Source of the DNA: an archaeon
GTDB lineage: Archaea > Thermoproteota > Thermoprotei_A > Marsarchaeales > Marsarchaeaceae
DNA length: 64,000 bases
Assembly: GCA_021817005.1 (NCBI GenBank)
Contig: JAKAWJ010000006.1
Coordinates: 1-64,000, forward strand
Reading direction: 5' to 3'
Made by a program: the position numbers and the translations under genes. This document shows, in pieces, positions 1-64,000 of the stretch. Under the pieces are notes generated by a model that had not been told where the DNA came from, searched no databases, and saw nothing but the letters and a program-made list of their open reading frames with translations. The number at the start of each line of letters is the position of its first letter. Positions within the stretch are counted from its first letter, which is position 1.

Positions 1-1
1 G

Positions 2-169
2 GCTATACTGGTAAGTGGAAATGAGGACGAACTCAAAGCAGCTAGTGAACTTGGGCTTGAGACATACCATTTTGCGCCAAGGATTCCTGGGAGGACACCT
101 AGACTGCCTCTGCCCACGGGTTCTAGGTATCGGACGATTAAGAGACTGGATGATTTACTCAAGATTTGA
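2..169 (+). CDS. C-terminal fragment of an unidentified protein
   Basis: An open frame runs from the window edge to TGA at 167-169 and encodes 55 residues, beginning AILVSGNEDELKAASELGLE and ending in a basic tail. The opening looks like a beta strand followed by a helix with a Glu/Ala pattern, like the last Rossmann-type unit of a HAD hydrolase or nucleotide-binding protein. The fragment is too short to name. The ATG-started frame that overlaps it gives a much less protein-like sequence, so this frame is preferred. Confidence 0.5.
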   Translation, partial: AILVSGNEDELKAASELGLETYHFAPRIPGRTPRLPLPTGSRYRTIKRLDDLLKI

Positions 170-668
170 ACATACTAACGCGAATATTGCACTGAGTTGG
201 TAGGCTCGCAAACGCGTTCGGGTTGGACTTGACAGTGGGTAGGTCAAGGGGCCAGTTCAGTCAGGCAAGGAGCTTTATGCCTGTCCCAGTAAGCGTGCAT
301 ACTGGCCAGTCCACTTTTCAACCCGACCGGTCCGTTCCGGTATTCATCCGAGATATCTTTGATACCTAGCTGCCCAGTAAGTAGAGTGAGCCATTGCATG
401 AATAACCCTGGAGCCGAATTCCGCTAGTCTAGCCCTGCTAACGCTGTGGGTATAAGTTGGGTCCCCCCTCTTTTGCGTTTGAAATCGTGCGTTCTGCTCG
501 TAATTCTTGAATGGGGTTCAAGTTCACTCGGCTGTCCGACTGAGGCTACACCGAACTCGTGCGGACATTTTGCAGTGGGCGCGGACAGCGAAAAAACTTT
601 TTTCCTATCGTGCCGCAGAGTAACAGTTTCTCAGAGCAAAGGCGTCTCGTATTACAGGCAGAAAAGCT
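170..668. other. Intergenic region, no gene recognised
   Basis: This stretch separates the partial gene at the left edge from the convergent end of the ECF transporter T gene. Overlapping frames are short or antisense to ecfT, and their translations are Cys/Ser/Arg-rich and unlike protein. No RNA gene or repeat was seen. Confidence 0.5.
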
Positions 669-1640
669 TCAGAATCCCTGATACCCTATTGTTCTGCCGA
701 AGCCGAGGAGAATGGCAACCACGCTTAGGGCGAGGCCAGCTATCATTATTCCGATCATGGTATAGTCGGAGCGAGAAAAGCTGATGTCATACATGTATGT
801 CCGAGTCGGAAAGGCTCGAAACGCTCGCGTATCTGCCGAAATTGCTATGTTTTTCGCCCCTCGCAAAAGATACACCATAACTGGGATTATAGCCCCGATT
901 GCGCCAGGTATATAATAAAACACTCTCGTAAGAGAGTTCGCGTTTGCGCCTAGGCCACGCATCAGCTGGACATTGAACGAAATGCTGATGGCATCGAATA
1001 CTCTTGGGATAGTCCTCATCGCCACTATAAGAGCGAAAGTTAAGGGGATGGGCACCTTCAGTTTGCTTAGTGTCCGAAGAATCTCTGAAGGCGTGCTAGT
1101 CATCACGAGTATAAGAGCCGATAAGATAACAGCGGTAAATCTCGTCGCGACTTGGAATCCGTAGTAGATTCCCTGAAGCGTAAGGTTCGGTTGGTAACCC
1201 ATAATCCCGAAATAGGACGGCCATGTCCAGATTGAACGCAGAACTGTCGTATGGAAAGCCGTGTCAAGAATGGAGTACGGGGTATAGGGAGCTAGGGTCC
1301 ACATGCTTCCGATTGCAGTGGCAAACGTAAGGTAAAGTCCCAAGGCGAGTTTTCTCCTCCCGTTGTTCAGGTTTGCATAGGTGGCCAGCAGGAGAACAGT
1401 AACTATGAGACCTATCCACCAGATGGTGATAGCGCAGATCGTCGTAACAACTAGGCCGAGTGCGATTTTGGTCGCCGGGTTCAATCTGTAATAGAAACTC
1501 CGCCCTCTCTCAAACCTCGTGACTTCCTGAAAACCAGTGAGCCCAATAGCTCTGAAAATCAGCAAAATGGGTAGAAGGATTCCAAACAGTGCTAGGAACC
1601 AGCTCACCGCGTTTACGTAGACAATCGAGATAATGTCCAT
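669..1640 (-). CDS. ecfT: ECF transporter transmembrane (T) component, EcfT/CbiQ family
   Basis: This is the 323-aa membrane scaffold of an energy-coupling factor importer. It links the ATPases to a substrate-capture protein in the cytoplasmic membrane. Several hydrophobic helices are visible. The C-terminal half carries the two short coupling motifs of the family: an Arg-Gly in QLMRGLG near residue 229, and the related SADTRAFRAF stretch near residue 270. It lies 3 bases downstream of the fused ATPase gene and is the last gene of an S-A-T operon. The size is slightly above the usual 250-300 aa. The family assignment is secure, but the substrate cannot be read from this subunit. Confidence 0.9.
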   Translation of the reverse strand: MDIISIVYVNAVSWFLALFGILLPILLIFRAIGLTGFQEVTRFERGRSFYYRLNPATKIALGLVVTTICAITIWWIGLIVTVLLLATYANLNNGRRKLALGLYLTFATAIGSMWTLAPYTPYSILDTAFHTTVLRSIWTWPSYFGIMGYQPNLTLQGIYYGFQVATRFTAVILSALILVMTSTPSEILRTLSKLKVPIPLTFALIVAMRTIPRVFDAISISFNVQLMRGLGANANSLTRVFYYIPGAIGAIIPVMVYLLRGAKNIAISADTRAFRAFPTRTYMYDISFSRSDYTMIGIMIAGLALSVVAILLGFGRTIGYQGF

Positions 1641-1643
1641 AGC

Positions 1644-3299
1644 TCATGCCCTGAGAAGGTAATCGCTGGGCGGAGGGATGCCGTAATCTCCGGAATCTCG
1701 GAAGCCGATGTCGGGAGTTGCATCCAATACCTTCTTCCCATCTGAAAGAATGATCAATCTGTCAGCGTGCCGGTAGACAAATCGAGAGTCATGTGTTACC
1801 ACAAGGAAGGAATAGCCAAGTTGGCGCAGCCTATCTATTTCCCCTGCTAGCATCTCTCTGTTATGGAAATCTTGACCGGAAGTAGGCTCGTCTAGCATGA
1901 CGACCCGGGCGCCGGACGAAAGAGCTCCGGCCATGGCCACCCGTCGCCGTTGACCCATACTCAGGGTGAGCGGGTCCCTCTCGCGAACTTCTTTCAGGTC
2001 GAAAATTTCGAGCATGGCCTCTGTTCGAGACTTCCAATCCTTTTCCCCACGCTTCCGGAGCGAATACGAAACTTCCGCCTCCACGTTTTTTTGAATCAAT
2101 GTCAGGTCGAATGCCTGAGGGACAAAGGCCACAAATTTTCCACGCTTCTGAATACCTGCACGGCTGAGATCCACGCCACTTACGTTCAGGTATATCTCAG
2201 AATTAAGCTGCTTGTCCACGAACCCCATAACACTTTTCAGGAATGTTGACTTTCCTGCACCGTTACGACCCATTAATGCAACCAGCTCACCTTGACCTAC
2301 AGTGATTTCCGCGTCGACAAGAACTTTCTCGCCTGAGCTCACTTTTGCTTTCGCGGTCATAACCTGGGTGCTTGAGATTTTACGTTCGGGCGTGTGCAGT
2401 TTGATTCCTCGTCGTTTGAGTTCCCTGGTAACCAGAGATAGTTCCGCGGTCCGCATATTCATTTCACGAGCATGCACAAAATAATCTGGGACTTCGACTC
2501 CTGCTTTGAGCAATGTGTCGAGATTGTCCATCAGATCTTCTTTCTTCACATTGAACACAATTTTGCCATCGTCGACAAGCACAATCCTGTCAACAAAAGG
2601 CAGTATTCTTTCGAGTTTGTGTTCAACAATTATCATGGATTTTCCTTTTATTTTCTTTAAAAATTCGAATATGGCCTCTGTGCCCTCGGGGTCTATATTG
2701 CTTGTTGGCTCGTCGAAAATTAGTATTCGGGGCCTCATCGCAATCACCGCGGCGAGAGCGACCCTTTGAAGCTCTCCACCGGACAGGGTGTAAGTTTCTC
2801 GGTCCAGCAGATGTTTGATTCCGGCTATTTCGACCGCCTCGTTCACTCTCTCAATGATTTCGTCTCTCGGCAGGCAAAGATTCTCTGGTCCGAAGGCCAC
2901 TTCTTCTTCGGCCTTGTAGTTCAGCACCTGTGTTTCAGGGTCCTGCAAAAGCGTCCCAACCACAGTAGAAAGCGTTGCAAGCGGAGTTGACCTTACTGCG
3001 TGTTCGTAAACGCTCACGTCTCCTGAGATCGTTCCATTTTTTACTTGCTCACTGATTTCAGAATCGCCAGGGAAGATATGCGGAATCACGCCGTTGATGC
3101 AGTTCACAAGCGTTGATTTTCCCGAACCTGACTTACCGGCGATAAGCACAGCTTCACCTTCGGAAATGCTGAAAGTTTTGACTTCGAGTGCGGGGTTCTG
3201 TGACCCTAGGTATGTGTGCACCAAGTTGGACGCACTCACCGCGCTTGCTTCTGCTTCGACTGCCTCGGGTTTGATTACCTCACGCGTTTCCGCTCTCAT
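1644..3299 (-). CDS. ECF transporter fused double ATP-binding protein (EcfA-EcfA')
   Basis: This 551-aa protein has two complete ABC ATPase domains in one chain. Domain 1 has Walker A GKSGSGKS at residues 55-62, signature LSGGELQRVA and Walker B ILIFDEPTSN. Domain 2 has Walker A GRNGAGKS near residue 355, signature LSMGQRRRVA and Walker B VVMLDEPTSG. Many ECF systems encode the two ATPases separately. The fused form resembles YkoD-like ATPases of thiamin-type ECF systems, which supports but does not prove a vitamin substrate. The ATG at 3299 follows a GGCGGTGA ribosome-binding sequence. A T-rich tract separates it from the upstream S gene. Both ATP sites look intact. Confidence 0.93.
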   Translation of the reverse strand: MRAETREVIKPEAVEAEASAVSASNLVHTYLGSQNPALEVKTFSISEGEAVLIAGKSGSGKSTLVNCINGVIPHIFPGDSEISEQVKNGTISGDVSVYEHAVRSTPLATLSTVVGTLLQDPETQVLNYKAEEEVAFGPENLCLPRDEIIERVNEAVEIAGIKHLLDRETYTLSGGELQRVALAAVIAMRPRILIFDEPTSNIDPEGTEAIFEFLKKIKGKSMIIVEHKLERILPFVDRIVLVDDGKIVFNVKKEDLMDNLDTLLKAGVEVPDYFVHAREMNMRTAELSLVTRELKRRGIKLHTPERKISSTQVMTAKAKVSSGEKVLVDAEITVGQGELVALMGRNGAGKSTFLKSVMGFVDKQLNSEIYLNVSGVDLSRAGIQKRGKFVAFVPQAFDLTLIQKNVEAEVSYSLRKRGEKDWKSRTEAMLEIFDLKEVRERDPLTLSMGQRRRVAMAGALSSGARVVMLDEPTSGQDFHNREMLAGEIDRLRQLGYSFLVVTHDSRFVYRHADRLIILSDGKKVLDATPDIGFRDSGDYGIPPPSDYLLRA

Positions 3300-3307
3300 T
3301 CACCGCC

Positions 3308-3325
3308 AAAAATAAGAAAAAAAGA
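3308..3325 (-). terminator. T-rich tract between the S and ATPase genes
   Basis: Read on the minus strand, the 34-base gap after the S-component stop contains a run of seven T followed by more T-rich sequence. Archaeal transcription terminates at such T tracts without a hairpin. It may terminate part of the transcripts, giving more S protein than ATPase, or it may be read through. Confidence 0.4.
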
Positions 3326-3333
3326 GGGGATGG

Positions 3334-4110
3334 TCAGACGGCTTTTGACACTCTGAGCGCTGCCAATCCTGCGAGAATGCCTACTATGATGTCGCCCGGA
3401 ATGAAGGCCCCTATGCTGAAGAGGATTTTGCCCCAGTTCACCGTGGCTGCGTAAAGGAAGGGGTTAAAGAAGCCGCTATAGAATAATGGGTCAGGGAACG
3501 CCATGAAGAAGCCGAGTATGGCGCCTTCGATAACCGCGAGCGCTGTGGGTGAAAGCATGGCTTTGGTCACCTGTTCTTTTGTTTCCTGTGTAACCACGGT
3601 CGCTGTGGGAGAAGAGATCCAGTTTGGCCCCTTCCATGGCCCCTTCACTCCGAACAGGTTTCCGCCTGTCAGCGAAATCATGATATCGATTATTAGGCCG
3701 TATGTCAGCATTTCGTAGACAAAGAACATCGGCTCTCCACCGTATCCATAGCTGAACTGGTCGCTGAGCAGGTTGAAAACGAACATCACTGACATACCGA
3801 CCCCAGGCTTCCTAACTAGTGCAGCGACGATAAAAAGTATGAAAACTCTGCCCCAGAAGGACACATCTACGAATGGGGTCGAAGGAATTGCGCGTCCGAT
3901 ATAGTTTCCGATGTAGAACTCCCAGACAACCGCTATGGCACCTCCGATGGCGATGTAGACCAAGTCGATGGTGGTGAAGCGCTTTAGCCCTCCGCTCCGT
4001 TTCCCAATGACGAAGACTATTCCCAAGGCAACTGCGAAATAAAGAACCACAAGTTCCCAAGGGATCATGCCGGGCTCGTTCGTGTAACCGCCTATGCCGT
4101 TAAAGCCCAC
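3334..4110 (-). CDS. ECF transporter substrate-binding (S) component, substrate unknown
   Basis: This 258-aa polytopic membrane protein is the first gene of the ECF operon. It has hydrophobic helices at about residues 18-35, 48-70, 85-105, 115-150 and 185-255, as expected of a six-helix S component with some extra length. Its place directly before the fused ATPase and T genes gives the role: membrane capture of a micronutrient. The start is GTG at 4110. A TATA-like TTATATG lies at about 4145-4152. No thiamin, cobalamin or riboflavin riboswitch was recognised upstream, so the ligand is open. The YkoE-like arrangement makes thiamin or its precursor a reasonable guess only. Confidence 0.75.
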   Translation of the reverse strand: MGFNGIGGYTNEPGMIPWELVVLYFAVALGIVFVIGKRSGGLKRFTTIDLVYIAIGGAIAVVWEFYIGNYIGRAIPSTPFVDVSFWGRVFILFIVAALVRKPGVGMSVMFVFNLLSDQFSYGYGGEPMFFVYEMLTYGLIIDIMISLTGGNLFGVKGPWKGPNWISSPTATVVTQETKEQVTKAMLSPTALAVIEGAILGFFMAFPDPLFYSGFFNPFLYAATVNWGKILFSIGAFIPGDIIVGILAGLAALRVSKAV

Positions 4111-4608
4111 GTTTCAAGACCTGATTCCCGTGGCTCCAACTTGGCATATAAGTATTCTCTTTGTAGACATAATGGGGATATTTATGAAAGCACAGGAGTA
4201 TATACTTCCGTAAACAGCTTGGCCTTTGGCGATATTGTTGCGAAGGAAATCGGGAGAAAAATGGAGTTCGACTTGCGTTGACGTCTGGTCAAAAAAACGC
4301 TGACTTGTGACCTTCTGGTCCGGCGTGCGCGAAGAGGTCAAACGAAAGACCGTGCAGACTAATCTGGGAAACTTGGGCCCGCTACGGCTCGAATATGAGA
4401 TCTATAAACAGTCTCGCTCATGGTAAGGATAATCGAGGTCATACACCTCCTAAAAGGCTTCGTGGAAGCTATGCACCCAGAATGCAAACACGCGAACGTT
4501 CGCGCGCCCAATCGTTACCCAAAAAAAATGACCTGCCGAGGTGCGGCCGAACCTTCACCCGCATCCCGGCGCCTTAAGACCCCTCGGCTTTAGCTTGGCT
4601 GTCGAAAT
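4111..4608. other. Intergenic region with a 14-bp palindrome
   Basis: This stretch lies upstream of the ECF operon and downstream of the binding-protein gene. It holds the probable ECF promoter (minus-strand TATA-like box around 4145-4152) and a perfect palindrome, CGCGAACGTTCGCG, at 4491-4504, which could be an operator or a small hairpin. No convincing gene is present; the short frames here have no protein-like translation. Confidence 0.45.
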
Positions 4609-6447
4609 CTACGTTGGCCCGCGTTTCCGCATGAGTAATATCGCTCCTGTTATAACCAGGATGACGATCACAACTGCAGCCACTATGAAGATTGTATCAC
4701 TAGAAGCCGCGGTCGTGCTATATGAGGAAGAGGAGGAGGTCACTGCGCTGCTAGTTTGAGAGCTCGAGCCGCTTTGTGAGGAACTGACTGGCCTCAGACT
4801 CACGTAGGTGATCCAGTTGTTATCAGAGAACGCGCCTCCGGTCATGTTTGTAGCATAGCCTGTAAAGAGCTGGTTGTTGAAAGCCTGGACGGCATTAACG
4901 TAATAGAGGTCGATGTATGGAACCTGCTGGTAGAGTATCTCCTGAAGCTGCATTGCGTCTGCAGTTAGCTGGGATTGATTCGTTGTAGAAACCATTTGAT
5001 TATAGAGGGCATCATAGGTTGAGTTTGAGAACCCACTGTCAGAGGCTTCAGTCGCGATGGCCGAGGAGGTCATTACCTGAAGCAGGACAGGAGTAGCCGG
5101 AGACGTGTAAATCCAATCCCAGAGGTCAAAGTCCTGAGTGAAGTTTGGCCAAATGATCCCGGCTAGGGTCCCTGAATCAACTACGCTCACCTTGGCTTGA
5201 ATTCCGATTGCCTTCCAGTAGCTCGCTATCAGGTTGGCCGCCTGAGCTTCCTCCGGCGCGTCGCTCACCGTGTAGAGTGTATAGCTGAGCGCCGTTCCAT
5301 TCGGATAGGTCCTGTAACCACCAGAGCCCATCGGCAACCCTGCTTTATTGAGTAGCTGATTCGACAGGGTTGTGTTATATGAATAAGGCGAGAGGGAGGC
5401 GTCGTAGTACTTCCATCCCTTTGGTAGGAGCCCAGCTGCTGGAGTAGCATACTGCCCCCAAATGGCGTCAGTGAGTGCTGTGTAGTTGATTGCGTGGGCG
5501 AGCGCTCTTCTCACATCCACATTTTTCAACGTGGGGTTGCCTGAGCCAGCAGGATTTACGTTCACTCCTATGTACCAGATCTGGAGACCAGGCGTGTTCG
5601 ATACTGTTATTTGACTGAAGCCTGCAAGAGAACCAGCCTCAGTAGGAGTAATGACAGGCGCAGCCGCATCTATCTGGCCATCCTCAAGTGCCGTGACCAT
5701 TGTTGAAGACTCAGAAAAGAACTGTATTACAATGTGCTGGACATGGGGACGCATTGCCACATAGAAGTAGTTCGGGTTAGCGGTCAGCTCGATATACTGT
5801 CCCTGCACGTAGTTGCTCACTGTGTAAGGACCGCTTGAAACCACGGGGTAATCAGTGTAGTTTGTGAGTTGTGTGGAATTGTACGGATTCGGTACGTATT
5901 TTTCCCAGACATGTTTGGGCATAATGGGAATAACTGCTGCCGCGTCTGCGAGGAAAAGAAGTGTTGGATGATAGTGAAAGATTACTTCGTAGTTACCCAC
6001 AGCTTGGATTGAGGTAATACCCGCAACGTTCCCTTGGTAGGTTGACGCCGAATTGTTAGCGAGTTCATAGCTATACACGACATCCTGTGCGGTGACTGGC
6101 TGTCCGTCTGACCAAGTTGCGTTATCCACAAGATAGAATACCGCCGCCGACTGGTTCGGGAAGACGGTCCACTTGTATGCAAGATCTGGGACTACGGGGT
6201 CGTAGTTGGAATTATAATGCACGAGCATGTCATAGATTCCTAGCGCAATTTCTTGCGAAGGGCCGAGCGGGTTATTGAACTGGTTGAAGGTGTTAAACTG
6301 CGTACCTCCATAGCCAAGTGTGAAGGTACTGGAACTTCCAGTTTGGGCGCTGGCTAGTGCCGGCAGAGTCAGCGAAAAAACCATAATGAGAACGAACGCA
6401 GCCGCTATCAACCACAGCTTCGGAGACTCAAAGCAAGTGTTTGTCAT
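4609..6447 (-). CDS. ABC transporter substrate-binding protein, family 5 (peptide type), membrane anchored
   Basis: This 612-aa extracellular solute-binding protein belongs to the OppA/DppA class. It has an N-terminal signal segment (about residues 10-35), the large two-lobe family 5 domain (about 40-545), a Ser-rich stalk (about 550-580), and a C-terminal membrane helix ending in the charged RKRGPT. This anchor-on-a-stalk layout is typical of archaeal binding proteins. It stands alone, without permeases beside it, and diverges from the M19 dipeptidase gene. It may feed the Opp permease encoded at 17.8-22.4 kb or an unseen one. A GGGGAGATGAC sequence precedes the ATG. Peptides are the likeliest ligands, but family 5 also binds sugars and nickel. 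Confidence 0.9.
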   Translation of the reverse strand: MTNTCFESPKLWLIAAAFVLIMVFSLTLPALASAQTGSSSTFTLGYGGTQFNTFNQFNNPLGPSQEIALGIYDMLVHYNSNYDPVVPDLAYKWTVFPNQSAAVFYLVDNATWSDGQPVTAQDVVYSYELANNSASTYQGNVAGITSIQAVGNYEVIFHYHPTLLFLADAAAVIPIMPKHVWEKYVPNPYNSTQLTNYTDYPVVSSGPYTVSNYVQGQYIELTANPNYFYVAMRPHVQHIVIQFFSESSTMVTALEDGQIDAAAPVITPTEAGSLAGFSQITVSNTPGLQIWYIGVNVNPAGSGNPTLKNVDVRRALAHAINYTALTDAIWGQYATPAAGLLPKGWKYYDASLSPYSYNTTLSNQLLNKAGLPMGSGGYRTYPNGTALSYTLYTVSDAPEEAQAANLIASYWKAIGIQAKVSVVDSGTLAGIIWPNFTQDFDLWDWIYTSPATPVLLQVMTSSAIATEASDSGFSNSTYDALYNQMVSTTNQSQLTADAMQLQEILYQQVPYIDLYYVNAVQAFNNQLFTGYATNMTGGAFSDNNWITYVSLRPVSSSQSGSSSQTSSAVTSSSSSYSTTAASSDTIFIVAAVVIVILVITGAILLMRKRGPT

Positions 6448-6701
6448 TTTGTCATCTCCCCGTCAGTTACCGCTTCTTAAGTGTTTTTGAATGTCAGGGC
6501 CAACTGTGCGCGCGCGACGAACGGACGGGGATTTGAAGCACATGGATTACCCATGTTCGCCTGAGTGGACTAAATGATGGGACAGGAATCGGTTTTATCG
6601 ATAATCCGAATACGCTTTCCTCGCTAATTCGACCAAAATCTGCTGTGGCATTGAAATATGCTAAGCATGACCAAGCTTCCCAGAAAAGGCCCCACGCTAT
6701 C

Positions 6702-6709
6702 TTTAATAT
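6702..6709 (+). promoter_or_regulatory. TATA box for the M19 dipeptidase gene
   Basis: TTTAATAT is centred about 32 bases before the ATG at 6738, so transcription would start just before that codon. This favours 6738 over the upstream in-frame GTG at 6645. Confidence 0.45.
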
Positions 6710-6737
6710 GTTCGGACATGACTCTCCAACGGTCAAA

Positions 6738-7937
6738 ATGGGACTTCACAAAACCTACAAAGGATACAAGTCTTACTCATACCTGCAAGCCGGGAAGGAC
6801 TACAGAGAGTTCAGCTTAGTAAAGCAAATTGGCAGGGTAGAACCTTTTGTTTATCCCGTTTCAGATTCGGAAGAGGAACGCGTGCACGAACTGCTAGAAA
6901 AGAATATTGCGATATCTCTGCATGACCACGCAGAAGTAATGCCAAGCGATCTAAACGACATGTTTGCATGGATTCGCGCGAACCATACGAGCACGGGCTT
7001 TGAAGGGCTCGCGGCCTCCGGGCTTGACGCGGTTTTCGACGGCCTGGGCGACGGCTCGAACATGATAACTTCCAGCTACCCCTGGAAGTGGGAGTCCGTG
7101 GTGCACGAGCTGGGCATGCGCCTGTGCGATCTCGCCCATCAGGACTTTGTGATAAGGGGAGAGAAGGTGGAGGATATCAGGAGGGCGCACAGGGAAGGAA
7201 GGATAGCGTTCATCCCGCACATCGAGGGCGCCGCGCCGATAGAAAACGAGCTTGACAGGGTGGACATCCTCTACGGCCTTGGAGTGAGGTGCATGGGGCT
7301 TGTCTACAGCGACTCGAACGCGCTGGGCTCTGGCCTGAGGGAGCGCGCCGACGGCGGGCTTACCTACTTTGGCGAAGAAGTGGTGGAGAGGATGAACAGG
7401 CTTGGCATGCTGATAGACGTCGCGCATGCCGGGGACAAAACCACTCTAGACGCGATATCCGTGAGCAAGGCGCCAGTTGTGATAACCCACGCAGGTGCTA
7501 GGAGCGTATGGAACTCACAGAGGATGAAGCCGGATACAGTGCTTCAGGCACTGGCCGAAAAGGGCGGAGTAATAGGAATAGAAGCCGCGCCGCACACCAC
7601 GATGTCTAGGGCGCACCCGCTGCACAGCCTTGAGTCCTATATGGACCACTTCGAATACTGTGCGAAGCTTATGGGCGTGGAGCACGTGACTTTCGGCCCC
7701 GACACTACGTTCGGTGACCACGTGGGCCTTCATCGCTACTTCGAGAAGAACTCTTCGGTCGCGTGGAAGGAAGAAGGTGACCCTTACCAAGAAGTCGATT
7801 ATGTAAAGGGCTTGGAAAATCCGAGTGAATTCCCAAACATCGTCAGGTGGCTCGTGCACAACGGCTATTCAGACGAGGACATAAAGAAGGCCCTGGGGGA
7901 GAATACACTTCGCGTATTAGAAGCAGCCTGGAAGTAG
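6738..7937 (+). CDS. Peptidase M19 family dipeptidase (renal/membrane dipeptidase-like)
   Basis: This 399-aa zinc dipeptidase fits a family that cleaves dipeptides, including those with D-amino acids, and some beta-lactams. The TIM-barrel metal site is recognisable: an N-terminal SLHDH motif, the bridging Glu in HIEGAAP, His in IDVAHAG, His in VVITHAG and Asp in FGPDTTF. There is no signal peptide, so it should act in the cytoplasm. The frame is open from GTG 6645, but a TATA-like box inside that extension, and the family's usual beginning near GLHKTYKGY, support ATG 6738. The middle third is clearly more GC-rich than the ends. It diverges from a peptide-binding protein gene and precedes a NagZ-like gene. 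A role in degrading D-amino-acid peptides from bacterial murein is an inference. Confidence 0.88.
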   Translation: MGLHKTYKGYKSYSYLQAGKDYREFSLVKQIGRVEPFVYPVSDSEEERVHELLEKNIAISLHDHAEVMPSDLNDMFAWIRANHTSTGFEGLAASGLDAVFDGLGDGSNMITSSYPWKWESVVHELGMRLCDLAHQDFVIRGEKVEDIRRAHREGRIAFIPHIEGAAPIENELDRVDILYGLGVRCMGLVYSDSNALGSGLRERADGGLTYFGEEVVERMNRLGMLIDVAHAGDKTTLDAISVSKAPVVITHAGARSVWNSQRMKPDTVLQALAEKGGVIGIEAAPHTTMSRAHPLHSLESYMDHFEYCAKLMGVEHVTFGPDTTFGDHVGLHRYFEKNSSVAWKEEGDPYQEVDYVKGLENPSEFPNIVRWLVHNGYSDEDIKKALGENTLRVLEAAWK

Positions 7938-8043
7938 GCCAGGTGCAGGCTCCCTGTTTTGGCCGGCTATAGGCTACTATCCAAGACCTCCGCGAATCTT
8001 GAAATGCTTAACATGGCTTGCCTTGCACTTTACCCAGTTGCGA

Positions 8044-9654
8044 CTATTTTGTTCGAGCCCGAAGATTCCGCTGTTTCTTCGCTTTGTGAGCTAGTAGCCT
8101 TACCGGTCCTGGTTTAGTGCGTGCGGAGGGACTAGTGAGGGATCTCAGTGCGGCGCAAAGCGACTCTTCTAATGATGAATATGTACACACGTACCTGACT
8201 TCATCCGGAAGCATAGAGCTCTCGTAAGGAGTTCCTATGCCAATGATTCCGACGGGAAGCCCACTCTCCACGATATCAGATACTTGTTCGGCCCATTGAG
8301 GGTGCATATGGCCATCGCGCAGCACGATCAGAACACCGGTGACACACTGCTTATTTGGGGAAACGGCAAAACTGATTCTGTATCGCTCCCCTTTTCTTGG
8401 GAGGTCCTCCAGCCGCAGACTACTCCTTACGTAATAACCAAGTCGCTTCAGAGCAATCGATAATGGACTCTCCAATTTGTCAGAGGCTGGAGAAAGCGGA
8501 GAGCCCCCCACTACCACCGCTAGCTCGCCGCGCTTCGGGAACGCCGCCCCTTGATTGTACATTGTTACGCATCGTGCATAATCGCGCGCAGTGAACAGCT
8601 TGGGCTTGGGGGTTCCAGCCCCGAGCACGGATTTTTCCATGGCCATTCCCCTTTGCATCAATTGTTCTACGCGGCCTGCCGACTCCAAGACCCTACCGGT
8701 TTCAAGATTCCCCTTGGACAAGGATTCTTCAAGCGCGTGACGGGCCTCCCATGCCATGTCTAGCGAGGTGGTTTCGAGGAGGTCGCAACCTGCCTTCAAT
8801 GCGCGCACTGCGGCCTCGCCCACTTCCATCCTCTCCCCGAGCCCTTTCATGGAAAGGGCATCTGTAGCCACAACACCATCAAACCCCAGTGTTTGCCGAA
8901 GAAGTCCGCTTATAATTTCCCTTGAGACGGAACATGGCTCTTCTAGCTTTTGGATCCTGGGATAGTAGAGGTGGCCCACCATAATGGCATCTACATCGTG
9001 CTGGATTGCTGCTCTGAATGGAACTAGGTCGGAACTGAGGACCGTTTCCAGGTCTGCATCGATCGTTGGAAGCTCAAGATGTGAGTCCTTGGAGCTTCTC
9101 CCATGCCCCGGGAAATGCTTGGCGCATGATAGCACCCCAGCGGTCCTCAGACCCTCGATGAAAGCCACCACGTGGCTTGCCACACGACCCGGATTGTCTC
9201 CGAAGGACCTGGTGGCTATCACGGGGTTAGAGGGCTCAAAATTTACGTCTGCAACAGGAGCGAAATCCCAGTTAATCCCAAGAGCATGGAGCTTCTGGCC
9301 GATAATCAAGGAGGCCTTTCGAGTAAGCCCATAATCGAATGATGCGCCTAGCGCCATGGCACTCGGGGTCCTATCGCTTTCCACTCTGCGCACGTAACCC
9401 CCTTCCTCGTCTGCCGAAATCAAAGGCAAGGGCCCTGTGGTTGATGCTAGAGCGTCCTTGAGAACTCGGCGCACCTCTTCCACAGATTTCTCCGCACTTC
9501 CAGCTCGCTCTATATCCTTCCTAAAGAGTACGACTCCCGCGGGGGCTAGTTCACTCAGCTCTTCCGAGACTTTGGCCGGGTCTTTTCCTTCTAGCGAAGT
9601 CTGTACAAGTAGACCTACAGACCTCCTAGCTGCTTCACTCATATCGCGAGACAC
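8044..9654 (-). CDS. nagZ: Glycoside hydrolase family 3, NagZ-like beta-N-acetylglucosaminidase
   Basis: This 536-aa protein has the hallmark NagZ segment KHFPGHG (residues 179-185) followed by KDSH, whose Asp-His pair acts as general acid/base in this subfamily, and the nucleophile Asp265 in VVATDALSMKGL. No signal peptide is present, matching the cytoplasmic NagZ enzymes that remove GlcNAc from imported muropeptides. The chain is longer than bacterial NagZ (about 340-400 aa). The extra C-terminal part (from about residue 350) resembles the second alpha/beta domain found in longer family members. The catalytic set is complete. An alternative role is cutting GlcNAc from glycans other than murein. 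Confidence 0.9.
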   Translation of the reverse strand: MSRDMSEAARRSVGLLVQTSLEGKDPAKVSEELSELAPAGVVLFRKDIERAGSAEKSVEEVRRVLKDALASTTGPLPLISADEEGGYVRRVESDRTPSAMALGASFDYGLTRKASLIIGQKLHALGINWDFAPVADVNFEPSNPVIATRSFGDNPGRVASHVVAFIEGLRTAGVLSCAKHFPGHGRSSKDSHLELPTIDADLETVLSSDLVPFRAAIQHDVDAIMVGHLYYPRIQKLEEPCSVSREIISGLLRQTLGFDGVVATDALSMKGLGERMEVGEAAVRALKAGCDLLETTSLDMAWEARHALEESLSKGNLETGRVLESAGRVEQLMQRGMAMEKSVLGAGTPKPKLFTARDYARCVTMYNQGAAFPKRGELAVVVGGSPLSPASDKLESPLSIALKRLGYYVRSSLRLEDLPRKGERYRISFAVSPNKQCVTGVLIVLRDGHMHPQWAEQVSDIVESGLPVGIIGIGTPYESSMLPDEVRYVCTYSSLEESLCAALRSLTSPSARTKPGPVRLLAHKAKKQRNLRARTK

Positions 9655-9909
9655 TTCCTCGCCAGTCTCGGAATTTTGTTGGGTTTGATTGCTATATTAC
9701 ATTTCGCGTTCCGTATTCCATTAGCAAACAACATTTTTTACCCCATGATTGGCCATGCAGCCTCTAAGGGAGCTGGGAAGGTAGCTCCGTTACCTGTAAT
9801 TAATTCAACTGGCTCAGCTTTGATCACTTTGCATCCATTCAAAAAAGGGAGTATAGCAGTGTAACAACACATATCAACCCGAGAGCTGACCAAAGGCAAA
9901 CGGGCCAAC

Positions 9910-10356
9910 CTAATGTGCGGTGGCTGTCGAGGAGTATTTGTCCAAGGACTCCGTAAAATAGGCGTGGGTGATCGCAGATATGACCGATTTTTCTGAAATT
10001 ATATCGCGAACAGACACGACTCCTTCCAACCTGCCTGAATCATCCACAACCAGCAAATGTCTTGTCCCATTTATCCCCATTATCATGGCTGCATTCCCTA
10101 CATCATCGTCGGGGTGAACTTTGATGACGTCCTTGGTTGCAATATCCCAGGCTGGACTTTCCAAACTCCTTCGTTCAGCCACAGCCCGAATTACGTCCCG
10201 CTCCGAGACCACCCCCACTGGCGTCCTAGGACCATTACTTTCAACAATCACCACGAGCCCAATTGAGTTATCCTTCATCAATTTACAGACGTCGTAGATG
10301 GTGGAAGCTTGGGTTGTGCACACAGGCTCCTTCTTGATTAAATCAGAAACCTTCAT
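9910..10356 (-). CDS. CBS-domain pair protein
   Basis: A 148-aa protein of two tandem CBS domains (about residues 5-60 and 75-130), a module that senses adenine nucleotides or other ligands and regulates a partner. It has no attached catalytic or DNA-binding domain. The ATG at 10356 is chosen over the in-frame ATG at 10416 because a GAGGTGG ribosome binding site lies just before it and a TATA box (10394-10399) would start transcription between the two. The partner is unknown; neighbours are the NagZ-like and S66 genes on the same strand. Confidence 0.85.
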   Translation of the reverse strand: MKVSDLIKKEPVCTTQASTIYDVCKLMKDNSIGLVVIVESNGPRTPVGVVSERDVIRAVAERRSLESPAWDIATKDVIKVHPDDDVGNAAMIMGINGTRHLLVVDDSGRLEGVVSVRDIISEKSVISAITHAYFTESLDKYSSTATAH

Positions 10357-10393
10357 TTCTTCCACCTCGCCCACATAATAATGTAGTACTGAC

Positions 10394-10399
10394 TTATAA
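10394..10399 (-). promoter_or_regulatory. TATA box for the CBS-protein gene
   Basis: TTATAA lies 38-43 bases before the ATG at 10356, which predicts a short leader carrying the GAGGTGG ribosome binding site. Confidence 0.45.
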
Positions 10400-10416
10400 G
10401 CAGGCTTATCTCGCAC

Positions 10417-10781
10417 ATTGACGAAATTTTCGTATAGTGGACTTTACTCAGGATTGGCACATTGACTCCGCAAGTTGACTCATTTCTCTGCAATGTCAAG
10501 TGTCGCCCTGAGCATCCAAGAGGTAGCGAAGTGGTCGCTCGAATTGAAGGGGTTGCTATAAGGCGGTAGGCTGGGGAGCCAAGCAGCCTCCATAAGGTAG
10601 CGTTCTATCCGCGTATGCTGTCTGAGCTGCACACTGTTCCCACTCCTCGGACCTTGGCTTAATACAGTTTTGGATGCGGGAGGCTGCCGCCCTATCCCAA
10701 CGAACAGTGAGCGAGCGTTCTAATCTCGGCGCAATATCGGTTGAGGGAGAACCGCATCCCAGGTTATTGCAACAGTACTCG
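10417..10781. other. Intergenic region, no gene recognised
   Basis: About 365 bases between the CBS gene and the S66 peptidase gene. No plausible frame, tRNA, SRP or RNase P motif was found. It contains short G-rich and C-rich stretches that could pair locally. Confidence 0.4.
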
Positions 10782-11744
10782 CTAGCTTTTCACAGCTGGC
10801 TCCGTTATTCGAAGCGTCCTCGAGGTTGCATCTAGTTCGCACGCCGCTCCCAGAGGCAGTGTAGGCTTGTGCAGTGTATGGCCCGCGGGGAAATTGTAGA
10901 TAGCCGGTTTTCCAAGCTTCTCCAGTCTCTCTTTGACAACAGATTCAACCGTGATTTTATTTATGGTTCTGCCAAGCCTCTCCTCAGGCGGGCAATCGAC
11001 GCAGGTAGAAAATACAATACCGTTACATTTTTCCAAGCAGCCCGACATCAGTAACTGCGTAAGCATACCGTCGATTCTGTAGGGATCTTCTCCCACATCT
11101 TCAATCAGCGCGATTTTATCTGCAAAATCGATTTGATACTTTGTGCCCATCAGCCTAGTAATCAGAGTCAGGTTGCCCCCTGCGAGCCTCCCTTGGGCCT
11201 TCCCTTCCAATACCGTAACGACAGGCGGGGCCTCCTCTGGGATAGGAACCAGCCCCAGAGGTGACGGGAGAGTGATTGCGTGTAACAATTCCGAAATGGA
11301 ATATCCCGAGGCTTCACTTCCCCCGAAGTCAGATGCCACCATCGGTCCATGAAAAGTGATGAGTCCTGTGAACTTGGTGATTGAGTTCAATAGTGCAGTA
11401 AGGTCACTGTAACCTACGATGATCTTTGGGTGTTTTGAAATTTCTGCGAAATCCAACGAGTCAAGCACCCTCATTGTGCCGTAACCCCCTCCGGAAGAAA
11501 TTATTGCATCTATGCCCGCGTCAGAGAACGCCCACGAAATTTCATTCGCCCTGTCTTCATCGGGGGCGCTGAGCATCCCACCGCCATGCAGTCTTTTTGA
11601 GACCGGACCGAGCTCCACCCTGAATCCCTTGGATTCAAGCAGTTTTATGCCCCTAGAGAGCGCGATTGCGTTCGGGCTCGAAGCCGGACTGATTACCCCG
11701 ATAGTTCCTCCCCTATGTAGGAGGGTAGGTCTGATGAGTTCCAT
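10782..11744 (-). CDS. Peptidase S66 family (LD-carboxypeptidase / MccF-like), copy 1
   Basis: A 320-aa serine carboxypeptidase. The S66 catalytic triad can be placed: Ser113 in IVGYSDLTALL, Glu215 in LIEDVGEDPYRID and His289 in PAGHTLHKPTLPLG. The family includes cytoplasmic LdcA enzymes, which remove the terminal D-Ala from murein tetrapeptide, and MccF, which inactivates microcin C-like peptides. No signal peptide is seen. A second S66 gene lies at 25054-26013. The gene diverges from a small membrane protein gene at 11812. Which bond is cut cannot be told from sequence alone. Confidence 0.9.
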   Translation of the reverse strand: MELIRPTLLHRGGTIGVISPASSPNAIALSRGIKLLESKGFRVELGPVSKRLHGGGMLSAPDEDRANEISWAFSDAGIDAIISSGGGYGTMRVLDSLDFAEISKHPKIIVGYSDLTALLNSITKFTGLITFHGPMVASDFGGSEASGYSISELLHAITLPSPLGLVPIPEEAPPVVTVLEGKAQGRLAGGNLTLITRLMGTKYQIDFADKIALIEDVGEDPYRIDGMLTQLLMSGCLEKCNGIVFSTCVDCPPEERLGRTINKITVESVVKERLEKLGKPAIYNFPAGHTLHKPTLPLGAACELDATSRTLRITEPAVKS

Positions 11745-11811
11745 CTTCTTGCATCCGGAAAGTCCTTTAGTGGCTCGCCTAATAGATGTTTTTGTAGTGG
11801 CGGTCTGACTT

Positions 11812-12414
11812 ATGTCGTCTGGTGAGCCGAGCGGGAGCAGAAAATCCGGTGGCCAATTCCTTCGCGGTAAGGTTTACTCAAGAATCCAGCCGAGCAGAAG
11901 GTCTCTTGCGTTCTCGGCTTTCCTCAGCTCATTTGGTGTTTCAGTCTGTGCCCTAATTTCCGGAAGGATATTTCCGGAGGCTAGCCTCGTGGTTGCCGTA
12001 GTGACGGCGGTTGCATACCTCGCGCGAGTAAGGGCTCTCGGCAGGCTTGATATCGGCAGCTATGGGGAACACCTGAATCCCGTGCCTCGGAGAGAGAGCA
12101 CGCAATTCTTCTATTCCTTTTTAATTATTTCAGGTGCACTTATACTGCCACTTCTTGCGCTTCTTCTTCTCCCCTACAGTTTTTTGGGTGGAGTGGCCTA
12201 CGCGATGATAACTCCTCTACCTTTGTCTAATCTCATCTTTGCTTACCGAATCCGGGGGCTCGAGCAGAGCAACGGCTTTATTCTGTACAAAGTGACCGAA
12301 ACCGAAGAGCTTGCGGGAGAAGTGTTTGTAACTCGAGTGGGCTATTTGGTCAAATCAGTTGGCGATGTAACCGGCCCGGACATTGGCTTCAGTGAACCCT
12401 CTGAACCGAGGTAA
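11812..12414 (+). CDS. Hypothetical membrane protein
   Basis: A 200-aa protein that I do not recognise. It has a basic N-terminus (about 30 residues), two hydrophobic segments at about residues 33-75 and two more at about 103-147, so probably four membrane helices, then a roughly 50-residue polar tail. The start ATG at 11812 lies 67 bases from the start of the divergent S66 gene, so the two may share a control region. No enzymatic motif is visible. Confidence 0.65.
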   Translation: MSSGEPSGSRKSGGQFLRGKVYSRIQPSRRSLAFSAFLSSFGVSVCALISGRIFPEASLVVAVVTAVAYLARVRALGRLDIGSYGEHLNPVPRRESTQFFYSFLIISGALILPLLALLLLPYSFLGGVAYAMITPLPLSNLIFAYRIRGLEQSNGFILYKVTETEELAGEVFVTRVGYLVKSVGDVTGPDIGFSEPSEPR

Positions 12415-12461
12415 AGCTTCTTGCCCTGGGCTTTCTAGGTCCTGAAGGCTGAGCCCGAGGC

Positions 12462-12854
12462 ATGCTGGGTCAGTGCGTGCTCAGGCCCGCAGAAGAGCCG
12501 TTCTACAGGCTGAGGAAGTCTGCATGTGGCGAGATAGTTCGACCGATCTCTGACGATATTCTGCCGAAAGGCTTGATCCTGAATGCTGAGGGGACAATGG
12601 ACGCGGTTGCCGCCGGAATCGTGCGTAAACACCTAGACGGCGAGCTCGAAGCCTACTATGTTAAACCCCAGAAGACCAAGGCCGCGACTCTGGACGCAAT
12701 CAACCTGTATCGTAATTTGCAGTATGTTGAAAGGACCACAATAATCATCGACGGGGACGACAAAGACCCTCAGCATATCCCTGACAAGTGGAGGAAAAGG
12801 CTTACCGTTAAAGGGGGGGCGCGAGGAGCAGGCAAAACGAGGGGAGCTGTGTAA
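12462..12854 (+). CDS. Hypothetical protein with a Toprim-like pattern
   Basis: A 130-aa protein that is not confidently recognised. It shows the sequence AEGTMDAVA, and about 50 residues later IIIDGDDKD. An acidic EG motif followed by a DxD motif is the layout of a small Toprim metal-binding domain, but the match is by eye only. The C-terminal basic Gly/Arg-rich tail may be frame drift. It lies just upstream of a broken transposase, so it could be a chromosomal gene damaged by, or carried with, a mobile element. Confidence 0.45.
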   Translation: MLGQCVLRPAEEPFYRLRKSACGEIVRPISDDILPKGLILNAEGTMDAVAAGIVRKHLDGELEAYYVKPQKTKAATLDAINLYRNLQYVERTTIIIDGDDKDPQHIPDKWRKRLTVKGGARGAGKTRGAV

Positions 12855-12939
12855 TTGAGTGCAAGATTGGTGCCAACGAGTTCAGCTTGGCGATCATTCT
12901 AAACGGCCCTTAATAATCATAAGTGGGGAAACACACCGT

Positions 12940-13640
12940 AGAGGGTCACTTCGTCAGAGTCCCTACGGAGGTATGCACTTCGAAGCCTCGAAAGGAACGC
13001 CAAACATTAATATGGGCCAGGGCGGAGAACCCCTTCTTATTTTCTCTTTCTTTTCGTGCCTATGGCTGAGAGAATTGTAGGGTTCTATTCTCTCGGGCGC
13101 GGCCGCCGCCGAAGGGTCCATCCGCTTACTACTAGGGAACCCACGGTAAAAATGCTGCTCGTGCGCGTGGCACCCACAGAGGCGAAGCGGCACAAGCGCG
13201 TCTGGGTTATCAGCGAGCACCAAGTCATAGCTGTGGACGAGAGTGTGGTCAAGTGTTGTGGAGACCAATCTATGTTTGGGTGGCCGTGGACGCGTACACG
13301 AGGCAAACCATTTGGTTCGGTGTCTTACTCACAAGACCAGTGAGAACGCCCTCAGATTCCTCCGGAGACTGAGAACAAGGTGTCTAGACGACCCGGTGAT
13401 ACCCACGGATAGGGGTTCATGGTACCGTGAGGCAGTGATCCGAGCCGGGTTCCACAACCACATCCACCAGACCTTCGGGCTGAGGAGCTCCGTGGAGCGC
13501 TTTTTCGGCAACCTCAAAGACAGGACCAGGGTGTTCTACAACAACGTCAACCCCAAGAAGACACTCTTTGGGCCACTCGTAGGCTTCCTCGAACTGCTCG
13601 TGCGCTGGTATACCGAGTAGAGGTGACACCTATGACTGCT
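12940..13640 (+). mobile_element. Degenerate insertion sequence remnant (DDE transposase)
   Basis: The core is the broken transposase at 13056-13620. Candidate imperfect end repeats are GTCACTTC at about 12949-12956 and GTCACCTC (minus strand) at about 13621-13630. They are short, so the boundaries are tentative. The element lies between a small hypothetical gene and the YVTN surface-protein gene. Confidence 0.5.
13056..13620 (+). pseudogene. DDE transposase pseudogene, IS6/IS240-like
   Basis: The protein is split over three frames. Frame A gives VIAVDESVVK (first catalytic Asp) up to about 13245. A one-base shift then gives LWRPIYVWVAVDAYTRQTIW (second Asp) up to about 13340. A second shift gives SENALRFLRRLR, DDPVIPTDRGSWY and finally GLRSSVERFFGNLKDRTRV, which holds the catalytic Glu. 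Put together this is a small D-D-E transposase of the kind found in archaeal IS6-type elements. The N-terminal DNA-binding part is not readable. Two frameshifts mean no active enzyme can be made. Confidence 0.75.
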
Positions 13641-13708
13641 TATCCGGACAGGATCCGCCGAAGGCGTAAATGTTTAAATCCTGATTTGGAATACCACTAT
13701 CGGTCACT

Positions 13709-15487
13709 TTGTCTTCCGAAGGCAAAGCAGCCGTCAGGATGCTTGCGGTTGTGCTACTACTCACGGTTGTTCTGACCTCGCAGAACTTCCCCATCCTAAA
13801 TCGGATCCCGGCTTCAAATGTCGCAGGGGTGAGTGCACTGCACAGTAGTTTATCCGTCCGGGGGGGAGGCGGCCCGCAAAGCCCAGAAGACGCCGGATAC
13901 GCCCACGCGTCGTGTAATGCCACGCAAATCTTCTTCGTATCCAATATGACCCGTAGTGGGCGGTTTCAAGCCATATTCGAGGCGCGGAACGTGCATACAC
14001 GCGCGGCAAGCTTTGACTCCAGCATCACTCCGGCGACTAACGGAGCAACGAACGCCGTGATAGAAAACATCACGGATGTCGGAGCCGGACCGGAGGGTGT
14101 TGCTTTTGACTCTCAGAACGGCTACATCTACGTGGCAAACTGGGCGTCCGATAATGTTTCGGTTATTGATGGTGCCACGAACACTGTTATAGACACTATC
14201 ACAGTCGGAAACGCACCGGGGGGTGTTGCTTTTGACTCTCAGAACGGCTACATCTACGTGGCAAACATTGGGTCCAGCACGGTTTCGGTTATTAATGGTG
14301 CCACGAACGCCGTGATAGAAAACATCACGGATGTCGGAGCCGGACCGGAGGGTGTTGCTTTTGACTCTCAGAACGGCTACATCTACGTGGCAAACTATGA
14401 CAACAACACGGTTTCGGTTATTAATGGTGCCACGAACGCCGTGATAGAAAACATCACAGTCGGAAACGCACCGGTGGGAATTGCTTTTGGCTCTCAGAAT
14501 AGGTACATCTACGTCACAAACATGGCGTCCGATACTGTTTCGGTTATTAATGGTGCCACGAACGCCGTGATAGAAAACATCACGGATGTCGGAGCCGGAC
14601 CGAAGGGTGTTGCTTTTGACTCTCAGAACGGCTACATCTACGTGGCAAACTATGACAACAACACGGTTTCGGTTATTAATGGTGCCACGAACGCCGTGAT
14701 AGAAAACATCACAGTCGGAAACGGACCGTGGGGTGTTGCTTTTGACTCTCAGAATGGCTACATATACGTCACAAACTGGTGGTCTGATACTGTGAGCGTT
14801 ATATCGCCGGGGTATAAGGCCGTGCAGAGAGTGTATGGTGTGGTGTTTCAGGAGTCGGGGTTGCCTTCAGGGGCCACATGGTCTGTGACTCTGAATGGGA
14901 CCACGCGGTACTCGTCCAGCAGTACGATTACGTTTCAGGAGCCTAATGGGAAGTATGTTTTCAGCGTTGGACCTGTAAGCGGTTATTCCGCTTCTCCCTT
15001 ATCTGGCACGATAACGGTTAACGGAGCAAACGTTACTCAGCAGGTAACGTTCACCCAGATTGTGCCGGCTACCTATACGGTTACCTTTACGGAGTCGGGG
15101 TTGCCCCCAGGGTCTAATTGGTCGGTGACGCTCACCGGGCGGACGGAGTGGTCGACGTCACCCCAGGTCACCTTCTCCGTCCCAGCTGGCACCTACCCCT
15201 ACAGTGTGGTGTTTCCGGCTGGCTACACCTCGGCCAATCTCACAGGCACGATCTCAGTGACCCACTCTGTTGGGCTACTGCTCATAGCTACTCCCACATC
15301 TGCGTCGTCTCCCACATCTGCGTCGTCTCCCACATCTGCGTCTTCTTCATCGTCAGAGTCGTCCTCCACATCACCGTCTGCTTCCCACGCTTTCAGCCCC
15401 CTGACGTCTTCCCTGTTCGTGGGGGTTATCATCATAGTGGTTGTGGTGGGGGTCATAGTGGTTCTTGTGAGGAGGCGGGGGAAGTAG
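13709..15487 (+). CDS. YVTN beta-propeller surface protein, membrane anchored
   Basis: This 592-aa exported protein has an N-terminal signal or anchor segment (about residues 10-30), six YVTN blades (about 110-365), two copies of an Ig-like module with the motif ESGLPxGxxWSVTLxG (about 380-450 and 456-525), a Ser/Thr/Pro stalk (about 528-560), and a C-terminal membrane helix followed by RRRGK. Such proteins are archaeal cell-surface or adhesion proteins. The start is TTG at 13709. The blades are nearly identical in DNA (see the repeat entry). Six visible blades could close by using flanking strands as the seventh, or could form a six-bladed ring. The binding partner is unknown. Confidence 0.85.
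   Translation: MSSEGKAAVRMLAVVLLLTVVLTSQNFPILNRIPASNVAGVSALHSSLSVRGGGGPQSPEDAGYAHASCNATQIFFVSNMTRSGRFQAIFEARNVHTRAASFDSSITPATNGATNAVIENITDVGAGPEGVAFDSQNGYIYVANWASDNVSVIDGATNTVIDTITVGNAPGGVAFDSQNGYIYVANIGSSTVSVINGATNAVIENITDVGAGPEGVAFDSQNGYIYVANYDNNTVSVINGATNAVIENITVGNAPVGIAFGSQNRYIYVTNMASDTVSVINGATNAVIENITDVGAGPKGVAFDSQNGYIYVANYDNNTVSVINGATNAVIENITVGNGPWGVAFDSQNGYIYVTNWWSDTVSVISPGYKAVQRVYGVVFQESGLPSGATWSVTLNGTTRYSSSSTITFQEPNGKYVFSVGPVSGYSASPLSGTITVNGANVTQQVTFTQIVPATYTVTFTESGLPPGSNWSVTLTGRTEWSTSPQVTFSVPAGTYPYSVVFPAGYTSANLTGTISVTHSVGLLLIATPTSASSPTSASSPTSASSSSSESSSTSPSASHAFSPLTSSLFVGVIIIVVVVGVIVVLVRRRGK
14039..14803 (+). repeat. Tandem array encoding six YVTN blades, higher-order period 255 bp
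   Basis: Six units alternate between 129 bp (with DVGAGP) and 126 bp (with VGNAP or VGNGP): 14039-14167, 14168-14293, 14294-14422, 14423-14548, 14549-14677 and 14678-14803. The true period is therefore a 255-bp two-blade pair repeated three times, with long identical stretches between pairs. Confidence 0.85.
15293..15346 (+). repeat. Three 18-bp tandem repeats in the stalk region
   Basis: The unit CCCACATCTGCGTCGTCT occurs three times in register, the last copy slightly altered. It encodes PTSASS units of the surface-protein stalk. Such in-frame repeats can change stalk length by slippage. Confidence 0.8.
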
Positions 15488-15877
15488 TGCGGTGACCCCG
15501 GGGTCTTCTTGGGCAGCCCCACTGACTAGATCACTCTCTTATATGTGTATTCGAATCGTGGGGGTGGTTGGTTTTGGGTGTGGGCGGGTTTCTGCCGCCT
15601 ACGGTGGTTTTGGGGTTATCAGACGCGGCTCAGTGAATGAGTGACGAGCACTTGCGGATTGACTCAATCGTCCTAGGGAAGCCGACAAGCTCTCTGGTAC
15701 AGCTGGGATCAACCAGAGGAGGGGTAAGCAGGGGGCAAAATAGTGGTTCTCAGGGGGTGGTTGCGGGAAGAGTGCTTTTGGGTGTGGGGTCTGACTTATG
15801 CTGCGCTCAAATTGGGTAGAGGGGTGTATCAGTGTGTTGGGGAACATTGTTTGGGTTCAGTGTGATGAGTTGGGGGG
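15488..15877. other. G-rich intergenic region with a possible promoter
   Basis: A TATA-like CTTATATG lies at about 15537-15544. The following plus-strand DNA is strongly G-rich and poor in plausible frames up to the GTG at 15878. The antisense frame at 15599-15847 is Pro/Ser-rich and not convincing. The region may be an untranslated leader or decayed sequence. Confidence 0.35.
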
Positions 15878-17344
15878 GTGAGTGGGTGGTGGCTTTTAGG
15901 GGGTTATGTCGGAGGAAGGGGTAGGGGGTGCGGGGGAGGCACGCGGAACCCGTCGCCTTATCCCCAACCCAACCTATCTTTGGGGGCTTCCTTGCGGAGC
16001 CAGCCTAGGGCTTCCAGGTCTAGATCACGCAGGGGTTCCCGTGGTTCGTCGCCCTTTCCCCAGCTCGAAAGGACCTTGGGCATGCTTCTTCTGGACATGA
16101 ACCTTACCAAGGTTGCGGAGACCGGATCATCGGTTAAGCGCCAGTGTGCCGGTAGCCGAACAGCCGCAGCGCCTGCTTCGGGTGCGCCGCAGCCCGGTCC
16201 GGGACCGGGTACACAGACGGGTGGAGACGACCAGAACTCAAACGGGACACAAAACAGTTCAGGCGAAACCGTTTTGTATTCAAGGAGGCCGCAGATGATA
16301 CCTTGGCCGAACGCGGGACAGTTGGGGCGGGGTGGCCAGAATAGTTCTAGTACCCAGGGCAGCACTAACGGGACAAAAAGCAAAAACCCGCAGCTGACAC
16401 AGCGCCCCTGCCGCGGTGGCCGGCGCTCTGCCTTTGATAAGACAGGTCTTGGCGCAAACACCACTAGCAGCAGCGAAAGCAATTCCAGCACCCAGAGCGG
16501 TTCCAGCACTCAGAATTCCTGCAGCAGCGGCCAAAGCAGCTCCAGTAGCCGGAGCGGTTCTAACGGGGCAAAAAGCAGGACCCAGTGGCACCTGTTGCGT
16601 CTGCAACACGAGCTAAGCAATTCGCTCTTGGCTCCTCAGGGGTCTGGCTCAAAATCCGGTAAAGCGGCCTTATCCGCAGGCCGTAACGAGGCCGCCCGTG
16701 GCCGGCGTGGAAAGGGGGAGGAGCCCGCGCAGGCAGATGAAAACCAAGCTAACCAAAGCGGTGCCCCGCGGGCTCCAGATCGCAGGTTCGGCGAAACCCA
16801 GTCTGGCCAGACGGGCGGGGCCCAGGCCGGCCAAATGAAAAAGAAAGGTGGCGGCGGCCTGTGGGGCGACCTGACCTCGGATCTCGCATCGCTCGGTTCA
16901 TCACTTGTGAACGCGGGCACCTCGGCCGTAACCGGGCTTGCCGGCGACGCTACGCAGCTTGCCAAAGGCGCCGAAAACCTGCTCGGGTCCACCGCGACCA
17001 CCGTGGATAAAACCGCTGCGGGGGCGGCCACAAGCACGGAAAACGACCTGCGCTCCCTTGACAGGAGCTTTCACAATTTCGAAAAGACGGTTGACAGCGG
17101 CGCCTCCAAGCTTGGGTCGGACGCGTCGGTTGAACGTGACACGGTGGTTGCGCCTTGCATGGAGGAAGGCGTAGCTGATGGCGGCTGGGCCGCAGGTCAG
17201 GCTGTAGGTTTGAGCCGGTTGCCTGACTGGCGGGGCCGAGCCGTTTACGGGCGAGTATCCGTTGCTTTGTGGGTTGTCGTTGCTATATGTGCTCTCTGGC
17301 TTGAATCCTTTGCAGTGCTGGATGAATTGGAGCGGGGGTTATGA
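15878..17344 (+). CDS. Low-complexity Ser/Gly/Asn/Gln-rich protein of unknown function
   Basis: This 488-codon frame starts at GTG 15878; the true start may be later, for example the ATG at 16081. The middle (about residues 100-250) is rich in Ser, Asn, Gln, Thr and Gly, with repeated NGTK/NGAK modules. Residues about 320-415 form a regular Ala/Ser/Asp-rich helical region beginning GLWGDLTSDLASLGSSLVNA, with strongly GC-ending codons, a sign of real coding. A hydrophobic segment lies near residues 455-475. It is more GC-rich than its neighbours and lies between a broken transposase and an integrase-like fragment, so it may be foreign, perhaps viral. No family is recognised. Confidence 0.45.
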   Translation: MSGWWLLGGYVGGRGRGCGGGTRNPSPYPQPNLSLGASLRSQPRASRSRSRRGSRGSSPFPQLERTLGMLLLDMNLTKVAETGSSVKRQCAGSRTAAAPASGAPQPGPGPGTQTGGDDQNSNGTQNSSGETVLYSRRPQMIPWPNAGQLGRGGQNSSSTQGSTNGTKSKNPQLTQRPCRGGRRSAFDKTGLGANTTSSSESNSSTQSGSSTQNSCSSGQSSSSSRSGSNGAKSRTQWHLLRLQHELSNSLLAPQGSGSKSGKAALSAGRNEAARGRRGKGEEPAQADENQANQSGAPRAPDRRFGETQSGQTGGAQAGQMKKKGGGGLWGDLTSDLASLGSSLVNAGTSAVTGLAGDATQLAKGAENLLGSTATTVDKTAAGAATSTENDLRSLDRSFHNFEKTVDSGASKLGSDASVERDTVVAPCMEEGVADGGWAAGQAVGLSRLPDWRGRAVYGRVSVALWVVVAICALWLESFAVLDELERGL

Positions 17345-17460
17345 GTGCGCATTCGCAGATTGCCGGGGAAGTGGTTGTAGTAGAGCCGGTGGGCGAAGTG
17401 GCTGTGCAGGAGGAAGCGTCGACGTGCAACACCAGTTTGGCCTCGTGGACGGAGCTGTAA
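17341..17460 (+). CDS. Small ORF translationally coupled to the low-complexity gene
   Basis: 39 codons start at the ATG that overlaps the previous stop (ATGA at 17341-17344). The peptide is acidic, with the run GEVVVVEPVGEVAVQEE. The stop-start overlap suggests coupled translation, but the size makes chance likely. Confidence 0.25.
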   Translation: MSAHSQIAGEVVVVEPVGEVAVQEEASTCNTSLASWTEL

Positions 17461-17520
17461 TTCAGGCTGGCATTGACTATGCATGAATGGGGGACTGAGC
17501 CGTCTCAGTCTCGGTTTTCG

Positions 17521-17739
17521 CTACTCTTGCCTGCTAAAGGGTACACCGAGGCAAACTGCCCCGAATGGTTGAGGAGCCCTCCCGGCGACGGGCCAAAACG
17601 AAAGAGAGTTTTTGCCTTCTTGTCTCTTGGTATCCTGGTTTGGGATTGACGCGAGCCACTCGTCTATTTCCTTATCGAGTTCCTCCTGGGCCGTGCATTC
17701 CTTGTCCTTGCCTTTAGATTTGACATCTTCCCTTAGCAT
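17521..17739 (-). CDS. Small ORF with integrase-like N-terminal motif, probably a fragment
   Basis: A 72-aa frame whose first part contains DKEIDEWLASIPNQDTKRQ. A closely similar motif, KEVDEWLASIPKGATR, is encoded at about 36531-36578. WLxSIP near the N-terminus is reminiscent of the start of the core-binding domain of archaeal tyrosine recombinases; this is inference by eye. The C-terminal half is unlike protein, so this is probably a truncated remnant. It lies just before the oppD gene on the opposite strand. Confidence 0.35.
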   Translation of the reverse strand: MLREDVKSKGKDKECTAQEELDKEIDEWLASIPNQDTKRQEGKNSLSFWPVAGRAPQPFGAVCLGVPFSRQE

Positions 17740-17787
17740 ATTCTGAGGTAAGTCTTATTTCATTAGTGCGCGAGTTGCGATTAGAGC

Positions 17788-18780
17788 ATGGCCCACCTTG
17801 ATATTACCGCCCTCAGGATGTTTTACAAAAAGCAAAACAGTCTGATCAGGGCGGTTGACGGGATAAATATCCACGTGGAGAAAGGCGAATCCGTTGGGAT
17901 AGTTGGGGAGTCGGGTTGTGGCAAGAGCAGCCTTGCCTTGACAATATTCCGAAACCTCCCAGCTAACGTGGGGCTGTTTAGCGGCTCGATAAAGCTCGGC
18001 GGTGAGGAACTCACACAGATTGAACGAGAGAACTTTCGTAAAAATTACCGCTGGAAGAAAATGGCGATGATTCCCCAGTCTTCGATGAATGCGCTCGACC
18101 CCATTTACCCCGTCGGTAAGCAAATGGTCGAAACCTACCTTGAACATGAGGATGCACCGGAGAGAGAGGCGCGCGAAAAAACTCTGGAGCTGCTTCGCGA
18201 GGTCAACCTACCGGATACCGTGTTCGGTTCTTACCCTTTCCAGCTGAGTGGTGGGCAGAAACAGCGAGCAATGATTGCGATGTCGCTCCTTCTTGACCCC
18301 GAACTCTTGATCGCGGATGAACCCACTACCGCGCTTGATGTTGTTGTCCAGGCGAAGATCCTGAAACTGCTGAAAAAGCAAAAGGAGTCAAGGGGGATGA
18401 CCAGCCTCTTCATAAGCCACGATATGGGTGTGGTTTCCAGCGTAGCGCAGAGAATTGCGGTTATGTATGGTGGTCAGATTGTCGAGATTGCTGACGCAAA
18501 GTCGGTCTTCAGTGACCCATTACATCCTTATACACAAAAACTGATTGGATGTATTCCGAGGCTTGGCAAAAAAGGATCGGGAGAGCTACAGTTTATTCCT
18601 GGGTCTCCGCCCGCGCTTAACGAAGAGCTGAAGAATTGCAGGTTCTGGCCGAGATGTCCTTTTGCCATGGAAATCTGCAAGCAGAAACCGCCCGCACTGG
18701 TGGAAGCGAAGTCCGGCCACTTTGTCGCGTGTTTTCTCCACAGTATGGAAAGTCTTCCCGCTGAGGGTGATACATCTTAG
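17788..18780 (+). CDS. oppD: Oligopeptide/dipeptide ABC transporter ATP-binding protein (OppD-like)
   Basis: A 330-aa ATPase of a peptide importer on the inner face of the membrane. Walker A is GESGCGKSS near residue 48, the signature is LSGGQKQRAMIA and Walker B is LLIADEPTTALD. The C-terminal oligopeptide-transporter extension is present with its Cys pattern (CRFWPRCPFAMEIC near residue 285). Its stop overlaps the start region of the OppF-like gene. The permeases and binding protein lie just downstream on the opposite strand. All ATPase motifs are intact. Confidence 0.93.
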   Translation: MAHLDITALRMFYKKQNSLIRAVDGINIHVEKGESVGIVGESGCGKSSLALTIFRNLPANVGLFSGSIKLGGEELTQIERENFRKNYRWKKMAMIPQSSMNALDPIYPVGKQMVETYLEHEDAPEREAREKTLELLREVNLPDTVFGSYPFQLSGGQKQRAMIAMSLLLDPELLIADEPTTALDVVVQAKILKLLKKQKESRGMTSLFISHDMGVVSSVAQRIAVMYGGQIVEIADAKSVFSDPLHPYTQKLIGCIPRLGKKGSGELQFIPGSPPALNEELKNCRFWPRCPFAMEICKQKPPALVEAKSGHFVACFLHSMESLPAEGDTS

Positions 18781-19781
18781 CAGAATCGATTGAAATAGGA
18801 CTGGGAGAAGAAGTTCTTTCAGCGCGCAACCTGAAAATTCACTATAACGTCAGGAGAGGATTTTCCACTGTGGTCGTGAAGGCGGTCGACGGAGTGGACC
18901 TCACGGTAAGGAAGGGGGAGTCGTTGGGGTTGGTCGGAGAGTCAGGCTGTGGCAAATCCACGCTCGCGAGAGCCCTCGCGGGGCTCGAAGTGCCCACTGA
19001 GGGTACGCTTGTGTTCAAGGGAGAAGACATTCAGAGCCTTCGAGGCAGAAAAAGAAAACTTTTTCACAAGACCGTGCAGATGATTTTTCAGGACCCGTAC
19101 GACTCAGTGAATCCTCGCTATAGCGTTCGTGATACTATTTCGGAGGGCCTGAGAGTACAGGGAACCAAATCCGAGGACGAGCTAGAGACCATAGTCAGGC
19201 AGGCACTGGAACGAGTGAGACTGATGCCTCCCGAGTCATTTGTGGCTCGATACCCGTTCGAACTGAGTGGAGGGCAGCTCCAGAGGGTTGCGGTGGCGCG
19301 GGCGATTGCGCTCAACCCGAGCGTTTTGCTGGCTGACGAGCCTGTATCTATGCTGGATGTCTCTGTACGAGCGGAAGTGCTACATACGCTCCTTGAGACC
19401 AAGGCCAGTCTGGGCACCAGCGTTTTACTGGTCTCCCATGATATCGCGCTTGCGGAGTATGTCTCAGATTCTATTGCGGTAATGTACCTGGGCAAGATTG
19501 TTGAGCTGGGGGCTGCAGAGAGCGTTGTGCAAGAGCCCCTGCACCCGTATACCATGGCGCTCATAGACTCGGTTCCGGAAATCGGGAAGGAGTTTAGCGA
19601 GCGAGAAAGCATCATTGGAGAAGTTGCGTCGTCAGCCAGCATACCTAGCGGCTGCAGGTTTCATCCGAGGTGCCCCTACTCCCAGCCAGTTTGTGAAACC
19701 GCCGAGCCCCAGCTGCGGGAAATATCGCCTGGCCATTTCGCTGCTTGTCACTTTGCAGGGGAAATCCGTCCTCCTCAATAG
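18774..19781 (+). CDS. oppF: Oligopeptide ABC transporter ATP-binding protein (OppF-like), non-standard start
   Basis: This is the second ATPase of the Opp importer: Walker A GESGCGKST, signature LSGGQLQRVAVA, Walker B VLLADEPVSMLD and the C-terminal CRFHPRCPYSQPVC. The first ATG/GTG/TTG in frame (GTG 18870) would remove the conserved N-terminal strand. The frame is open from 18771 and encodes EEVLSARNLKIHYNVRRG, the usual family beginning. A GAGGGTGA sequence ends 3 bases before ATC 18774, so ATC, or ATT 18789, is the likely initiation codon, coupled to the oppD stop at 18778-18780. With this start the protein is about 335 aa. The function is secure; the exact start is not. Confidence 0.9.
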   Translation: MLAESIEIGLGEEVLSARNLKIHYNVRRGFSTVVVKAVDGVDLTVRKGESLGLVGESGCGKSTLARALAGLEVPTEGTLVFKGEDIQSLRGRKRKLFHKTVQMIFQDPYDSVNPRYSVRDTISEGLRVQGTKSEDELETIVRQALERVRLMPPESFVARYPFELSGGQLQRVAVARAIALNPSVLLADEPVSMLDVSVRAEVLHTLLETKASLGTSVLLVSHDIALAEYVSDSIAVMYLGKIVELGAAESVVQEPLHPYTMALIDSVPEIGKEFSERESIIGEVASSASIPSGCRFHPRCPYSQPVCETAEPQLREISPGHFAACHFAGEIRPPQ

Positions 19782-19831
19782 GCGGAGTTTGTTCGTGAAT
19801 CCAACTCTATAAGAAGGGATCCTAGCAGGTT

Positions 19832-21355
19832 TTAGGACTGGCCCGGTCTCTTTATCGCCCAGCTTTGCCTGACTGCCTCACCAAACACGTAGAAGCTAAT
19901 GCCGAGTACCGTTAAGCTTAGTCCCGGTGGGAGTATCCACCACCAGAGGAAGCCGTTCGACGAGCTGAACAAACCTGAAGCAATGCCAATCATGTTTCCC
20001 CATGTCGGGAAGCTTGTAATTCCGAGTCCGAGGAAGTCCAGACCCGCTTCAATACCTATCACAGCAGGGACGTCGAGCGCAAGCTGCGCGAAGAGTATGC
20101 CTATGAGTTCGGGGAGTATATGATGAATCACAATGTGGAATGAGCCGCTTCCAAACCCTTTCGCGGCCCTCACGTAAGTCCTGTTCTTGAGTGAAAGAGT
20201 CTGGGAGCGTATAATTCTTGCTGTTCCGGGCCACGCGAGTATTGTGATAAGTGTAATCAGCAGAACCACTTTGCTGATATGAACATTCAGCTCGAAGACG
20301 AGCGCCCCCAGTGTTATCAAAAGGGGCAGAAAGGGAATAACCAATAGTATGTCATTGAGTGCCACCAGCCCTAAATCCACCGCACCTCCAGCGTATCCCG
20401 CGATCAGTCCGACGAACAGACCTATGGAAATTATGAGCGCGGAGGCGACTAGACCAATCAAGAGAGAAGTCCTCGCCCCGTACACGAACTGCGACCATAC
20501 GCTTGCGCCGTTGATATCCGTGCCCAGGATGCCGTAAGTCTGGCCAAACACGGCCAACCTGAGGTCGCTGAGATAAACCTGGTAGGGGGAGCCCACGCGC
20601 CCGTTCACTTCAAGCACAAACTTGACGGCATAATTTCCGGCCACAGGAAAAGCCTGTGTCGCGAGTTCCTTCGCCGCTTCGAGCACGTGACCCAGCCCGA
20701 GTGAAAGGCTGAACGGCATGGTTGAGGGGTTGGGGGTGCCTGCAGAAACCATCTGCCAGCTTCCGGTAGAAAATTGCTGAAACGCGCCCGAGCTTTCGGG
20801 TCCGGGAGCAGTTCCGGAGTCGAGTATCCAAAAGCTCCTGTTTGCTGGACTGATCAGGTAACCCTCAAGAGAGACGCTGGAATTTGAAGCGCCCCCGTCG
20901 AAAATAGAAGCCTGCAGATAAAGTCCGGTTGGTTGGCCCGAATAGTGAAATGTCGCCTGAAGTGTAAGGTTCTGGGTTCCCGAGTGTGGGATTGAACCCG
21001 AAATCTCGAGCGAGCCCGGGCCTGTGTTCACGAGAGTTGGCGCGAGCTTCTGGTTCTGCTCGCCGAACGGTCCAAAGGTCGAGTTATAACTCGTGCTAAG
21101 GCTTCCTGGGGGTGAGGGCGTCATTTCCCAGAATTTCATGGCGGCTGGAGACTTGAAGGATCCTAGCGCGTTGTCGGGAAGATAAAGAGTAGGCGAGTCG
21201 TGGCTGTACCACGGGAAAATGGTGGCCCATGACGGGATTGAGTAGGGGGTCGACGCGTACCAGGCTGACGGCTGGTAGGCATTGGGGTAGGGCGTGAGCA
21301 CCGGGGCAAGAACAGCCAGCAATGTAAAGCCCAAAACCACGGCTAGTCCGATCAT
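19832..21355 (-). CDS. oppC: Oligopeptide ABC transporter permease (OppC-like) with large extracytoplasmic insert
   Basis: A 507-aa permease. The normal BPD-transporter core occupies about residues 270-500, with the EAA-loop region around AAKGFGSGSFHIVIHHILPE. Typical OppC proteins are about 300 aa. Here about 240 extra residues lie between the first helix (about 1-22) and the core, with Ser/Gly/Asn-rich, strand-like sequence and several N-x-S/T sites, so this part should lie outside the cell. The gene follows oppB by 41 bases and converges on oppDF. The insert might dock the binding protein or the S-layer. Confidence 0.92.
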   Translation of the reverse strand: MIGLAVVLGFTLLAVLAPVLTPYPNAYQPSAWYASTPYSIPSWATIFPWYSHDSPTLYLPDNALGSFKSPAAMKFWEMTPSPPGSLSTSYNSTFGPFGEQNQKLAPTLVNTGPGSLEISGSIPHSGTQNLTLQATFHYSGQPTGLYLQASIFDGGASNSSVSLEGYLISPANRSFWILDSGTAPGPESSGAFQQFSTGSWQMVSAGTPNPSTMPFSLSLGLGHVLEAAKELATQAFPVAGNYAVKFVLEVNGRVGSPYQVYLSDLRLAVFGQTYGILGTDINGASVWSQFVYGARTSLLIGLVASALIISIGLFVGLIAGYAGGAVDLGLVALNDILLVIPFLPLLITLGALVFELNVHISKVVLLITLITILAWPGTARIIRSQTLSLKNRTYVRAAKGFGSGSFHIVIHHILPELIGILFAQLALDVPAVIGIEAGLDFLGLGITSFPTWGNMIGIASGLFSSSNGFLWWWILPPGLSLTVLGISFYVFGEAVRQSWAIKRPGQS

Positions 21356-21396
21356 CGCTGCCTTGAGTTTGAAGATCCGGAGTATCCTTGGGGCTC

Positions 21397-22413
21397 TCAG
21401 CCGTATCGAACCCTCGGGTCTAGAAGCGGATAGACGAGATCCATTACCAGAAATATCATCACTGCCATCAGCGAAATCACAAAGAAGTCAGCTTCAAGGA
21501 ACGGAATATCATACGAAAGCGCAGCAGTTACTAGCAAAGACCCTAGTCCAGTGAAATTGAACGCATACTCGATAAACACTATACCACTGAGCAGGAATGC
21601 AACATCTATTCCAACCCGAGTGAAAACAGGAAGAATGGAGTTTCTCCGCACGTGCCGGGACATTATCTTTTTCTCTCTGACACCTCTCACTCTTGCTTGC
21701 GTGACAAAGTCGGATTCCAGCGAGTCGACGCTGTTGTTACGCATGAGCAAAGCCCTAGCCCCAAAGCTCAGAAACGAGAGCGTGATGATCGGAAGCGTGG
21801 CAGCCCACAAAAGGTGTTCATAGTAGGCCAGACCCACTACATGGCTTCCGTTTGGATATATGAGCGCCGAGGTCAGAGAAAGAGGGAACCAATGCAGGAT
21901 TCCTCCAAAAACAACCAGAATAATGATTGCAACCCAAAATGAGGGAATATTATAGGTGAGCTGAAACAAAAGCGAACTCGCATGGTCGGCCACCTTACCT
22001 TTCTTCGAGGCTGCATAGACACCCATACTGATTGCCATCATTGTACTAATTATGAGCGCTGGTATAATGATCATAAATGTGAACCAGAAGTGTGACTCTA
22101 TTATGGTGAGAACCGGCGAACCGGTGTAATCCAGACCGAAATTGAATGTATACATTGCAATAATATACTTTACAAATCTTACTGAAAGCGGCTGGTCCAG
22201 TCCGAAGACCCGCTCGAGGTTAGCGAGCTGCAGCGCGTACTCGTGGCCGTTTATCCCTTCCGTGGATTTCGGGAGGTACAGGGCCGCGGGATTCACGTGC
22301 GCTATCGCTGGTAGGACCACGAAAATAAAGAAATTTATTATGACTACTGCGAATAGCACTGCCATCCTTTCGCCAAGGCGTAAAAGAATGTAGTTCAGTC
22401 CGCGCAAGCGCAA
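21397..22413 (-). CDS. oppB: Oligopeptide ABC transporter permease (OppB-like)
   Basis: A 338-aa membrane permease, partner of OppC. The first helix (about residues 12-38) is followed by an extracytoplasmic loop with the family pattern LERVFGLDQPLSVRFVKYI, then by the permease core with the EAA loop near TQARVRGVREKKIMSRHV. It starts at TTG 22413 preceded by AGGTAA. It follows the binding-protein gene after a gap with a T tract, and continues into oppC. Confidence 0.93.
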   Translation of the reverse strand: MRLRGLNYILLRLGERMAVLFAVVIINFFIFVVLPAIAHVNPAALYLPKSTEGINGHEYALQLANLERVFGLDQPLSVRFVKYIIAMYTFNFGLDYTGSPVLTIIESHFWFTFMIIIPALIISTMMAISMGVYAASKKGKVADHASSLLFQLTYNIPSFWVAIIILVVFGGILHWFPLSLTSALIYPNGSHVVGLAYYEHLLWAATLPIITLSFLSFGARALLMRNNSVDSLESDFVTQARVRGVREKKIMSRHVRRNSILPVFTRVGIDVAFLLSGIVFIEYAFNFTGLGSLLVTAALSYDIPFLEADFFVISLMAVMIFLVMDLVYPLLDPRVRYG

Positions 22414-22423
22414 TTACCTAGAT

Positions 22424-22432
22424 AAAAAAAAA
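22424..22432 (-). terminator. T tract between the binding-protein and oppB genes
   Basis: On the minus strand the gap between the binding-protein stop (22454) and the oppB start (22413) contains nine consecutive T after pyrimidine-rich sequence. An archaeal intrinsic terminator here would let most transcripts stop after the binding protein. Confidence 0.45.
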
Positions 22433-22453
22433 GGAAAGGGAGGGGAAGTGGCA

Positions 22454-24859
22454 TCAGCGTCGTCTTAGTCCGAAGACCAGGCCCACAATCACCACGATCA
22501 CGACCACGACTATTCCTGCGATAAGAATAGTGCTGATTTCCTTGACCGCTGTGGTTGTGCTCGGGCTGGTAGGCACTGTGCTCGGGCTCGAAGATGAGCT
22601 TGGAGGTACTGAGCTGCTGCTAGGAGGTGTGCTGCTCGTAGTAGAATGTGAAGGCGATACTGTAAGACTGTAGAATCTTAGCCAGTGATGTACAATGCCT
22701 CCCGCGGTGTAGGTCGCGTTAAGGGTAATTTCGTAGAGTCCGGGCGCAAGGTTGGCGGTGTTCAGGGAGCCAGTGTATACGCTACCTGAGGATTGTGTCA
22801 TGCTGACAACCGCCGGCTGTCCGTTTGTGAATTTGGCGCTGGCACCGCTAAGGTAACCTACCTGCATCTGGACACTCGAAGCGTTCGTGATCGGGACTGT
22901 GTTGAACAAGTCTGTTGTGTTGTCCCACACTATTGTTGTCACATTCGCTTCCTCGTTGTATGTTCCGCCCTGCGTGACGTTGCTCCAGAGTAGCAGCGGG
23001 TTGAATTTCCAGTAGGCTAGGTTTGCGTTAAGTTCTGCGAGTGCAGCGGACTTGCTGTAACCATCCCACACGTAGGCGCCGGAGCCAAGTTCGTTGATAT
23101 AGAGCTTCTGGTAAAGGTTCTGCGGTGGGGTGTGCAGGAATATGTGCTCCGGAAGAATAAAGCTATTCAGCTTGTAGAGCTCCCAGACGGATGACGTATT
23201 CAGATAGAGTGTTACCTGGTAGGGATTGGTTGGACTTACCTGAGAGTAAACCAGCTCGGGTATCGCCCCGTACGACAGTCCAGCATTTGCTGTCTCAGCG
23301 GTATAGTTGAGCACCATTCCATCAATGGAGTAGGGCTTTGTGCTGTTTATTCCGGCTTCGTCGAGATACCATAGGGTGAAGTTGTAGTCAGCCGCCGTAA
23401 GCGGGACGCCGTCCTGAAATGTCACGTTGTGCGCAAAATTCATCGTAACTGTTTCACCGTTTACAAGATTGCCGTCTGGAGTCGAGATATTCAGCCCAGT
23501 TTTAACCGTCCAGTTTTGGGCAATCCAAGGTAGTAGCTCTGCTGGGTTGGAAATGCTAGTAATGAATGGCGTATCATATAGTGGATAGAGAACAGAGTCT
23601 TCCGAAGCTGCAGGGGCGCTGTAGATGTCCATAGCCGCGGGTATGTCGCTCGATACGTCGGGGATATAAAACGTGCCTGATAGGGCAGACCCGTTAGGAT
23701 GCACGTTATCCGTGCTTATTCCGAATCCGGGTGAGATAGCGTATCCCTGAAAGTCACGCACGTTCACTACAGTATCCGCTACGTTCCACCATAGTATGAT
23801 GTAGGGCAGTTGCTGTTGCAGATACAGCTGAACTTGGTCTGTGATGCTTTCTGACTGTGTCAGACTGGATGTCTCTACTGCCTGCTGCAGCATGTTAAAT
23901 ATGGTCTTGTTGTAGAATCCGCCGGCATTTTCATAGGTATAGCCCTGCTGACCAAAGAGGTACTCGAGCTGGAGCGGCCCAATCTGGGAAACGAACACCC
24001 ACCCGAGCCAGAGCATGCCCCAGGTCTGCTGGGCGTAGGGAACGCTTGTCGCGTCTATAATGGTAGTTATGCTTTCGCCCTGAAGATTGATGGTCATGTT
24101 TGCCAGTGCGGCTGCGCTTTTCAGCAGCTGAGCTTGCTCGGTTGAAGGGTCATTTCCCGCCCAGTAGAGGAATGCAGCCTGAAACGCTGTTCCGTTGGGA
24201 TAGGTCCACGTCCCAGTGTTGGCATTGTAATGCAGACCGGCCAACTCGAAGTCTGTGATCGCTCGCGAAGGATTATACGATTCGTGCTGCTGGTAGAAAT
24301 TCATTGCGGCCTGGCTGTAAAATTGAGGATAGCTGCTGTTCAGCAAAAACTCGGGGGAGGCCTCGCACGTCAGTCCACCGTGGCAAACGGTGGATTGCAG
24401 TGAGGAATAGTCTATGAGCGAAGCTATTCCCTGCCTGAAAAATGTATTGTTGTAGGGGTACTTGAAGAAGTTGAACTGAATCTGGCCAAAACCGAAAGTT
24501 GGGATACTTGTCACATTGAACATCGGGTTTGATTCGGCAGCCTGCAGGATACTGATATCCGTAAACGAATTGATATCCGCCTGTCCGGCCGTCATCGCCT
24601 CATAGATGGCCTGCGGATTGGTGTATGTCCACTCAAACACCTGTTTACCCACGTACGGGAAGTGGTAATCTACTGCGGAAGCCGATTTAATCGAGGTAGT
24701 AAAATTTGCTAGCCCTGGATATACCGATTGAGCAGTGGGAGTGAAGCCCTGCGCCGAGATGGCGCTCGAAGACACTAGCAGCGCGCCCAGCAAGGCGGCC
24801 ACTAGAAGGGCACTCAGGCTCAGCTCCTTAAACTCACGTCTCGCTCTGAAATGAGACAT
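22454..24859 (-). CDS. Oligopeptide ABC transporter substrate-binding protein, family 5, unusually large
   Basis: About 801 aa. A signal segment (about residues 12-35) precedes the family 5 peptide-binding fold. A C-terminal strand-rich module (about 640-735), a Ser/Thr/Pro stalk and a membrane helix ending in GLRRR follow. It is 200 or more residues longer than typical OppA. The in-frame ATG at 24883 overlaps the TATA box (GATTTAAAT, 24882-24890), so it cannot be the start. The ATG at 24859 lies about 27 bases from the box centre, which predicts a leaderless mRNA. It is first in an operon with oppB and oppC and diverges from an S66 peptidase gene. Confidence 0.92.
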   Translation of the reverse strand: MSHFRARREFKELSLSALLVAALLGALLVSSSAISAQGFTPTAQSVYPGLANFTTSIKSASAVDYHFPYVGKQVFEWTYTNPQAIYEAMTAGQADINSFTDISILQAAESNPMFNVTSIPTFGFGQIQFNFFKYPYNNTFFRQGIASLIDYSSLQSTVCHGGLTCEASPEFLLNSSYPQFYSQAAMNFYQQHESYNPSRAITDFELAGLHYNANTGTWTYPNGTAFQAAFLYWAGNDPSTEQAQLLKSAAALANMTINLQGESITTIIDATSVPYAQQTWGMLWLGWVFVSQIGPLQLEYLFGQQGYTYENAGGFYNKTIFNMLQQAVETSSLTQSESITDQVQLYLQQQLPYIILWWNVADTVVNVRDFQGYAISPGFGISTDNVHPNGSALSGTFYIPDVSSDIPAAMDIYSAPAASEDSVLYPLYDTPFITSISNPAELLPWIAQNWTVKTGLNISTPDGNLVNGETVTMNFAHNVTFQDGVPLTAADYNFTLWYLDEAGINSTKPYSIDGMVLNYTAETANAGLSYGAIPELVYSQVSPTNPYQVTLYLNTSSVWELYKLNSFILPEHIFLHTPPQNLYQKLYINELGSGAYVWDGYSKSAALAELNANLAYWKFNPLLLWSNVTQGGTYNEEANVTTIVWDNTTDLFNTVPITNASSVQMQVGYLSGASAKFTNGQPAVVSMTQSSGSVYTGSLNTANLAPGLYEITLNATYTAGGIVHHWLRFYSLTVSPSHSTTSSTPPSSSSVPPSSSSSPSTVPTSPSTTTAVKEISTILIAGIVVVVIVVIVGLVFGLRRR

Positions 24860-24881
24860 AGACGCCAGTCCAATCTCAACC

Positions 24882-24890
24882 ATTTAAATC
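24882..24890 (-). promoter_or_regulatory. TATA box of the binding protein-oppBC operon
   Basis: GATTTAAAT on the minus strand has its centre 27 bases before the ATG at 24859, the textbook archaeal TATA-to-start distance for a leaderless transcript. Confidence 0.6.
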
Positions 24891-25026
24891 TTTTCAGCCG
24901 CGCTAACGGCTGGTCTCAGGATGAAGCCTATGCAAAGAATTCGTCTCGCGCTGTGGACACGAGAGCCTCAATCCAAACCCTCCAGCCTTCTAAACGATAT
25001 TTCGTCCGCTTACAGAGCAATACACC

Positions 25027-25034
25027 TAACTATA
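25027..25034 (+). promoter_or_regulatory. TATA box of the second S66 peptidase gene
   Basis: The sequence AACTATAA is centred about 24 bases before ATG 25054, which predicts a leaderless mRNA. It lies in the shared divergent control region with the Opp binding-protein operon. Confidence 0.55.
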
Positions 25035-25053
25035 ACGACCTTTTTGTCACATT

Positions 25054-26013
25054 ATGCCACGCACATCGGTCCAGAGGCCGCGCAGGCTCAAAAAGGGTGC
25101 TACAGTAGCGGTTATTGCCCCGTCTAGCTTTCCGGATTATCCGGAATTTTCGCTGTTCGAAGGACTTGAGTACATCAGGAAACTCGGCTTCAGACTGAAA
25201 ATCGGAAAAACTCTGACAGAAGCCAAATCCCGATGGTACCTGAGCGGAGAAGACGAATTCAGAGCGCAGGATATCAACACAGCCTTTGCCGATGAAAATG
25301 TGGATGCGATTATTTGCGCCCGAGGTGGAGCCGGGTCTATGCGGATATTGAAACTACTGGATTACGACCTCATAAAGAAGAATCCCAAACCTTTCGTGGG
25401 ATATTCCGACACCACGAGTATCCAGAATGCTATGCTAAGCCTTTCCGGGCTGGCGAGCATTCAAGGACCGATGGGTGCCGTTGGCTTCGGGAAGGACTCC
25501 GATGTCAAAAAGACAAAGATGTACTGGAACACACTCGTCTCCATGCTCGGGGGTGAGGAGCTGCAGCTTGGCGCCTGGAAAGGCGGGCCCCCTCCGTTGA
25601 CCGTCAAGGCCGGGCGGGCGGAAGGGAGACTAGTGGGTGGAAATCTGATTCTGTTCACGCTACTTGGAGGGTCCAAATACTGCCCTACTCAAAATGGAGA
25701 CGTGCTCTTCCTTGAAGACATTAGCGAAGAAACCTGGAGGGTCGACAACTTTCTTGCTTCCTTGTCCGCTCAGGGCGCTCTGGACCGCGCCTCTGGTATC
25801 GTGCTCGGTGAGTTTCCAAGAGAGCGCGAACAGGCGAGGGGGCCGAGGCTGGAAGAAATCTTCAGAACATATCTAGAGAACCTGGATGCCCCGTCATTCA
25901 TCAACTATCCTTGCTGCCACGGGTACGGCCACGAACCTGTTCCATTAGGCATCCGTGTTTCTCTAGATGCCGATAAAAGGTTGCTGCAGATGCTGGAAGC
26001 CGCAGTTGAGTGA
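25054..26013 (+). CDS. Peptidase S66 family (LD-carboxypeptidase / MccF-like), copy 2
   Basis: A 319-aa paralogue of the protein at 10782-11744. Triad candidates are Ser118 in FVGYSDTTS, Glu221 in FLEDISEETWRVD, and His289 or His293 in the YPCCHGYGHEPVPLG segment. It has no signal peptide, so it is cytoplasmic. It diverges from the Opp binding-protein gene with a shared 170-base control region, which ties it to imported peptides. A muropeptide LD-carboxypeptidase or a detoxifying MccF-type enzyme are the two main options. Confidence 0.9.
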   Translation: MPRTSVQRPRRLKKGATVAVIAPSSFPDYPEFSLFEGLEYIRKLGFRLKIGKTLTEAKSRWYLSGEDEFRAQDINTAFADENVDAIICARGGAGSMRILKLLDYDLIKKNPKPFVGYSDTTSIQNAMLSLSGLASIQGPMGAVGFGKDSDVKKTKMYWNTLVSMLGGEELQLGAWKGGPPPLTVKAGRAEGRLVGGNLILFTLLGGSKYCPTQNGDVLFLEDISEETWRVDNFLASLSAQGALDRASGIVLGEFPREREQARGPRLEEIFRTYLENLDAPSFINYPCCHGYGHEPVPLGIRVSLDADKRLLQMLEAAVE

Positions 26014-26258
26014 ATCGGATACGGTCAGTCGTAGCCGAATTCTATCTTCTCTTTATTCTATTCTTTATCAAACGAATACGAAATTCGGCTCAGCAAATAT
26101 CTGTCACGCCTTCAGAGAGTATGGCTCATTCTGGATTCGCAGCGCCATGGTTGCATGGGGAGTCACATGCACAGATTGTGAATCCGGATATAGATTCTGC
26201 GTGCCTCCTCGGGGAAACGCAAGGGCTGCAGACCAGAAATTACGATAGTCCGTGAAAC

Positions 26259-28139
26259 TCAAGATCCTATTCGTTTGCCAGTTCTCGCATCCATCCACTC
26301 TGTGCGTACGCGGCCATTCAGGACGAGTTCTAGTCTGTACAACGGGTAATAAAACACTTTGCAACTTTCAATTGTGGCGTCTTCGAACAAACCTTTGACA
26401 ACTTCCTCCAACTTGGCTTCGTTTATTTTGGGCTCTTCCACCTTGGCTTCGGACAAATCGACATTCTCCAAATAGAGCGCCCGCTCCGAGAGTCTAACGT
26501 CTGGCAGAGCGACGAGCCGCCTGTAGAGCTTGGTCCTACCCACTTCTCTGGAGCCAACCAGTCGCTTCTCTTCGAGAACCCGGAGCCCGGAGCGCACTGA
26601 TTCTTTTGTGATATTAGACCTGCTGGCTATATCCGCTGTGCCCGTATAATCATCCGACCCGAGCGCTACAAGGATGCCAACCTGAGTAGCGGAAAGACCG
26701 ATGAGCCGTTTCATGCCATCATGCGAGCTAAACCTTTCTTCAAAGGAGACCGCATTGCCGTTGACGGCGTCGAAATACGAGTATTTGGTTTCATACTTTC
26801 GCCGTATTAACGCTGAGCGAACTCGCATGGAGATTCCTAGTTCGACCACGGCCCGCATGACCAAATGAACCGATGCCACGGTTTCTTCTTTCCCGAACAT
26901 GAAGAAGCTTCTTTCCCGCCTGACCATACTCACTGCTTCTGGCGCGGCGATCAAGGGTGGTAGTCCATACGCTTTCGGTGTGACTGCTCCAGCCCGGACT
27001 TCCGACGCATGAACGCCCGTGAGTCCCTGCTTCTTAGGGGACAGTGTAGCGCCAAGCTTCTCTCCGCCATTATTGCTGCTCTCCCTGTGGAGTTCAACTT
27101 CATCCGAGCCGTCGTCTTCGAACTCGGCAAGCATTGTTGACCTTCCGGTTGAAGTTGCTTCTGCGCTCAGGGCTGGTTCTCTCGCAGACTGGACAGATCT
27201 AGTTCGTCCCGATTCGGCTCCGGCCACTCCTTTGCTCTGGGATAGCACCTCTTCTTCCTGAAATTCGGTGGAAGCTGGCCCTGCAGCAACGGAGCGTTTC
27301 ACGTCCTCCAATGCTGCGCGCTGTTGAGGTTCCCCGGCTAATTTTGGTGTAGTCCCCCCGTGCCGGGTTTCTCTCTCACGTATTCGAACCCTCACTGGTG
27401 TTGGCGAGAGTCCTCCCATAGCGAGAAAACTCCCTGCTGGAAGTGTTGGTAGCTGTTCAAGAAGCTCCTTGTAAGTAAAGAACTGTTCGACCGCGCGCAT
27501 GTCGTTCTTTAAAACCAGCCGGCCGATTAGCTGATTACCGCACTGGCTGAGCACGTTTTTATCCACAAGTGATGGGCGCTGAGTACACACAACCATCCCT
27601 AGGCCCCGTTTTCTTCCTCGTCTTGCAACTTCGTTCATTATCGGCAGACGCTCTCCGCCGCTCTGCGGGATGAACTTGTCAGCCTCTTCGACTATCAGTA
27701 AGTATGGCGTTCGTTTGTTAGATAACACGTCGTACAACACTGATACAAAAGCGTCCACCTTTCCGTGAGAACTATCTGTTTCCGAAATGTCCAAGATCAG
27801 GGGGGGTGAATCCGGGGCAGCCTTGGCCAGTTTTGTGATATCTACTTCGTGCCATTTCATGTCGCAATACGGGTCCTCTCCTATCCAGAGGGCCTCAAAT
27901 CGGTCTTTGAGGCCAGAGTATTCGCCTTCGGTATCCAGAAGGGCGAAAGGGACCCCTCCCTTGCACAGCTCCTCGCAAAGGACCCCCACGGCGTAGCTCT
28001 TGCCGCTGCCGCTGGAACCAATGATACACGTCCTGCCAGTAGCTATGCTGTCTGCGCTTACCTGAAATGGGCGCAGATCTTTAGGTGGAATCAACCCTAC
28101 GGCTTCGGACTGTACTGCCCCGAGTTCAAGCAGAACCAT
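26259..28139 (-). CDS. HerA/VirB4-like ATPase with C-terminal winged helix
   Basis: A 626-aa P-loop ATPase of the HerA-FtsK class. Walker A is IIGSSGSGKSYAVGVL (about residues 40-55) and Walker B is YLLIVEEADKF, followed by an Arg-rich RRGRKRGLGMVVCTQRP motif. A Ser/Glu-rich linker (about residues 270-390) leads to a C-terminal region with a winged-helix pattern (about 475-540, DIASRSNITKESVRSGLRVL) like the TrmB/MarR type. HerA normally works with the NurA nuclease in end resection, and no nurA is adjacent. A minus-strand TATA-like TTATATC lies about 35-40 bases upstream. The role may be DNA translocation coupled to sequence recognition. Confidence 0.85.
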   Translation of the reverse strand: MVLLELGAVQSEAVGLIPPKDLRPFQVSADSIATGRTCIIGSSGSGKSYAVGVLCEELCKGGVPFALLDTEGEYSGLKDRFEALWIGEDPYCDMKWHEVDITKLAKAAPDSPPLILDISETDSSHGKVDAFVSVLYDVLSNKRTPYLLIVEEADKFIPQSGGERLPIMNEVARRGRKRGLGMVVCTQRPSLVDKNVLSQCGNQLIGRLVLKNDMRAVEQFFTYKELLEQLPTLPAGSFLAMGGLSPTPVRVRIRERETRHGGTTPKLAGEPQQRAALEDVKRSVAAGPASTEFQEEEVLSQSKGVAGAESGRTRSVQSAREPALSAEATSTGRSTMLAEFEDDGSDEVELHRESSNNGGEKLGATLSPKKQGLTGVHASEVRAGAVTPKAYGLPPLIAAPEAVSMVRRERSFFMFGKEETVASVHLVMRAVVELGISMRVRSALIRRKYETKYSYFDAVNGNAVSFEERFSSHDGMKRLIGLSATQVGILVALGSDDYTGTADIASRSNITKESVRSGLRVLEEKRLVGSREVGRTKLYRRLVALPDVRLSERALYLENVDLSEAKVEEPKINEAKLEEVVKGLFEDATIESCKVFYYPLYRLELVLNGRVRTEWMDARTGKRIGS

Positions 28140-28339
28140 GGCGCTTAGCTCAGCTGCAATAGACCTCCGACTGATATAACATTTTGTCTTGAGAAGCGAT
28201 CCCGATACGTTCTCAGGGACTCCACAGTATCATATGCCTGTAGTCACAAGCGAAGCAATTGCAGCGAGAAGAGCTCAGCTTAGATTCTTGGGTCTAGAGC
28301 CCCTGTAAGCTGAATCTCGCCCTAGGACCAAACTCCTAG

Positions 28340-28801
28340 ATGGATGTCCATAAGTATACGCCACTATTGCATTTCAGCGGAGGGAACTTGGAGTTGGGTT
28401 CTTATTGGCTGTTCAAAGAGGAGCCATCACATTACTCCTGGGAGGACTTGGTGAAGGATGGAGAAACCGAGTGGAACGGTGTTCGTAACAATCTGGCGCT
28501 GAAGCACTTGAGTCACATAAAGTCGGGAGATCACATATTTTTCTATCACACCGGGAATGAAAAGTGTGTAGTCGGTATAATGGTCGCTGTGGGTGATGCG
28601 GCGCATGTCGAGTCCAACGGAGGGGAAGTTGGTATAGTGGTGAAAGTAAGACCTGTCAGAAAACTTCCGAAACCCGTTAGCTTGGCACAGATAAAGGCGG
28701 ACAAGCGCTTCTCAGCATTTGAACTTGTACGCATTCCGCGCCTCTCGGTTATGCCTGTCCGAAAGGAATTATGGGACGCAATCCTGGATTTGGGTGGGTA
28801 G
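28340..28801 (+). CDS. EVE-domain protein
   Basis: The 153-aa frame holds an EVE domain, a PUA-related fold that binds modified bases. The domain begins GSYWLFKEEPSHYSWEDL (about residue 20) and includes EWNGVRNNLA and FFYHTGNEKCVVGI, which match the family well. A start at a TTG near 28388-28394 would give the usual domain-only protein of about 135 aa; the ATG at 28340 adds a polar extension. It stands alone. EVE proteins are linked to recognition of modified DNA or RNA. Confidence 0.9.
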   Translation: MDVHKYTPLLHFSGGNLELGSYWLFKEEPSHYSWEDLVKDGETEWNGVRNNLALKHLSHIKSGDHIFFYHTGNEKCVVGIMVAVGDAAHVESNGGEVGIVVKVRPVRKLPKPVSLAQIKADKRFSAFELVRIPRLSVMPVRKELWDAILDLGG

Positions 28802-29150
28802 GAATCGAAATACAATTTCCGGGCGCCTACCCCTCCCCCCTTTATCTTTTCGGCTATGAGAGAGCCTGCTGTGGGCGGAGCAGGAAGACTCTCGTCACCG
28901 CATAGGCTTACTTTTAATACAATCATCAAACCACTACGCGTCGAACAAGTTCTGACACTTGACAAATATCCAAGTGCTGGATGGATGCAAGAGCTTCTGG
29001 CAATCGATATCCGCGACATTCAGAATATCGGGTGGCGCGTGTTTCTCGTTTCTGCTTGTAATTGAACCCCGGCCAAGTTCCAGACAGACTGCATCTTCGG
29101 GACCGGGTTGACAAAGCTTTAACTATAAGTTTACAGTTGCTCAATACGCC
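28802..29150. other. Intergenic region
   Basis: It contains a T-rich tract soon after the EVE stop (around 28838-28848), probably a terminator, and at its right end the TATA-like TTTAACTATAAG (about 29118-29129) for the permease gene. A 69-codon frame at 28856 has no recognisable features. Confidence 0.4.
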
Positions 29151-30692
29151 TTGCCAGAGAAGGAAGAAGGGTCTATCAAGGACGCGCCTAAAGGCGCGAG
29201 TGCAGCTACTCAAGCATCAATAGCCGGAACTACTACGCTGAAAAGGGGCGCGGTGGGGACAATACACGGAGTCTTCCAGTCGTTCTCGTTTGTGGGCCCA
29301 GCCGCGGACGTGGCCATACTCTTAGTAGGCACTGTGGGCTTTGCGTTGCTCTCGACACCGCTAGCTGTGATTTTTGCCTGGCTCATCTACGGGCTCTGGA
29401 TGATCACCCCTTATGAGTTCTCCAAATACAAGACAAATGCAGGTAGTTACTATGCCTATTCGGCTAGCTCTACCACAGATGGTTCGCTCGGGCCCATCAC
29501 TCTTTTTAGCTGGATGGGTGAGAATCTCACTGGCCAGTCTTTTGGAATACTGGGACTCGCTGGATTCCTGTTCGCCATATCTTCGTTTATATCCAATATA
29601 CCCTACATCTGGGTAGTCTTCGCTGTAATCATCACAGTATACATGTTCGTACTGCCTTACCTAGGAATCAGGATATCCCTGAGTTACGTCGCGATTACGG
29701 GCATAATGGAAGTGCTGGTGCTTGTAATTGGGGCAATAATAATCATAATCCGCGTCGGGCCAGGTAATAGCCTCACACCCTTCACAATTCCGGCTGGCGC
29801 CTTGGGTGGCGTATTTTTCGGGGTTGTCTTCTCGATTCTTGATTTCACGGGCCTGGGTACGGTCACAACCGTTTCGGAAGAAATACAGGAGCCTCGTAAG
29901 AAAATCAGAAAGGCGCTCATAATCGCATGGCTGATCTCAGGGGTGGCGCTTATTCCCACCTCGTATGCGCTTATGGTGGGATGGATTAACCCCATCGGAG
30001 GACATGCTGCCAACCTGATAACGAATTATGCCAGCTCCCCCGACCCCGGACTCATCGTATTTCGGAACTATCTCGGCCCGATTGGATTTATTCTGCTGGC
30101 TATCTTTACAATCAACAGCTACTTTTCTTACGGAGTTGCAAAAACCAACGCGGTGAGCCGCATTTGGTATTCCGCGGCTCGGGACGGCGTAGTGTTTCCA
30201 GGTAGTGTTTCCAAGCTCCACCCGAAGCACCGCACCCCGGCTAACGCCATGATTCTGTGGTTGGGCAGTTCATTCGTTCTTGATATAATCCTCGGGCTCA
30301 TCTTCGGACCATTGACCGCTGGTCTGGTGCTGCTTTCAATGGCCGGAATCTCGATAATATTTGTTCACGTTTTTGCGAACACGGGTCTGTCCTTCTTCAG
30401 TTATTCAGAACTCCGTAAGAGAGGCGAGTCCAACGTGCTCTATCACTTTATCGCACCCATAGCCTCATCTATACTCGGGATTATCGTGGTGGGCTATTCC
30501 CTGCAGTCTGCTTTTTCTGCGTACATCTCTACTCCGACCACAACCAATCTCGCGTATTTGGTGGCCCCAATTCTGGGCGTGGTCTGGTGCCTGGGACTGG
30601 GTGGGGCGCTTACGCTCTACTACCGCTCCAAGAAAAGTGACATACTCGCAAAAGCCGGCAGGTATGACGCAGAAGCTGTTGCAGAAGCTTAA
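29151..30692 (+). CDS. APC-family amino acid permease
   Basis: A 513-aa membrane transporter with about 12 hydrophobic helices and the APC-type first helix region (GVFQSFSFVGPAADVAIL). The conserved FSILDFTGLGTVTTVSEEIQEPRK stretch lies in the middle and is typical of amino-acid/polyamine permeases. A TATA-like box at 29118-29129 would start transcription at about the TTG at 29151, so a leaderless TTG start is likely. It is followed closely by an aminotransferase, so it may import the amino acid or amine that enzyme uses. Confidence 0.92.
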   Translation: MPEKEEGSIKDAPKGASAATQASIAGTTTLKRGAVGTIHGVFQSFSFVGPAADVAILLVGTVGFALLSTPLAVIFAWLIYGLWMITPYEFSKYKTNAGSYYAYSASSTTDGSLGPITLFSWMGENLTGQSFGILGLAGFLFAISSFISNIPYIWVVFAVIITVYMFVLPYLGIRISLSYVAITGIMEVLVLVIGAIIIIIRVGPGNSLTPFTIPAGALGGVFFGVVFSILDFTGLGTVTTVSEEIQEPRKKIRKALIIAWLISGVALIPTSYALMVGWINPIGGHAANLITNYASSPDPGLIVFRNYLGPIGFILLAIFTINSYFSYGVAKTNAVSRIWYSAARDGVVFPGSVSKLHPKHRTPANAMILWLGSSFVLDIILGLIFGPLTAGLVLLSMAGISIIFVHVFANTGLSFFSYSELRKRGESNVLYHFIAPIASSILGIIVVGYSLQSAFSAYISTPTTTNLAYLVAPILGVVWCLGLGGALTLYYRSKKSDILAKAGRYDAEAVAEA

Positions 30693-30717
30693 TTTCCTTA
30701 TTTGGAGTAGATAGTTC

Positions 30718-32088
30718 ATGGACGCAGCCGAGCAGCTGAGCTTGCCTGGAGCTCCGAATATCAGAGTGCCACCCCCGGGTCCAAAGTCTGCGGAGTTACT
30801 CAAGACCCAGGAGCGACTGGAGACTCAGAGCAGAACCATCACTCAACAATTCAGCATGGCCATAAAGAGAGCAAAGGGCTCGGTTATCGAAGACATGGAT
30901 GGCAATCTGTACATCGACTGGTTCAGCGGCATCTGTGTGCTAAATCTTGGCCACGCAAACCCCGTAGTAAAAAGAGCGATGATTGAGCAGATTGACAAGC
31001 TGGTACACATGAACGAAGTTCCGAGCGAAGCAAGAGTTCGATTCATGGAAACGCTCGAATCCACCCTGCCCGGGAGCCTAAAGAACAGCGCAAAATTCAT
31101 GTTCACTGTTACTGGCGGTGATGCCTGCGAGGCCGCTGTGGCTCTGGCAAGGCATGTGTCAAAGAAGAGAACCATAGTGGTCTTCGGAGGAGCGTACCAC
31201 GGAGTGGCTGGGGACATTGTGGGGGCAACTGCGAATTACCATTATCGGGATTACGCTACTCTCAGTTCCGCGGGGTTTCATCATTTGCCTTACCCATACA
31301 CCTACCGTTTTCCAACGAAAACCAGCAAGGAAGAAATGGCTAGGGCAGTGGTGGACCAGCTCGAGTACTCGATAAGAGACCCTTACTCCGGGGTGGGCGG
31401 GGTTGGGGGCGTACTTGTAGAACCCATCCAAGGAGAAGGCGGATACATCGTCCCGCCGGATGATTTTCTGCCCATGCTGCGCGAAGTGACCGAAAAATAC
31501 AGTATCCCGCTCATTGTAGACGAAATACAGTCCGGAATGGGTAGAACCGGGCGGATCTGGGCGAGCGAACACGTTGGAATATCACCCGATATAATGTGCA
31601 TGTCAAAAAGCATCGGAGGGGGGATTCCCACATCCGTCGTAGCATATCGAAAAGATTTCGACGAGGATCTCCCGGCGGGCTTTCATCTCGGTACTTTTCG
31701 TGGCAATCCTGTGGCGCTTGCTGCGGGGGAAGCGATCTTACGGCACTTCAAGGAGTCCAGCCTTCTCGAGAGGGTTAGGGTTCAGGGGGACCGGATCAAG
31801 ACGAGGTTTCAGGAAATTTCGTTAAGGTTCGACCAGATTGGCGAAGTGAGGGGGAGGGGTTTCATGATCGGGACCGAGCTAGTGAACAGCCGCGAGACGA
31901 GGGAACCGGGAACGGAACTCGCGAGAAAGGTCAAAGAGGGCATGTTTTCGAGGGGTGTGCTCATGCACACCTGCGGACACTTTTCGAACGTGTTGCGCTT
32001 CATGGCACCCCTTACAATTGAAGATTCGCTTGTTGACAAGGGCTTGGAGATATATGAAGCTTCCATGGAAAAAGCAGTAAGAGGTTAG
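30718..32088 (+). CDS. Class-III aminotransferase (GabT/ornithine type)
   Basis: A 456-aa PLP enzyme. It has the class-III elements GNLYIDWFSGI near the N-terminus, TVTGGDACEAA for phosphate binding, LIVDEIQSGMGRTGRIWA for the PLP-ring Asp, and MSKSIGGGIPTSVV with the Schiff-base Lys. It probably transfers the omega-amino group of 4-aminobutyrate, ornithine or a related diamine to 2-oxoglutarate; the exact donor cannot be assigned. It starts at ATG 30718 after TTGGAG, 25 bases downstream of the permease, and is probably cotranscribed. Confidence 0.9.
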   Translation: MDAAEQLSLPGAPNIRVPPPGPKSAELLKTQERLETQSRTITQQFSMAIKRAKGSVIEDMDGNLYIDWFSGICVLNLGHANPVVKRAMIEQIDKLVHMNEVPSEARVRFMETLESTLPGSLKNSAKFMFTVTGGDACEAAVALARHVSKKRTIVVFGGAYHGVAGDIVGATANYHYRDYATLSSAGFHHLPYPYTYRFPTKTSKEEMARAVVDQLEYSIRDPYSGVGGVGGVLVEPIQGEGGYIVPPDDFLPMLREVTEKYSIPLIVDEIQSGMGRTGRIWASEHVGISPDIMCMSKSIGGGIPTSVVAYRKDFDEDLPAGFHLGTFRGNPVALAAGEAILRHFKESSLLERVRVQGDRIKTRFQEISLRFDQIGEVRGRGFMIGTELVNSRETREPGTELARKVKEGMFSRGVLMHTCGHFSNVLRFMAPLTIEDSLVDKGLEIYEASMEKAVRG

Positions 32089-32129
32089 TCGTACAGACGA
32101 GCTCAATACCGCGCCACGGCCCAAAGTTA

Positions 32130-33164
32130 ATGCGGTTTTCCGCAAACGTTGTCGCGGGTTTCGGCTCCGTAAGCAAACTGGGAGATACCCTTCGGGAGCT
32201 CGGATTCACAAAGAATGTGCTCTTAATTTGCGGTCAGAAGTCCTACGAGGTCGCGGGGAGGATGGTCGAGAAATCTCTGAAAAAGGAAGACTACAATCTC
32301 AGAGTATTGAGCGAGGGTATCTATCCCTCAGTGAGGCGGGTGCACGAGCTCTTGGAGAAAGAAGCCGCGGGTTTCCCGAACGCCAGCGTAATCGCAGTAG
32401 GTGGCGGTAGAACGGTTGATGTCGCCAAGTACATGGCGAAGGCGCTTGGCACGAGACTAGCGGTGGTACCTACACTGCTCTCGAGCGACGCAATCGCAAG
32501 CGGATTTTCCGTCCTGTGGAATGGCACAAAGAGCCGAGCCATCGAAACAGTAGTGCCTTCGCTCGTGATAGGGGACTACGACATACTCAAGAACCAACCA
32601 AGGCGCTACGTTTCTTCCGGGGTAGGGGACATGCTCTCAAAATTTTCGGCGCTTTCAGACTGGAGGCTGAGTTTCTGGCTCGCCGGGGAGCCCTACAGCG
32701 ACTTTGCTATGAATATCGCAAAGTCAATGACCGAGCTTCTCTGTAAGAGGATAGCCGACGTGGGGGCGATGAATTACATAGGGATAGAGACGCTGTTTCT
32801 TGCAGAAGTGACCGACGGCTACCTCATGGAGCTTTCAGGAACCACGCGTGTTGCCGGAGGAAGTGAACACCTGTTCGCGATGGCGATGGAACGGCTCTCC
32901 AACGATGGCCTTCATGGGGAATATTGCGCCTTGGGCACAATAATCATGGTATATCTGCAGCGGGGGGAATCTGAAGACGTAAAGAGGCTTCTCAGGCTGG
33001 CCGGAACACCAACCACGGCATTGGAGTTAGGAATCGAACGCGGCAAAATAGTGAAAGCGCTCACCATCGCTCACAAAATGAGAGACTGGTACACAGTGCT
33101 CGGGACGAAGGGCCTCTCGGAAGGGGCCGCAGAGAGAATAGTCAGGTATACCGGTGTCGCCTGA
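32130..33164 (+). CDS. egsA: sn-glycerol-1-phosphate dehydrogenase
   Basis: A 344-aa cytoplasmic enzyme that reduces dihydroxyacetone phosphate to sn-glycerol-1-phosphate, the archaeal membrane-lipid backbone. It has the NAD-binding VGGGRTVDVAKYMAK motif and the family-specific VVPTLLSSDAIASGFSV segment. The metal-site Asp and His residues are in the expected C-terminal half (for example GGSEHLFAMAM). It follows the aminotransferase by 41 bases. Bacterial AraM homologues exist, but this context is consistent with the archaeal enzyme. It is the best single lineage marker in the window. Confidence 0.93.
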   Translation: MRFSANVVAGFGSVSKLGDTLRELGFTKNVLLICGQKSYEVAGRMVEKSLKKEDYNLRVLSEGIYPSVRRVHELLEKEAAGFPNASVIAVGGGRTVDVAKYMAKALGTRLAVVPTLLSSDAIASGFSVLWNGTKSRAIETVVPSLVIGDYDILKNQPRRYVSSGVGDMLSKFSALSDWRLSFWLAGEPYSDFAMNIAKSMTELLCKRIADVGAMNYIGIETLFLAEVTDGYLMELSGTTRVAGGSEHLFAMAMERLSNDGLHGEYCALGTIIMVYLQRGESEDVKRLLRLAGTPTTALELGIERGKIVKALTIAHKMRDWYTVLGTKGLSEGAAERIVRYTGVA

Positions 33165-33678
33165 GCCTGATTTCACTAGCTCGAACGCGACAGGAGCTCA
33201 TGCACGAAAGGAGAGGATGTTGAGCTTTCGAAGCAACGATGATGCCGCATGGCGCTTGCAATGCTCTCCTTGGCTGGCTACTGTCGAGCAGCGCTTCGAG
33301 GACATCAAATATGCTGGACAAGTCTCAGGGAATTTTTTGGTGTTACTTGCTGTGCTGCAAGCGTATGCCTGCTGTTGGGCGATCGTCCGACTCCGCAACC
33401 TTTCTCGGGTGGGGTTTGTTAGAGCGCAGTTAACGACGTCCTTGCAGACTCGGCTTTTGGTGTGGCAGGGCCTCCGTGTCATTAAATGGGAGTTACGAAA
33501 TTTTGGAAATAGCCACTCCGCTAGAACTGGATCGCTCTCAACCAGCAAACCATATACTCGCATGGCGTCGAATTGCTTCTCCCCGTCTGCCTCATCAAGA
33601 GAGAATTCAGAGAGGATAACGGACCCTGACCAAGAGGACTCGATGTTTCCTCTGGGCTGCTAATTCCCTCATGTTATG
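33165..33678. other. Intergenic region with a possible decayed ORF
   Basis: No confident gene. The minus-strand frame from about 33660 to 33440 reads like protein (for example GSVILSEFSLDEADGEKQFD, then VYGLLVESDPVLAEWLFPKF) but has no start codon until 33563 and turns Arg/Cys-rich after about 33430. It may be the remains of a gene. The plus-strand frame overlapping the end of egsA is not protein-like. Confidence 0.35.
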
Positions 33679-34404
33679 TCACTTCAATGACTTTGCAAGC
33701 TCGGAGAAAAGGTTTGAAGAACTTTTGAATATGATACCCGACCTTATTCCTGCCTCAAAGGCGCCTGCGACATTCTCCGGGCGGTCGTCAATGAACACTG
33801 CCCGAGAGCCGTCAACCCCCTCTCTGTTCAGCAAAAATCTGTAGCACATCGGGTCGGGTTTCCTCAACCCGATTTCACACGACGCGTAGAAGGCGTCGAA
33901 CAATCTGTTCCAGCCATGTTCGTGCATGACGTCAAGGTGTGGCGCAATAGTATTCGTAAGCGCAAACACCTTAAATCCTGAACCTCTTAATCTAGCAATG
34001 AATTCAACGACTGATGGCCTTTCGGTATAGCCTCGCCTAAAAGCCTCTGCACAGAGGTCGTATCCCCGACCCGCGAGTTCGACTGAGGGAGCCAGTTTGG
34101 CAAGCGCGTCGGCCAACAGCTCATCAATGTTCGCCCTTCCCACTTCGGCAAGCAAGAAACCATCCTTCATCGCCTGATGTAGTTTTTTGGGGTCCACGTG
34201 AAAAGCTCTGGCGATATAATCGGTGGTAGGGTATTCCGACCTAGGTTTTATCACTACTCCCCCCATATCAAAGATATAGGTATCCGGGTTAACATGCTTC
34301 CCTTCCGCTGTCCGGAAAACAGTCTCCAAATCTGGCCATCCCACAGCGTGCATTGGATTTGCTCTTGGCCGGTAACCCTGACGTATTCTCTCTCTGCTTC
34401 GCAT
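33679..34404 (-). CDS. HAD-superfamily hydrolase
   Basis: The frame is 241 aa. HAD motif I is YIFDMGGVV, the Thr motif is FALTNT, the Lys motif is LRKPDP and the acidic motif is FIDDRPENV. A small helical cap domain lies between motif I and the Thr motif, as in subfamily IA phosphatases and dehalogenases. The first roughly 40 residues before motif I are not typical, so the true start is probably internal, at ATG 34353 or a TTG near 34329. The substrate is unknown. It probably acts in the cytoplasm as a small-molecule phosphatase. Confidence 0.88.
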   Translation of the reverse strand: MRSRERIRQGYRPRANPMHAVGWPDLETVFRTAEGKHVNPDTYIFDMGGVVIKPRSEYPTTDYIARAFHVDPKKLHQAMKDGFLLAEVGRANIDELLADALAKLAPSVELAGRGYDLCAEAFRRGYTERPSVVEFIARLRGSGFKVFALTNTIAPHLDVMHEHGWNRLFDAFYASCEIGLRKPDPMCYRFLLNREGVDGSRAVFIDDRPENVAGAFEAGIRSGIIFKSSSNLFSELAKSLK

Positions 34405-34791
34405 GAGAAATCACGATCTCTTGAGTTGAGTTTGAGTGACGCATCTTTGCTCAACCGGTGGCATGGCGTCATGGACTGGCCAGCCCGCGGGCCAACCAGC
34501 GAGATAGTAACCAGTCGATACCGTCTGACCTCAACCTCCTCAGTTATTCCCTCTCTGCCGCGGGAGGCTTTTATCGCTAGCGGGTGGGAAGACCAAAGCG
34601 CGTTGGCCCACGCAGGAGGACAGCCGTTAATTCCGGAAACGAAAGCAGAAGTTCCGCAGCTAAACTTGAGAGTCCTTTTCATTTGAGCAAGGTTGCTGAA
34701 TAACCGCCAGCTCCTAGTGATGGTAACGGTTGCAAATAATTCGAGCCACTCTTTAAGAATGCGCAGTCGTATGCGCTCCGGAACAGCTGCA
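34405..34791. other. Intergenic region upstream of the GNAT gene
   Basis: This holds the divergent control region of the HAD and GNAT genes. A TATA-like CTTTAAGA lies at about 34751-34758, about 37 bases before the chosen GNAT start. No gene is supported; opposite-strand frames here are Arg/Ser-rich. Confidence 0.4.
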
Positions 34792-35742
34792 ATGAATATC
34801 CGAGGCTATGAAGGTGGGGACGAGCAGAGTATCGTTCAGCTCTGGAATTCGGCGCTCCGCAACGATCCCATCAATATGCCAGTCTTCGAGCGCAAAATCC
34901 TTCTCGAGCCGAATTTTGACCCTCGAGGGTGCATACTCGCGTTCGAAGGCACAACTCTTGTGGGTTACGCCCAGTGCATGGTCAGGCGATATCCGAACTA
35001 TCACGACGGCTTGGAGCAGGGAAAGGGCTGGATAACTGTATTCATAGCAGATACGCCTGCTGCGGGTAATGCAGTTCTTCGGAGTGCTGGAGACTACTTC
35101 GCAACCAAGGGTGCCAATCAGCTATGGTTCTCGGGCTTCACTCCTAATTACTTCTGGCCAGGCATCGATGCCTCCTCATATCCGCACCTGCACAAGATGC
35201 TACTTGACGCTGGTTACGCTGACGCGTCAGAGGCCCTCGCTATGGACGCGCTCCTGTGGCCAGAATTCAGACTTCCGCCGGGTATTGATGAAATTGAAAG
35301 GCGTCTGGAGAAAGAGGGGATAGTGGTTCGCAGTCCCGAAACAGCAGACCTGGTTTCGCTTCTTAATTTCCTGCGTACGAACTTCTCAGCCGACTGGTAC
35401 AGGCACTGCCTTGACCAGCTCAGCGCAGGAGCTTCAAAGTCTCAGTTCACTATTGCAGTTCGCGGACGCGAGGTACTAGGATATGCCCAGTTTTGGGATG
35501 GCGACGGGTACAACTGGTGGGGTCCAGGTGAACACTTTGGGCCTTTCGGGGTAAAGGAATCCCAAAGAGGAAGGGGGCTCGGTAGTGTGATCCTTAAACG
35601 GACCCTGGAAAATATGCGGAAGTCTGGGTCGCATCATGCTTTCTTCTTATGGACTGATAGAAGAGCAGCGAGGCTCTATGAGCGCTTCGGGTTCAGGGTA
35701 TCCAGAAGATTTACGGTGATGAGGAAAGAGGTGGCAGGATGA
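34792..35742 (+). CDS. Tandem GNAT-domain acetyltransferase (MshD-like architecture)
   Basis: A 316-aa protein with two GNAT domains, about residues 1-140 and 170-316. The second has a clear acetyl-CoA motif, ESQRGRGLGSVILKRTLE, and the terminal AARLYERFGFRVSRRF. The first starts MNIRGYEGGDEQSIVQLWNS. ATG 34792 is preferred over the upstream in-frame start because domain homology begins there and a TATA-like box precedes it. Two fused GNAT domains of this length resemble mycothiol synthase, but many other tandem GNATs exist. Its stop overlaps the start of a PIG-L deacetylase gene by four bases. Confidence 0.85.
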   Translation: MNIRGYEGGDEQSIVQLWNSALRNDPINMPVFERKILLEPNFDPRGCILAFEGTTLVGYAQCMVRRYPNYHDGLEQGKGWITVFIADTPAAGNAVLRSAGDYFATKGANQLWFSGFTPNYFWPGIDASSYPHLHKMLLDAGYADASEALAMDALLWPEFRLPPGIDEIERRLEKEGIVVRSPETADLVSLLNFLRTNFSADWYRHCLDQLSAGASKSQFTIAVRGREVLGYAQFWDGDGYNWWGPGEHFGPFGVKESQRGRGLGSVILKRTLENMRKSGSHHAFFLWTDRRAARLYERFGFRVSRRFTVMRKEVAG

Positions 35743-36458
35743 CACTTGAAAGGATTGCCCTGATGGTGGTCGGGGCGCATGCTGGAGACGCAGAAAACAT
35801 GGCTGGGGCAATCGCCGCGAAATATGGGCACTCCGGCCATAACGTGTTTCTGGTGCATATGACCCTTGGGGAGCGAGGTAATCCGAAGATTCCCATGGAA
35901 GAATATGCCAAGCAAAAAAGGCGAGAGTCCGAACGCGCTGCGACGTTGCTCAGAGCGACGCCAGTTTGGCTGACATATCGAGATGGAGAAATTCCTGGGG
36001 GGCCCGAACCCAGAAGGACGGTCGCGGAGCTCATCAGGCGGCACAGGCCCGATATTGTTATAACTCACTGGCGCAGAAGCATGCACCGGGATCACAGCCT
36101 GGCGAGCGTCGCCACAGAAGAAGCTGTGCTGGATGCCGCTCTTAAGGAAATGGGAAGCTCCTATGCGCCTCATGCAGTCAAAGCTCTATACTTTGCAGAG
36201 AATTGGGAGGACACGCCAGGGTTTGAGCCAGAGTTACTGATAGACGTATCAGATCATATTGATATCTGGAAAGATGCACTGGAATCCTACGAGTTCGCTA
36301 GAGGTCTTAGCGGATTCAACTACCTGGAATATTATACCTGCCTGATGCGCCTGCATGGATTGCGTTCAGGAGTTAAATATGCAGAAGCACTGATGCGGGA
36401 AGAGCACAGCCGGCAGATTGCTGCGGACTACATACCCTTGAAAATAAACTTTCTTTAA
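35739..36458 (+). CDS. PIG-L/LmbE-family deacetylase
   Basis: A 239-aa zinc-dependent N-acetylglucosamine-type deacetylase. The usual AHPDDE motif appears as GAHAGDAENMA, keeping His and Asp ligands. The second metal His lies in SMHRDHSLAS, also with the catalytic pattern kept. Relatives deacetylate GlcNAc-PI, GlcNAc-inositol (MshB) or bacillithiol precursors (BshB). The ATGA overlap with the tandem-GNAT gene indicates coupled translation and a shared pathway. The substrate is unknown. Confidence 0.88.
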   Translation: MTLERIALMVVGAHAGDAENMAGAIAAKYGHSGHNVFLVHMTLGERGNPKIPMEEYAKQKRRESERAATLLRATPVWLTYRDGEIPGGPEPRRTVAELIRRHRPDIVITHWRRSMHRDHSLASVATEEAVLDAALKEMGSSYAPHAVKALYFAENWEDTPGFEPELLIDVSDHIDIWKDALESYEFARGLSGFNYLEYYTCLMRLHGLRSGVKYAEALMREEHSRQIAADYIPLKINFL

Positions 36459-36479
36459 GAATGTGCCGGGTATAACCAA

Positions 36480-36617
36480 TTGGCCAAAAAGGGCCAAGTC
36501 CAAGCAGTCATGCGCCGGAAAGACCTCGGCAAAGAGGTGGACGAATGGCTCGCATCAATCCCGAAAGGAGCGACCAGGATTGAGAAGAACTTCGCGATGT
36601 TGGAAATTGCCCCTTAG
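36480..36617 (+). CDS. Small ORF with integrase-like N-terminal motif, probably a fragment
   Basis: 45 codons from TTG 36480, or 35 from ATG 36510. It contains GKEVDEWLASIPKGATRIEK, closely matching the minus-strand ORF at 17521-17739. About 25-100 bases after its stop another frame reads KDEMEKFVASRTSELKRRRL followed by SPATI. This resembles the 'LSPATI' part of tyrosine-recombinase core-binding domains, as if one integrase N-terminus had been broken by stops or frameshifts. This is inference from motif resemblance. Confidence 0.35.
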   Translation: MAKKGQVQAVMRRKDLGKEVDEWLASIPKGATRIEKNFAMLEIAP

Positions 36618-36957
36618 CCCTTCAAATACCAAGTGTTCGAAGGATGAAATGGAGAAGTTTGTGGCATCGAGAACTAGTGAGTTGAAACGAAGGCGCCTGA
36701 GCCCGGCGACCATTTGAATCTAGCTGGTATGGCTCGCGGACTTTGTACTTAGCTAGGCTTGCCTGCAGATTTACACCGAATCAAATCATTGCCAACAATA
36801 CCCATGAATTATGGAGCAAACTTGTGTTCTCGCAGCTGGTCACGCATGAGTAAGGCAGGTAGTGGTTCATCGTTCAATAAATAGCGTACGACATTGCTTC
36901 GAGGGCTATTGGTGGTAGATATGGCCGGGTCATCTCTACTTCCACCTCTTTACAATC
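36618..36957. other. Region before the pyr operon
   Basis: The left 100 bases may be a continuation of the integrase-like remnant. The rest holds no plausible gene. TATA-like elements near 36945-36952 and 36993-37000 could drive the pyr operon. Confidence 0.35.
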
Positions 36958-37734
36958 TTGCTCGCGGGGAGACCCAGAAATTCCGCACTAATGCTTATAA
37001 CCCGCTCAGAGTCCAGCGCGCTGGGCTCATGCTTGGGTCCGTTCATTAAGCGACTTGAGAAGAACAGAGAGAAAAGCGGGAGCCGCATCGTCCTTGCACT
37101 AGATTCCGTGGGCGGAAAGGAGCGCTATTCGTTTGAAGACGCTGCAAGACTTATCTCGGAAGTCTCCCCCTGGATTTGCTCGGTAAAGCTGGGACTTCCT
37201 GCATATTTCAGCCTTGGCCGGGACGTATCCAAGCTCACGAGTGTATTCGAGGGTATACCATTTCTGGCTGATTTTAAGACGGCCGATATACCGCATACCA
37301 ATCAACTAATTCTTGGTTACTTGTTCGGCGAGCTTGGATTTGGAGGAGCCATCGTGCACGCTTTTATCGGTCCAACCGCCCTCAGTTCAGCTCGGGAAGT
37401 TGCTGAGCTTCACGGCGCAGAAGTTCTGTCGCTAGTGGGCATGTCGCACCTCGGGGCGGACTTGCTCAACTCAAACATGGATAATATGATCAAGTTGAGT
37501 GCTGGAGCTGGGATTTCCAGTTTGGTGGTGCCTTCGACTTTGCCAGAAATGATTTCTCGCGCGCGTCGTTCTGCACCATCCTCACAGATTTTTTCGCCTG
37601 GGGTGGGTGTTCAGGGAGGGAGCCCCAGAACTACGCTCGACGCAGGCGCTGATTATCTCATCGTTGGCAGAAGCATTACCGGTTCAGATCACCCTGCTAC
37701 CTCGGCGATGGAGATGTGCAGACAATGCAACTAG
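36958..37734 (+). CDS. pyrF: Orotidine 5'-phosphate decarboxylase
   Basis: The frame is 258 aa and catalyses the last step of UMP synthesis. The catalytic array is visible in FLADFKTADIPHT, with the Asp-Lys-x-x-x-Asp pattern, and the phosphate-binding end lies in DAGADYLIVGRSITGSDHP. The first 40 residues are not conserved. A TATA-like CTTATAAC at 36993-37000 would place a leaderless start near TTG 37033, giving about 233 aa, the usual size. This is the first gene of the pyr operon, and its 3' end overlaps pyrE by 19 bases. Confidence 0.92.
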   Translation: MLAGRPRNSALMLITRSESSALGSCLGPFIKRLEKNREKSGSRIVLALDSVGGKERYSFEDAARLISEVSPWICSVKLGLPAYFSLGRDVSKLTSVFEGIPFLADFKTADIPHTNQLILGYLFGELGFGGAIVHAFIGPTALSSAREVAELHGAEVLSLVGMSHLGADLLNSNMDNMIKLSAGAGISSLVVPSTLPEMISRARRSAPSSQIFSPGVGVQGGSPRTTLDAGADYLIVGRSITGSDHPATSAMEMCRQCN

Positions 37735-38312
37735 CTCGGGAGCTCTATACCGCCGAGATCTTGAAGTTCGGAGAGTTCACGCTCCAGTCGGGAGTGCGGA
37801 GTCCAGTGTATCTGGACATGCGCGTCGTGCCATCTGAACCGGCGCTATTCCGCCGGATAGCGGAAGAGGCGCTCGAAATGCTCAGGCAACCCGAATTCGA
37901 TTATGACTGTATCGCGGGAGTAGCAACCGGAGGAATCCCATGGGCCGCCGCGTTTGGGTTGTTGCTAGGGGCTCCCATGGTGTATGTGAGGTCAGACAAA
38001 AAGGAGCATGGAACTGCGAAATATGTCGAAGGCAAAATACGAAAAGGGACAAAGGCACTCGTGGTAGATGATGTCGCTACCACTGGCCCGAGCCTGCTGA
38101 GCGCAGCCGAAAGACTCAGGGAATCTGGATTTATTGTAGAAAAAGCATTTGTGCTTGTGGATAGAGAGCAGGGAGCCGCGCGCATTGCCGCGGAGGGTGG
38201 GGTGTCGCTCAGACGACTCACGACCTTGCGCGAGATTTTGCACGACCTCGAAGCAGAAGTCCCCGAAGTTGCTGACCGGGCAAGGGAGGCTACAGCATGG
38301 CTGGTAAACTAA
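37716..38312 (+). CDS. pyrE: Orotate phosphoribosyltransferase
   Basis: A 198-aa enzyme that joins orotate to PRPP. The PRPP-binding motif is ALVVDDVATTGPSLL (about residues 110-124), and a flexible-loop Lys/Glu/His segment, RSDKKEHGTAKYVEG, precedes it. ATG 37716 lies inside the end of pyrF and follows GGAGATG. It overlaps pyrB by 16 bases. The length is typical. Confidence 0.94.
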   Translation: MQTMQLARELYTAEILKFGEFTLQSGVRSPVYLDMRVVPSEPALFRRIAEEALEMLRQPEFDYDCIAGVATGGIPWAAAFGLLLGAPMVYVRSDKKEHGTAKYVEGKIRKGTKALVVDDVATTGPSLLSAAERLRESGFIVEKAFVLVDREQGAARIAAEGGVSLRRLTTLREILHDLEAEVPEVADRAREATAWLVN

Positions 38313-39235
38313 AGAACGGTTGGAAGGGTCGGGACGTAATATCGTCTCTGGATTTCACGAGAGAATCGTTTGAACTGCTTTTCAGCGCCTCCAAAGAGTT
38401 TGCAGACGGTGATCGCGCTCGGTCTGATCTTTTAAGAGGAAAGGTTGTGGCGACGGCTTTTTTCGAGCCAAGCACAAGGACACGCCTGAGTTTTTCATCA
38501 GCCGCCGCGAAGCTGGGTGCGAGCGTGATTGACTTATCCACCGAAGTGTCGTCTCTGGCCAAGGGAGAAAGCTTTAGCGATACGCTTGCGATGCTCGACT
38601 CGTATAGTGACATAATTGTGTTGAGGCATCCTTCTGAAGGGGCCGCGCTTTATGCTTCAGAAATCTGCAGGCATCCGGTTGTGAACGCGGGGGATGGGTC
38701 TCAACACCACCCTACACAGGCGATGCTCGATTTGTTTACAGTTCTGAGATTGAAGGGCAGGGTTGACGGACTCAACTATCTGTTCGTGGGCGACCTTAGG
38801 TACAGCAGGACGGTCTCCTCGCTACTTTTCGCCCTTACGAGGTATAAGCCCGGAAGAGTAACGCTCACGTCGCCTCCAGCTCTTGGACTCAAACCAGAGA
38901 CCAAATCTATTTTGGAGAGATACGGCATGAGCGTCCGAGAAGAGCAAGATATCGAGCGGAGTGTTGGATCGGCAGATGTAATATATGTCACAAGGCTGCA
39001 GAAAGAAAGAATCCCAGATCAGGCGGAGTACCAGAAACTGAAGGGAAGTTATCGCCTGACTGAAGGCTTGCTCGAAGCTACAAAGGCTGACTGCATAGTG
39101 ATGCATCCGTTACCAAGAACGGATGAACTGCCCACCTCGCTGGACGCCTCGCCAAAGGCAGCCTATATGAAGCAGGCGGGATTGGGTGTTCCGGTACGGA
39201 TGGCCCTGCTTTCCCTGATTCTGGGTGTGGCGTAG
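38297..39235 (+). CDS. pyrB: Aspartate carbamoyltransferase, catalytic chain
   Basis: A 312-aa enzyme for the first committed step of pyrimidine synthesis. The carbamoyl-phosphate site FFEPSTRTRLSF, the mobile-loop Lys in SLAKGESFSDT, the HHPTQAMLDL motif and HPLPR near the C-terminus are all intact. ATG 38297 follows GGGAGG. It pairs with the regulatory chain encoded 3 bases downstream, giving the allosteric ATCase found in archaea and enterobacteria. Confidence 0.95.
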   Translation: MAGKLKNGWKGRDVISSLDFTRESFELLFSASKEFADGDRARSDLLRGKVVATAFFEPSTRTRLSFSSAAAKLGASVIDLSTEVSSLAKGESFSDTLAMLDSYSDIIVLRHPSEGAALYASEICRHPVVNAGDGSQHHPTQAMLDLFTVLRLKGRVDGLNYLFVGDLRYSRTVSSLLFALTRYKPGRVTLTSPPALGLKPETKSILERYGMSVREEQDIERSVGSADVIYVTRLQKERIPDQAEYQKLKGSYRLTEGLLEATKADCIVMHPLPRTDELPTSLDASPKAAYMKQAGLGVPVRMALLSLILGVA

Positions 39236-39238
39236 ATA

Positions 39239-39709
39239 ATGGCCAAGGCCATGCTTGTCGAAAAAATAGAAGCCGGTACAGTAATCGACCACGTACCTGC
39301 GACTCGCGCTCCAATGGTCCTCAGGCTGCTTGGTGACCCCGAAACCCGAGGTTATACGGTCGCGGTAGTTATGAACGCCAAGAGCAGAAGGCTGGGACAG
39401 AAAGATATCGTAAAAGTTGAGAAGCTCGAAATTTCGAAGGCTCAGGTTGACAGACTCGCTGTGATAGCGCCGGACGCAACCGTAAACAGGATTCGCAATT
39501 ACAGAGTTGTGGGAAAGACGAAGGTTGAGCCAGAAAGAAGACTTACGGGAATCTTGCGCTGCCCATCTCCTACATGCATCAGCTCCAGAGCAGGGGAACC
39601 GGTCAAATCCAAGTTCGAGCTCTACACCGAAAAGCCCCTTACCTATGCCTGCGTTTATTGTTCACGACAACTTTCGGCGAATGACTTCCTAACCCAACTC
39701 ATATGGTGA
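39239..39709 (+). CDS. pyrI: Aspartate carbamoyltransferase, regulatory chain
   Basis: A 156-aa allosteric subunit. The N-terminal nucleotide-effector domain starts VEKIEAGTVIDHVPA. The C-terminal zinc domain has four Cys in CPSPTC and CVYC, which hold the contact to PyrB. The order pyrB-pyrI is usual. The stop TGA is part of GGTGA, which may also act as ribosome binding site for the next gene. Confidence 0.95.
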   Translation: MAKAMLVEKIEAGTVIDHVPATRAPMVLRLLGDPETRGYTVAVVMNAKSRRLGQKDIVKVEKLEISKAQVDRLAVIAPDATVNRIRNYRVVGKTKVEPERRLTGILRCPSPTCISSRAGEPVKSKFELYTEKPLTYACVYCSRQLSANDFLTQLIW

Positions 39710-39764
39710 ACATCTGATTTCGTCGCGCCAGTTCCACGGTCCCCGCTGGTACTTCCATTACAAG

Positions 39765-40505
39765 GTGCTATCCAACAAGAGAGTCTCCTCTCGAATTCAT
39801 GAATTGCATCTCCGCAGCTGCACTGCACCCGTTCCGAAAGAAGCCCCCGGGCAATTTGTCATGGCATACTTGCCCCGTGTCGGCGAAGTGCCGCTGAGCG
39901 TTTACTACCGCCGGGGGCGAATTCTCAAGTTTCTGGTGGAGGACTATGGTGGCGTAAGCACCAAGGTGGCGGGAGTGCGTCCGAACAACATCCTCGCGGT
40001 ACGTGGGCCCTATGGGCATGGATTTGGGCTAGAATCGGGAAAAAGCTACATGCTGGTAGCCGGTGGAAGTGGAGCCCCGCCCGTGATCAACTTTATTCGC
40101 GCGGCCCGGAAACTGGCTCGAACTAGATTCACTTACATTCTGGGGGCGCGAACCGCCGACCAGCTCTTTCTGCTCAAGGAAGTGGAGAAGCTGGGAGCGC
40201 AAGTTTTCCCGGCCACGGACGACGGCAGTATGGGCTTCGCGGGAAACGCGGTAAGCCTCGCCGAGTCGTTGCTCGAGGATTCTCATTATGATGCGCTCTA
40301 TGCTTGCGGACCCGAGTCCATGCTGGAATCGGCGAGAGAGCTTGCGGAAAAAAAGAAAATACGTTACGAAGGTTCGTATGTGCGTGACGTTCGGTGCGCC
40401 GTGGGTATCTGCGGGCTTTGCGTGATGGAGGGCCTAGGACTTCTCGTATGCGCTGACGGACCTGTTTTCACTGGGGAGGTGCTCGCCGCTGGGATACGAA
40501 AGTGA
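39765..40505 (+). CDS. pyrK: Dihydroorotate dehydrogenase electron-transfer subunit (PyrK-like)
   Basis: A 246-aa FAD and [2Fe-2S] protein that passes electrons from dihydroorotate dehydrogenase to NAD. It has the flavin-binding PLSVYYRRG region, the nucleotide-binding VAGGSGAPPVINFI and the C-terminal cluster Cys in CAVGICGLC and VCADGPVF. GTG 39765 is the first standard start, but the frame is open upstream to pyrI and encodes a plausible GPRWYFHYKVLSNKRV lead. GGTGA at the pyrI stop precedes CTG 39714 and ATT 39717, so a non-standard start there is possible. The 3' end overlaps pyrC. Confidence 0.9.
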   Translation: MLSNKRVSSRIHELHLRSCTAPVPKEAPGQFVMAYLPRVGEVPLSVYYRRGRILKFLVEDYGGVSTKVAGVRPNNILAVRGPYGHGFGLESGKSYMLVAGGSGAPPVINFIRAARKLARTRFTYILGARTADQLFLLKEVEKLGAQVFPATDDGSMGFAGNAVSLAESLLEDSHYDALYACGPESMLESARELAEKKKIRYEGSYVRDVRCAVGICGLCVMEGLGLLVCADGPVFTGEVLAAGIRK

Positions 40506-41742
40506 TTCCTTTTCGATCGCAGGGTGGAGCCTAGTAGATGGAAGGCTCGTCAGGGCTACAATCGAAATTCGTGGAGGAAGGATAGCTCGCGTCGATAAGG
40601 GGTATCAGAGCTGGGGTTCGAAATGCCTGAAATTGGCGGAGGACGAGATACTTCTGCCTGGGGCCACTGATCTCCATGTCCACCTGCGAGACTGGGAAGA
40701 GTCCTACAAGGAAACTGTGAGTAGCGGCACCCTTGCAGCACTTTCAGGAGGAGTGACAACAGTCGTCGAGATGCCAAACACGAAACCCCCAATAGATAAT
40801 CCCGAGGCTCTCTCAAAGCGGCTTGAACTCCTTGAGTCGGATAGCTATGTCGACTGTGCAGTACATGTCGGACTGCCGAGAGAGCTGCAAATCCTATCGG
40901 CTATGAGGAGGGAAGGAGCTATCGGAGTAAAGCTTTACCCGAAGGATTTTCCGAGGCTTCGGGAAGCCTTTCGGGCGGCGCATGACCAATCCCTGAAGCT
41001 AGCCGTCCATGCAGAAGATCCGGAAGCTCTTGTGCAGGACCCAGTAGGCCCACGAGCAGAGGAAAATGGAGTAAAGGAGGTTTGCAAAGTTGCCTCCCGG
41101 GTTGGGAATGTAAGATTTTGCCATGTGTCACTCGCGAGTTCGGTGTCGGCAATAGCCGAACTGAAGTCGCACACCAATGGTGTGTCCTTCGAGGTAACTC
41201 CGCACCATGCTCTGCTTAGCTGCGGACCGGACTACAGACAGTTGCCCCCGAGTCTGAACGTACGTCCTCCGCTGAGAAGAGAGTGCGATAGAATTGCTAT
41301 GTTTGAGACCCTTCGCAATGGAATAGCCGACTTCTACGCTACAGATCATGCCCCTCATACTGCTAGCGAAAAGGAGAGCCAGAATGCTCCGCCCGGTCTC
41401 AGGTCACTGAAGTTCGCTTACCCGCTTCTGCTCACAGAGCTGCAGGACGTGGCGATGGCCTGCAGGCTTTACTGTGAGAGACCTGCTGCGTATCTCGGAG
41501 AAACAAAGGGGAAAATTGAGCCAGGGATGATTGCCGATCTCGTCGTCTTTCGGACACGAACGCGACCTGACGGCCAAGAGCCGGAAGCAAACTCTAATGA
41601 ATTCGATATAGTTGAGACTGGACCATTTGTCGGGAGAAGACTTGGGTACAAGGTAGAGCAAGTCTACAAGGGAGGTGTGCTCTCGTACTCGTCCGAAACC
41701 GGACCGCTCGCGAAGCGTGGAAGGCGTGAACACAGTGCGTAG
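40489..41742 (+). CDS. pyrC: Dihydroorotase, probable CTG start
   Basis: About 417 aa. It cyclises carbamoyl-aspartate. The metal site is DLHVHLRDWEES, the carboxylated Lys lies in GVKLYPKDF, His residues in FCHVS and TPHH, and the catalytic Asp in YATDHAPHT. The first standard start (TTG 40633) would delete the N-terminal sandwich domain, yet the frame upstream encodes SLVDGRLVRATIEIRGGRIA, a normal dihydroorotase beginning. CTG 40489 is preceded at 7 bases by the strong ribosome binding site GGGGAGGTG (40473-40481) and gives a 17-base overlap with pyrK, matching the other overlaps in the operon. Confidence 0.93.
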   Translation: MGYESDSFSIAGWSLVDGRLVRATIEIRGGRIARVDKGYQSWGSKCLKLAEDEILLPGATDLHVHLRDWEESYKETVSSGTLAALSGGVTTVVEMPNTKPPIDNPEALSKRLELLESDSYVDCAVHVGLPRELQILSAMRREGAIGVKLYPKDFPRLREAFRAAHDQSLKLAVHAEDPEALVQDPVGPRAEENGVKEVCKVASRVGNVRFCHVSLASSVSAIAELKSHTNGVSFEVTPHHALLSCGPDYRQLPPSLNVRPPLRRECDRIAMFETLRNGIADFYATDHAPHTASEKESQNAPPGLRSLKFAYPLLLTELQDVAMACRLYCERPAAYLGETKGKIEPGMIADLVVFRTRTRPDGQEPEANSNEFDIVETGPFVGRRLGYKVEQVYKGGVLSYSSETGPLAKRGRREHSA

Positions 41743-42658
41743 GCCCATAGACCTCAGAGCAAAAGTGGGCAGACTCCAATTGGATTCACCCTTTATGCTC
41801 GCTTCAGGAATCTTGGGAAACGAGCACTCGCTGATAATGCGCGCTTACAGAGCGGGCGCTAGCGCGGTCGTGACAAAGACGGTCTTCAATAATGCAAGGA
41901 ATGGTTACACGCCGCCGATATATTTTGAAAACGAATACTATGCCCTAAACGCAGTTGGTCTACCTGGCAGCGGAGTAGAACACTTTTCGGAGGAACTGGC
42001 GCTTGTCAAGGAAGAATCCAAGCCGCTGATTGCAAGCGTCGGGGGCACGAGCCCCGAAGAGTTTTCTGGGGTCGCCCAGCGGGTAATTGACGCAGGAGCG
42101 GATGCGGTAGAGCTGAATCTCTCGTGCCCGCATGTGGCAGGAACAGGTTCTGAAATCGGAAGCAAGCCGGACTTGGTAAAAGAGGTAGTGCTCGCCGTTC
42201 GTGATGCGTTACCTCGGGCCCTTATATTTGCCAAACTCACACCGAATACGCACGACATTGGCGAGCTGGGTAAAGCAGCGGTAGAGGGGGGAGCAGACGG
42301 CCTGACCGCGGTAAACACCTTACGCGGCACGGGGTTTGACGTCACTCTCCGCGCTCCGCTCCTTAGTCACGGTTACGGCGGCGTATCTGGCCATGCACTG
42401 CATCCAGTAGCGCTCTACGCCGTTCAGAACCTGCGGACTGTTCTCCCCGATACCCCAATCATCGGCGTAGGCGGGGTATACTCTATCGAAGATGCCCTGG
42501 AATTTTTTATTGCAGGCGCAGACGCCGTGCAAATTGGTACGGCGATAAGAAAGAGGGGGCTAAAGATCTTTGGCGAGCTCAGGGATGATCTGGCCACGAG
42601 ACTCAGGAATGCAAGAGCGAGTGATTTTCTGAAATTCAAAAAGGAACTCAGGATTTGA
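41726..42658 (+). CDS. pyrD: Dihydroorotate dehydrogenase, class 1B
   Basis: About 310 aa. The FMN enzyme oxidises dihydroorotate. Motifs include FMLASGILGN, VELNLSCPHV, AKLTPNTHDI, the NTLRGTGFD loop and IIGVGGVYSIEDALEFFIAG for FMN phosphate. Together with PyrK it should form the NAD-linked class 1B complex. GTG 41726 (17-base overlap with pyrC) or GTG 41735 are the likely starts; the frame extends further up to 41675 inside pyrC. It is the last gene of the operon; a katG remnant begins within a few bases of its stop. Confidence 0.93.
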   Translation: MNTVRRPIDLRAKVGRLQLDSPFMLASGILGNEHSLIMRAYRAGASAVVTKTVFNNARNGYTPPIYFENEYYALNAVGLPGSGVEHFSEELALVKEESKPLIASVGGTSPEEFSGVAQRVIDAGADAVELNLSCPHVAGTGSEIGSKPDLVKEVVLAVRDALPRALIFAKLTPNTHDIGELGKAAVEGGADGLTAVNTLRGTGFDVTLRAPLLSHGYGGVSGHALHPVALYAVQNLRTVLPDTPIIGVGGVYSIEDALEFFIAGADAVQIGTAIRKRGLKIFGELRDDLATRLRNARASDFLKFKKELRI

Positions 42659-42659
42659 G

Positions 42660-44672
<2,013 letters not shown>

Positions 44673-44783
44673 AAACTCGGTGTCCATGATGGGTCGATCA
44701 AGTTCTAGCTCATCCCCTGAGCGAACTATTCCAGTAACGGTAGCAAAGCTCTAAAATCCGTATTGAGTGGTTGGCGTGAAAAC

Positions 44784-45731
44784 TTGCGATACCAAGAAAT
44801 ACCTGGTACCTCATTAAGGCCTTCGAAGATATGCTTGGGCTCGAACAATTTCGATGGCCAAGTCTCGCATAGCGATGCAATTCGTATAATCCAAAAGTCA
44901 CTTGAGCTCGGACTGAATATTATTGATACTGCAAACGTCTATACCCAGGGAAGGTCGGAGAAAACCATTGGGGACGCAGTTCACGGACAAAGGGACGATG
45001 TAATTATCGCAACAAAAGTGGGTATGGAGGTAGGGGACGACTCGGAGGGCAGTGGACTTTCGCCAACTCATATAGCCTCGCAGCTCGCAAAGAGCCTCAG
45101 CAGACTTCAGACGAGCTACATCGATATCTATTATATGCATAGACCCGACCCCCACACTCCGCTCGAAGTGAGCTTGGAGGCCCTCTCAGCTCACGTAGAC
45201 AAGGGGAGCATCCGCTATATCGGCTGTTCAAATTTCGGCGCAGAGGAAATACGCGAGGCTGAAAGGATTTGCAGGGACCGCGGTTTTCCCAGAATCGTGG
45301 CTCTCCAGCCCAGGTACAATCTGCTTGACAGATCTGCGGAGAGCACTCTCTTCCCGCTCGCAAAGTCAAAGGGGTTGGGAGTTTTCACGTATTCTCCGTT
45401 GTCAGGAGGATACCTGACTGGCAAGTACGCGGGAAGCAGCACTCCGCCTCAAGGGAGCCGGGCGGCCCATAGCTCTCGTTACGCAGAGCGAATCAAGCAG
45501 TTAGATGGTGGCGGGTTGTTGCGAAAGCTTGGAGAAATTGCTTCTAGCGTCGGAATATCTCCAAAGGACCTCGCCCTAGCCTGGGTGCTTCATAACGATG
45601 CGGTTACTGCACCAATTGTTGGCGCGTCAACTGTCGAGCAGGTAGAGTCGAATTGCAGGGTTACCGAACTGAACGTGCCCGGTTGGGTTTTTGAGGAGCT
45701 GGATAGAGCGAGCGCGGTTCCGAACTCTTGA
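44784..45731 (+). CDS. Aldo/keto reductase
   Basis: A 315-aa NADPH-dependent oxidoreductase with a TIM-barrel fold. The catalytic tetrad can be placed: Asp and Tyr in IIDTANVYTQGRSE, Lys in VIIATKVG and His in YYMHRPDPHT. The C-terminal cofactor-binding region is APIVGASTVEQVESN. TTG 44784 is chosen over TTG 44763 because GGCGTGA precedes it by four bases and homology begins there. It lies just after the katG remnant. The substrate is not assigned; the family reduces sugars, aldehydes and ketones. Confidence 0.9.
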   Translation: MRYQEIPGTSLRPSKICLGSNNFDGQVSHSDAIRIIQKSLELGLNIIDTANVYTQGRSEKTIGDAVHGQRDDVIIATKVGMEVGDDSEGSGLSPTHIASQLAKSLSRLQTSYIDIYYMHRPDPHTPLEVSLEALSAHVDKGSIRYIGCSNFGAEEIREAERICRDRGFPRIVALQPRYNLLDRSAESTLFPLAKSKGLGVFTYSPLSGGYLTGKYAGSSTPPQGSRAAHSSRYAERIKQLDGGGLLRKLGEIASSVGISPKDLALAWVLHNDAVTAPIVGASTVEQVESNCRVTELNVPGWVFEELDRASAVPNS

Positions 45732-45869
45732 TAACCTCTCCCGGAGCCCAAGTGCTATACCTTCCCAAGTATCTGCAAATCCACACAGTTCATCTGGTTC
45801 TCCGTGGACTGCTGGACGCGGCCCTTCTGTAATTGCTTATACGGCGGTTCAGAGTTTGGTGACACGATT

Positions 45870-47171
45870 TTGACATTGCAGGCAGAGAGAAATCCGGACG
45901 GAACGCATCCGGTCGCTATCAAAGGAGCGACGCTGATTGACGGAACAGGGGCGGAGCCGATTCCTGACTCGTGCATTGTAATCGAGAACGGGAAAGTCTC
46001 GGCAGTGGGGCGACTTTCTGACACTGATATTCCCGCGGGCGCAGAAACCCTCGACGCGCGTGGGATGTTTGCGTTGCCGGGATTGATTGATTCTCACCTC
46101 CATCTTGCGGGGATGGCAACGGATAACTTTCTCTATGAGGGTATGGTCGTTCCCGCAGGGGTGAAGCTTCTCAGAGCAGCCGTAGACGCAAGGAAGCTTC
46201 TCGAAGCAGGGTTTACCACAGTCAAAGATTGCGGAGGGATTAATGCAGTCCATCTGCGACGCGCTATTTCTGAAGGATCGATAGAGGGGCCCGAAATCAT
46301 TCCGGCGGGCTACCCTCTTTCCCAGACCTTTGGTCACGGAGACTCGCACTTCCAACCAATAGAATTCGTCGATGCAAGGACATCGAGGGTAGGAGAGTCG
46401 CTGCTTTGCGACGGAAAAGAAGAGTGCATCAAGGCTGCCCGGTACGCATTTCGGGAGGGTGCAATGTTCATCAAGGTGATGGCGAGCGGAGGTGTTCTGA
46501 GTGAAAGGGATAGACCGGAGCACTGGCAATTCAGCGTAGACGAACTCCGCGCCATAGTTGACGTGGCTGGGAGTGTAGGCTCATTCGTGACTGCACACTG
46601 CCAGTCTACCCAGGGCATGCACAACTCAATCGATGCGGGAGTCAAAACTGTTGACCACGCATTCTTTCCTGATGAATGGGTGATTGACCAAGGAATTAAG
46701 CGGGGGACAATATTCGTACCAACTCTTTCAATAATGATGAGAATAAACGAGGGAGGTGTGGCTGCGGGCTTTCCCGAGTGGGGAGTTCGGAAATGCTCTG
46801 AATGCACGCCCGAAGTAATCAAAAACATCAGAAAATTGCGTGACGCAGGCTGCATTTTGGCTGCAGGTACAGACTTCGCTGGATCTAAACTCACAGAGAT
46901 GGGAACGAACGCTCTGGAGCTCGAGCTGCTGGTAAGGTTGTGCGGCTACTCTCCGAGCGACGCTCTGGTTGCCGCAACCAAGAATGCGGCCGCGGCCTGC
47001 GGGCTTTCTGAATCAAAGGGTACCCTGAAGGCAGGAAAGGATGCAGATCTCATTATCGTAGCCCGGAATCCGCTCAAAGACATTAGCGCCCTCCAGGATT
47101 TGGAAAATATAAAGCTGGTAGCAAAGAAGGGTGTGATAAAGGTGAACAGAGGGGTAAAGCTTGGCATCTAG
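45870..47171 (+). CDS. Amidohydrolase (imidazolonepropionase/prolidase-like)
   Basis: A 433-aa metal-dependent hydrolase. It has an N-terminal sandwich (IKGATLIDGTGAEPIPDSCI), metal-binding HLHLAG after PGLIDS, a Lys in AMFIKVMASGGV, His in VTAHCQST and VDHAFF, and the Asp in ILAAGTDFAG. It ends with the usual GKDADLIIVARNPL strand. A TATA-like CTTATAC near 45838-45843 predicts a leaderless start at TTG 45870, shorter than the frame beginning at 45804. Relatives act on imidazolonepropionate, Xaa-Pro dipeptides or cyclic imides; the substrate is open. Confidence 0.88.
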   Translation: MTLQAERNPDGTHPVAIKGATLIDGTGAEPIPDSCIVIENGKVSAVGRLSDTDIPAGAETLDARGMFALPGLIDSHLHLAGMATDNFLYEGMVVPAGVKLLRAAVDARKLLEAGFTTVKDCGGINAVHLRRAISEGSIEGPEIIPAGYPLSQTFGHGDSHFQPIEFVDARTSRVGESLLCDGKEECIKAARYAFREGAMFIKVMASGGVLSERDRPEHWQFSVDELRAIVDVAGSVGSFVTAHCQSTQGMHNSIDAGVKTVDHAFFPDEWVIDQGIKRGTIFVPTLSIMMRINEGGVAAGFPEWGVRKCSECTPEVIKNIRKLRDAGCILAAGTDFAGSKLTEMGTNALELELLVRLCGYSPSDALVAATKNAAAACGLSESKGTLKAGKDADLIIVARNPLKDISALQDLENIKLVAKKGVIKVNRGVKLGI

Positions 47172-47817
47172 CAATTCTTGAACTTATTTGTCCCAAGCGT
47201 GTTCGAGATCTCCGAATTCGCTCCAGATAGCGATCCACTGAAGAGCCGGTAGTACCCAATGCTGCACTTGCTGCCAGAAGAGAGTTCGGCAGATTAGGTA
47301 AATTGCGCCTACGTGAATACCAGCTGAATCTGGTCCGTAGGACACCAAAGGCCCGGAGAACGCTCAAGATAACCAAGCTGGGAAGAGCTCCGGATGTGTT
47401 GTCCAGCTTACGGAGAAATGCTGCCCGCTCGCCATCCAAAGCCTGAACTCAAGGCACGCGCGCTCACAGCTGTTCGAGAATCAGTCCGTGGTCGAACAGC
47501 TAGGAAGGACCAGCAGTAGACTCACATCCTGTGAGACACCAAGTCTATCCCTGCCACCCAGAAGGAGGCTCAGGCCATATCACCTTTGAGCCTAACTCAG
47601 ATAGTGGCACGCCTGGAGGTTTCGTCTCTATCCCGGATAGAGCGAGACTGTTCTAGTCTAAGAACATAATCGCCCGGGTGTGAACTGCACAACCTAGCAC
47701 TCCAGAAAAGGAAAATCTGTTTACACAGTTCGCTCGGTGCCGCACCTTGATGACCGTCGCTGCTACGCCGGCCATGCTTCAAAATGTCACTTGCAGTGGC
47801 AGGGCGAATACATGGCG
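47172..47817. other. Intergenic region, possibly with a decayed gene
   Basis: No confident gene. A plus-strand frame from about 47240 to 47445 encodes an Arg/Leu-rich peptide (LRLREYQLNLVRRTPKARRT in its middle) without a start codon, and could be a remnant. Nothing else was recognised up to the cyclase stop. Confidence 0.35.
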
Positions 47818-49785
47818 TTACGGACTGAGTTGGAAACCAAAGGTAGTGGCGTAACTACTCAGGAGTTCTTTTACGCGAGGGTCTGATCTGACATCCGCGA
47901 ATAATGGATCCCATCGAATAAGTGAAATGTTAGTCGTGTGTTCCTTGGCTGACCTGAGCATGAGTTCGAAGAACTTTTCCTTTTCACCCATCGCCAGATG
48001 TATTGTGCCACTGCTAAAAGCCATGTTCTGCATTTTGTCTAGTTCGGCTATCATCTCTCGAGCAGTTTTCTGATCTCCGGTGAGCGCGGCCAAAACCCCT
48101 CTACAGAAAAGCGTCTCGGATAAGCCCGGTCCCAGATGCTCGAGTTCTCTGGTCTCCTTCTCGGCATCCTCGTACTGCCCCTTACCCATATAATACATGG
48201 AAAGAGCCGCATGCGTGCGATACGGCTCCAAAGACATTGTCCTCTTCCAGTGCTCCAAGGCTTTTTTCTCATCCCCGGCGTAGTAATAGACTACGCCAAG
48301 CCGGGTCACGCATTCCGGATTAAGGGGGTCCAAGGCATACGCCTTCTCGAGTGCGGCCTCCGCCTCCTGAATATTGCCCGCACTGGTGAGCCAAACCCCC
48401 AGCATCAGGTATCCGTCGGAATAGTTCGGGTCGAGTTCAATCGCCCTCCTGATCTCCCGGACGCTTTCCCGCTCGTCGGCCATAAACATGACCAGCGCCA
48501 GAGCTGCATGGGACACGGCCAGATCTGGGTCGAGCTGAATGGCCCTTAGCGCCGCGAGCCTGCCTTCTTCGATAGCTTTGGCAAACGGTACATACCCATG
48601 CAACGCGAGGTAAGCGTAGGACACGCAAATCCCCGCGTGCGCGGCTGCGTACCGTGGGTCTCTCTGGGTCGCATTCAAAAACATCTGGAGCGCCTCCCTG
48701 TTGGGCTCTTCTTCAAGCCTGTGCAGAAGATGTACACCCTGCAGATAATAGGTGTAAGCTTCCATGTCCTCTGTGGGTTTCTTGGCGATCATGTTTCTTT
48801 CCCTTGCCGACAGCTTGACCCGCAGCTCCGAAACCACTCTCTCAGTTATTTCGTCCTGCACCGCGAAGATGTCGTCCAGTGTTCCGTCGTAGTGATCGGA
48901 CCACACGTGGGCTTCGGTTGCAGTGTCGATAAGCTGAACCGTAACCCTCACCCTGTTGCCCGCTTTCCTGACGCTGCCTTCAACCAAGAATCCAACCTTC
49001 AGCTCCTGGGCAACCTGCGATGCCTTCTTTTTCTCCCCCTTATAGGTCATGATAGATGTCCGGGCAATGACTTCAAGGCCGCTCACATGTGCGAGCCTGT
49101 CGATGAGCTCTTCTGTAATCCCGTCGGCAAAGTATTCGTCGTCGCGGCTCGGACTCATGTTGACGAACGGGAGCACTGCCACCCGGTTACTCACCCGCCT
49201 CGTCACACCTTCAGATTGCGCACCCACGATATGACTATCATCCTCCCAAGGCATCACGATTTTGTAAACGTCGACCTGCGAACTCACACCCTTAAGCTGG
49301 ATTGGCTCCAGCTTGACCATTCGCAAACGTACTTTGTTTCTGACCTGGTCGTATACCTGGCCGGATACGCACACGCCACCCGGCTGGCTAAGTGGCTGAA
49401 TACGGGATGCGATATTCACAGTATCTCCGAGTATATCGCCCTCAGAGTCCACCACGTCTCCCAGGTGTACGCCTATCCTCAGAACCATCCTCCACTCCTC
49501 CTTCGATGACGCGTTGTAGTCGTTGAGGAGCCGTTGAATCTCGACCGCGCAGTTCACCGCGTCCAGGGCACTTTCGAATTCAACGAGAAACGAGTCCCCG
49601 ATCGTCTTGACTTCTCTCCCCTGGAACCTGATGAAAACCGGGCGTAGCAGCCTGTTATGCCTGTCCAAGACGCGCAGAGACTGGGCTTCGTCCAGCTGCG
49701 TCAGGGCGGTATAGCCCACTATGTCCGTGAACATCACAGCCGCTAGCCTCCTGCTCTGCGACACCGCTACGACCGGTTTCTGCAC
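47818..49785 (-). CDS. Class III adenylate/guanylate cyclase with FlgO-like and TPR domains
   Basis: A 655-aa cytoplasmic signalling protein. The cyclase domain (about residues 10-175) has metal Asp21 in FTDIVGYT, the Lys60/Asp64 pair in VKTIGDSF and the NIASR transition-state motif, so it looks active. A second domain (about 195-335) begins RVAVLPFVNMSP and resembles the FlgO/TolB-N-like module common in bacterial cyclase-TPR proteins. From about 345 to 640 there are TPR helical repeats, such as AEAALEKAYALDPLNPE. The start is GTG 49785. Its base composition is more GC-rich than its neighbours and the architecture is mainly bacterial, which suggests transfer. Confidence 0.9.
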   Translation of the reverse strand: MQKPVVAVSQSRRLAAVMFTDIVGYTALTQLDEAQSLRVLDRHNRLLRPVFIRFQGREVKTIGDSFLVEFESALDAVNCAVEIQRLLNDYNASSKEEWRMVLRIGVHLGDVVDSEGDILGDTVNIASRIQPLSQPGGVCVSGQVYDQVRNKVRLRMVKLEPIQLKGVSSQVDVYKIVMPWEDDSHIVGAQSEGVTRRVSNRVAVLPFVNMSPSRDDEYFADGITEELIDRLAHVSGLEVIARTSIMTYKGEKKKASQVAQELKVGFLVEGSVRKAGNRVRVTVQLIDTATEAHVWSDHYDGTLDDIFAVQDEITERVVSELRVKLSARERNMIAKKPTEDMEAYTYYLQGVHLLHRLEEEPNREALQMFLNATQRDPRYAAAHAGICVSYAYLALHGYVPFAKAIEEGRLAALRAIQLDPDLAVSHAALALVMFMADERESVREIRRAIELDPNYSDGYLMLGVWLTSAGNIQEAEAALEKAYALDPLNPECVTRLGVVYYYAGDEKKALEHWKRTMSLEPYRTHAALSMYYMGKGQYEDAEKETRELEHLGPGLSETLFCRGVLAALTGDQKTAREMIAELDKMQNMAFSSGTIHLAMGEKEKFFELMLRSAKEHTTNISLIRWDPLFADVRSDPRVKELLSSYATTFGFQLSP

Positions 49786-50623
49786 GGCCTTAGTCGCTTA
49801 AATATTTCGCCATGGCAAGCAGCGTCAGAAGTCCGCAAGCTTTGAATTAATCCAGTCGGCGAATGATCTCGTCTTTACTCTTACGGTCCAAGAGAAAAAA
49901 TTATAAAATGGTAAAATTTTCTGGGAAAGATATCGAAAAGACTGAACCCATGGAGATTTCCGCTTGCGAGCCTCCAACCAAAATTGTAATCGCCGCGAAG
50001 AGTGAAGACCAAACCATGGTCCAACCTTCGGGCTGAAGATATTCTAGCTCTGCGTGCAGCGCAATTTTACGCATCCCAAAGATGACATAGCGAATACAGC
50101 CATGATGTCTTTATGGCGCCCTTAAGGTCTGGTTGTCTCTTTTTTGCAGGCAGAGTATGGCCGAAATCAATAGATACAACTGAGTCATGCTTCCGCATGC
50201 GAATCAAGAAGGCGCCTTCCACCGAATTCAAGAGACTCTCGGCTTCTATTAATGACCCATCATAACCCGGCGCTGCAGCTCTTTTTATGCTTGATAGGAT
50301 ACACGCGGTGCATCATGGTCTCCGGGATAATGATCTATTAGAGCGCGTGAATCCGTGTGCCCGTGGTGCAATTTCAAGAGCGTTGCAAAGAGTGGCACAT
50401 GCATCAGGAAGCTCGAGAGAGATGGAGTGGCTAGTTGACATCGGCAAAGAGATGTCCTTCCAGGAACACTGGGTGGGAGTAGATATCCAGATGAGTACTG
50501 CCTACAGTTCGAGAGGGAAACGATTGGAAAGGGCTGATGCGGTAGGGACATAACCATTCTTTGGCGACACGGCTGACGCACTAAAAATTAAATACTGGGA
50601 GCATCGTTGCAGCCTGTTTTAAA
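49786..50623. other. Long intergenic region
   Basis: Next to the cyclase start a TATA-like TTAAATAT (about 49798-49806) fits the cyclase promoter. An AT-rich stretch at 49893-49920 precedes a possible 42-codon ORF (ATG 49908 to TGA 50036, starting MVKFSGKDIEKTEP) that has no known match. The frame at 50287-50553 is not convincing. The P450 promoter should lie near 50585-50600 (AAATTAAATACT). Confidence 0.35.
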
Positions 50624-51817
50624 ATGGATGCAACGATGAATTATCTCCGCTCCGATGAATATCTGGCCAATCCTTACAAACTGTACAGCGCCATAAGGAA
50701 TTCGCAAGATGTATACTTTGCTAAAGACCTTGGGCACTACTGGTTAATGCGGCACTCTGACTGTACTCATTTGTTGAGTAGCAGGGATTTCGGAAAGGAT
50801 ATCGAGGAAAAATTCTCGGGAGCATCAGGTTCCTCCGGCCCATCAAATGGAATGGATGATCCGTACAGATCGATTCTTTTTCTTGATCCGCCAAGACACA
50901 CAAAACTGCGGCAGCTGGTAACCAAGGCTTTCACCCCAAAAGCCATCGAGAGTCTGAGACCCTTTATAAGAGAAATCTCGGAAGAACTGGCCGGGACCAA
51001 GCATGACAATCCATTCTATGATGTAATACAGGACTTTGCAGGCCCGATTCCTGCATTCACCATCGCCAGAATGCTGGGCGTTCCAAGAGAAGATATGGCA
51101 AAATTCAAGAAGTGGTCAGACGACGCTGTCCTGGCACTTGATGTCGCAGCCAGCAAGGAAGAGGAACAGATGGCGGCTGATGCAAGGCTGAATCTCAGTA
51201 ACTATTTTCAGAAGCTCATTGAAAGGAAGAAGCTCAATATGGAGAGTGATGTTTTGAGCGATCTCATAACATCAGAAGAATCCGGGAGCAGGCTATCTCA
51301 TATAGAATTAATTGTCATGTGCAATCTTCTTCTGATAGCTGGGCATGAAACCACAACAAACCTCATAGGAAATGGATTCTATGCCCTCGTCAAAAAAAGA
51401 GACCAGTTTGATATGCTCCGGGATGATCGCACTCTTCTAAAGTCGGCAGTTGAAGAACTGTTGAGGTTTGACCCACCAGTGCAGAGGGATTCAAGGGCAC
51501 TTTACAAGGATGCCAATTTCTCTGGGCAAATGCTACCCCGGGGGTCCACCGTCACTGCGATCATCGGCTCTGCGAACAGGGATCCAGATGTCTTTGATGA
51601 CCCTGACTCACTGGACATTACGAGGAAGGACAATCCGCACCTGTCGTTCGGCAAGGGCATACACCACTGCCTTGGGGCCCAGTTGGCGAGAATGGAGGGG
51701 GAAATTGCGTTTGATGTCTTGTGTGACAAGTTCAAGGCTCCTGAGCTGTACGAAGAACCGGTCTGGAGACGAAACTCGAACATGCACGGAATGGAGACGC
51801 TCAAGATTAAGGCATAA
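50624..51817 (+). CDS. Cytochrome P450
   Basis: A 397-aa soluble P450 monooxygenase. The I-helix oxygen-binding motif is AGHETTT, the K-helix ExxR is EELLR in AVEELLRFDPP, and the heme ligand is Cys349 in FGKGIHHCLGAQLAR. The size and lack of a membrane anchor match bacterial-type enzymes. ATG 50624 lies about 30 bases after a TATA-like AATTAAATA. No redox partner gene is adjacent. It is less GC-rich and richer in Lys/Asp codons than the surrounding genes, suggesting independent acquisition. The substrate is unknown. Confidence 0.93.
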   Translation: MDATMNYLRSDEYLANPYKLYSAIRNSQDVYFAKDLGHYWLMRHSDCTHLLSSRDFGKDIEEKFSGASGSSGPSNGMDDPYRSILFLDPPRHTKLRQLVTKAFTPKAIESLRPFIREISEELAGTKHDNPFYDVIQDFAGPIPAFTIARMLGVPREDMAKFKKWSDDAVLALDVAASKEEEQMAADARLNLSNYFQKLIERKKLNMESDVLSDLITSEESGSRLSHIELIVMCNLLLIAGHETTTNLIGNGFYALVKKRDQFDMLRDDRTLLKSAVEELLRFDPPVQRDSRALYKDANFSGQMLPRGSTVTAIIGSANRDPDVFDDPDSLDITRKDNPHLSFGKGIHHCLGAQLARMEGEIAFDVLCDKFKAPELYEEPVWRRNSNMHGMETLKIKA

Positions 51818-52405
51818 ACGCTCCATTTTGAAACTTAAACTGCTACTGTGCTCCTCTTCATTTCCCTGATAACTCTGGTTGATCCAACATCGCAGGAGCG
51901 TTTGGTGGATTCACAAGACCAGATTTACAGCTGGAGCAAATCCATCTTGTCCAATAAAAGTTCGAATTTGCACGGTCTCCAGTGCCTCCCTGTAACGTTG
52001 AGCGCCGGAGGATTCTTCGACCGAATCAATCGTTCTCCCTTCGACCCAGTCTTCCCCGTACCTCTGTCGCACCCGGCTTCTCTGGAGTACTGGAACATCT
52101 TCCTTCAGGACCTCGGCTCGGGCCCTACCCGGCACCTGTGCCTCCTTTGCGGGCACCTAGGTCCCGCACACGGCTGTCGGCCCGGGCTGAGCTTCGCTGG
52201 TCCATGAGCGGCTGAGCGGGGCACCGGTATATGGAGCCAAGTCGTTCCTCCTGCCTCGCGGCAAGGCGAGCGAGCAATCTTCTGAACAGGCTTCCCGGAC
52301 GGGAATCAGGCAGGGAGCACCGGATTTAGGGAAGAATTCGACCCATCCGCGCCTGGGCTCTCGCGGTTTGCTCGCAATCCCGTGCAATACGCACGCGCAG
52401 GTCAT
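51818..52405. other. Intergenic region, no gene recognised
   Basis: Several overlapping frames exist on both strands (for example 51911-52156 minus), but the translations are Pro/Arg-rich and not recognisable. No RNA gene pattern was seen. The GC-rich right half may be decayed coding sequence. Confidence 0.35.
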
Positions 52406-52591
52406 CTAGCCCGGAGTCGTGTCTTCAGGCTCCGTACCGAGCATGCTCTTGATCACTCGAAGCACGAATTCTTCGTCCTCTATTGCAGCCACCAACAGCA
52501 GCTTTGCAAGTTCTTCCTCGTTCACTCCGAACTTTTTCGAAAGCTGAGTCAGGCGGCGAGCGGCTTCGTTTGAAAGTGCGACGGTCTGCAT
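52406..52591 (-). CDS. Small putative ribbon-helix-helix-like protein
   Basis: A 61-aa protein beginning MQTVALSNEAARRLTQLSKK. A short strand followed by two amphipathic helices resembles small ribbon-helix-helix DNA-binding proteins, but the match is by eye. A TATA box GTATAATA (52623-52630, minus strand) predicts transcription from about 52600, so the ATG at 52591, with AAGGA before it, is preferred over the ATG at 52618. No toxin partner is adjacent. Confidence 0.6.
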   Translation of the reverse strand: MQTVALSNEAARRLTQLSKKFGVNEEELAKLLLVAAIEDEEFVLRVIKSMLGTEPEDTTPG

Positions 52592-52622
52592 TCCTTGCCA
52601 TCTCACGTTTGCCGCCACTTAC

Positions 52623-52630
52623 GTATAATA
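52623..52630 (-). promoter_or_regulatory. TATA box for the small 61-aa protein
   Basis: TATTATAC on the minus strand, centred about 27 bases before position 52600, which gives a leader of about 9 bases before ATG 52591. Confidence 0.4.
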
Positions 52631-52845
52631 CCTACTGCTGCGGCAAATCTGACATGGTCTTCTAGCTACGCGGGGCGTTGCAGCTCAAGCGTCTGTGGAA
52701 ACCACACGACGGCTGCGCTCCAACGGCAATCCTCTTTCGATTCGCAAACCAGTCGGACTGATTGCCGGGGTTTCGCCACCGTGCTCGCCCGGGCCATAAC
52801 GGTGAGCATAAGACTCTTTAGTCACGCAAGTTTTTCCTGTTCACG

Positions 52846-53322
52846 TTGTCGACAGAAGGAGCAGAAAAATCCCCTTCCAAAATTGGCCGAATCCTTGTAG
52901 GCGTGGATGGGTCAGACTCCTCAAAGCGAGCGGTTTCCCGTGCAATAACAGTGGCACGTGCAACCGGGGCCAAACTCTATATTGCTTACGTAGTGCATAT
53001 CCCGGTTTACGCTTCCTCGACCCTATTGGATTCCCCTGCGATTGATTACTCCGGAGTGGAACAGGCGCTTACGGAAGTAGGGAAAAGAGTTGTTGCGGAA
53101 GCCGCTAAGCAGGCTGAAGGAAGTGGAGTCGAAGTAGTGGCTGACGTTCTTGAGCGAGCTACGTCAATAGTGCAGTCACTGCTTGACTACGCTACGGACA
53201 ACAAGATTGACCTCATAGTAGTGGGGAGTAGAGGACTGAGTGGCCTGAAAAGAGTGGTACTGGGTAGCGTTTCAGGGGGACTTGTGAACCACGCTCATTG
53301 CGACGTTTTGGTGGTCCGCTGA
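52846..53322 (+). CDS. Universal stress protein (UspA family)
   Basis: A 158-aa single-domain Usp. It begins [16 protein letters not shown] after a short polar lead and ends with the ATP-binding [20 protein letters not shown] motif and DVLVVR. The ATP-binding residues are kept, so it is probably of the nucleotide-binding type. The start is TTG 52846. It stands alone between a small regulator-like gene and dedA. Confidence 0.92.
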
Positions 53323-53473
53323 GGCTGAGCATCCTTCTTATTCGTGCTTTCCGGACATTGCCAATTCGGTCTTCCAAACCTGATGATCAGCACGAAAGCA
53401 CGAGCCTCATAGCAGTATCTCACGCACGTGGCTGGGACAAGCAATCCGCGCTTTTTCCCTTCTCTGTACAGGA

Positions 53474-54118
53474 CTAAGGTCCTTCTGGCTTTCCTGCAAC
53501 ATGCGGTGACTGGCTTCGAATTACGTAGAGAACTAATGTTAGGACTATCACGATTGCGACAGCGATTTCTATGTAAGTGAACGCGCCATAGAGGTTCTGG
53601 GAAAGCGCGGTCACCGATTGGGAGAACCTTTCACCAAGGTATATGAGGACAATATCCCAGACCAGGACTCCGCCCAAGGACCAAGCGAGGAATTTGACCG
53701 GGTCCATCTTGGCGAAACCGGCTGGGAATGCGACGAGAGTTCTCAATAGAGGAACAAATCTGGCGAATAATACGACAAGCGCTCCGTGGCTGGCAAACCA
53801 TTTCTCTGTGGTTTCAAGCATCCGTTCGTCCAGCCGAATGTATTTCCCGTATCTGAGGATTACAGGCTTCCCAAACCAGAAACCCAGTCCGTAATCCAAG
53901 AGTGTTCCTAGCAGGCTACCGGCGGTAGCAGCCAAAACCGCAGGCCAGAAGGACATCTGACCGCTGAATATGAGATAACCGGTTAACGGAAGGACTACTT
54001 CGCTTGGAACAGGCAGCGTAGCGCTCTCTAAGAACATCAGAGAAAAGACCCCCCCATACCCAGCCTTAGAAAGGAGAGATGCCGCGAAATTGAACACTAG
54101 TTTGAAGAGAGAACTCAC
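53474..54118 (-). CDS. DedA/VTT-family membrane protein
   Basis: A 214-aa integral membrane protein. It carries the DedA pattern FLESATLPVPSEVVLPLTG near the N-terminus, a GSLLGTLLDYGLGFWFGKP loop and FARFVPLLRTLVAFPAG with the conserved Arg. Relatives are lipid scramblases or flippases that recycle lipid carriers such as undecaprenyl phosphate. The start lies next to a 32-bp direct repeat. It is on the same strand as, and 108 bases after, the cytochrome b-Rieske gene. Confidence 0.92.
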   Translation of the reverse strand: MSSLFKLVFNFAASLLSKAGYGGVFSLMFLESATLPVPSEVVLPLTGYLIFSGQMSFWPAVLAATAGSLLGTLLDYGLGFWFGKPVILRYGKYIRLDERMLETTEKWFASHGALVVLFARFVPLLRTLVAFPAGFAKMDPVKFLAWSLGGVLVWDIVLIYLGERFSQSVTALSQNLYGAFTYIEIAVAIVIVLTLVLYVIRSQSPHVAGKPEGP

Positions 54119-54124
54119 TTGCTA

Positions 54125-54156
54125 GAGCCTCTGAAGAAGCATAGTAGAGCAGTCTC
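54125..54156. repeat. 32-bp direct repeat, copy 1
   Basis: The sequence starting GAGCCTCTGAAGAAGCATAG is perfectly repeated at 54193-54224, with 36 bases between copies. It lies immediately before the dedA start (minus strand). Confidence 0.9.
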
Positions 54157-54192
54157 TATCACGAGCCCGATCACGGCCATCACGGCAATCAC

Positions 54193-54224
54193 GAGCCTCT
54201 GAAGAAGCATAGTAGAGCAGTCTC
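54193..54224. repeat. 32-bp direct repeat, copy 2
   Basis: Identical to 54125-54156. It ends one base before the stop codon region of the cytochrome b-Rieske gene. Period 68 bases; the spacer is rich in ATCACG-like units. Confidence 0.9.
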
Positions 54225-54225
54225 C

Positions 54226-55770
54226 CTAAGAAACATATATGTTTCCTGTAGCTTGGTCGAGGGTCAGTCCGATCTTGTGCAGTGGAATGTAGGCCGGCCC
54301 CCTAATTGCGCTTCCGTTTGATGGGTCAAATAACGAACCGTGACAAGGACAGTAAATGACCCGATCAGGAGAATAGTACTGCACTTCGCACCCCGCATGG
54401 GTACATATTGCCGAGTAAGCATCAAGGGTTCCATCGGATAATCTAATGAGTATTCCTGGTCCTCCAGAAGGATTCGAGAAATAAGTCGCGGAGTTGGGCA
54501 GCAGATTCTTTATGTTTGCGATTGGTTTTGGTCCTGCAGCGGTAGTTGAAGTTGTACCGCCGGATGGTGGCGCCCGGGGCCTGTTCACCATGAAGTCCAG
54601 CCCCAGAGCCATAAGGAGTATGGCTCCAGTGAGGATGCTCGACTTTTTGATAAACTGACGCCTGGCAACTTCAACTTGAGGAGGGGTATAAGTGCCAAGA
54701 ACTGGGCATGCGTCCGATAAGCACAATGCGCCTTGTTTTCGGGAGCACCTCTCGGCGCTACTTCTCACAAACCGGCTGCCGCAGGTCTTCTGCACGGCGG
54801 AGAAGGGGATGAGCACTGAGGCATTGGGATTCGCGAGCGATCTTCTTGACTGTAGACCAGTGTATTTCGTAAAGGCCTCCTCCGATAGGGAGGCAGTCAG
54901 CTTCGAGACCACAGATGCTTTTGCTTTCACTGCGTTGGGCTTCCAGACGCTTGAATCATAATGCACAGAAAAAAACTGAGGTGAAAGCGTCCCTCGGGTA
55001 ATCGCCCTGATAAGGGGACGATTCTGGGGCAAAGCAGAGAAATAGATGTGCCCGGCTACCAGCCCAAGCACCAAGACTGAGGCGTAGATATGCGCAACAA
55101 GAAATCCCGTAGCCACATAGGCCGGCAAGCCTTGAACTGGTAGCAGTCTTAATGGGTCCCAGAGGTACACCCCAGTTACAGCAAGAACGCCAGTAGCTAG
55201 GCCAAGGGACGCATGGTAAATTTTCTTGTAGGGGTCATACTTACCAGTGCGCTCCTGTTCTAGCAAGCCCCTTGCAAACCTTCCGACTCGCTGCATCATA
55301 AGTCTTGCATCCCTTGCCGTAAAGACGATTAGCCGAAGTGACCGACGGGAGTACAACTCATGAAAGGTATGGATCGCCAGCAGTAAAATCAGGCCAAAAG
55401 AGAAGTATTCGTGCCAGAGCAGCGAAAACACGCTAAAGTGAAAAACAGCCAGATTTGGAAAAAGATATATTTCAAACCCCGTAGCTGTCAGGAAGAGGAA
55501 GATTCCCGCGATGAGCCAGTGGACCAGCCTCTGGGTTCTGTCGTAAGCCTGAACAGGGGCGTTTGTCTCGAGACTCTGGTACTCATGGCGTATGTGTACA
55601 GAGCCCTGCTTTCTGCCTCTCAGAACGTAGTGAATGATATAGGCTGCAATAAAACCTGCCAGTGCGATTTCGGTGAAGGGTATTCTCAAACCAACAGCCA
55701 AGCTTGCCGGTGTAGCGTCAGGCGAATGCGATAAAGGCTTGTGGTACAAGCGTCGATAAAGGAGCGGCAC
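54226..55770 (-). CDS. Cytochrome b561-like / Rieske iron-sulfur fusion protein
   Basis: A 514-aa membrane protein. Residues about 30-260 form a di-heme cytochrome b domain of the b561/FdhI type, with helix His residues in RLVHWLIAG, LLWHEYF, IHTFHELY, IYHASLG and VAHIYAS/AGHIYFS. A roughly 100-residue polar linker with five Cys follows. Then come a twin-arginine-like RRQFIKK with a hydrophobic helix (about 370-395) and a C-terminal Rieske domain. The cluster ligands are Cys456, His458, Cys474 and His477. Cys461 and Cys476 can form the disulfide of high-potential bc-type Rieske proteins. The start is GTG 55770. This order in one chain is unusual. It probably moves electrons from quinol. Confidence 0.85.
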   Translation of the reverse strand: MPLLYRRLYHKPLSHSPDATPASLAVGLRIPFTEIALAGFIAAYIIHYVLRGRKQGSVHIRHEYQSLETNAPVQAYDRTQRLVHWLIAGIFLFLTATGFEIYLFPNLAVFHFSVFSLLWHEYFSFGLILLLAIHTFHELYSRRSLRLIVFTARDARLMMQRVGRFARGLLEQERTGKYDPYKKIYHASLGLATGVLAVTGVYLWDPLRLLPVQGLPAYVATGFLVAHIYASVLVLGLVAGHIYFSALPQNRPLIRAITRGTLSPQFFSVHYDSSVWKPNAVKAKASVVSKLTASLSEEAFTKYTGLQSRRSLANPNASVLIPFSAVQKTCGSRFVRSSAERCSRKQGALCLSDACPVLGTYTPPQVEVARRQFIKKSSILTGAILLMALGLDFMVNRPRAPPSGGTTSTTAAGPKPIANIKNLLPNSATYFSNPSGGPGILIRLSDGTLDAYSAICTHAGCEVQYYSPDRVIYCPCHGSLFDPSNGSAIRGPAYIPLHKIGLTLDQATGNIYVS

Positions 55771-55919
55771 CCTCAGTTCTTTGGCTCATGCCAAAAGAGC
55801 GAGCGCGCGTCCCACAGAGGAAGCCTAATTTGCAGAAATGCGTGGATTTCAAGGAGCCTCGATGGTGCGGATTAATATCATAGTGCGTGCCTACCAGCGC
55901 AACTCCTGACCACTCTCTC

Positions 55920-56546
55920 ATGGTGATACAAATGGATCCCACTGAAATAGCGGCCTCTGCAGAGCTCGGAACTCGGACGAGAATACTGCGTTACATTCAT
56001 GATCACCCGGGCTCGCATCTGAGGGCCCTGGCACGCGAGCTGAAGCTGGGAATGGGCAACCTGCAGTATCACGTCCACATCTTGGAAGAGTCTGGACTTC
56101 TGAGCTCATCGAGGGAGGGTCTCAGAAAGTTCTTCTACACGCGTGAGACGTTACGGGAATCCTCCCATTCCCTGATCATCTCCCTTTCTCAGGAAACACC
56201 CAGAGAAATCTTGACCTTTCTCACCCTGAAGGGCAGTTCCACCCAGCACGAAATATGCCTGAAAGTGGGGCGTAAACAGTCAACAGTCTCGTGGCACCTG
56301 AACAGGTTGCGAAAAGCCCGTTTAATCGAGGTATCCGATGGGCAGGGAGGAGGTTTTCGGCCAGCTCAATACAGAGTTAACGAAAAAGTCAGAAGACATC
56401 TCGCGGTGTTCATGGAGAGTTACCACCCAAGCATTTGGACAAGATGGTCGGAGAGAATGAACGAAATTGTGGAGTCAATATCTGACAGCTTTGGAACACA
56501 ATCCGATTCCTTCATCCAAGACGACCCTAGCGGTGTCTTTCATTGA
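55920..56546 (+). CDS. Transcription regulator with two winged-helix domains
   Basis: A 208-aa DNA-binding protein. The first wHTH (about residues 10-75) contains RILRYIHDHPGSHLRALARE followed by LGMGNLQYHVHILEESGL. The second (about 95-165) contains GSSTQHEICLKVGRKQSTVS followed by WHLNRLRKARLIEV. Double winged-helix regulators of this kind are common in Euryarchaeota and Thermoplasmatota. A TATA-like GATTAATATC at 55869-55878 predicts a start near ATG 55920. It diverges from the cytochrome b-Rieske gene and overlaps the next membrane-protein gene, so it may control one or both. Confidence 0.85.
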   Translation: MVIQMDPTEIAASAELGTRTRILRYIHDHPGSHLRALARELKLGMGNLQYHVHILEESGLLSSSREGLRKFFYTRETLRESSHSLIISLSQETPREILTFLTLKGSSTQHEICLKVGRKQSTVSWHLNRLRKARLIEVSDGQGGGFRPAQYRVNEKVRRHLAVFMESYHPSIWTRWSERMNEIVESISDSFGTQSDSFIQDDPSGVFH

Positions 56547-56902
56547 TGCTCATTCTGAACCTGCGCGAGAGCCTCGCGATGTTCCACACCGGTATCGCTT
56601 CGAGCCTAGCGCTTCGGGCGGCGGAGGAACTCGATTTTGAGACGCTTGAATGGTTCAGTTTTATTATTGCGATATTCTCGATTCTTTTGTGTGCGATTAC
56701 ACTGAGTTCATACAGGACTACCAGAAGCAGACGGCTGCTGCTTGTTGCGGTAGCATTCGCACTTTTCGGCGTAAACGCTCTCCTCAGCAACTATGACGTT
56801 CTCGTATTGAATATCAGCCCACTAGAAGTGGCAGTTGCTAGTGCGGTTATGAGCCTGATTATTCTGGTTCTGTTCTTTGCCGCGCTCGTTCTGAAAAGGT
56901 GA
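56543..56902 (+). CDS. Small membrane protein cotranscribed with the regulator
   Basis: A 119-aa protein with three hydrophobic segments (about residues 42-60, 70-88 and 96-117). It starts at TTG 56543, overlapping the regulator stop by four bases; an ATG follows as codon 2. Small three-helix proteins beside double winged-helix regulators are known in archaea, so it may sense or modulate the regulator. No function is assigned. Confidence 0.7.
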   Translation: MMLILNLRESLAMFHTGIASSLALRAAEELDFETLEWFSFIIAIFSILLCAITLSSYRTTRSRRLLLVAVAFALFGVNALLSNYDVLVLNISPLEVAVASAVMSLIILVLFFAALVLKR

Positions 56903-56927
56903 TGCGTCCCAGTCCCGCTGGATTGAT

Positions 56928-57998
56928 TTAAATCACAAGCCTCCCTTTCTTGACCACTTGTTTGCCGTCTACTTCCATTGTGGGCTCTCTTACTAGACCG
57001 TGGAACCCGAGTGTCAGCGACACGGCCCCCTTTACTATACCGTCTTGGCCGTAGCCATACCGCATTCTAGGATTCAGCCCCACCATCAGATAGCCGAGTG
57101 CTCTCTCCCTGAAACTAGAAGCCGCATCCATCGCTCTGAGAACCGCAGCTGATCGCTTTGATGAATAGTCTACCACTACTCCAGCTTGAAACCGAAACGT
57201 TGCATCAGAAAGCCTTCCAAAGCGCGACACTGAGCTAGAGACAGATACGACACCTTCCACGCTCTTTGGGTCCACTCCTCTAATTACCTGCCCTGGCGGA
57301 AGGCTGCTCATATTGTCACCAGAAACGACATCCGCGCTGTCACACACGCCATCCTCAAGCGAACTCTCACCCTTCAGGGTAAAGCTGAGCACTCCCTCCT
57401 CAGATAGGAGCCTGACATGAGCCCCATCGGGCAATGTGGCCAAAACCTCCCTGCCTGACTCTGAAATCTTATCGAAGTCGACGAGGCAAGCCCTGAGTTG
57501 CTCTCCGATTATTTTGTCCGGCTTTTGTCGAAGCAGGCTGGCATATTCCTTTCCCACGTATCCAAGTGGAAACCTTATTCCTCTTAGCTTCGCTTCTTTC
57601 GCAGCGTCGTACCAGGCCCTGTTATACTTTGTGGCCTCTATGTAGTCCTCCCTTGAAATAGCAGGAAAGTAGGGGCCAATTGGGGGGCCGGGTATGAACA
57701 CGTAAGCGTCCGAGGACTTTAGGAGCGAATATTCGTGTCTTCCCATTACGCCCAGAGATGCCTTTGGGATCTTTTGAAGCGTCTGGACGTAATCCTGACC
57801 GTGCTCGTAGATGAGCACAGGAAGCGCTCCTACCCTGCGAACCTCTCTTATCACTGCTCTTGCCAGTCCTAATCCATTATCCCACGTTTCCACCGTCACC
57901 GTTTCCCCCTGTTTTATTCCGAGTGACTTTTCGACTGCAATTCTGGCAACGCTAGAACTCAGGCGGTCGATTGCTGCGGTATAACCATCTGTCTTCAA
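56928..57998 (-). CDS. Aminopeptidase, M29-like family
   Basis: A 356-aa protein resembling thermophilic metallo-aminopeptidases (AmpS/AmpT/PepS class). Features are the N-terminal SLGIKQGETVTVETWDNGLG segment, a middle GYVGKEYASLL region and a C-terminal domain with GLNPRMRYGYGQDGIVKGAV and LGFHGLVREPTMEVDG. It would remove N-terminal residues from peptides in the cytoplasm with two bound metals. The classic Glu/His metal motifs are less clear than in characterised members, so activity is not certain. It adds to the peptide-degrading theme of the window. Confidence 0.75.
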   Translation of the reverse strand: MKTDGYTAAIDRLSSSVARIAVEKSLGIKQGETVTVETWDNGLGLARAVIREVRRVGALPVLIYEHGQDYVQTLQKIPKASLGVMGRHEYSLLKSSDAYVFIPGPPIGPYFPAISREDYIEATKYNRAWYDAAKEAKLRGIRFPLGYVGKEYASLLRQKPDKIIGEQLRACLVDFDKISESGREVLATLPDGAHVRLLSEEGVLSFTLKGESSLEDGVCDSADVVSGDNMSSLPPGQVIRGVDPKSVEGVVSVSSSVSRFGRLSDATFRFQAGVVVDYSSKRSAAVLRAMDAASSFRERALGYLMVGLNPRMRYGYGQDGIVKGAVSLTLGFHGLVREPTMEVDGKQVVKKGRLVI

Positions 57999-58184
57999 TT
58001 CTATGCACTATCACGGAGACAACGTGCATGCCGATTTAACACTTGCGAGTTTACTTCGCATGTGCTACACGCAGCACCACGCTCTGAATGAGCGATCCGG
58101 AGCGACTGAATAGTTCGAAATGCCCCGGAGATTCGCGAACCTGGGGGAAAGGGGGGGAATTCGTGAAAACATTCAAGAGCGTTC

Positions 58185-58733
58185 TCAGCCCGAGGTCCCC
58201 TTCGTGCGGCTCGAGTCTTTAATGATTTCGTATTTCAGCTGCACCTCATTTTGTGATAACCTGCGCATGTCCAGCAGGTTTAGCCTGAAGTCCACCCCCG
58301 GATGACCGAATAGCCCCTTTCCTTCCCCAAGCAGCCATGGCTCAAAGTCAATTACGATTTCGTCAATAAGACCGAGAGTAGCAAAAGATGCTATAATCTC
58401 AGCCCCTCCACCAAGCAGCATTTTCGTATAACCCTTTTCGGAAAGGAATTCTACTATCCTAGCAGGGCCCCCTGACACAAAATTGGCCCCCTTTACCGCT
58501 CGGAAAAGCTCAGGGCGATGCGTTGCTACAACTACTTCCACTTTTCCTAGCTTTGCGATTTGCCCCCCATTGTAGATAGCTTCGAAGGTCTTTCTGCCGA
58601 CGACAAGGTTTCCAAACGTCTTCGCGCTCTCTAAGAACCTCTCCCAATCCTCGTCAGCTACAAATTCTGTATCGTCGTCACCTCGCGTAATCAGACCATT
58701 CACGCTGGCTGCTATATATGCGCAAATTCTCAT
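58185..58733 (-). CDS. RibD C-terminal / dihydrofolate reductase-like protein
   Basis: A 182-aa protein of the RibD-C/DHFR fold. It begins MRICAYIAASVNGLITRGDD, has the NADPH-binding NLVVGRKTFEAI and the LLGGGAEIIASFATLGLIDE motif, and ends with a strand pair. Relatives reduce the riboflavin precursor ribosylaminopyrimidine, or act as diverged reductases. No other riboflavin gene is nearby, so the substrate is uncertain. Confidence 0.88.
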   Translation of the reverse strand: MRICAYIAASVNGLITRGDDDTEFVADEDWERFLESAKTFGNLVVGRKTFEAIYNGGQIAKLGKVEVVVATHRPELFRAVKGANFVSGGPARIVEFLSEKGYTKMLLGGGAEIIASFATLGLIDEIVIDFEPWLLGEGKGLFGHPGVDFRLNLLDMRRLSQNEVQLKYEIIKDSSRTKGTSG

Positions 58734-59231
58734 ATCGGTGCTTGGCGAGATACACTCCCCATATTATAGGACGGCGGGAACTTGCTCACGTCGCTCGGTG
58801 GTCAGCGAGAGCCCTGCCAATATGGTAGTTCCCCAACGCGAATCAGCAAGAATCGGAAGGCTTGAGATTCAAGCGGTGCGGCTTTGTTCATTGCCTGAAA
58901 GTAGAGTGGGCTCTCTCCCTCGATTTGTTGCCATTATGAGCACTTGCGAGAAAAGAACCATTGCGGTTCAACTCAGGATTTGCTGTCAGGTTGCAGTCGT
59001 AGTAGTGCACCTCGCGCACCCTGCCTCGGGCGGTTGCAGACAAAGGGGTTTACGTTTCCCATAGGGGGCGCGCTCGCCTGAGCCCCCCCCCCGCGCTCCA
59101 GGCAGTTGTGACTCAGGAAGCATTTCATGTGGCGCGTATCCCTGGAAGCCATGGTTAGCCCGGCGCTGAGCCGGTTCGTCCAGACCCTCAAGAGGATTAC
59201 GCGGGGGGCCGCTAACCCTAATGTATTTGGT
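58734..59231. other. Intergenic region, no gene recognised
   Basis: It includes a ten-base C run around 59082-59093. Frames on both strands are Arg/Ser/Cys-rich and not protein-like. The left end should hold the promoter of the RibD-like gene. Confidence 0.35.
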
Positions 59232-59738
59232 TCAGGGATCGGTCTCAGGCGGAAGTGGAACGGCTGGCTCAATTCCGCTCTTGTCTTGCAAGAGCATTTC
59301 GGAGGAGACGTGGGGCGACTTGGAGCCGGAATCCTCTTGACTGCGCTGCTCATCTCCGACGCTTTCGAGCCCAAGCCCTACGTATACGTTGCAAGCTGCA
59401 ATGCTTGCAACGTGCATGGGATAAACCCCTACGTTGCTCGAAAATCCGGAAACCTGAACACGACCACTGTGCACAAAATCCAGTCCTTGAGCAGTGCTGA
59501 GTTCATAAGGCAGAATTGAGATGCGCTTGTATCCATCGCTAGCGGGCTCAACTTCTTTAGGAGCGGCTTCCGGTGAGCCGATCTCGCGCCCCAAGCCATC
59601 GCCAGTCACAAAGTGCTCAAGCTTGACATAGCGTCGACGGTTTTTCCAATCGCTAAGCCTGAGCCGGATGCTCTTCGCCATTTTGACTGGATCGAAAATC
59701 ATTTGGTTCTCATCATCTGAGCCCTGTTCTGAATTCAT
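59232..59738 (-). CDS. Hypothetical protein
   Basis: A 168-aa frame that I do not recognise. The first 90 residues are protein-like, beginning MNSEQGSDDENQMIFDPVKM and followed by a basic SIRLRLSDWKNRRRYVKLEH segment, then an acidic stretch. The last 40 residues are polar. A TATA-like GTATAACG lies just upstream (about 59743-59750), rather close to the ATG. It may be a soluble accessory protein. Confidence 0.45.
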   Translation of the reverse strand: MNSEQGSDDENQMIFDPVKMAKSIRLRLSDWKNRRRYVKLEHFVTGDGLGREIGSPEAAPKEVEPASDGYKRISILPYELSTAQGLDFVHSGRVQVSGFSSNVGVYPMHVASIAACNVYVGLGLESVGDEQRSQEDSGSKSPHVSSEMLLQDKSGIEPAVPLPPETDP

Positions 59739-59898
59739 TGCGTTATACAGCTACTCAATCTAGGGGGATAAAGTGCGCCCCGAAACTAATTGGACCTCAA
59801 CGTGCGGCCGGTCTTCACCCAATCCTGAAGACAAGGGAATCTTCCCAAACGAATGAAGCAGAAAAAAAAGAGTGCGGCTGACCCGAACCGCGAGGAAT

Positions 59899-60273
59899 TC
59901 AGGCCCTAACCGTCACTTCTTCGAGTATTCCTTCCGGTGCCGAGATAAAGTCGGTGATGCGCCGCTGCCTCTCGACCCGTAGTCGCGCCTCGGTCTGAAT
60001 GCCGCGCATGACTGAGAGCATCCACTTGAACATCACGACTTGCGCCAGGTATCCTAGGGCACCGAAGAACATTGCATTCGGCCAGCTGAACCCGTAGACA
60101 TCCAGGAGAACGTTGTAGATGATCCAGCCAACTATTGCGTTGACGCCGGTCACGAACACCTCCTGTTTGAGTGCGAGCCCCACCAGCCTCTGCACTAGTG
60201 TACGTTGGACATCGGTGGCCATCTGGGAGCATGATATATATGCGCGAGATGAAATAAGGATTTCCTGCCTCAT
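59899..60273 (-). CDS. Hypothetical membrane protein
   Basis: A 124-aa protein. A start at ATG 60222 (codon 18) would begin MATDVQRTLVQRLVGLALKQ. Two hydrophobic segments (about residues 40-60 and 65-88) and a basic, helical C-terminus give a small two-helix membrane protein. The first ATG (60273) overlaps the stop of the upstream ORF (ATGA), which favours coupling if that ORF is real. No family is recognised. Confidence 0.6.
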   Translation of the reverse strand: MRQEILISSRAYISCSQMATDVQRTLVQRLVGLALKQEVFVTGVNAIVGWIIYNVLLDVYGFSWPNAMFFGALGYLAQVVMFKWMLSVMRGIQTEARLRVERQRRITDFISAPEGILEEVTVRA

Positions 60274-60509
60274 GCTAAAATGCCGAAAATGGGCGCCGTG
60301 AGGGCAACAAAATTTGACCAGAAGTTTTCTTGCACACGGAGAGCCAACCGCGCCGCACTGTACCTATGGCCGGTCTCGACCAAAATTGTGACCGACCGAG
60401 CAACTGCAGCAGTGTCGGCGACCAGGTTTCCCTCTGCGCGTAATGCAGAATGAACCTGCTTGTAAGTCAAGGTTTCATACGCGAGTTGGGGCTGATCCAA
60501 GCTTGCCAA
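60270..60509 (-). CDS. Small hypothetical ORF upstream of the membrane protein
   Basis: A 79-aa frame from TTG 60509. It contains KQVHSALRAEGNLVADTAAV and a hydrophobic C-terminal end. The only support is the 4-base overlap with the next gene and a fairly protein-like composition. Confidence 0.35.
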   Translation of the reverse strand: MASLDQPQLAYETLTYKQVHSALRAEGNLVADTAAVARSVTILVETGHRYSAARLALRVQENFWSNFVALTAPIFGILA

Positions 60510-61135
60510 TTCTGTAAACTCATGAATTAAGGAGCTGGTTCGACGCGCTGCAAGTGATCAATGGGAGTGCTCAGCTCTGCCTCCGGGGAGTCGAGTAATG
60601 AGGAGGGGTGTGGAAGACGGAAATTCCTGAAGCGCCTGGCATGATTCGGCTCCTTACCTGAGGGTATAATATCAGTCGCCACTATGAGGCTCCGGGTTTA
60701 TGAACGATAACACCTAACTGAAAGTGAAGGGCTATTCGCCGCTTTACAGGGATATCGCCGGATAATTCCTTTGCCCCGGTTCCCAAGTGATACCCCCGTT
60801 CCTGGGATTTATTACCGGTCAATTCAATAACGCGCCAGGCGACGCGTTGCGCTCAACGCTAGGATGGTCTTACACGCGGAGATTTCTAAAACTGGACTGA
60901 GCAGATACGCTATTAGATATAGTAAGCACGAATTTCGCCCTTGGAAATCGTGGCTAATTTACTCTGTAGTGAGTGCCCCGGGCGCGGGAAAGGATCAGTC
61001 CTTGAGAGCTGCTTAGTTCAGGACAATCCTCCTAACTGGCCTTTCAACAGTGAGATAGCCCGTACGAATTGTAGTGGCTAGGAGAAGACACTTGTAAGGC
61101 TTATAGGGTTCGCCTCCCGGAAACCAAAGAGCTTA
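60510..61135. other. Intergenic region
   Basis: No gene was recognised in over 600 bases. The right end has a TATA-like GGCTTATAGG at about 61097-61106 that fits the M50 protease gene. The rest contains only very short frames. Confidence 0.4.
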
Positions 61136-62335
61136 TTGGCGAAGGACGAAGGGGAACATAAAAGCAACAGGGCCGTTAAATTTTCGTACGGCTTGGTAAC
61201 GTTAGAGAGCGAAAGAGCGGCACTTGCGCTAAAACGTCTTGCAAATAGCAGAGCTAATCTCCTTTTCGTGTATCTGGGAGTGCCCATCTTTGTCGGCCTG
61301 GGTTTGGTTGCCTTCTACCTAGTGCTGTCTAGCCTCGGTGTCTACATAGTTAGCTCTAGCGCAAGACAGGCAGCCAGCAGCATTCCGTTACAGAATTACT
61401 TGCTCATACCCGGCCTGAACACCTTTGTACCAATCTTCTATGGCTTGCTGGGTATCGTTATAGCAGTCACCGTGCATGAGGGAAGTCACGGCGTGATGTC
61501 TTGGCGGGAAGGCGTGAGCCTCGAAGGAGCTGGAGTGATACTTTTCCTATTTGTGCCTCTTGGAGCGTATGTTCGGCCATCTGAGAAGGAGCTCGAAAGT
61601 AAGAGCTCGATCCAAAAAATAAACGTGGTTACCGCGGGCATTACGGCAAACATGATTCTTGGCGCCCTCTGCCTCGGGGTGCTCGTTCTCCTGATTTTAC
61701 CTACGGTCGCGGTAGCGGCTCCTGCGGCTAGTGGCGTTCAGATTTTTTCGGTGGCTTCTGGTTCACCGGCCTCCAGAGCTGGACTATTGCCAGGCGACAT
61801 AATCCGCTCGATTGCAGGCTATAACCTCGAGAACAGCACCCAGCTAAGCCAGCTTGAGTCCACGGTGCTCAGACCAGGAGAAAATGTGAGCGTAGTTACG
61901 AGCACGGGGAAGGTCACCTATGCAGTGCTCGAAAAGGACCCCTATAACTCCTCTATCGCTATACTCGGGATTACGACTTATTCACCAGCAGAAGCGCTCT
62001 CGGAATGGAAGCACCCGACCAGTCTTTTGATTTATTTCTTGCCTGCCTCCTATTTCGCAACCCCGCTCAACCCTGCCGTAGCCAGTTCATATACCTCAAA
62101 GCTACCAGACTGGCAATCGATATCAAACACCTTTTACTGGATTTGGTGGATGAATATCAACTTGGGCATTTTCAACGCGCTTCCGGCAAACCCACTGGAC
62201 GGAGGGAAAGTAATACTGGAAGTGTTTCGCAAGCTTCTGGGTTCTACGGCTCGCGCCGAAAGCGCTGCGAACGTCTTGTCGGCCATTGTATTTTCGCTTG
62301 TGTTTCTTCTCATCATACTTCCCAGGCTGCCCTGA
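61136..62335 (+). CDS. Site-2-type intramembrane metalloprotease (M50) with PDZ domain
   Basis: A 399-aa membrane protease. The zinc motif HEGSH lies in VTVHEGSHGVMSW (about residue 115), and the third ligand in NPLDGGKVI (about residue 360). Between them a PDZ domain (about 200-265) contains SGSPASRAGLLPGDIIRSI. It has multiple membrane helices. A TATA-like element about 31 bases upstream supports the leaderless TTG start at 61136. Relatives cleave membrane-bound regulators or leftover signal peptides. It is followed 75 bases later by the erythrin-VIT gene. Confidence 0.92.
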   Translation: MAKDEGEHKSNRAVKFSYGLVTLESERAALALKRLANSRANLLFVYLGVPIFVGLGLVAFYLVLSSLGVYIVSSSARQAASSIPLQNYLLIPGLNTFVPIFYGLLGIVIAVTVHEGSHGVMSWREGVSLEGAGVILFLFVPLGAYVRPSEKELESKSSIQKINVVTAGITANMILGALCLGVLVLLILPTVAVAAPAASGVQIFSVASGSPASRAGLLPGDIIRSIAGYNLENSTQLSQLESTVLRPGENVSVVTSTGKVTYAVLEKDPYNSSIAILGITTYSPAEALSEWKHPTSLLIYFLPASYFATPLNPAVASSYTSKLPDWQSISNTFYWIWWMNINLGIFNALPANPLDGGKVILEVFRKLLGSTARAESAANVLSAIVFSLVFLLIILPRLP

Positions 62336-62409
62336 AGAAGCGCGCGAGACAAGGTTTCGAGGGCAACTGGGCTTATGTCAGAGAACGGATTAATGGGCTG
62401 CCACACGCG

Positions 62410-63471
62410 ATGGATGGAATAGAGAAAAATTTCAGGAACGAAGTCGTGAGCCAGCTCGTATATTCTGAGCTCGCGAAGCGGGAACGCAACCCGAGCGTGA
62501 GGCAGGTATTGCTCAAACTTGCGGAATCTGAGCGGAGGCACGTGGAGGTCTGGAAGAAAATTGGCGGACGCAAGAATGTGCAGCTATCTCGTTTGACCCT
62601 TCGAGACAGACTGAAAGTGCTGATCTACAGAGGATATCACAGTATTCTTGGGACGCGGCTGACAGTAAGACTTCTGGAAGCTGGAGAGCTTGGCTCGATA
62701 AAGGCGTATTACAGGCTCTTACAGGATAGCACGCTGACAGATGAAGAAAGAAGTCTGGTTAAAGGCCTAATAATCGACGAACTCGAGCATGAGGAAGCGC
62801 TTGTTGGCAAGGAATTTAGAGGAGAAGGTATCAGGGACGCCGTTTACGGGGTGAGCGACGGTTTGATTGAGGTGCTCGCGGGGTCTTCGGGTTTGGCGGG
62901 CTTCTTTACCTCGAGCACGCTTATCGCATTAGGGGGAACAATCATTGGCGTCTCCGGGGCGCTCTCTATGGCCGTCGGAGCATATCTTTCCACGAGCTCA
63001 CAGCTGGAGCTTGCGACAAGCCAAAAGTCAAAGAGCGATATCCAGTCCGAAATTGACCCCCCGTCGATTGTTAACCGTCTCAAGCTCAAGTTTATGGACG
63101 AAGGAATGACGGGTGCTGTAGCCGAGAGAATAGCGCAGGATTTGAAGGACCTAGCGCCCAGCCTGGTGACCCCGGCTTCGAACGAAAGACCTGCTAGAAG
63201 CGCCATGAACACCGGCCTCGCGTACGTCCTAGGCGCTGCAGTTCCAGTGATTCCCTACGCAGCGGGGGTCTCCGGGCTTTCTGGTATAATCATATCTTTC
63301 GCAGCCACGGCTATTGCCACTTTTGCGGTAGGATTCATAATCGGAACTCTGAGCGATGTCAACCCTGTCCGCAAGGGGGTACAGATGGCAGCTCTTGCGA
63401 TGGGCGCAGCCCTGGGCACACATTTCATAGGGATCGCGGCCTCCAGAATCCTCCACATTTCTGTCGTATAG
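62410..63471 (+). CDS. Erythrin-VIT fusion iron transporter (MbfA-like)
   Basis: 353 aa from ATG 62410. The N-terminal ferritin-like domain (about residues 1-130) has helix Glu/His pairs in LAESERRHVEVW and GLIIDELEHEEAL that bind a di-iron centre. The C-terminal VIT1/CCC1 domain (about 140-353) starts AVYGVSDGLIEVLAGSSGLAG and has five likely membrane helices. MbfA proteins export iron or protect from peroxide. The frame is open far upstream inside the protease gene, but the first standard start in a protein-like context is ATG 62410. It fits an oxidative-stress or iron role in a genome that has lost katG. Confidence 0.9.
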   Translation: MDGIEKNFRNEVVSQLVYSELAKRERNPSVRQVLLKLAESERRHVEVWKKIGGRKNVQLSRLTLRDRLKVLIYRGYHSILGTRLTVRLLEAGELGSIKAYYRLLQDSTLTDEERSLVKGLIIDELEHEEALVGKEFRGEGIRDAVYGVSDGLIEVLAGSSGLAGFFTSSTLIALGGTIIGVSGALSMAVGAYLSTSSQLELATSQKSKSDIQSEIDPPSIVNRLKLKFMDEGMTGAVAERIAQDLKDLAPSLVTPASNERPARSAMNTGLAYVLGAAVPVIPYAAGVSGLSGIIISFAATAIATFAVGFIIGTLSDVNPVRKGVQMAALAMGAALGTHFIGIAASRILHISVV

Positions 63472-64000
63472 ACTAGCCCGCCAGGAATCACATCACCAAT
63501 GTGAACACCCATTCTCAGTCTAACTCTCGATTATTTTTCGTTGAAAGAAACGCTGTAATCCCGGAGCTAAATGCGAACCTCAACCCCGCACATGACCGCG
63601 CAACGCGCGCTGTCAGCTCTACAAGGCAAGAAAGGTGTTACCCAACGTGCTTACCGCCCTCCCCCCTGAATCCACCGAAGAATTGCCGAAGTAACCGCTT
63701 TTGTATGTCTAGGACTCGCATAACCAGAGCCTCGCTGGATTGGGTTAGGCTGAATAGCCCACAATGCCTGTAAAGATGCGAGGTCTGTAAACTTGATGGT
63801 GGCCAGTCATCGCCCGCTCTCCGTCAACTAATCCGCCGAAAAAGATTAAACGCGAGGGACAAATTTCATCCGTAACGGTAGGCGAAACTGGGCTGCTTTT
63901 TTTACCGAGCGCTTTGCGGGTCTCAACTTGGTCTGGGAGCTCCTTTAAAAAGCAAGTCGTGAATGCCATCTACTCATCCTATCCGCAATAGTTCTATCAG
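63472..64000. other. Right-end region, no confident gene
   Basis: Frames at 63501-63773 (plus) and 63745-63969 (minus) are short and unrecognised. The minus-strand one begins MAFTTCFLKELPDQVETRKA and could be a small gene, but there is no supporting motif. Confidence 0.35.

Follow-up and report, generated by a model that had tools for sequence, protein, structure and literature searches.

A single open reading frame in the window (the whole 64,000-nucleotide stretch of archaeal DNA that was analysed) appears to join a membrane-bound cytochrome b to a Rieske protein, which raises the question of whether such a chain is real and, if so, whether it acts as a miniature bc1 complex or as something simpler. 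The earlier note had read it as one polypeptide in which an FdhI/b561-type di-heme domain is joined to a bc-type Rieske domain, with a cytochrome b family other than that of bc1, a Cys-bearing linker and an internal RRQFIKK-plus-helix segment. Each of these points was confirmed: an uninterrupted minus-strand ORF with a GTG start encodes 514 amino acids, Pfam gave matches to PF01292 and PF00355 and none to the cytochrome b families PF00033 or PF13631, the linker holds four cysteines, and a helix is predicted at residues 366–395. From the N-terminus the elements are an extra helix (TM0), the di-heme b561 domain, the Cys linker, RRQFIKK with the last helix (TM5), a tether and the Rieske head (Table 1). 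The AF2 model had a mean pLDDT of 70, moderate in the membrane part and high in the Rieske head, and a second model, of a Metallosphaera-type fusion (see below), showed the identical order of elements and the same Rieske matches. The fusion is a real, rare variant of a known design, and a simple relay between the quinone pool and an outside partner is probably a better description of it than a miniature bc1 complex.

Table 1. Features of the fusion gene and of the genes flanking it (window coordinates).
Feature	Position	Strand	Basis
b561-Rieske fusion gene	54226..55770	-	ORF; PF01292 + PF00355; 89% identical same-genus orthologue, dN/dS 0.17
Extra N-terminal helix TM0, ~residues 32–54, ending RGRK	55609..55677	-	Hydropathy; AF2 helix 21–54
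FdhI/b561-type four-helix di-heme domain, ~residues 76–259	54994..55545	-	Pfam, FdnI alignment, Foldseek, invariance
Cys linker, residues 286–366, predicted cytoplasmic	54673..54915	-	Conserved with G001, dN/dS 0.12
RRQFIKK + helix TM5, residues 370–395, then NRPR	54586..54663	-	RR invariance; AF2 helix 366–395
Flexible Pro/Gly/Thr-rich tether, ~residues 397–416	54523..54582	-	pLDDT <50 at 397–411
Extracytoplasmic Rieske [2Fe-2S] head (predicted), residues 417–514	54229..54522	-	Pfam, Foldseek, pLDDT mostly 89–97 from 421
DedA/VTT-domain gene, next downstream	53474..54118	-	Pfam PF09335; same order in G001
Two-winged-HTH regulator gene, divergent	55887..56546	+	Pfam HTH families; conserved in G001

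A frameshift or misassembly joining two genes can be dismissed as having practically no likelihood, because the ORF runs through without a break in six genomes from two genera, and several of these genomes are single contigs. In the separately assembled same-genus genome G001 (JAJYZJ010000053.1, isolate FK5.bin12) the fusion ORF is intact, 89% identical, and has the same neighbours in the same order, and the fusions of G019, G039, G055 and G304, of 399–447 aa and devoid of the Cys linker, are intact as well; the separate genes in close relatives by which the earlier note would have recognised an artefact were thus not what was found. The dN/dS values between the window and G001 (b561 0.10, Cys linker 0.12, helix plus Rieske 0.185, overall 0.17) indicate purifying selection across the linker and the domains.

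The last four genomes belong to one Sulfolobaceae genus, which we take to be the acid-loving Metallosphaera, in the same class as the window genome; the fusion was absent from two other genomes of this genus (G044 and G413). It occurred in only six genomes, in two genera, among the 229 genomes of the class that were searched, and in the same two genera in an evenly drawn sample of 398 genomes of the phylum. No fusion was detected in 400 genomes of the bacterial phylum of G422 (probably Chloroflexota), in plasmids (80% coverage) or in viral contigs, and none was described in the literature searched; an earlier mention may exist. In a first Rieske tree, which contained two unrelated long-branch rows, the fusions were ungrouped; after removal of these rows the six fusion Rieske domains formed one clade (95/91). 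The b561 part likewise lies closer to its counterparts in the other fusions than to the free-standing b561 proteins included in the comparison, and the fusion therefore probably arose once, with later transfer or loss. Among the Rieske domains sampled, the closest relatives were the C-terminal heads of DoxD fusions from the G422 phylum, in which b561 domains are also found fused to, or adjoining, sulfite-oxidase-type domains.

The membrane domain matched PF01292 at residues 76–259 with an E-value of 1.3e-17 (64.5 bits against a cut-off of 30.1). With phmmer, at a weak E-value, its residues H84, H120, H227 and H241 aligned to H18, H57, H155 and H169 of FdnI (cytochrome b556 of E. coli formate dehydrogenase-N, PDB 1kqf), which are established heme ligands; from this alignment H84/H241 are predicted to bind the cytoplasmic heme and H120/H227 the outer heme. 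All four histidines are invariant in the five fusions covered by the alignment, as are H134 and H186, both missing from FdnI. Foldseek comparison of the AF2 model with FdnI (1kqf_C) gave a TM score of 0.72 by target length, and GKYDPYKK occupies the position of the quinone-site motif of FdnI, the GKY being common to both. An FdnI-like fold suggests a quinone site on the cytoplasmic side of the membrane. The fusion differs from FdnI by its invariant extra histidines, by the remainder of the GKYDPYKK motif, by the fused Rieske domain, by TM0 (a region hydrophobic in all five aligned fusions), for which FdnI has no counterpart, and by the absence of FdhA/FdhB genes among the neighbours examined (DedA, HTH, Usp, P450 and peptidase genes). 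The equivalog model of the formate dehydrogenase gamma subunit, TIGR01583, scored 30 bits, under its cut-off of 115.85.

The Rieske head matched PF00355 at residues 437–494 (E-value 6.4e-10, 39.3 bits against a cut-off of 20.3). Its two boxes, C456-T-H458-x-G-C461 and C474-P-C476-H477-G-S479, are of the bc type and contain all the predicted cluster ligands (C456, H458, C474 and H477), and the disulfide cysteines named in the earlier note are present as the pair C461/C476. Foldseek with the AF2 model returned Rieske proteins of b6f and of arsenite oxidase (AioB). The second-sphere residues are Ser479 and Phe481 in the window fusion, and Ala at the Ser position and Phe at the Tyr position in the Metallosphaera-type fusions; the two conventional Rieske proteins of the window genome retain Ser and Tyr (HCPCHGSHY and HCSCHGSTY). 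In yeast, loss of the Ser lowers the Rieske potential by about 130 mV and loss of the Tyr by about 65 mV (PMC12954380). Ala in place of Ser should lower the potential in the Metallosphaera-type fusions. Because a natural Ser/Phe Rieske protein nevertheless measures +335 mV (PMC12954380), the potential is not readable from the sequence.

Loop charges, counted by the positive-inside rule, place the loops 51–85, 142–183 and 241–376 inside the cell, and therefore RR inside and the Rieske head outside; with the extra N-terminal helix, the N-terminus would lie outside. The RR pair, invariant in the five aligned fusions, directly precedes the last helix, and the cofactor domain follows it, which is the layout of proteins inserted by both Sec and Tat. 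The generic TAT model reached 10.3 bits, short of its cut-off of 16.7. Positive charges (NRPR) follow TM5, the hydrophobicity of which, on a rough scale, is not below that of the other helices. Of the six genomes with the fusion, five have TatC (G001, G019, G039, G055 and G304); it was not found in the sixth, that of the window, a gap which may reflect the 84.6% completeness of this genome. The Cys linker (C330, C342, C350 and C355) is confined to the genus of the window, being missing in the other four fusions, and had no match in Pfam or PDB. Its dN/dS shows that it is constrained like a domain, and it may bind a metal or act as a redox switch.

The closest published architecture is that of the Sco3746-type proteins described by Tooke et al. 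(2017; PMC5449189): predicted b-heme helices and an RR motif are followed by one further helix and then by a molybdopterin head, and dual Sec/Tat insertion was shown experimentally in the same study. The fusion shares with them the predicted b-heme helices, the RR motif, the last helix followed by positive charges and a cofactor head predicted to be exported, all in one chain. It differs by carrying a Rieske instead of a molybdopterin head, by the additional helix at its N-terminus (six helices in all, with the N-terminus predicted outside), by the four-Cys linker in the genus of the window, and by a last helix whose hydrophobicity, on the rough scale mentioned, is no lower than that of the others. 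Read by architecture rather than by shown descent, the fusion is a Rieske-headed variant of the Sco3746-type plan, and with a published relative it is less isolated than it appears in the earlier note. The actinobacterial three-helix Rieske protein QcrA likewise has an internal Tat motif before its last helix and dual Sec/Tat insertion (PMC5449189); it is, in contrast, a bc1 complex subunit, and its chain lacks heme-binding helices.

The DoxD-Rieske fusions, sampled among the 400 genomes of the G422 phylum, also have an internal RR-helix, a tether and a C-terminal Rieske head on a quinone-type membrane domain, which is DoxD/DoxX there and b561 in the window fusion. A strong Rieske match was obtained in 49 of these 400 genomes, and most of those read were DoxD-Rieske fusions; the ones with an internal RR-helix (L068, L069, L073–L089, L091–L093 and L097–L101) are frequent there and look like further candidates for dual Sec/Tat insertion. 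Side by side, the window fusion, the Sco3746-type proteins and the DoxD-Rieske fusions suggest a modular rule: a quinone-type membrane domain, an RR helix, a tether and an exported redox head. With the bc1/b6f complexes and the SoxN/SoxL and SoxG/SoxF-type pairs, finally, the window fusion shares the bc-type Rieske domain with its disulfide cysteines; it differs from them in its cytochrome b family, in being a single chain and in having no PEWY motif.

No partner gene adjoins the fusion among the neighbours examined. The gene is not part of a respiratory cluster and has DedA and universal stress protein genes nearby; the DedA/VTT gene is possibly co-transcribed with it, and the divergent HTH gene is a candidate regulator. 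Three of the four genomes with a Metallosphaera-type fusion encode beside it a protein that begins with a signal-like stretch, contains a membrane helix and ends in an HTH (L036 7280–8134, L038 8194–9048 and L053 3375–4199), a candidate membrane-bound regulator. The fusion is the sole PF01292 protein found in its genome. A search of this genome for a normal bc1 complex and terminal oxidases, as the earlier note had proposed, yielded two cytochrome b genes, each adjoining its own Rieske gene, and a heme-copper oxidase. One pair lies on contig C26 with a COX1/COX3-type oxidase, COX2 and two cupredoxins, and the other on C35 with an ethylbenzene-dehydrogenase-type (CbsA-like) gene. Given these two pairs, the fusion is an addition to the bc1-like complexes and not a replacement of them. 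The C26 genes (G000:C26 86521–92545, L116) form a SoxM-like row of a COX1/COX3 fusion, two cupredoxins, COX2, Rieske and cytochrome b. A link to Fox iron oxidation was considered and rejected; the window genome and G001 have one COX1 each and therefore no FoxA-like second oxidase was found in either.

We propose, with middling confidence, that this one chain relays electrons across the membrane, linked to quinone and carrying its Rieske head on a tether. Five helices would be inserted by Sec, and the last helix with the folded Rieske head by Tat, so that the head would face outside. Electrons would be exchanged with the quinone pool at an FdnI-like site close to the inner heme, would traverse the membrane by way of both hemes and would be handed by the mobile head to an extracytoplasmic partner such as a cupredoxin beside the oxidase; that two cupredoxin genes adjoin the oxidase of this genome is in agreement with this. 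As the Rieske clusters of respiratory chains are usually stronger oxidants than quinols, flow from quinol to Rieske is the more likely direction. Of the minimal quinol-oxidising module put forward in the earlier note, the oxidation of quinol is retained as the likelier direction, and the role of a stand-in for bc1 is made less likely by the two conventional pairs, the heme-copper oxidase and the missing PEWY. Several points count against the relay: GKYDPYKK departs from the GKYNAGQK of the FdnI quinone site, no partner gene adjoins the fusion, TatC was not found in the window genome, the model of the membrane part is of moderate confidence, electrons moving outward from a quinol site on the cytoplasmic side would run down the proton-motive force, and the Ala of the Metallosphaera-type fusions should lower the Rieske potential.

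The last point would fit flow in the opposite sense, from an external donor through Rieske, outer heme and inner heme to quinone on the cytoplasmic side, with energy conserved as in FdnGHI. FdnI, with which the b561 fold and heme ligands agree, belongs to an enzyme running in that direction, and the closest sampled Rieske relatives are the heads of DoxD fusions, DoxD being part of thiosulfate:quinone oxidoreductase. We nonetheless consider such a quinone reductase unlikely, since respiratory Rieske clusters usually lie above quinones in potential and no dehydrogenase subunit adjoins the fusion.

A minimal Q-cycle, which takes the idea of the earlier note furthest, with bifurcated oxidation of quinol on the outer side to Rieske and outer heme and reduction of quinone by the inner heme, would draw on what the chain does possess, the cofactor set of the bc1 core and a mobile Rieske head on a flexible tether. 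It is improbable, because the fusion has neither the bc1 cytochrome b fold (PF00033) nor any PEWY-like Qo motif, and the genome already holds its two conventional pairs. We think equally little of a role in redox housekeeping (metal, superoxide or protein-sulfur), in which quinol electrons would drive reductive repair or detoxification outside the cell and not respiration. The sulfite-oxidase-type domains fused to or beside the sampled bacterial b561 domains, and the position of the gene away from the respiratory clusters and near the DedA and stress protein genes, would suit it, but the fusion has no catalytic domain and a Rieske domain is an electron carrier.

Returning to the relay, FdnI-type scaffolds work with Mo/FeS enzymes in the systems solved or described, and the fusion means that a Rieske head can sit on such a scaffold. 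It is conceivable, although doubtful, that an FdnI-type di-heme domain with a mobile Rieske constitutes, next to bc1/b6f and alternative complex III, a third type of respiratory quinol:acceptor oxidoreductase; this type would export quinol electrons to a carrier outside the cell and, in the genus of the window, would have a cytoplasmic four-Cys centre. The Metallosphaera version, from a probably cultured host, makes the design testable, and with it the question of whether a Rieske protein can take quinol electrons without the bc1 cytochrome b.

Two further loci of the window were recorded. The katG gene (catalase-peroxidase) seems to be in pieces at 42922–44672 (+), as a decayed or frameshifted gene: 43851–44672 (+) matches only KatG residues ~462–728, and the short upstream ORF 42922–43581 resembles, by eye, the N-terminal part of KatG. 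The gene at 47818–49785 (-) encodes a protein in which TPR repeats are joined to a class III adenylate/guanylate cyclase domain, and it has an orthologue in G001.
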